This document shows, in pieces, positions 1 to 21,564 of a DNA stretch of 21,564 bases. The position numbers and the translations under genes are program-made. The DNA is from a virus: positions 1 to 21,564 of IMG/VR virus record IMGVR_UViG_3300009149_000342; one strand, written 5' to 3'. The notes beneath the pieces were generated by a model that worked only from the letters and a program-made list of their open reading frames with translations, did not search any database and was not told the DNA's origin. Each line of letters opens with the position of its first letter. The first letter of the stretch is position 1.

Positions 1-2727
1 GCCTTTGAAATGTACTTCCGAAATGAAGTGCTTCCAAGGCATACTAACGCTGAATTTTTCAGCGGATGGTTGGACAACTTACGGCATCTTGAAACACAAC
101 TTCTTGTCTCTCCAAGAGGCGGTTACCCTGTCGAAGGTAAGAGGAATGTCTGGTCTGATGGTACAGAGGCGTGGTATAATATTCGCTTCCCGAAAAATGC
201 TAAAGCCGAACCCTACTGGCGGGATCGAGAACTTGGGTTCCTGCTTGAGAAGCATTGGCTTGGTGTGGGGACAACTTGGTGGAATTGGACCGCCCGGGAG
301 TCTGTTGGCTGCGGTTTCGATTTTGACGAGATCACCAGCCACGCACCAGGTACCGGAGTTAATGATGAACAGCTTGAAAAAATTCGGGAGCGAGCTTGTC
401 AGCTTGATTATGTTGAGGTGATCCGCTCGACGGGCGGTAAGGGTTTGCATATTTATGTCTGGTTTGAGGCCGGCCAGCGGCCTGAGACGCAGAACCACGG
501 AGAACATGCCGCTGTTGCTCGTGCCATGCTGGGTAAGCTCAGCACGGATGCTGGCTTTGATTTTGGCAGTCATTTGGATGTTTGCGGTGGAAATATGTGG
601 GTCGCCCACCAGAAAATGTTTAGTACAAGAGGACTGGAGTGTATAAAAAAAGCCACACGGATGTTGACTCAAAGCGACGTTCCCCCTAACTGGCGGGACC
701 ATTTAGACGTAATTGGGGGGAAGTCCACACGAGTCCGGGTTGTTGGCGTCACAGACGAAGGTACTGAGGTTGATGAACAAAATCCACTTACAGAGTTGAC
801 CACCTCGCACCCGAAGGTTTCATTGGACGAGGTGCATAAGAGGATTATTGCGGACCTTGAGATGACTGACTTTCCGTGTGTCTGGGTGCCAGACCATAAT
901 CTTCTGCAAACGCATACGCGGGCGTTAAAGCAAGTTCACGATCAGTGGGCTGAACAAGGTCACCCAATGCGAGGTTTCTTTGACACATTGTCACCTGGCA
1001 CAGACACAGAAAAACCAAACGCCTTCTTAATACCAAAAGCTGGTGGATCATTTATTGTCTTCCGATTTGGTAAGGGGACAGTTGAGCATGACTTATGGAG
1101 CCAAGACCGTCAAGGCTGGACACGGTGCAACTACAACAAGCAGCCTAACTTGGCAGAGGCATCAGTTGCGCTATCCGGGGCTGAACTAGAAAACAACAAA
1201 GGCTTTCATTTTGAGTCTGTCGACAGCGCAAAGGCGGTAGTCGAGGCCCTCGGGTCAAAACTCCTGCTTCCTACTGATAATGACTACAACAAACGATCTG
1301 CCACCTTGAGACAAAATAAGGATGGCAGGCTAGTTGTAGAAATCGACCAGCGTGACACAGACACGGGATTTGATAGTTGGGACGGGCAAAAGAAAAAGAA
1401 GTGGATTAAAGTCTTCAATATCGCGGTTGACATAGATGGTGAAGAGGAGGATTACACCCGCTTTGATACAATTGTCCGGTCTTGTCGCTCGCCCTCCAAT
1501 GCTGATGCCGGCTGGCGCATTTGTGTTAACAGCGGCGGATGGATCAAGCATCCGCGAGAAAATGTAACCAGTGTACTAAGTTTAATAACCCCTCCTGATG
1601 TGCCCCCAGCAAAGATCATGGGGAGTGCAATCTTGAATCAATGGCTTTTGGTTTGTAAACCCTTTCACGAAGAACACCCCGGGGGACGCCAGTGGAATCT
1701 CGGCGCCCCTCAATTTATCTACAAGCCTGTTAACCTCGATGACGACGAGCAACCTTATCATCCCCACTGGGACAAGGTTATGGGTCACTGCGGCGAAGAT
1801 TTGGACGGGATTATACGAGACCTAATATGGTGCCGTAACTGGGGAATTTTCAACGGCAAGGATTACTTGACAGCGTGGGTATCCTGTCTCATCCGGGAAC
1901 CCTTCGAGCCTCTGCCGTACCTTTTCATGTATGGCCCACAAAACTCAGGTAAATCAATTTTCCATGAAGCCATCAACCTGCTCGTTACGGGCGGCGTTGT
2001 TAAAGCTGATCGCGCTCTCACCAGTTCCAATGACTTCAATGGCGAGCTTGCTAATGCGGTGCTGGGCGTGGTGGACGAAGTCAACATTGCTCATGCTGGT
2101 CCGACTGTCTACAACAAAATTAAGGAGTGGACAACCAGCCAATATATCAGCATCCATGCGAAGTACCAGCAAGTTTACCAACAGCGAAATTGTTTGCACT
2201 TTGTTCAGACTGCAAATTACCGGGATAGCTGCCCCATTTTTCCCGGGGACACCCGGATCACGGCGGCGTATGTCGGGCCACTGCTCGAAGAGATTCCCAA
2301 GCCAATTTTGGTTCGTGCATTGGAAGAAGAAGCCCCACATTTCATGGCTACCTTAATGGGAATGTCACTCCCTACTTCTGACACACGTCTTCGATTGCCG
2401 ATTCTTGAAACTGCGGGAAAGGAACAAGCAGCCGAGTCTAACCGAAATCCACTGGAAGAGTTTATTGCCGAGGTGGCTCATTATGTTGTGGGCGAGAAAA
2501 TTTTGTTCAAGGACTTCTGCGCCAGTTTTACTGGATCATTGTCAGCTTTTGAACAAGCAAGCTGGACAAGGCAAAAGGTTCGTCAGAACATTCCGGACCA
2601 GTTTCCAGTAGGGCTTAGCACCCACGGGCAACTTTATATTGGGAATCTTAGCCTCACACCAAAGGATGTTCCACCCGGTACCAAGAAGTACATCGCTAAA
2701 GGACGCTCCATTAGCTTAGAGGATTAA
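1..2727 (+). CDS. Archaeo-eukaryotic primase / SF3 helicase fusion, left end probably outside the window
   Basis: Replication protein combining a primase (possibly primase-polymerase) with a replicative helicase. Counting from the first ATG in the window (base 10; 905 residues), the AEP primase motifs are GFDFD (metal-binding D104 and D106), STGGKGLHIY (140-149, nucleotide-binding H147) and an LDV segment with D190. The helicase half has Walker A GPQNSGKS (642-649), Walker B VVDE (687-690), a sensor/motif C QTANY (733-737) and a probable arginine finger in GDTRIT (746-751). The frame is open to base 1 and the ATG at 10 has no Shine-Dalgarno site. Relatives I recall have extra residues before the matching 'GW.DNLR' segment, so the true start is probably upstream. 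It heads the + strand operon, and the next gene starts one base after its stop. The primase-helicase assignment is firm; polymerase activity is inference. Confidence 0.92.
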   Translation, partial: AFEMYFRNEVLPRHTNAEFFSGWLDNLRHLETQLLVSPRGGYPVEGKRNVWSDGTEAWYNIRFPKNAKAEPYWRDRELGFLLEKHWLGVGTTWWNWTARESVGCGFDFDEITSHAPGTGVNDEQLEKIRERACQLDYVEVIRSTGGKGLHIYVWFEAGQRPETQNHGEHAAVARAMLGKLSTDAGFDFGSHLDVCGGNMWVAHQKMFSTRGLECIKKATRMLTQSDVPPNWRDHLDVIGGKSTRVRVVGVTDEGTEVDEQNPLTELTTSHPKVSLDEVHKRIIADLEMTDFPCVWVPDHNLLQTHTRALKQVHDQWAEQGHPMRGFFDTLSPGTDTEKPNAFLIPKAGGSFIVFRFGKGTVEHDLWSQDRQGWTRCNYNKQPNLAEASVALSGAELENNKGFHFESVDSAKAVVEALGSKLLLPTDNDYNKRSATLRQNKDGRLVVEIDQRDTDTGFDSWDGQKKKKWIKVFNIAVDIDGEEEDYTRFDTIVRSCRSPSNADAGWRICVNSGGWIKHPRENVTSVLSLITPPDVPPAKIMGSAILNQWLLVCKPFHEEHPGGRQWNLGAPQFIYKPVNLDDDEQPYHPHWDKVMGHCGEDLDGIIRDLIWCRNWGIFNGKDYLTAWVSCLIREPFEPLPYLFMYGPQNSGKSIFHEAINLLVTGGVVKADRALTSSNDFNGELANAVLGVVDEVNIAHAGPTVYNKIKEWTTSQYISIHAKYQQVYQQRNCLHFVQTANYRDSCPIFPGDTRITAAYVGPLLEEIPKPILVRALEEEAPHFMATLMGMSLPTSDTRLRLPILETAGKEQAAESNRNPLEEFIAEVAHYVVGEKILFKDFCASFTGSLSAFEQASWTRQKVRQNIPDQFPVGLSTHGQLYIGNLSLTPKDVPPGTKKYIAKGRSISLED

Positions 2728-2728
2728 C

Positions 2729-2902
2729 ATGTACAAGATAATTATTTGTCGTAGTACGGGGGCGGCGGGATCGGTAATCCTAACTCGGACTCTTGCAGTC
2801 TTGTACGAAGAAGAAATTCCCAGTGATATTGATGAAATCGTCAAGGAGTTTGGCGGTGACTTCTATGATGTTGTTCCCGAAGACGAGGAAGACAATGAGT
2901 AA
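2729..2902 (+). CDS. 57-aa acidic hypothetical protein
   Basis: Small gene between the primase-helicase and the MazZ-like gene. The ATG at 2729 follows a GAGG Shine-Dalgarno site six bases upstream, one base after the preceding stop. The TAA at 2900-2902 overlaps the start of the next gene (ATG at 2895). The product begins with a short beta-like MYKIIICR segment and ends in an acidic run (EDEEDNE). I see no catalytic motif, signal peptide or membrane segment. Position, spacing and the overlapping junction support a real co-translated gene. I do not recognise the family. Confidence 0.68.
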   Translation: MYKIIICRSTGAAGSVILTRTLAVLYEEEIPSDIDEIVKEFGGDFYDVVPEDEEDNE

Positions 2903-3359
2903 GCTTGAGTTTGTTACTGGCGATGTTAACAGCACTGAGCGTGGTTCAGGCGCACGCGCCAACAAAGGCAAAGTATCCTTTTCACTTATTCCGTGGCATG
3001 TTCTTGCTGGAACAGCCCGTGTTTTCATGGGCGGCAAGCTAAAGTATGCTAGTTGGAACTGGGCAAAAGGAATGGAGTGGAGTACCTGTGTTGACTGTCT
3101 TCTTCGGCACTTTATCAAATGGTGGTTTCTCCGAGAAGATATTGATACTGAATCAGGTGAACATCACCTAGACCACATGCTCTGCAACCTGATGATGTTA
3201 CGACATTATGTTGTCGCGTATAAAGAAGGTGATGATCGTCCCGGCGGTGATTTGACAGGTTTCCCTGACTCCATGGATGATTTCACCAAGCCATTTGATA
3301 TGGATGACTTTCTGGAGCGAAACCCAGAGATTAAGGCAAAAATTGAAAGGGGACAATAA
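2895..3359 (+). CDS. dATP/dGTP diphosphohydrolase-like protein (DUF5664 / MazZ-type)
   Basis: Predicted all-alpha nucleotide pyrophosphatase acting on purine dNTPs. The start chosen is the ATG at 2895, preceded by GAGGA, giving 154 residues. The reading frame is open further upstream, but that part is antisense noise to the 57-aa gene. Family pattern in order: GARANKGK (19-26), SLIPW (30-34), KYASWNWAKGM (50-60), RHFIKWW (71-77), EDIDTESG (81-88) and HLDH (91-94). The acidic EDxD and HLDH residues probably bind metal. The family includes MazZ of cyanophage S-2L, which clears dATP/dGTP and helps supply precursor for 2-aminoadenine DNA. No PurZ or DatZ gene is in this window, so the specific pathway is unproven; general dNTP-pool control is the safer reading. 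The C-terminal 40 residues are acidic and not recognised. Confidence 0.82.
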   Translation: MSKLEFVTGDVNSTERGSGARANKGKVSFSLIPWHVLAGTARVFMGGKLKYASWNWAKGMEWSTCVDCLLRHFIKWWFLREDIDTESGEHHLDHMLCNLMMLRHYVVAYKEGDDRPGGDLTGFPDSMDDFTKPFDMDDFLERNPEIKAKIERGQ

Positions 3360-3360
3360 C

Positions 3361-3570
3361 ATGAAGCCCGACCCCAGTGTGTTACGCCGCTTTGTCACAG
3401 GCGCTCTTTTTGATTTTCTAGGGTACTTAAGCGAGTTGAGTGACCCTATTATTGTCGGAGGTCACTATTCCAAGGATGATTTAATTCGTGCATTCCTGAC
3501 ATGGCGCAAAAACGCCATATCAATCCGGCGGATGCCAACGGCGCTGGCTGGGTCATTGCCTGCGGATTAG
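3361..3570 (+). CDS. Small conserved phage protein (69 aa), C-terminus probably frame-disrupted
   Basis: The ATG at 3361 follows an AAGGGG Shine-Dalgarno site, directly after the MazZ-like stop. The first 45 residues (TGALFDFLGYLSEL, then VGGHYSKDDLIRAFLTW) resemble a small helical phage family of unknown function that I recall as ALFDFLGYL...W.KKRGI. After the codons for TWRK (about base 3510) the annotated frame becomes uncharacteristic (RRMPTALAGSLPAD), while the -1 frame reads KRHINPADANGAGWVIACGL to a stop at 3596. The switch falls on a run of five A. Either the gene carries an indel or -1 shift there, or a separate small ORF overlaps it. The role is unknown. Confidence 0.6.
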   Translation: MKPDPSVLRRFVTGALFDFLGYLSELSDPIIVGGHYSKDDLIRAFLTWRKNAISIRRMPTALAGSLPAD

Positions 3571-3596
3571 GCGCGCTGTCGGGAGATGAAGACTAG
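3501..3596 (+). CDS. Overlapping small ORF or -1 frame C-terminal extension (31 aa)
   Basis: Reading from the ATG at 3501 gives 31 residues, starting MAQKRHINPADANG and ending in SGDED before a TAG at 3594-3596. The composition (a hydrophobic GAGWVIACGLGAL stretch and an acidic end) looks more protein-like than the overlapping end of the 69-aa frame. No Shine-Dalgarno site precedes this ATG, and the frame is closed just upstream (TGA near 3478). It is therefore more likely the true C-terminus of the preceding gene, reached through a shift at CAAAAAC (3507-3513), than an independent gene. Confidence 0.35.
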   Translation: MAQKRHINPADANGAGWVIACGLGALSGDED

Positions 3597-3613
3597 AAGT
3601 GGAGACACAGCGC
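3573..3613 (+). promoter_or_regulatory. 7-bp inverted repeat enclosing the ribosome binding site of the 3614 ORF
   Basis: GCGCTGT (3573-3579) and ACAGCGC (3607-3613) are exact reverse complements. They enclose the GTGGAG site and end immediately before the ATG at 3614. In mRNA this could fold into a GC-rich stem that restricts translation start. The 27-base loop is long, so the structure may be fortuitous. Confidence 0.22.
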
Positions 3614-3817
3614 ATGGTACAATACGATTGGAATGAAGTTGATTACATTGGGCCCAACAACAACAACCCGCCACAACTATGGGCGTAGTCAGGGGACGAA
3701 GACCTCCTAGAGGCAGCGGAACCCTTGTTTCGCATCGCCGGGCGAGAGTTGGCGAGCATGCTCCGAGGACAGCGTAGGGCTCCAACAGACAGAGGTAGAA
3801 ATGCCAGCACCAAGTAG
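3614..3817 (+). pseudogene. Small ORF interrupted by in-frame amber codon
   Basis: The ATG at 3614 follows GTGGAGA. It encodes 24 residues (MVQYDWNEVDYIG, four Asn, PPQLWA) and meets TAG at 3686-3688. The same frame then continues for 42 sense codons, including DLLEAAEPLFRIAGREL, a helical stretch typical of small phage proteins, to a TAG at 3815-3817 that overlaps the exonuclease start. There is no good start codon after the amber. Options are a 67-codon gene with a nonsense change or base error, amber readthrough, or a functional 24-aa peptide. The function is unknown. Confidence 0.4.
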
Positions 3818-4421
3818 CTTACTGAACCTAAATGGCAACATGCTTGCGGCTATTGATGTGGAAACAACCGGGCGGGTTGCGGGGTACCATGAGATTGTTC
3901 AAATCGCTGTTGTGCCTTTAACAAGTTCTATTGATCCGGTACCCGATGTGAATCCATTCTACATGAACATTGCCCCGGCCCACCCTGATCGGTGTGAGTC
4001 CGGAGCCCAGAGGGTTCATGGACTGGACATAGCTGAATTGGTGAACAACTGCCCGGATGCTTGGAAGGTTGCAGATTTATTCGATGAGTGGTTTCAAGCA
4101 CTCAACTTACCTTTTAAGAAGAACTTGATTCCGATGGCCCATAACTGGGCTTTTGAGCGTGGCTTCCTAACGCACTGGCTTGGTATTGAATCCTTCAACC
4201 AATTCTTCCATTTCCATCCGCGTGACTCCATGTTGTTTGCATTAAGCATCAACGATGCAGCAAACTTTCATGGTTACGAGACACCCTTTCCGTATGTTAG
4301 TCTCGGAGCTATGTGTAAGCGGTATGGAATCGAACTCGCCCACGCTCACGACGCGTTGAATGATTCTATCGCAGAAGCGAAACTGTACAAAACAATGCTT
4401 TCGTCATTTGGAAGCCGTTAA
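3801..4421 (+). CDS. DEDDh (DnaQ/RNase T-like) 3'-5' exonuclease
   Basis: Predicted metal-dependent 3'-5' exonuclease of 206 residues, likely serving phage replication or nucleic-acid turnover. ExoI is AAIDVETTG (D19, E21). ExoII is MAHNWAFERGF, where the usual HNxxFD aspartate is replaced by glutamate (E119). ExoIII is HAHDALND, with general base H183 and metal ligand D188. An RDSML segment (D142) precedes ExoIII. The ATG at 3801 follows GAGGT. M14 is an alternative start just before ExoI but lacks this site. It is the last + strand gene before the convergent late genes. Its last 26 coding bases recur 394 bp downstream. Fold and family are secure; whether the substrate is DNA or RNA is not. 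Confidence 0.88.
   Translation: MPAPSSLLNLNGNMLAAIDVETTGRVAGYHEIVQIAVVPLTSSIDPVPDVNPFYMNIAPAHPDRCESGAQRVHGLDIAELVNNCPDAWKVADLFDEWFQALNLPFKKNLIPMAHNWAFERGFLTHWLGIESFNQFFHFHPRDSMLFALSINDAANFHGYETPFPYVSLGAMCKRYGIELAHAHDALNDSIAEAKLYKTMLSSFGSR
4392..4417 (+). repeat. 26-bp direct repeat, copy 1 (3' end of exonuclease gene)
   Basis: Bases 4392-4417 match 4786-4811 exactly. The copy encodes the last residues of the exonuclease (TMLSSFGSR), and the next three bases (TTA) complete the stop TAA. Confidence 0.9.
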
Positions 4422-4760
4422 GCCGGCGCGTAAAAATCGCTGCAACGTGCGTAGCTGCCGCTCCGGCCGCTCCCCGAGGATGTTTTTCTTTTGAGAAAAC
4501 AGATGAAACTTTGCAACAATGATATCTTTCAGATTATCCACGGCGGCTGCCGATGACTCACCGGAGGCCGAGATATCGGTGACGACAAGCGAAGCCAAGT
4601 ACACGCCGTTGGTTGGCCGCACGACGGCGAGAAGCGGGCGGAGAACGCGCAGCGAATAACCAGGAAGCACTGTAAGCGCTGTGAATAGCACAGTGTTATG
4701 TGCCCAAAAACCACTCTGCGGTGTTCTGGCATCCATGGTTGGTAACTCTACGGCGGGCAT
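4404..4760 (-). CDS. 118-aa hypothetical protein inside the repeat-bounded segment
   Basis: Opposite in strand to the exonuclease and overlapping its last 18 bases; its final residues (TASK) come from repeat copy 1 read antisense. The middle of the protein looks genuine: TNGVYLASLVVTDISASGES followed by a helix with NLKDIIVAKF, then LGERPERQL and LRTLQRFLRAG. The strand pattern followed by 'DI.ASG.S..AA..NLKD.I' vaguely resembles HicB/UPF0150-type folds, but this is only a suggestion. By hand count about 58% of codons end in G or C, against about 45% in the first 40 codons of the exonuclease, hinting at a different origin. No Shine-Dalgarno site precedes the ATG at 4760, so it may be an unexpressed captured fragment. 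Confidence 0.5.
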   Translation of the reverse strand: MPAVELPTMDARTPQSGFWAHNTVLFTALTVLPGYSLRVLRPLLAVVRPTNGVYLASLVVTDISASGESSAAAVDNLKDIIVAKFHLFSQKKNILGERPERQLRTLQRFLRAGLTASK

Positions 4761-4785
4761 TACTTGTTTCTTTCGCTTGCTAGAG
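4418..4785. mobile_element. Putative 394-bp insertion bounded by 26-bp direct repeats
   Basis: The unit (one repeat plus 368 bp) lies at the 3' end of the exonuclease gene. Repeat 2 carries the same C-terminal codons followed by an in-frame TAG, so either copy would restore the gene. This is how insertions at a gene's 3' end (att-like) or repeat-mediated duplications look. The interior encodes one opposite-strand ORF and no transposase or integrase. No terminal inverted repeats are evident. Capture of a foreign fragment by recombination is an equally good explanation. Confidence 0.5.
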
Positions 4786-4811
4786 ACAATGCTTTCGTCA
4801 TTTGGAAGCCG
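4786..4811 (+). repeat. 26-bp direct repeat, copy 2
   Basis: Exact second copy of 4392-4417. It is followed by CTAG in place of TTAA, so in the exonuclease frame it still ends SFGSR-stop. No gene lies between here and 4869 on either strand, and no convincing terminator is visible in that gap. Confidence 0.9.
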
Positions 4812-4869
4812 CTAGTTTATTGCAGGGCGGTCTAGGCGGCGCTAATTGCGTTTACACGCACGCCTTACC

Positions 4870-5016
4870 CTATCTTGTTTGCCCCTGGGCCCTGCGCCTT
4901 TTACGAGTGCCTGCACGGGGTATCTTAGACAGTTTCGTTCGAGTAGTCCCCGGGATCAGCACATTTTTTGCCTTGCGATTCCCGGTACTTTTTCGTCCGC
5001 CACAGCAGCAGCCCAT
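4870..5016 (-). CDS. Tiny basic protein with N-terminal Cys cluster (48 aa)
   Basis: The last gene of the - strand block, 31 bases downstream of the 248-aa Cys-rich gene. The ATG at 5016 is preceded by AGGAG with an AAAAGAG spacer, matching the site used by the 160-aa gene at 13584, which supports this start over the longer frame. The product starts MGCCCGGRK and then carries 15 Lys/Arg in total with no Asp or Glu, ending in a TRKRRRAQGQTR tail. The Cys triplet and charge suggest a metal- or nucleic-acid-binding peptide. I do not recognise the family. The stop is TAG at 4870-4872. Confidence 0.6.
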   Translation of the reverse strand: MGCCCGGRKSTGNRKAKNVLIPGTTRTKLSKIPRAGTRKRRRAQGQTR

Positions 5017-5047
5017 CTCTTTTCTCCTGGTTGTAACAGTTGACCTG

Positions 5048-5794
5048 TTACCAAAAGTCACGGGGACAGTGTTCTGTCGTCATCCGGACTTTGTTAAGTA
5101 AAGCCGCTCCGCCGGGCTTCACCTTACAGCCGCAGCCCTTGCATCGTTTGTTCTTTTTATCGTACCAGTCACAGCCAGTGCAGTAAGTACCGTGTAGGAA
5201 TTCAACTTCGGCATCCGTGCGAGTTGGACGCCCTGCGGCAATCCAGCGTGTTACGGCGTTCCAATAGTTCTGAAGCTGTGTTGGGAGCCCGGGAACCTCC
5301 GGAATGTCTCGGGAATTCAGGGAAACTCCGACCTGTGCCAAGGCCCCTTTGCAACGATCACACTCTTCAAAATTGGCGGGCTTCTTTGCCACCCCGCAGT
5401 ATGCCTTGATTTTAAGCGACCCATCAGACTTAAGGTCATTGTTGAAAACACGGTAGGGACAAGGAAACCAAACTGGATCAAAAGTCCAGTCATCAGTTGC
5501 CCGCCGTTGATAGCCTTCGGGGCATCCAGGGGGCTCCGTAGCGGCGGGCTCATAACAAACCTCCCCGCCTTCCCCGTACCGGGGCGAACGGTACACTGGT
5601 TTTCTTGGCGGCCTGGAGCCGCACGGCCGCTGGCTCAACAAGACTTGCCGAAGCACACAAGTATCACAGGTCGACTCGTCCACTTCTTGACGGTACGTAC
5701 AAGCAGTTCCATGCGCACATTTGTAGAATTCACGCTTTGACCCGTCCTGCTCTGTGTGGATAATTTTACGGCGTTTCTGGCATGTTAGTTGCAT
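5048..5794 (-). CDS. Cysteine-rich protein with C-terminal zinc-ribbon-like module (248 aa)
   Basis: The ATG at 5794 overlaps the upstream stop (TAATG), which is preferred over the upstream in-frame ATG at 5815. The product has 18 cysteines. The N-terminal cluster runs C...YKCAHGTAC...STCDTCVLRQ, a middle cluster includes FEECDRCKG, and the C-terminal module is YCTGCDWYDKKNKRCKGCGC followed by NKVRMTTEHCPRDFW. The pattern CxxC-x7-CxxCxC...CP..W is a recurrent phage zinc-ribbon-like ending I recall from uncharacterised proteins. There is no signal peptide or membrane segment. The upstream 126-aa protein has the same two end modules without the middle. Zn binding and a structural or redox role near the tail tip are inference. 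Confidence 0.72.
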   Translation of the reverse strand: MQLTCQKRRKIIHTEQDGSKREFYKCAHGTACTYRQEVDESTCDTCVLRQVLLSQRPCGSRPPRKPVYRSPRYGEGGEVCYEPAATEPPGCPEGYQRRATDDWTFDPVWFPCPYRVFNNDLKSDGSLKIKAYCGVAKKPANFEECDRCKGALAQVGVSLNSRDIPEVPGLPTQLQNYWNAVTRWIAAGRPTRTDAEVEFLHGTYCTGCDWYDKKNKRCKGCGCKVKPGGAALLNKVRMTTEHCPRDFW

Positions 5795-6174
5795 TACCAC
5801 AACCCCAGAGGACATTGAAAATCAGAGTATTTTACATATTCATCAATTGGAACATGGCTGGGACAACCATGCGCAAAGCACAGCTTGCTCTCAGGGTCGA
5901 GGAATTTGCACTTAAAGCAATAATGCTCCAAGATTTCTTGTCTCTCGGGGGGCGTCCGGGTGTCGAGTTCAGTTACATCATAAATATCCCCGAGAGTTTC
6001 TTGTAGTTGGCAATCATTTGTATCCGGCACTTCTTGTAGCGAACAATTATCACAGATCATTCGACTCACGGGAGCACAATGATGAACACACAGATGATTT
6101 CCGCATGTGGAAAAATGAATCTTCCGGATTGTCTCGAAGATTGTTCGTTGATACTTGCAAACTTGCTCTTTCAT
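5794..6174 (-). CDS. Cysteine-rich protein, shorter paralogue (126 aa)
   Basis: Twelve cysteines arranged as in the neighbouring 248-aa protein. The N-terminal part has STCGNHLC, MICDNCSLQE; the C-terminal part has HYCFKCKFLD, LCFAHGCPS and a closing FQCPLGLW. The likely metal-binding C-terminal module is therefore CxxC-x7-CxxxGC...CP..W. The ATG at 6174 overlaps the stop of the tail-tip gene (TAATG) and is preceded by a perfect AAGGAGGT site, so translation should be strong. It is the smaller of two adjacent paralogues, probably from duplication followed by insertion or loss of the middle region. Function unknown; position suggests a tail-tip accessory or chaperone. Confidence 0.72.
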   Translation of the reverse strand: MKEQVCKYQRTIFETIRKIHFSTCGNHLCVHHCAPVSRMICDNCSLQEVPDTNDCQLQETLGDIYDVTELDTRTPPERQEILEHYCFKCKFLDPESKLCFAHGCPSHVPIDEYVKYSDFQCPLGLW

Positions 6175-8507
6175 TAGTCTATTACCTCCTTGGCCTCATA
6201 CTCCATTCCTTGGTTTGGAGCATTGGGATCGCCCGGGGTGTCCTCACACTCACTAAATGCTGAATCTGGGTCAGCAATGGCCTTTATACGTCCTACCGAA
6301 TAAGGTGCCGATTGAAGGCAGTAGTAGCCACAATTCGCATGGAGGGCTGCGATTTCGGCCACCTTCTGCTGCCGAAACATTTCAGCAGAAAACCTTGCGC
6401 CAAACGCATGGCAGAATGATGACAGCGTTGACATGCAAGGTACACCCCCGGACCCGCACCAGCAAGGGCCCCCTATACAACCACCCAGAATCTTACCCGA
6501 TGTTACACTGGTTGGCGTTGCATATTGTACCGTTACTTCATAAATGCACCCGTCACCATACTGTGGTTCTCCACAAACGGTGCGCTTTTTCTTGCTACTC
6601 TGGTCGGAGCCTCCGGCCGGCGCATCTTTATCAAGTGCCTGCGTTGTTTGTTGTCTAGCTGTTTGCCTTGCAAGTTTCAGGGCTTGGAATGCTGGTTCTT
6701 CTTCTTCAATGTCCTCAAAGTCCGAGATTTCACAAAAGATTGTTGGAAAGGAATCATCACTGTCCGCTGGAAAGCGGTCCCCACTTGTAAGAACCACAAA
6801 GTTTGTATCTTGTGTTATGTCCCCGCCAGATAGGATATGATCCACAGGAGGTGTAACAGTAAAATCATAACCTGGCTCAGCCCACTGTGTCTCGCTCGGC
6901 AAGGGCCAGCGGTATTGCGACGGTTGGTCTGCGGGCCAGGCCCAGAAATACGGTTCGGATGTACCCGCTCGAATTGGGGTCCATGCTTGGAAGTGAATAG
7001 TATTGTTTTCGTTATTGAACTGGGCTTGTGTGATAATGCATTTGACTGGCGAGGACGAAAACTGCGGTAGGTCGAGGGTAATGCAATCAAATAAGTCTAA
7101 GTCCAGATGCTTGATTGTTGTATCAAACTCAACATATTTCCATGTGTGCGAACGTCGAATTAGCCAAAAGGTGGCAGACTTCAGGATGGTGTCATAGGTA
7201 TTCTGGGTGTAGTAATCATAGCTCTCTTCCTGGACGCCATACTTAGGGACGTTATATTTGAGAATGATCGTTCGTTCAACATCGTCGTCATCCTCAATCC
7301 CGGCTTCACTATTTTGCCATTTGATGGCATGTTTGGTCACAACGTCTTCCGTCGGGGTATGGGTGACACGAAAAGTTTGCGAGTTAATATCCTGACCTGT
7401 AATGGTGCGAACAGACGTGGGTTCTTCGGATAGATACTTGATGTAGATTACATCATTTCGGATATAGATTGCGCACCTTGTTTGGTATGCAATATCCTGG
7501 ATCAATGTGAGCACATTCATACGCTCTTTGATACTGAAATTAGTTGGGTAATTAAGCATCCGGGTGCGTACAAGATCAAAGGAAGCGGTGTCAATAGTCA
7601 AACTGGTATATGTACTGACAAGCCATTCGACAATGTCAACAGGGTTTGGGCCAATATCGGACGTAAGTGAAATGTAGAGATCATCCCCCCAATCCGAATC
7701 ATAGAGGCTTAGTTTCTTATTCAGGCCAATTTCGGTAACGGTGTAGCCACCGTAGTTAGTTTCGTAGACCGTATAATAATCAGGTGGCACTTCCAACAGC
7801 AGTTGTCTCCCCGTTGGTTGCGTCTTGTAGGCAGCCACATGATTGATCGTTGCGGGGAGCAAACTCACGATGTAGAGAATCTCAGCTTCATTTTCCAAAT
7901 ATACTTCAGTCCCCGGCGGAATCCAGTAGAAGCTTGCGGTTGACATGTTGTCGAAAGCTGCTTGTGACGCCGACGGCCCACCCTCAAATGCCTGTCGGTA
8001 CCGGGCGTCGGTATCACAATCGTCTTCGTAGTTGTCAACGTCAAAATACCACGCTGTTCCTGTTTCAGTTTGTGTCCAGCCAGCAGTCCACTGGGTTGGT
8101 ACAAGACCAATTGATCGGTCAGGAATCGGCGCGCACGATACTTGGTCTGTTGTCTCATAGTCGGGGTGAACCCGCGACAAAACACGAAACTCCGTTCCGC
8201 TGAAGTAGCCCGTAAATAAAGCGCCTCCAATATTTAATGTGATTGTTTCACCTTGTGGAAACTCCTCACCGCCCCGAATGTTAAGATAAAGATGCTCATA
8301 GGAGAGTTGCTGTTCCAACAAGAATTCAAGATCACAAATTGTCTCGTAACGACCTTGAACACACTCTAAATCAGGACCAAAGGAAGCTTCTGTCGTTACA
8401 GCATAGCCCCCTTCCCCGTCGGACGTAATTAGAAGTCTGGCCAGTAGAAGTAGTGGCACATTGAATATAGCGAGCTTGGCAAATACGTCCGGGAATGGTA
8501 AAGTCAT
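6174..8507 (-). CDS. Tail-tip/hub protein, C-terminal part (apparent +1 frame break from the upstream ORF)
   Basis: Large virion protein continuing the ORF at 8371-9096. Recognisably coding from LLITSDGEGGYAV onward (near 8435). The segments FPQGETITLNIGG and FSGTEFRVLSR look like a beta-barrel. Further on, a region near residues 280-370 (NPVDIVEWLVSTYTSL, RMNVLTLIQDIAYQTRCAIY, IKYLSEEP, HTPTEDVVTKHAIKW) resembles phage tail-hub proteins. The C-terminal ~120 residues contain ten cysteines (for example GGCIGGPCWCGSGG). The start given is an ATG at 8507 with GGAGG upstream. That site lies in the coding sequence of the other frame, and residues 1 to about 25 from it look out of frame. I therefore think one 973-residue protein (9096-6174) is intended. 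Confidence 0.75.
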   Translation of the reverse strand: MTLPFPDVFAKLAIFNVPLLLLARLLITSDGEGGYAVTTEASFGPDLECVQGRYETICDLEFLLEQQLSYEHLYLNIRGGEEFPQGETITLNIGGALFTGYFSGTEFRVLSRVHPDYETTDQVSCAPIPDRSIGLVPTQWTAGWTQTETGTAWYFDVDNYEDDCDTDARYRQAFEGGPSASQAAFDNMSTASFYWIPPGTEVYLENEAEILYIVSLLPATINHVAAYKTQPTGRQLLLEVPPDYYTVYETNYGGYTVTEIGLNKKLSLYDSDWGDDLYISLTSDIGPNPVDIVEWLVSTYTSLTIDTASFDLVRTRMLNYPTNFSIKERMNVLTLIQDIAYQTRCAIYIRNDVIYIKYLSEEPTSVRTITGQDINSQTFRVTHTPTEDVVTKHAIKWQNSEAGIEDDDDVERTIILKYNVPKYGVQEESYDYYTQNTYDTILKSATFWLIRRSHTWKYVEFDTTIKHLDLDLFDCITLDLPQFSSSPVKCIITQAQFNNENNTIHFQAWTPIRAGTSEPYFWAWPADQPSQYRWPLPSETQWAEPGYDFTVTPPVDHILSGGDITQDTNFVVLTSGDRFPADSDDSFPTIFCEISDFEDIEEEEPAFQALKLARQTARQQTTQALDKDAPAGGSDQSSKKKRTVCGEPQYGDGCIYEVTVQYATPTSVTSGKILGGCIGGPCWCGSGGVPCMSTLSSFCHAFGARFSAEMFRQQKVAEIAALHANCGYYCLQSAPYSVGRIKAIADPDSAFSECEDTPGDPNAPNQGMEYEAKEVID
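6184..6191 (-). promoter_or_regulatory. Perfect Shine-Dalgarno for the 126-aa Cys-rich gene
   Basis: AAGGAGGT lies inside the 3' end of the tail-tip gene, nine bases before the ATG at 6174. It is the strongest ribosome-binding site noticed in the late block and decides the start despite the TAATG overlap. Confidence 0.7.
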
Positions 8508-9096
8508 GCACCCCCTCCCCGTGAGTAATGATTCCTCTGAGAGGGGCCCGGACCTGAATAGCTTGCATGTTACAAACTTCACCAAAGACAAGGGGCCAAA
8601 CTTTACCAAGAGCTTCTTCAGGGATACTCTCAAAATCCCCCTCTTCCATTGAAAAAGCAACTTCAGTGTCTTCTTGACGGGTGAGTACGTCAAATGTTAG
8701 CGTGCGTTCACCTTCACTCCAAACAATCGGGCTGCTAAGCTCCCCTTTGAAAAGCAGGAACTTATGAGCCACGGTTAATCCTTGGAAGCCTTGATAGACC
8801 CAGACAGGGCGTTTGTGAACATCATTTTCGTCAATAAGTGCCTTCAACTTTCCGTCAATATCGTCCAAGGTGATATTTATTTGCTGCGCGTCCCCAGCGC
8901 TGTCAATCTGAGTTGCCATATCAAAGCTGCCCACTTGAATGATAGTTGGGTACGGATAATCAATACCGGAAAGTTTCTGGTCTGAGTACAATATTCGTGG
9001 CCCATTAGCCACCCACTGCACTTCAATGATTAGAAGTGGTTCAGTTCCCTGGTTCTTTTGCAAATGCGATAGGACGCCCGCCGGTACTTCACGCAT
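8371..9096 (-). CDS. Tail-tip/hub protein, N-terminal part
   Basis: Starts at an ATG overlapping the previous stop (TAATG at 9096). The first ~215 residues are good protein: LLIIEVQW, YPYPTIIQVGSFD, NITLDDIDGKLKALID, RPVWVYQGF, and LGKVWPLVFGEV followed by FTIPGRICQARYIQC. The 'GKVWPLVFG' signature recurs in large phage tail-tip proteins I recall, which continue past it for several hundred residues. Here the frame degrades into an Arg/Cys-rich tail and stops at 8371, while the +1 frame continues sensibly. Expected role: tail-tip or baseplate hub attaching the receptor-binding parts to the tube. Confidence 0.75.
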   Translation of the reverse strand: MREVPAGVLSHLQKNQGTEPLLIIEVQWVANGPRILYSDQKLSGIDYPYPTIIQVGSFDMATQIDSAGDAQQINITLDDIDGKLKALIDENDVHKRPVWVYQGFQGLTVAHKFLLFKGELSSPIVWSEGERTLTFDVLTRQEDTEVAFSMEEGDFESIPEEALGKVWPLVFGEVCNMQAIQVRAPLRGIITHGEGVHDFTIPGRICQARYIQCATTSTGQTSNYVRRGRGLCCNDRSFLWS

Positions 9097-9479
9097 TAGT
9101 CAGCCTCCTCAAATTCCAGGGTAATATCCATTGTCTCCCCACCCGGAAAATTAACAGCCCGGCCACTGCCTACATGTTCAAACGGGTTGTTGATTAAGTA
9201 ACCAATCCAGGTATCATTATTGTGGTCAAGCACCTGAACTTGTGAGCGGTAGTAGGCTTTAATGAAAGCTCGTAGCTCCATTGCCTTATGTCTCGCAATT
9301 GTAAAGTCCCACTGGAGTCTTTTTCGACCGCCTTTAGAATGGACGAAAGTATACCGCGTGCCGTCCATTGCTCTGACAACCTGTAATGTTGATGCCAACC
9401 CTACCGAGTCGCCCCAGTTGGGATTGGGTAACGCAACGGTAGCTTGTACTGACGGATGTGGAGCGCGTACGAAAAACAT
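9096..9479 (-). CDS. Minor tail protein (127 aa), single beta domain
   Basis: The ATG at 9479 overlaps the stop of the 489-aa gene (TAATG), and its own stop overlaps the next start in the same way. Features: ALPNPNWGDS near residue 20, a 'MDGTRYTFVHSKGG' strand pair, WDFTIARHKAMELRAFI, a DHNNDTWIGYLINNP segment and an ending TLEFEEAD. The order (strand, Phe-rich strand, helix with EL..F, D....G...NP, TLEFE) repeats the C-terminal domain of the preceding 489-aa protein, so the two probably share a fold like that of small tail-tip adaptor domains. The role as a minor tail or adaptor component rests on position and pattern. Confidence 0.7.
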   Translation of the reverse strand: MFFVRAPHPSVQATVALPNPNWGDSVGLASTLQVVRAMDGTRYTFVHSKGGRKRLQWDFTIARHKAMELRAFIKAYYRSQVQVLDHNNDTWIGYLINNPFEHVGSGRAVNFPGGETMDITLEFEEAD

Positions 9480-10948
9480 TATGCTGGCACCAATTCTTCA
9501 TCTACCTCGTCGGTTAATCCAAGAATATCTTCCAATAGTCTTGGAAACAGTAACCAACGCTGCGTAAAATGGGTCCAAGTGATTTCGGTACTTAGGCCAC
9601 GAGCTTTATCAAAGACATGTTCAAAACCGTCACTCATTATCATGTGTGAGCCAGAGGGGGTTGTTTCAACCAACACGCCTTCAAATTCAAAGGTAAGGGT
9701 AAAACTGCGTTTTCCATCTTGTACGGCCCGTTCATTTGGATTCGTGACAATGCCTGCCCATTGCCGTCCTTCCCAGTCAATGATGCCAATTTCTTCCCCT
9801 AAGTGAACCAGCATAAATTCCTGGGTCTCCTCTACTTCTGCCTTTGTCAAACCCGAGAAACTCAGTACCAATGTATTAACTTGAGGCCATGTTGGATCAG
9901 CAAATACGGACAGCTTGCCCCCACGGGTTTCTCTGTTGATCCGTGTAAAAGCTTGTCGTTCTCGGTTATCTAAGTTAGGGGCCCGAAGTTCAACAATATC
10001 AGTTGCTTCCCCTAAAGCTGGGTGAAGTAGCAAAAAACGCTCCCCGTCCGGCAGTCCTTGAATTAGGGGCGGTGTATTATTTGGGGGCGTTGGATTGCTG
10101 GAAACTGTACTTTCACCCACAAAGGGGGTGTAGGCTTTCTTGTCACAGGGGTCAGGAAGGTAGTATGTTAGTGAATGTTCGATGCCCGATGTTTGAATAA
10201 TTGTGCGTGTCCAATCACCCTGTAAATCAATTAGTTGTTCAAGATTTAACTCCTGTGTCGCAAGACCTTTAGTTTTTCCGTAATCAAGACTTTGAACAAA
10301 ATTGATGATCGTAGTAGGCGTTTGCTTGCGGTACGCGTCCTGAATAAGGCTTAAGGTAGAGGATGCCGCCACCTCATAAGGTCGCCCTGCATAGTCCAAA
10401 AGATTAAAAGTGTCTGTAAGCCTCTCAAACTTATCCTCAAAGGGCATACCATCGTGTAAATGAATTCGCGTCCAAAGGGTTCTGTACCGTGGCCCAATGT
10501 CAACTACGCTTTGACTCAGGGACATGGGGCTTGTTAACATGAAAAACAAACCCAGTTCAAACTCGAAACCGTCAGTAAGAGTCAAGCTCTCATGGAGTGA
10601 GATATGCTCCCCAACATTAAGATAGTTGGTCCAGTCCTCTAGGAACTCAATAGTGGATTCAAGCTCTGCTGTTTGAACTCGTGTCGCAGTTTGAATGAAA
10701 CTTAGCGAATCACTTAAACCCTCCCTGAATTCCCCTGGTAAGGTTTCATTTAAGGATATTACTGTTTCAACACGTTCATGTCGCTCGGGAAGATGAACCG
10801 TATCCGAGATACCGAGACTATTTTCTACACTTTCTTCGTATGTTATGTAAGAAAGAGCTAGCACTTCCATATATTGCCGCGTGACGCGAAGTTCACCTTC
10901 ACTTGAACCCATTACTTCGCCAAATTGTCTCGTTACTTTCAATGCCAT
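9479..10948 (-). CDS. Minor tail protein with VTRQY repeats and C-terminal adaptor domain (489 aa)
   Basis: The ATG at 10948 lies just after the LamG gene stop, with the AAAGGTCGG Shine-Dalgarno inside that gene's last codons. The N-terminus carries two short repeats, VTRQF (5-9) and VTRQY (22-26), each followed by EV(L/M). Residues from about 40 to 260 contain loose Ser/Leu-rich units such as SDSLSFIQ, ISLHESLTL and TLSLIQDA, a pattern of extended virion adhesin or fibre-like proteins. A Pro/Asn linker (NPTPPNNTPP) leads to a C-terminal domain (about 320-430: INRETRGGK, LVLSFSGLT, IIDWEGRQWAG, TLTFEFEG) related to the downstream 127-aa protein. Probably a distal tail component. Host-binding function is inference. 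Confidence 0.72.
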   Translation of the reverse strand: MALKVTRQFGEVMGSSEGELRVTRQYMEVLALSYITYEESVENSLGISDTVHLPERHERVETVISLNETLPGEFREGLSDSLSFIQTATRVQTAELESTIEFLEDWTNYLNVGEHISLHESLTLTDGFEFELGLFFMLTSPMSLSQSVVDIGPRYRTLWTRIHLHDGMPFEDKFERLTDTFNLLDYAGRPYEVAASSTLSLIQDAYRKQTPTTIINFVQSLDYGKTKGLATQELNLEQLIDLQGDWTRTIIQTSGIEHSLTYYLPDPCDKKAYTPFVGESTVSSNPTPPNNTPPLIQGLPDGERFLLLHPALGEATDIVELRAPNLDNRERQAFTRINRETRGGKLSVFADPTWPQVNTLVLSFSGLTKAEVEETQEFMLVHLGEEIGIIDWEGRQWAGIVTNPNERAVQDGKRSFTLTFEFEGVLVETTPSGSHMIMSDGFEHVFDKARGLSTEITWTHFTQRWLLFPRLLEDILGLTDEVDEELVPA

Positions 10949-10949
10949 T

Positions 10950-12005
10950 TTAGCCGACCTTTACCCCAGCTTGAAGATTGTCTATATCGCCACGAACCCA
11001 GTCTAAACTGGTCACAGGGTTGATAAGCATGAGGCGTGTAAAGGTAAGATAATCACTGGTCCCGACTGAAACACCGGCGTCCGCATCTTCGGTTGTAGCA
11101 TGCTTGATGACTGTCTTTAGTATTTTTTCTTCTGTCCCTGTAATTTTTGCCTCACTATGAATCTGGACTCCTTTGATTTCACACATTGCCGGAGGGCTCT
11201 CATAATTATAAAGATCAAGATCATCTGTCACAGTGCTTTCTACGTACTCTGAGTCATCTTGTTTCAATTCGTCAACAGCTTCATAATGATTGGGACCGGG
11301 AGTTACATCCCAGTCTGAGGAGTCTCCTTCGGAAGACGGTATGAGTGTTGTGACAACTTGCCCAGGCCCGAGAAAATCGTTGCAAACTGCGCTAGTAGAG
11401 TCACACATCCAAAAATCATCTATACGTGGATTTTTATCCACATCGGGGTTGATGCTTTGAAAACGAATAGCTGCATAGTAATTATTGTTCGGGTCATCTT
11501 TAGTGTCTGCAACACCTTGGAGTTCAACTGCGTTGTTAACACGAAGTTCATACGTGCCAGCACTGTCATCGCAATAAACTTTGAGTTGAACAAAATACCA
11601 TGTCCCCCACGAAATAACTCCGGCGTCAGTCGTTCCTAGCAGATTCCAACCACTGTACAAACTCAGGGAGCCGTCCGCGTTAATTTGTAATTGGACACCA
11701 ACATAATAATTGTTGATAGTCTTAAATTGTAGAAACTTTCCAGCCTGGGCAATTGGTTGGCGCATTGAAAAACCAATAATCAATGTACGATCAGTTGTAA
11801 GATGGGGCGTTTGAAACCAATGCGATGTGTCGTAAGCAATTGCTATTGAGTACCCTCCTACCCTACCAGCACAAACCTTAAGTGCAATATCCCCGTCCTC
11901 AGCTAGTTTATAGCGCCCTGACATGATTCCTGTCGGCTCAGTTTGATAAGGGTACCCAACTCCATCGCCGTACCGATCAAAACCATCGAACCATAAGAGT
12001 GCCAT
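10950..12005 (-). CDS. LamG/concanavalin-like virion protein, copy 2 (351 aa)
   Basis: Second of two tandem paralogues. Begins MALLWFDGFDRYGDG, then LTTDRTLIIGF, GTWYFVQLKV and YELRVN, the order of strands seen in LamG-type jelly-roll domains (about 1-200). A linker with IDDFWMCDST leads to a C-terminal module with NHYEAVDE, YVESTVTDDLDLYNYE, LKTVIKHA and an ending GVKVG. That two-module layout is common in phage tail proteins thought to bind surface glycans. The ATG at 12005 overlaps the upstream stop (TAATG), and the Shine-Dalgarno AAAGGTGGG is contributed by the codons for KVG of copy 1. Carbohydrate binding is inferred from the fold. Confidence 0.72.
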   Translation of the reverse strand: MALLWFDGFDRYGDGVGYPYQTEPTGIMSGRYKLAEDGDIALKVCAGRVGGYSIAIAYDTSHWFQTPHLTTDRTLIIGFSMRQPIAQAGKFLQFKTINNYYVGVQLQINADGSLSLYSGWNLLGTTDAGVISWGTWYFVQLKVYCDDSAGTYELRVNNAVELQGVADTKDDPNNNYYAAIRFQSINPDVDKNPRIDDFWMCDSTSAVCNDFLGPGQVVTTLIPSSEGDSSDWDVTPGPNHYEAVDELKQDDSEYVESTVTDDLDLYNYESPPAMCEIKGVQIHSEAKITGTEEKILKTVIKHATTEDADAGVSVGTSDYLTFTRLMLINPVTSLDWVRGDIDNLQAGVKVG

Positions 12006-13033
12006 TAGCCCACCTTTATCCCCATTTCAACACTGTTAACACCCGATTGAATCCAGGCAACTGCTGTATTTGGGTCATCAGCCATCAAACGAAGATCAGT
12101 AACATAGTCAGTGCTGTCAATTGTGTCGGCTGCACTATCGTATTTCACCCCGCCCGACTTTACCACTGTTTTCAAATCATAGGGGGTTCCGTCTGTTACA
12201 CAAACATCCGTGCATAAACAAACGGCGGCGATTTCATTGTCAAGTTCTGCTATGTTTTCATATCCATAAATATCTTCATTGTCAGTTACAGTGTCTTCAA
12301 CGTATTCACCGTCCCCCTCTGGATCAACTTCGTCAACAAGCGTGTAATGGTCCACAACAGCGCTAGGAGTCCAATCAATATCAGTTGTGTCAGCATTGGG
12401 AAAAATGGGGAGAATTCGTTGCTGCCCGATGAAATCATTCTGTTTTGTTCCGGTGCTGTCACAAATATAGTAATCATCAATCCAGGGTGTTTTGGTCGTA
12501 TCAATATATGTGCCTCGAATGAAAACTTGATCGTGATATGGTTCATTAACTTGTGTGTCGATCCCGGTGTCTGAAAGAACAGTTTGACCATTTACACGAA
12601 GTTCATATGAACCGTTTACGCTATCACAAACAACCTTAAATTCCACATAATGCCATTTATTTGTACGGATTACAATTTCAGTTGTTGCTGCAATGACTAC
12701 GTAATCCCGGTAGACACATAACACCCCTGAGTCATCAACACCTAAACCCATTCCATGTGAGCCGTCACTGTACATCCAGAAAAAGTAAGCGTCATTAGGA
12801 ACCTGCACAAATTTTAGAGCAAAGCCAACGATCAGTGTATCATCAGTTGTAAGACTAGGAGTTTTGAACCAAGAAGTTATTTCAGCGGGGACAATACACC
12901 AGCCGCCAAATCGACCATTTTTAGTTCTCAAAGAATCAGCACCAACAGTATAACGGCGCCCTACCTCTAACCGTGCGTGCGCACCATCGGCATCCTCATA
13001 ACCTTCAAAACCATCCATCCAGAGTAGAGCCAT
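12005..13033 (-). CDS. LamG/concanavalin-like virion protein, copy 1 (342 aa)
   Basis: Start placed at the ATG at 13033 (AAGGTG six bases upstream), matching the MALLW start of copy 2. A GTG three codons earlier is the alternative. It shares with copy 2 MALLWMDGFEGYED, LTTDDTLIVGF, YELRVN, IDDYYICDST, VDHYTLVDE, YVEDTVTDNEDIYGYE, LKTVVK and the closing GIKVG. The N-terminal ~200 residues fit a LamG-type beta sandwich and the rest a second small beta module. The gene starts only 15 bases past a strong terminator, so expression depends on readthrough or a promoter within the terminator/upstream gene. Likely a tail-surface protein. Confidence 0.72.
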   Translation of the reverse strand: MALLWMDGFEGYEDADGAHARLEVGRRYTVGADSLRTKNGRFGGWCIVPAEITSWFKTPSLTTDDTLIVGFALKFVQVPNDAYFFWMYSDGSHGMGLGVDDSGVLCVYRDYVVIAATTEIVIRTNKWHYVEFKVVCDSVNGSYELRVNGQTVLSDTGIDTQVNEPYHDQVFIRGTYIDTTKTPWIDDYYICDSTGTKQNDFIGQQRILPIFPNADTTDIDWTPSAVVDHYTLVDEVDPEGDGEYVEDTVTDNEDIYGYENIAELDNEIAAVCLCTDVCVTDGTPYDLKTVVKSGGVKYDSAADTIDSTDYVTDLRLMADDPNTAVAWIQSGVNSVEMGIKVG

Positions 13034-13047
13034 TGTAGTCACCTTTG

Positions 13048-13085
13048 AAAAAAGCCTTGGCGCAAGAACGCTCCCGCGCCGAGGC
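13048..13085 (-). terminator. Rho-independent terminator between the 160-aa gene and the LamG pair
   Basis: On the - strand GCCTCGGCGC pairs with GCGCCAAGGC (one mismatch) around a 12-base loop and is followed by six T. Stem 13085-13054, T tract 13053-13048. It sits between co-directional late genes and so should reduce, not end, transcription of the tail-tip genes unless a promoter restarts it. Confidence 0.8.
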
Positions 13086-13101
13086 TCGTCGAGGGAGAGA
13101 C

Positions 13102-13584
13102 TTAACCACTGACCGTGTAAGTAATCTTCAATGTGTCGCCGCTCTGAACCGAAACAGGCGAGCTAAACAAAGCCGTAGACCACAGAATACCAACGTCAGA
13201 AGTTTCTTGGTCCGTCGCAAAAATACCCTTCAAGGTGCCGCTGCCTGTAATATTGAAGTCCGCCGTGACTCCATTCGAGATCGCACGCCCGGCAGCGGCT
13301 CCGACAACCCAGTTTTTCCGGTCCCCGCTATAAGTAGTCCAGGCGGTCCAACCGGCATGGGATGCCAACGTATCACCGGGATCGTCGCCAGTGTACCCAG
13401 AACTGTTAATTAAACCAAAGTACCAAAGAGCGTGCTGGGTGTCGTTCCCGAAAGCTACATCCAAAAGGTCATTCATGCCCTGGTCAGTGATACCGTTTGG
13501 TACGCGGTAGATACCAATGAGCTTACCAACCCCGTCGCGGTGCTCAATGAAATAACGACCATGTACCGGAAGTTGGTTGTTCAT
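13102..13584 (-). CDS. Conserved phage structural-type protein (160 aa)
   Basis: The start at ATG 13584 is preceded by GGAGAAAAGAG. The longer open frame to 13644 lacks a site and adds an unlikely Pro/Cys segment. Sequence landmarks: IYRVPNGITDQGMNDLLDVAF, DTQHALWYFGLINSSGYTG, DPGDTLASHAGWTAWTTYSG, and a C-terminal beta region ending VSVQSGDTLKITYTVSG. This 'N..GLN..LDV.F......WY.GLI......DT..SHAGW' pattern is a widespread phage family I recall as an uncharacterised virion-associated protein, often near tail genes. Its place between the tape measure and the tail-surface proteins fits. A terminator follows directly. Confidence 0.7.
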   Translation of the reverse strand: MNNQLPVHGRYFIEHRDGVGKLIGIYRVPNGITDQGMNDLLDVAFGNDTQHALWYFGLINSSGYTGDDPGDTLASHAGWTAWTTYSGDRKNWVVGAAAGRAISNGVTADFNITGSGTLKGIFATDQETSDVGILWSTALFSSPVSVQSGDTLKITYTVSG

Positions 13585-13697
13585 CTCTTTTCTCCAATTG
13601 TAGTACGCAGGCTGTGTCTTACAAATACCAGTGCCGGGCGGCAAGCGAAAAGCCCGCTGGGTTCCGCGCAGCCCTTACTACACTGGCACTAATCATC

Positions 13698-15161
13698 TTA
13701 ATAGAGTCTCGCCGTGTTCCTGCGAAGCTCCCTTCGCAATCCAGAAGCGATGTCCCGGATTGTTTGATTTGAACTGTCACCTCCTTGAACTGTCACGTTA
13801 ATGTCCCCAACATTGGTGACGGAGCCGCCCTGATCCCTGTTCAACGGTTGTTGTCCAGCGTTGATTGCTTGAAGCTGCGGGAAAAAGTTCCGGGCTGAAC
13901 GGGCGTTCACTACAAACTCCCCTGCTGACAACCATGCTGGAATCCTGTCCGTACCACGTCCACCGTCCTGGAAATAACGCCCTCCGTGAGCCGCCCCCAC
14001 GCCCCCACCTGCGCACGCCCTGGCGGCCAGGGCACAGGCTTGGGCGGCGGCAACAGCGGCAGAGGCGGCGGTTTGCATCGCCTGCGCGGCAGCAATACCT
14101 GACACAGCGCACCCTTGAAGTTGAGCATTCCAGTTCATGGCGGCCTGGGTCACGGTGCCCGTAGCAGTCGCAGCATCGTTTAACGCTGTAAGTAAGCTTC
14201 CAACCCCCTCATTAGCAAGATTTATCGGTTCAATGATGCCTATAAAAACGTCGTTAATACCTTGGATAGACTCATGGGTTGAAGCAAGCGCCACTTGAAT
14301 CGAAGTTAGCACTTCCAGCGGGGCGTTCATTGCTTCCGTAAGGCTCCCTACGGACCCGCTAACTTTGCCAAATTGCTCATCAACTGTTATTAGCTCCCCA
14401 ACAAGTTGACGAGCCGCAAGAGCTTGGCGCGCCAATTCTTCGGTTGATATTTTACGTGGCTCCGGAGTCGGTTGCGCTGGCGTACCGGGGGTGCCCTTGG
14501 CGGACGTAGCCATCACTAGGGCTGCGTTGGCGTCCCTGGCCCCTTCAAGCTCGGTGCGCAGCTTGGAGGCTTGATCTGTTTCAGCAGCAAGCCCTTTCTC
14601 TACTTGAAGAGCGATTGCCGGCATACCTTCTTGAGCTTTCTTACTGTCTTTTAACTCTCCCTTCACTCCCCCGCCTGCTGCGGCAGTATCCTTCAAGGCG
14701 TCAGTAACATTATCAGCATTTTCTTTTACCTTGGTAAGTTCGTCTTTGGCAGCCGTGTATCCTTCAATATCAATTTTTGATCGCTCCTCCAAGGCAGCCA
14801 TAGCAATTGTCAAGAACTGCACTGACTTTACAATATCCTTAAAAGCCAGCGAACCTTGTTTACCCATGTTTTTGGATAATACCCCCACCGCCTCTAACTG
14901 TCGGCCGTACTCCAAAGTTCCATTGATTGTCGCTTTTTGAGCTTGTGTCAAAGGTTTCTGTTCGAGCACTGCCTGCTTAACCATATCGGCGGCTGCTTTT
15001 AAGCGCAATCGCAGTGACTCAACGTCACCAGTCTCCTCCCTAACCACGTCGCTAAATACTTTAGCATGCCCGGAGGCGTCAAGTTGGGCATCACCAACTG
15101 CTGCGAGCCCTGCTATTAACTTATCCCGGAAACCGTCAAGCCAGGTACCATTTGGCGGGAG
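13698..15161 (-). CDS. Tape-measure protein, C-terminal part (downstream of +1 frame break)
   Basis: Frame open from 15161 to TAA at 13698-13700. The only usual start codon near its beginning is a GTG at 15047 with no Shine-Dalgarno, and coding-like sequence (WLDGFRDKLIAGLAAVGDAQ) precedes that GTG, so this looks like the continuation of the 992-residue ORF. It contains long helical segments, an Ala-rich stretch around 14000-14100, and a typical tape-measure ending: GGRYFQDGGRGTDRIPAWLS then AGEFVVNARSARNFFPQLQA, and a closing NTARLY. The joined protein would be 1471 residues. At about 0.15 nm per residue (established rule) that implies a tail near 220 nm. Confidence 0.75.
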   Translation of the reverse strand, partial: LPPNGTWLDGFRDKLIAGLAAVGDAQLDASGHAKVFSDVVREETGDVESLRLRLKAAADMVKQAVLEQKPLTQAQKATINGTLEYGRQLEAVGVLSKNMGKQGSLAFKDIVKSVQFLTIAMAALEERSKIDIEGYTAAKDELTKVKENADNVTDALKDTAAAGGGVKGELKDSKKAQEGMPAIALQVEKGLAAETDQASKLRTELEGARDANAALVMATSAKGTPGTPAQPTPEPRKISTEELARQALAARQLVGELITVDEQFGKVSGSVGSLTEAMNAPLEVLTSIQVALASTHESIQGINDVFIGIIEPINLANEGVGSLLTALNDAATATGTVTQAAMNWNAQLQGCAVSGIAAAQAMQTAASAAVAAAQACALAARACAGGGVGAAHGGRYFQDGGRGTDRIPAWLSAGEFVVNARSARNFFPQLQAINAGQQPLNRDQGGSVTNVGDINVTVQGGDSSNQTIRDIASGLRRELRRNTARLY

Positions 15162-18114
15162 TTAGGCGCTCTAGGGCTTTGTTTATTTCGTTCATAGCAT
15201 TTTCCGAAGCTTGCTTAGCTGTTTCGGTAAGCCCTTCGTACCCTTCGACTATCTCCTCAAAAACTTGATCCATTTGCCCCCCTTGTTTTCCAAGCACGTC
15301 CCCCAAGGGATTAAATTCGCCAAACTTCTTGACATACTCTTCAAGGAGGTATTCGTTCTGAATTACTAGCTTAACCGGGGCTTCAAATATTCGCGCCGAC
15401 ATTATTTGCTGGAAGTCCTGTAAAATCGTGCTCCAGTCAAAATTGGCTTTATTGAAAGCGTCTAAGACTCCTTCTTTAAGCTGTGCCATGCTTTCAGCCA
15501 TCCCGAGTTTATCGTATATTTTGAAATCAAAAGCTAAATCAAGCTGGCTTTTAAGTTGAGGTAAAAGCTCAGCAATTCTTTTAGCATCCTCCGCAAGGGT
15601 CTTAGGAGTTTTAACCCCACCCTCTGAGGTGAGGGGGTCAGCAAGCGCTGCTAACTTCTTGGCAATCTCTTCGAGTTTGATACCTTCTTCTTCCAACTCG
15701 GCAACGTGATCCTTGTGTACCTCTGATTGAAGCTCTTTGCGTTTAAGCTGGAACGTCATTTCTCCTCGAATTCGATCAGCCCGAACATTCTCAAGTGCCC
15801 CTTCTGCTTTCGTTAACCAGCCATAATGACCCAGCTTTTCGGCCTGGGATACAGCTTCCTCAGCACGCTTTTCAGCTATGTGGGACAGCGCGCGAGCCGC
15901 CAGAACCGCTTCTTCATCACCCCCTGCGATAGCGTATGCACCTTGAGCCTTGGCCGCTGCCTTTGATGCGCGGGCCATTTTTGCCTGCGCGCGCTGAGCG
16001 TTGTTCATGTTCCGCAGGCGATTATCAAATGCCGCATCAGAAATAGCTTGCTGGGTGCGCGTAACTTCTTCCATTGAAGATTTGATAGCATCATCGGTGT
16101 CCAAAACAGCAGCTTTAACTGCCGCAATTGCATCTTGACGTTTCTTTAACAAGCTGTCAAGTGTATTATCGAGAGTACGTCCAACAGCCTTACTACTGAC
16201 TTCAATCATATCGAAATCTTTTCGGTAGAGCTTTGTTGAGGCCGAGAAAAACTCGCCAGTAGCCTTACGACGTTCCTCAAATTCTTTACGAGTTGCCAGG
16301 ATGCGTTGCTGACTTTCAGCCTCATGCGCTTTCGTTGTCGCTGTTTCTAGGCGCTTGTATTTTTCTGTTATTTCAGTCGCCTTATCTAATGAGTCCCGAA
16401 AAGTGTCAATAATTGCTATTGTTGCTAAGGCGGCTGCGACAGCAATCAATACTGGAACCATCGCTATTAAAGCAGCTTTAAGTGCAACAAGCGCAATCGC
16501 CGCACCTGCGTAGGTTGCTGCACCCCCCGAGGTAGCCAGTAGTATACCTGCTAAACCTGAAGCTACTCCAACAGTCGCCGCGCCAAGGTACCGCATGTTT
16601 TGTACAAGAGCATCTGTTGCCTTAACCATCGGAGTTGTATATTTGAGCAGGGTTTGCCCGACCTTAGTCATCGAGGTGTTAAGATTATTCCAAGCTTCAG
16701 TTGCTTGGCGCCCGGCTGAATCCCGCATCTTTTTGAGAGCTTCGTCAGTGATTCCTGTGGCATCCTCCATCCCCTGCAAAGCCTCTGTTAAGGCATTGGC
16801 TTCATTGGACGTAAGATTCAAAGCACCAACCATTGCTCGCACGCGACCCAGCAAGTCGGCAAATTCTTTGTCGTTTCCAGCCGTGGCGTCTTTCATCTTT
16901 AGTAAGACACCTTGAAGGCCGCCAAAACGTCGAATTGCTTCAGGACCAGTTTCTACCCCCCACTCTTCATAAAGTTCTTGTAGTTTTTCAGTGGGGCGCA
17001 ACAATTTCTGCGAAACCTGAGTCAATTGAGTAATGGCCGTGTGTGCAGGCACACCCTTTTGAGTGAGAGCAGCAATTGCAGCCGCCATCTCCTCGTAACG
17101 AATGCCTAAGACTGCCGTCAAAGGTGAAACACGTCCAAGAACATCTCCAAATTCACTTAGACGCAAACGTCCTAATTCAATTGTCTTGAATAGTATATCC
17201 GACACTCGGCCTGTTTCAGACACGTCGAGATTGTAACTGTTCATCACAGACGACAAAGCATTGACGGCCGAGCGCAGTTCAGAGTTGGTGGCAATTGAAA
17301 GTTTAGCCGCCTCGTTAGCAAACTTGAACGAGTCGGCTGCTTCAACAACCTGATTTGATAAAGTTTGATAAGTACCCTCGGCAACGTCATTAGCCACCTC
17401 GCCCAAACTTCGAGATAGCTCCAACACCGAAGCGTTCATTTGACCCAGCGGTCCAAGGTGACCGCCGGCAATTGTGGAAGCTTCGGCAACTGCGGTCGAG
17501 AATTCAATCGCAGAACTCTGACACTCCGAAAAAGCGGTCAGAAGTGTACTAAGAGCGCGAACAATCAATTGAACTTGGACAACTCGGAGCAGGGTTGTCC
17601 AAGACATAGTAATTGATTTACCGGCCGCAGCGCCCTTAGCTCCGGTGTCGGCCAAGGCCTTGCCCGCCCCAGCGGCTGCTGTAGCCGTCTGGTTCGCCCC
17701 CCGCACGACTGCGGCAGCAGATGTGCCAGCAGCCTGGGCCGTTTGTGCCATTGCCTGCTTGGCTTGACCAAACGCGCTCGGAACCACCGTGGAAACTTGT
17801 TGAGCCGCCGTTTGCGTCTGAGTTGCCAAACCTCCCATTGAAACGGCAGCTTGCTTCGCTGACGCACCGAGTCCGGCAGGGGCTACGCCAACAGATGCCA
17901 TGCCCCGCAAAGCAGCTTGCGCCGCGTTGGCCGACACAGTAAGTTGCTTAAGCGTCTGAATTGCCGGCATCGAGCTAGCAGGAAACTTCCGCAAACCACC
18001 AGATACACTTTGCAAGGTTTGCTTAAAGTTGTTAAGCTCACCGCGCAAGCGACCTAATTCTTGGATTGCCTTTGAGGCATCGAAGCCTAGATGTTGGGTA
18101 ATTTCTGCCGGCAT
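15136..18114 (-). CDS. Tape-measure protein, TP901-type core (992 aa before stop)
   Basis: Sets tail length and is ejected ahead of DNA. Starts at an ATG overlapping the upstream stop (TAATG at 18114). The N-terminal 150 residues are Ala/Gln-rich and helical. The TP901-type core lies at about 200-470: AEASTIAGG, VANDVAEGTYQTLSNQV, NALSSVMNSYN, LGRVSPLTAVLGI, AAIAALTQKGVPAHTAITQL and LGRVRAMVGALNLTSNEA. Hydrophobic membrane-type segments lie at about 505-570 (ALKAALIAMVPVLIAVAAAL). Long coiled coil follows. It ends with LERLTPAKWYLA and TGA, while the +1 frame continues the protein. The window in which a shift can occur is only 23 bases (15161-15139). Confidence 0.87.
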   Translation of the reverse strand: MPAEITQHLGFDASKAIQELGRLRGELNNFKQTLQSVSGGLRKFPASSMPAIQTLKQLTVSANAAQAALRGMASVGVAPAGLGASAKQAAVSMGGLATQTQTAAQQVSTVVPSAFGQAKQAMAQTAQAAGTSAAAVVRGANQTATAAAGAGKALADTGAKGAAAGKSITMSWTTLLRVVQVQLIVRALSTLLTAFSECQSSAIEFSTAVAEASTIAGGHLGPLGQMNASVLELSRSLGEVANDVAEGTYQTLSNQVVEAADSFKFANEAAKLSIATNSELRSAVNALSSVMNSYNLDVSETGRVSDILFKTIELGRLRLSEFGDVLGRVSPLTAVLGIRYEEMAAAIAALTQKGVPAHTAITQLTQVSQKLLRPTEKLQELYEEWGVETGPEAIRRFGGLQGVLLKMKDATAGNDKEFADLLGRVRAMVGALNLTSNEANALTEALQGMEDATGITDEALKKMRDSAGRQATEAWNNLNTSMTKVGQTLLKYTTPMVKATDALVQNMRYLGAATVGVASGLAGILLATSGGAATYAGAAIALVALKAALIAMVPVLIAVAAALATIAIIDTFRDSLDKATEITEKYKRLETATTKAHEAESQQRILATRKEFEERRKATGEFFSASTKLYRKDFDMIEVSSKAVGRTLDNTLDSLLKKRQDAIAAVKAAVLDTDDAIKSSMEEVTRTQQAISDAAFDNRLRNMNNAQRAQAKMARASKAAAKAQGAYAIAGGDEEAVLAARALSHIAEKRAEEAVSQAEKLGHYGWLTKAEGALENVRADRIRGEMTFQLKRKELQSEVHKDHVAELEEEGIKLEEIAKKLAALADPLTSEGGVKTPKTLAEDAKRIAELLPQLKSQLDLAFDFKIYDKLGMAESMAQLKEGVLDAFNKANFDWSTILQDFQQIMSARIFEAPVKLVIQNEYLLEEYVKKFGEFNPLGDVLGKQGGQMDQVFEEIVEGYEGLTETAKQASENAMNEINKALERLTPAKWYLA
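15154..15162 (-). other. Candidate +1 frameshift (or indel) site in the tape-measure gene
   Basis: Codons ACT CCC GCC AAA lie within the short overlap of the two frames. A Pro-tRNA on CCC sliding +1 to CCG would give LTPPNGTWLDGF and enter the downstream frame. CCC-based +1 shifts are known (Listeria phage PSA). One surplus C would give the same picture. Confidence 0.35.
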
Positions 18115-18626
18115 TAGGCCACCTTAACTCTCATTAGAAACTTGAACGGGTTTGGAAGTTTCGTGAGACGTGCAAAACTTTCAAACGCTCTTTGCCCCTT
18201 CTCCTGAAAATGGTAGGGCGTGGGATGTCGGAGTCCTGACCGTGAGAAAACATTGGGAGCTTGACCATAGACAACGCGATTATACTCGTTGTATGCTAAG
18301 TACCGAAGTGAACTACTATATCTAAAATGCCAACGACTACTCCCAGGTTCGAGTTCCAAACCACCGTCGCCGGTGGACAAGCCTAACGAGGTGCGATCCT
18401 TATAGCTTTTTTGAGGGCCGTAGGGAATAATCATCCCCAGGTCTCCCGCAAGCTTTTGGAAAGTTGCTCTTGATGCTTTAGACCATGTTGGGATAACAGC
18501 TAACACTGTCGCTTGAAGCCATTCACGCCCCGCCTGCTTTAACCAATCCTCCATGTATTCACTTAGACGCCGTTTATAGGCGGCTACATCTAGGTCCAAG
18601 GCGTGAAACGTATAGGTGAATTTCAT
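18114..18626 (-). CDS. Hypothetical virion-region protein (170 aa)
   Basis: Begins at an ATG that overlaps the stop of the chaperone frameshift product (ATGA at 18626-18623) and ends in a TAATG overlap with the tape measure. The product starts with a helical region (AAYKRRLSEYMEDWLKQAG, IPTWSKASRATFQKLA) followed by WHFRYSSSLRYLAYNEYN and LRHPTPYHFQEKGQRAFESF. The Tyr-rich middle and 'R.PTPY.F...G..AF' resemble uncharacterised tail-module proteins of some phages. Lying between the chaperone and tape measure, it may be a tail completion or assembly factor. No catalytic motif is visible. Confidence 0.6.
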   Translation of the reverse strand: MKFTYTFHALDLDVAAYKRRLSEYMEDWLKQAGREWLQATVLAVIPTWSKASRATFQKLAGDLGMIIPYGPQKSYKDRTSLGLSTGDGGLELEPGSSRWHFRYSSSLRYLAYNEYNRVVYGQAPNVFSRSGLRHPTPYHFQEKGQRAFESFARLTKLPNPFKFLMRVKVA

Positions 18627-19335
18627 CTAAGCCGTCTTCCACGGGGGCGTCGAGTTTTTGATGTTTTGCCGGCAGATTTGCCGCCACCCATCATGGCCTT
18701 CTGCTCCTCAAGCTCTTCATGTTGACGTGTTTGGTCATAAGCAATAATTCGTGCTTGCAACCATGTACTACATTCGTCCCAAGCTTCCCTTACTGCTGGG
18801 GGCCGGATTCCGAGTCGTTCACAGGCTCGCCAGACAGCGTATTCTCCGGTTCGGTTTGGGGGCCAGAGGATTTGTCTCGTGCCTCCGCCAGCCCAAGTAG
18901 AAAAACCTCGCGGGCTTCCTTCAGCTTAGCTTCATCCAGAGCATTAGCCTGCATAACACAAATGGTTACACGGTTGACTTCTACATCCGAAAGACCCGCC
19001 GCACGCAATTCATCCTCCCACCTCATCCATGTTTTGGGATTATCGTACTGCACCTGCTCCCACTCAATTTCACTGGGCAGCAGTGATTGAAGCACCATGT
19101 AAGCAAATCGCTGCTCGTTAAACTTTGTAACTTTTTGCCGGTAGGTTTCATCATTTGGGGTGGGAACCCAGCCGTCTTTTGTCAGCTTCCCCGGCGCTTT
19201 AGGCTCGGGTACAAGCTTTTCAAATTCGCCCATGTCTACTACGGCCTGAGCCTTAATTACGATGTTCCCGTCCAATCGAGGCAATACCAGAACTTCCTCA
19301 TTCGGTCCTTTGACTTCTAAACCACCGATTCTCAT
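18623..19335 (-). CDS. Tail assembly chaperone, -1 frameshift product (gpGT-like, about 237 aa)
   Basis: A -1 shift on the C5 run at the end of the short form (codons GGC CCC CAG) bypasses its TAA and adds 58 residues: VREAWDECSTWLQARIIAYD, then QTRQHEELEEQ and a Gly/Lys/Arg-rich end (GGGKSAGKTSKTRRPRGRRLR), stopping at TGA 18623-18625. The extension has coding character, no start codon of its own near the beginning, and fills the gap exactly to the next gene in an ATGA overlap. In lambda-like systems the T extension recruits tail-tube subunits. The basic C-terminus is compatible with a binding tail. Exact slip position is inference. Confidence 0.72.
18790..19335 (-). CDS. Tail assembly chaperone, short form (gpG-like, 181 aa)
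   Basis: The ATG at 19335 follows GGGAGAAAAAC; the longer frame to 19392 lacks a site. Landmarks: MRIGGLEVKGPNEEVLVLPR, QAVVDMGEFEKLVPEP, RFAYMVLQSLLPSEIEWE, PKTWMRWEDELRAAGLSDVE, NRVTICVMQANALDE, then a low-complexity tail rich in Ser, Glu, Pro and Gly ending GPQQ. Position after the tail-tube gene and before the tape measure, with an overlapping -1 extension, is the classic G/GT arrangement that coats the tape measure during tail assembly. Similarity to a named family is by context more than sequence. Confidence 0.75.
   Translation of the reverse strand: MRIGGLEVKGPNEEVLVLPRLDGNIVIKAQAVVDMGEFEKLVPEPKAPGKLTKDGWVPTPNDETYRQKVTKFNEQRFAYMVLQSLLPSEIEWEQVQYDNPKTWMRWEDELRAAGLSDVEVNRVTICVMQANALDEAKLKEAREVFLLGLAEARDKSSGPQTEPENTLSGEPVNDSESGPQQ
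18795..18804 (-). promoter_or_regulatory. Programmed -1 frameshift site of the tail chaperone
   Basis: On the - strand GGCCCCCAGC, with 0-frame codons GGC CCC CAG. Pro-tRNA on CCC can re-pair with CCC one base back, after which CCA GCA GTA is read. The short-form stop is three bases downstream. No obvious pseudoknot was worked out. Confidence 0.6.
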
Positions 19336-19401
19336 GTTTTTCTCCCTCGGAAAAAGTAGAAAGAATTGGAGCAGGCGAACCCGCCCCGTCAAAATTCAAG
19401 G

Positions 19402-20154
19402 TTACGCACAGTCTACGTTAGTGGAGCGTAAAACAACCGCTTCACTGATGTTACAACGACCAGAAACAGAAATCGTGGCTTCGCCAAGATCGAATTCCAA
19501 GCTCTCGTAGCGGAAATCAGAGAACGTGATTTGTTCATCCTCCGTCGAGCCACATGGGACACAGTGGAGAATCATCAGGTCCACCGCGTATGGTTCACAC
19601 AAGTCAGTTGCACTGGAAACCCACTCCACTGCCCCGCCGGAACCCTTAACAGCCTCAACCGGGGTGATGGATTCACTTGTACCCGTGGCTACGTGCTCAT
19701 ACACGAATTCAAGGGAAATTTCAAGTGGCTGTTCGTCACCTTCCCGCACAGTGTCCAAGTCACCTCGGTCCAGAAGATACTCATATTCCTTGGCTTCCGT
19801 CCAAGTTAAGTTACCTTCACCGATTGTGACTGTGATTCGCTGGGGCAGGAATGTGATTACATCATTCAGCGCGGGCGTGTTAACGCCCCACGCAGGCGAG
19901 AACTCGATGTTTGTCGTCGGGCCCTCATCCTCTGGCGTCCGCCCGGTAACCGTGTAGGTAGTAACATTGTTTACGGTATTCACAGTGAATCGAGCACCGA
20001 CAGGAACCAGAGTGGTTACGTCGCTGTTCAAAACAGGTGAGGTGATATTAACATCTGTGTCAACTGCATTAGGGGTTTCCTCCCCAATTGCCGCTGCGCC
20101 GCTCAAACCATCCAGAAAGCGAATGGTCGTGTCTCTTAATTCTATGCGGGCCAT
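19402..20154 (-). CDS. Major tail (tube) protein (250 aa)
   Basis: The ATG at 20154 is preceded by GGAGATAAACT. The protein is beta-rich with few helices: an N-terminal MARIELRDTTIRFLDGLSG, then TTYTVTGRTP, PQRITVTIGEGNLTWTEAKE, DLDTVREGDEQPLEISLEFVY, an acidic middle, and DFRYESLEFDLGEATISVSG near the end. The 'LT.TE....EYLLDRG.LD.VR.GDE.P..VS' pattern resembles phage tail-tube proteins, and it sits immediately before the chaperone and after the tail-terminator-like gene. It would polymerise into the hollow tube. A few Cys residues (LCEPY, HCVPCGS, VDCA) near the C-terminus are notable. Confidence 0.8.
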   Translation of the reverse strand: MARIELRDTTIRFLDGLSGAAAIGEETPNAVDTDVNITSPVLNSDVTTLVPVGARFTVNTVNNVTTYTVTGRTPEDEGPTTNIEFSPAWGVNTPALNDVITFLPQRITVTIGEGNLTWTEAKEYEYLLDRGDLDTVREGDEQPLEISLEFVYEHVATGTSESITPVEAVKGSGGAVEWVSSATDLCEPYAVDLMILHCVPCGSTEDEQITFSDFRYESLEFDLGEATISVSGRCNISEAVVLRSTNVDCA

Positions 20155-20164
20155 AGTTTATCTC

Positions 20165-20647
20165 CTATATCGAAAGGTACATTTCAAACCGACCATCCAC
20201 CACAGCCTGCCGGATTCGGTCTTCACGGCTTACTTGACCGAAGTGGATCAAACGCGCTGGCTCGCTAAAACCCTTCCGCTGGGTTAAACAGCCAACTAAA
20301 GTGCCATCATCGTCGAGTCCACCCCCAAACCGATATATCGGGATGTTTTCCATCATTGCAGCGAGGAACACGCCGCCCCAACGATTGATGTCGTATGCAT
20401 CCTCTGTTGACATTTTCATGTAGTCAGTCAGAAGAACATTTATGTCAATATGAACACGCCAGTAGTTACGACTCACTTCACGCGCCGCTAGCCCACTAAC
20501 CCGTAACTCTGCGTGTTCCTGCCGCATTGTATCGGGCTCACGTTCGTCCACGCCCTCTACGAAGAATGTAAGGCCAATAGTCTCAGCCACACCCTTAAAA
20601 TAGACAGCGATGGACGCCATAGTCCAGCGGGCCAAGTTAATGTCCAT
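20165..20647 (-). CDS. Tail terminator-like / tail completion protein (160 aa)
   Basis: The ATG at 20647 overlaps the connector stop (TAATG). Features: MDINLARWTMASIAVYFK, LTFFVEGVDERE, HAELRVSGLAAREVSRNYWR, VHIDINVLLTDYM, YDINRWGGVFLAAMMENIPI, YRFGGGLDDDGTLVGCLTQ, and a C-terminal IHFGQVSREDRIRQAVVDGR. This 'AELR.DG....S..YWR.....NVL' pattern is recurrent in phage head-tail modules. Position between the connector and tube genes suggests it caps the tail tube or joins it to the head. The stop is TAG (20165-20167), showing that amber is a normal stop here. Confidence 0.7.
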   Translation of the reverse strand: MDINLARWTMASIAVYFKGVAETIGLTFFVEGVDEREPDTMRQEHAELRVSGLAAREVSRNYWRVHIDINVLLTDYMKMSTEDAYDINRWGGVFLAAMMENIPIYRFGGGLDDDGTLVGCLTQRKGFSEPARLIHFGQVSREDRIRQAVVDGRFEMYLSI

Positions 20648-21150
20648 TATTCTTGTCCTACTACATGTTCAACATTGACCCAGTTTTCAGTCTTCATGTG
20701 GAAGATTTGTTCTGGTCTTACACCTTTGACTTCCTTGCCAACAATTACCCAGCCTGTATGTTGCTCGAACTCACTGATGCTTTTAATGTCATAACGACGA
20801 CCACTGTAAACCAACCAGTCATCGTCTACGACCTCATAAGCATTTGGTAAGTCACGCGCGTCGATAATAAACGTCCGTGTCCCTGCATCATAAGTTCCAC
20901 CATAAACAAAAGTTTTGTTTGCTGAAATGCTGGAAATTGATTGCACAGCTTCCCGTTGAATTTTAGCCGGTAAAATGATGCACTTAGCCACAGGGACCAT
21001 GGTGCGATCATACGTTTTTGCGCCGGTTTCATAATTTGTTTCTGTTTCGTTGAGCTTATACACGTCTACACGACCGCCGTACTGCCGCTTCAAGCTGTAC
21101 AACGTCCGCCGGATAAAGCGATTCATGCCTCTATTAACGCCACTCAACAT
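20647..21150 (-). CDS. Head-tail connector / head closure-like protein (167 aa)
   Basis: Starts at the ATG at 21150, three bases past the holin-like stop. N-terminal basic helix (NRFIRRTLYSLKRQYGG), then a small beta barrel: VDVYKLNETETNYETG, VPVAKCIILPAKI, TFVYGGTYDAGTRTFIIDAR, DDWLVYSGRRYDIKSISEFE and GWVIVGKEVKG. The pattern 'D.....G+RY.IK...E.....GW.I......' is typical of head closure/connector proteins that plug the portal after packaging. No alternative function stands out. It is translationally coupled to the following gene. Confidence 0.7.
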   Translation of the reverse strand: MLSGVNRGMNRFIRRTLYSLKRQYGGRVDVYKLNETETNYETGAKTYDRTMVPVAKCIILPAKIQREAVQSISSISANKTFVYGGTYDAGTRTFIIDARDLPNAYEVVDDDWLVYSGRRYDIKSISEFEQHTGWVIVGKEVKGVRPEQIFHMKTENWVNVEHVVGQE

Positions 21151-21153
21151 CTT

Positions 21154-21459
21154 TTATCCTTCAAGGGACTTCGGTGACTCGTCAACAGGCGGGCGGTAAC
21201 AGTTAACAGGCGGGTCTATACTTCGGGTTGCCCACTTTAAGCACTCGGCATTTTGTGCCAGGGCTGTTATCGCTCGCTCAATAAGACTGGTCAGGGTTTC
21301 CCGCTGATAAGTTTCAAGTTTTTCAACCCTTGCAGAAAGCGTGTCTTCTCGTTTCCAGTCACGCCATATAAAAAATAGCACAACACCAGCGAGGGGGCCA
21401 AAATTGGCAACCAACTGTGTTAGTGTATCGGCATCCACGACTGCGAAGATTACTTCCAT
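21154..21459 (-). CDS. Small membrane protein with coiled coil, holin-like (101 aa)
   Basis: One transmembrane helix at about residues 13-32 (LTQLVANFGPLAGVVLFFIW) follows a short N-terminus and is followed at once by charged WRDWKRED and a coiled-coil-like segment (LSARVEKLETYQRETLTSLI). That order is seen in BhlA/UviB-type phage holins and in other small phage membrane proteins. The C-terminal part is Pro/Cys-containing and unrecognised. The gene lies between a terminator and the head-tail connector, unusual for a lysis gene, and no endolysin is in the window. The start ATG at 21459 has only a weak upstream AAAG. Confidence 0.55.
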   Translation of the reverse strand: MEVIFAVVDADTLTQLVANFGPLAGVVLFFIWRDWKREDTLSARVEKLETYQRETLTSLIERAITALAQNAECLKWATRSIDPPVNCYRPPVDESPKSLEG

Positions 21460-21477
21460 AACACGCTTTCAAAGGTT

Positions 21478-21509
21478 AGAGAAAGCCGGGCGGACGGCTG
21501 TCCGCCCGG
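21478..21509 (-). terminator. Strong rho-independent terminator
   Basis: On the - strand CCGGGCGGAC and GTCCGCCCGG form a perfect 10-bp stem around a 4-base loop, followed by CTTTCTCT. It lies 15 bases past the stop of the partial gene at the right edge and before the holin-like gene, so it likely sets a transcription step-down after a highly expressed head gene. Confidence 0.75.
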
Positions 21510-21524
21510 TGGAACGACTTGGGT

Positions 21525-21564
21525 TTAGCCAAGCAGCAAGCACCCAAGGTTAGCGTCAAGCAGC
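21525..21564 (-). CDS. C-terminal end of an upstream gene (partial; possibly major capsid)
   Basis: Only the last 12 codons are in the window, reading LLDANLGCLLLG then TAA at 21525-21527. A terminator follows immediately. In gene order this is where a major capsid or other head protein would be expected, and a capsid gene followed by a terminator is common, but 12 residues cannot identify it. Confidence 0.4.
   Translation of the reverse strand, partial: LLDANLGCLLLG

Follow-up and report, generated by a model that had tools for sequence, protein, structure and literature searches.

Results

The Exonuclease Gene End and Its Direct Repeat

The window, by which we mean the whole stretch of DNA analyzed, is IMG/VR record IMGVR_UViG_3300009149_000342 (21,564 bases, 48.9% G+C), a tailed-phage contig in which a primase-like protein and a tail tape measure protein are also encoded (Pfam, PHROGs). 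On its plus strand, positions 3801-4421 encode a DnaQ-like 3'-5' exonuclease of 206 residues (Pfam RNase_T, E = 2e-11; PHROG 192, "DNA polymerase exonuclease subunit," E = 3e-25). The native convergent neighbor of this gene is a small gene on the minus strand at 4870-5016, which encodes a basic protein of 48 residues beginning MGCC and is referred to here as the MGCC gene. The region of interest, 4392-4811, starts within the 3' end of the exonuclease gene.

Two segments of this region, 4392-4417 and 4786-4811 on the plus strand, are identical at 26 of 26 positions with a start-to-start spacing of 394 bases. The chance expectation for such a pair is about 4e-8, and the window has no other exact direct repeat of at least 18 bp; the match lengthens to 28 of 29 bases. 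Copy 1 consists of the last exonuclease codons and its coding likeness runs on past the exact repeat, through the stop codon TAA, to 4421. In copy 2 the likeness reaches 4815 with the stop TAG, after which the native right flank begins. Read in the exonuclease frame, both copies give TMLSSFGSR followed by a stop, the final arginine codon and stop being CGT TAA in the first copy and CGC TAG in the second. The 3' end of the exonuclease gene is the target of the insertion, and the reading frame is intact. In these respects the first-pass annotation, which had reported the identity of the two segments, their coding of the exonuclease C-terminus with different stop codons, and the survival of the gene, was accurate.

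In both copies a CGN arginine codon precedes the stop, which sits at the same codon position; unrelated sequence would supply that stop with a probability of 0.047. Because of this shared position, an origin of both repeats from exonuclease ends is favored over a plain 26-bp target duplication, and the comparison suggests that both copies descend from exonuclease gene ends. Selection to keep the exonuclease working makes this argument less strong. Within the repeat there are imperfect inverted arms, GCTTTC-GTCATTT-GGAAGC, which are matched or bettered by 16% of shuffled 26-mers. The exact 26-mer had no match in the IMG/VR search, from which records very near the window may be missing.

Relatives Retain an Empty Site

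Relatives were drawn from IMG/VR, and the identity of their exonucleases to that of the window is 80-81% for L001-L004, 76% for L028, 74% for L029, 71% for L005, and 63-68% for L031-L034. The MGCC gene is conserved as well (63-77% in L001-L004 and 41% in L005 by tblastn), and it adjoins the exonuclease gene at the same position in L024 and L028-L034. L001-L005 each have one exonuclease end, with the convergent MGCC gene following within about 60 bases and nothing like the DNA found between the repeats in the window, while in L029-L034 the two genes almost touch. Across L001-L005 and L029-L034, a single exonuclease end is followed by the MGCC gene at 0-60 bp. The 394-bp unit is absent from L001-L005 and L028-L034, and no duplicated exonuclease end was found in any relative tested. 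The genes on both sides of the unit are collinear with those of L001-L004.

The same gap between the exonuclease and MGCC genes is occupied in L028 by about 240 bp carrying an unrelated plus-strand ORF (3620-3856) for a hydrophobic protein of 78 residues, and there is no direct repeat. The gap preceding the exonuclease gene also varies, from 235 bp in L002 and about 306 bp in the window to 430 bp in L004 and about 750 bp in L001. The differing insert in L028 and the variable neighboring gaps indicate that DNA comes and goes in this neighborhood with no dedicated element involved.

The first-pass annotation had called the unit an insertion and proposed aligning relatives at the exonuclease 3' end. 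That alignment, in which the unit is missing from L001-L005 and L028-L034 and a single gene end remains, supports an insertion relative to these relatives. Since relatives with exonucleases 63-81% identical to that of the window are without the unit and have one gene end each, the unit is, judged by these alignments, a gain specific to the lineage of the window. Loss in all relatives is possible and less economical than gain.

The Interior of the Unit and Its Opposite-Strand ORF

Between the repeats lies an orphan interior of 368 bp (4418-4785; 53.8% G+C) that is absent from all relatives. It gave no DNA or protein match in the IMG/VR relatives and their whole records, in phage and plasmid records, or in GTDB genomes, and none in Rfam, Pfam, PHROGs, NCBIfam, or PDB sequences. 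A blastn search with positions 3801-5101 likewise found no match among 50,697 phage records. No second copy of the unit was seen in the window, in the records of the relatives, or in any collection searched. Family searches detected no recombinase encoded in the unit, in agreement with the earlier annotation, and terminal inverted repeats are absent from its borders. Neither strand of the unit has an unusual RNA fold (fold z-scores of -0.03 and -0.40). The Rfam search of the region gave no group I or II intron and no known structured RNA, only a sub-threshold chance match outside the unit. The region also has a single promoter-like and a single terminator-like match, both weak and no more than shuffled sequences give.

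On the minus strand, positions 4404-4760 form an ORF of 118 codons whose C-terminus is read from repeat copy 1 and which runs in the same direction as the structural genes. The ORF had no tblastn match in phage (50,697 records) or plasmid records, no match in IMG/VR in two scans with different peptide sets, none in GTDB genomes, and no family match in Pfam, PHROGs, or NCBIfam. Among random 420-bp sequences with matching dinucleotide composition, 16% contain an open run this long. Its codon score is 0.10, where the lowest real gene segment scores 0.083 and the highest wrong-frame segment 0.108. By its sequence the ORF is borderline coding-like and its status as a gene is doubtful: the first-pass annotation was right that an opposite-strand ORF ends inside copy 1, while its standing as a gene is not established. 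Given the direction of the structural genes, the ORF could be transcribed by readthrough. A single-sequence AlphaFold2 model of the 118-residue product had a pLDDT of 48, too poor for a structure search.

Several marginal matches were rejected as chance. These were flagellin matches in the PDB (E = 0.09-1, ORF residues 59-104), 17 bases shared with the L045 record, 28 bases shared with a Streptomyces plasmid, and a stretch of 31 bases with 82% identity in G012.

A Hairpin Element Upstream of the MGCC Gene in Relatives

In nine relatives (L024, positions 3803-3900; L025-L030, L032, and L033) the 5' UTR of the MGCC gene, on the minus strand, contains a conserved hairpin element of 65-90 nt. The sequence of the outer stem varies between relatives yet stays paired, that is, it covaries, and it encloses a fixed core, GGC[A/G]AGCNG...C(N)GCG[A/C]TAGTC, whose internal loop is AA/GATA. 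In the two inner stems, standard pairs fill 97 of 110 positions at the right register, a count that includes one likely chance sequence, L058; sliding the strands by 1-2 bases leaves 22-45. The same core sits inside a completely different outer stem in another contig, L059 (positions 1590-1670). The element has no Rfam match at gathering thresholds, and in a relaxed IMG/VR scan convincing copies were confined to this phage group. It may represent a novel RNA element with a regulatory or processing role.

L034 (positions 3760-4314) and L008 have an ORF (184 residues in L034; SPFH-like by eye) between a gene for a 250-residue protein and the MGCC gene, and this ORF contains the letters of the element core (QQVV..GKRN..AAIV..DDLL). 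The hairpin element may have arisen from this ORF, be a remnant of it, or overlap it. The window is without the element and has instead a plain hairpin on the minus strand at 5033-5051 (GTAACAG-GTCAA-CTGTTAC), which overlaps the stop of a gene for a 255-residue protein.

That gene (5048-5815) and its neighbor at 5794-6174 (126 residues), both on the minus strand, encode cysteine-rich proteins whose C-termini both match PHROG 13558 (E about 3e-4), and by this likeness the two are likely paralogues. Farther along, diverged repeats occur at corresponding positions of two adjacent minus-strand genes, 10950-12005 and 12005-13042 (71-77% over 51-52 bases, at a spacing of about 1.03-1.05 kb), and from the sequence we read the pair as a tandem gene duplication.

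Discussion

Origin of the Unit

The explanation that we favor, with moderate confidence, is that ordinary out-of-register (illegitimate) recombination brought foreign DNA into the junction where the exonuclease and MGCC genes converge. The partner, we infer, would most likely have been a related phage in which an exonuclease end is followed by this DNA. The left end would have been joined through the shared exonuclease 3' end, and the right end illegitimately, at a point 26-30 bp short of the stop of the recipient's own exonuclease gene. With one gene end contributed by each parent, this order of events would produce the duplication of the 26-bp end, and since the left copy stops at the same codon, the exonuclease would be unchanged and the insertion tolerated. 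Either such recombination or a capture event in which the gene end was duplicated would account for the variable junctions, the stops at the same codon, and the lack of recurrence, and neither calls for a special mechanism. The IMG/VR and phage searches did not yield a donor phage with an exonuclease gene followed by this unit, although the collections may lack records very close to the window and a close donor may thus have escaped them. What is more, a 26-base repeat placed exactly at a gene end is also expected from site-specific integration at a gene 3' end, which counts against our preferred reading.

Such integration would have involved a 394-bp circle with a copied exonuclease 3' end for its attP and a recombinase acting in trans, so that the 26-mer would be the common core of attL and attR. 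The length of the repeat, its position at a gene 3' end with coding preserved, the retained stop, and the synonymous nature of the differences all fit att cores. However, the unit encodes no recombinase and has no second occurrence in any collection searched, its core arms are no better than those of 16% of shuffled 26-mers, and a duplicated exonuclease end occurs in no other relative; we regard this origin as unlikely. The notion of an integrase-less 394-bp cassette that enters phages at the exonuclease 3' end through a recombinase supplied in trans, sparing its target by bringing a replacement gene end, we hold to be quite unlikely. The first-pass annotation had seen in the unit the geometry of a minimal mobile element or gene cassette. 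That view is not supported by the search for the unit at other loci (IMG/VR, phage, plasmid, and GTDB), in which it did not recur, nor by the missing terminal inverted repeats, the arms that 16% of shuffles equal, or the repeat-free insert of L028. Between the two routes it had offered, mobilization in trans or homologous capture, capture fits better, albeit with one illegitimate junction and hence not as a fully homologous event.

A non-autonomous transposon or MITE would also leave a short unit, non-coding or with a small ORF, between exact direct repeats, and an empty site without the second repeat copy, if its target-site duplication were unusually long at 26 bp. A target duplication of this length is far above what is usual for bacterial transposons, terminal inverted repeats are lacking, the unit is single-copy, and an in-frame stop at the same codon in both copies would have to be a coincidence, which makes a transposon very improbable. 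It is likewise quite improbable that the unit is a metagenomic chimera of two phage strains. The window is an IMG/VR virus record and we found no closely related second contig that confirms the junctions, but the flanking genes are otherwise collinear with L001-L004 on both sides, the right-hand join has no shared sequence to misguide an assembler, and the k-mers of final assemblies are usually longer than 26 bp. An assembly error behind the unit is unlikely. The reading to which we give the least credence is that the unit was present in the ancestor and was lost from all relatives. Recombination between the repeats would leave precisely the empty site observed; however, independent loss would be needed in every branch of relatives, the perfect identity of the two copies points to a recent event, and no relative with diverged but recognizable copies was found.

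Comparison with Known Systems

Out-of-register recombination of this kind would place the unit within ordinary phage mosaicism, which it fits; it is not a proven mobile element. As in mosaic or moron gains, it is short, lineage-specific foreign DNA at a gene boundary, with intact neighbors and no recombinase, and relatives have other DNA (L028) or none at the same boundary. Morons in the strict sense are genes that have a promoter and a terminator of their own, whereas the promoter-like and terminator-like matches of the unit are at the level of shuffles and its ORF may not be a gene.

Integrative elements that attach at gene 3' ends (tyrosine integrase att sites) resemble the unit in having a gene-end direct repeat at both borders and a rebuilt gene end. 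They differ from it in that the unit has no integrase, is known from a single instance, and has imperfect att-like arms no better than 16% of shuffles give. Only one in three of the features of att-flanked elements was clearly found: an identical core is present at both borders with a single core in the empty site, a recombinase or recurrence at similar sites is absent, and the inverted arms around a short crossover region in the core are the imperfect ones that 16% of shuffles equal. Neither the terminal inverted repeats nor the multiple copies of MITEs and insertion sequences were seen.

Very small units with an empty site known from relatives have been described in phage genomes, such as the 439-bp MPME1 of mycobacteriophages (PMC3029335). 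Inverted repeats bound the MPMEs, 6 bp are added on the left, and identical copies occur in several phages (PMC3029335). The unit shares with MPME1 and MPME2 its very small size and its empty site, and differs in its 26-bp direct repeat, its lack of terminal inverted repeats, and its single copy; neither the tblastn search with the ORF nor the blastn search with 3801-5101 against the 50,697 phage records revealed MPME homology. The PeSL promoter/stem-loop cassettes of T4-like phages, mentioned in PMC4503421, are short intergenic units linked to gene shuffling. To that extent the unit is similar, being short, intergenic, and tied to shuffling between genes, and unlike them it is without a strong promoter-like or stem-loop signal.

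Were the unit to recur at another locus, it would be an unusually small mobile cassette; as found, it is ordinary. It shows, in a clean and recent case, how tailed phages acquire DNA where gene ends converge, with the neighboring genes unharmed and the empty site kept in relatives.
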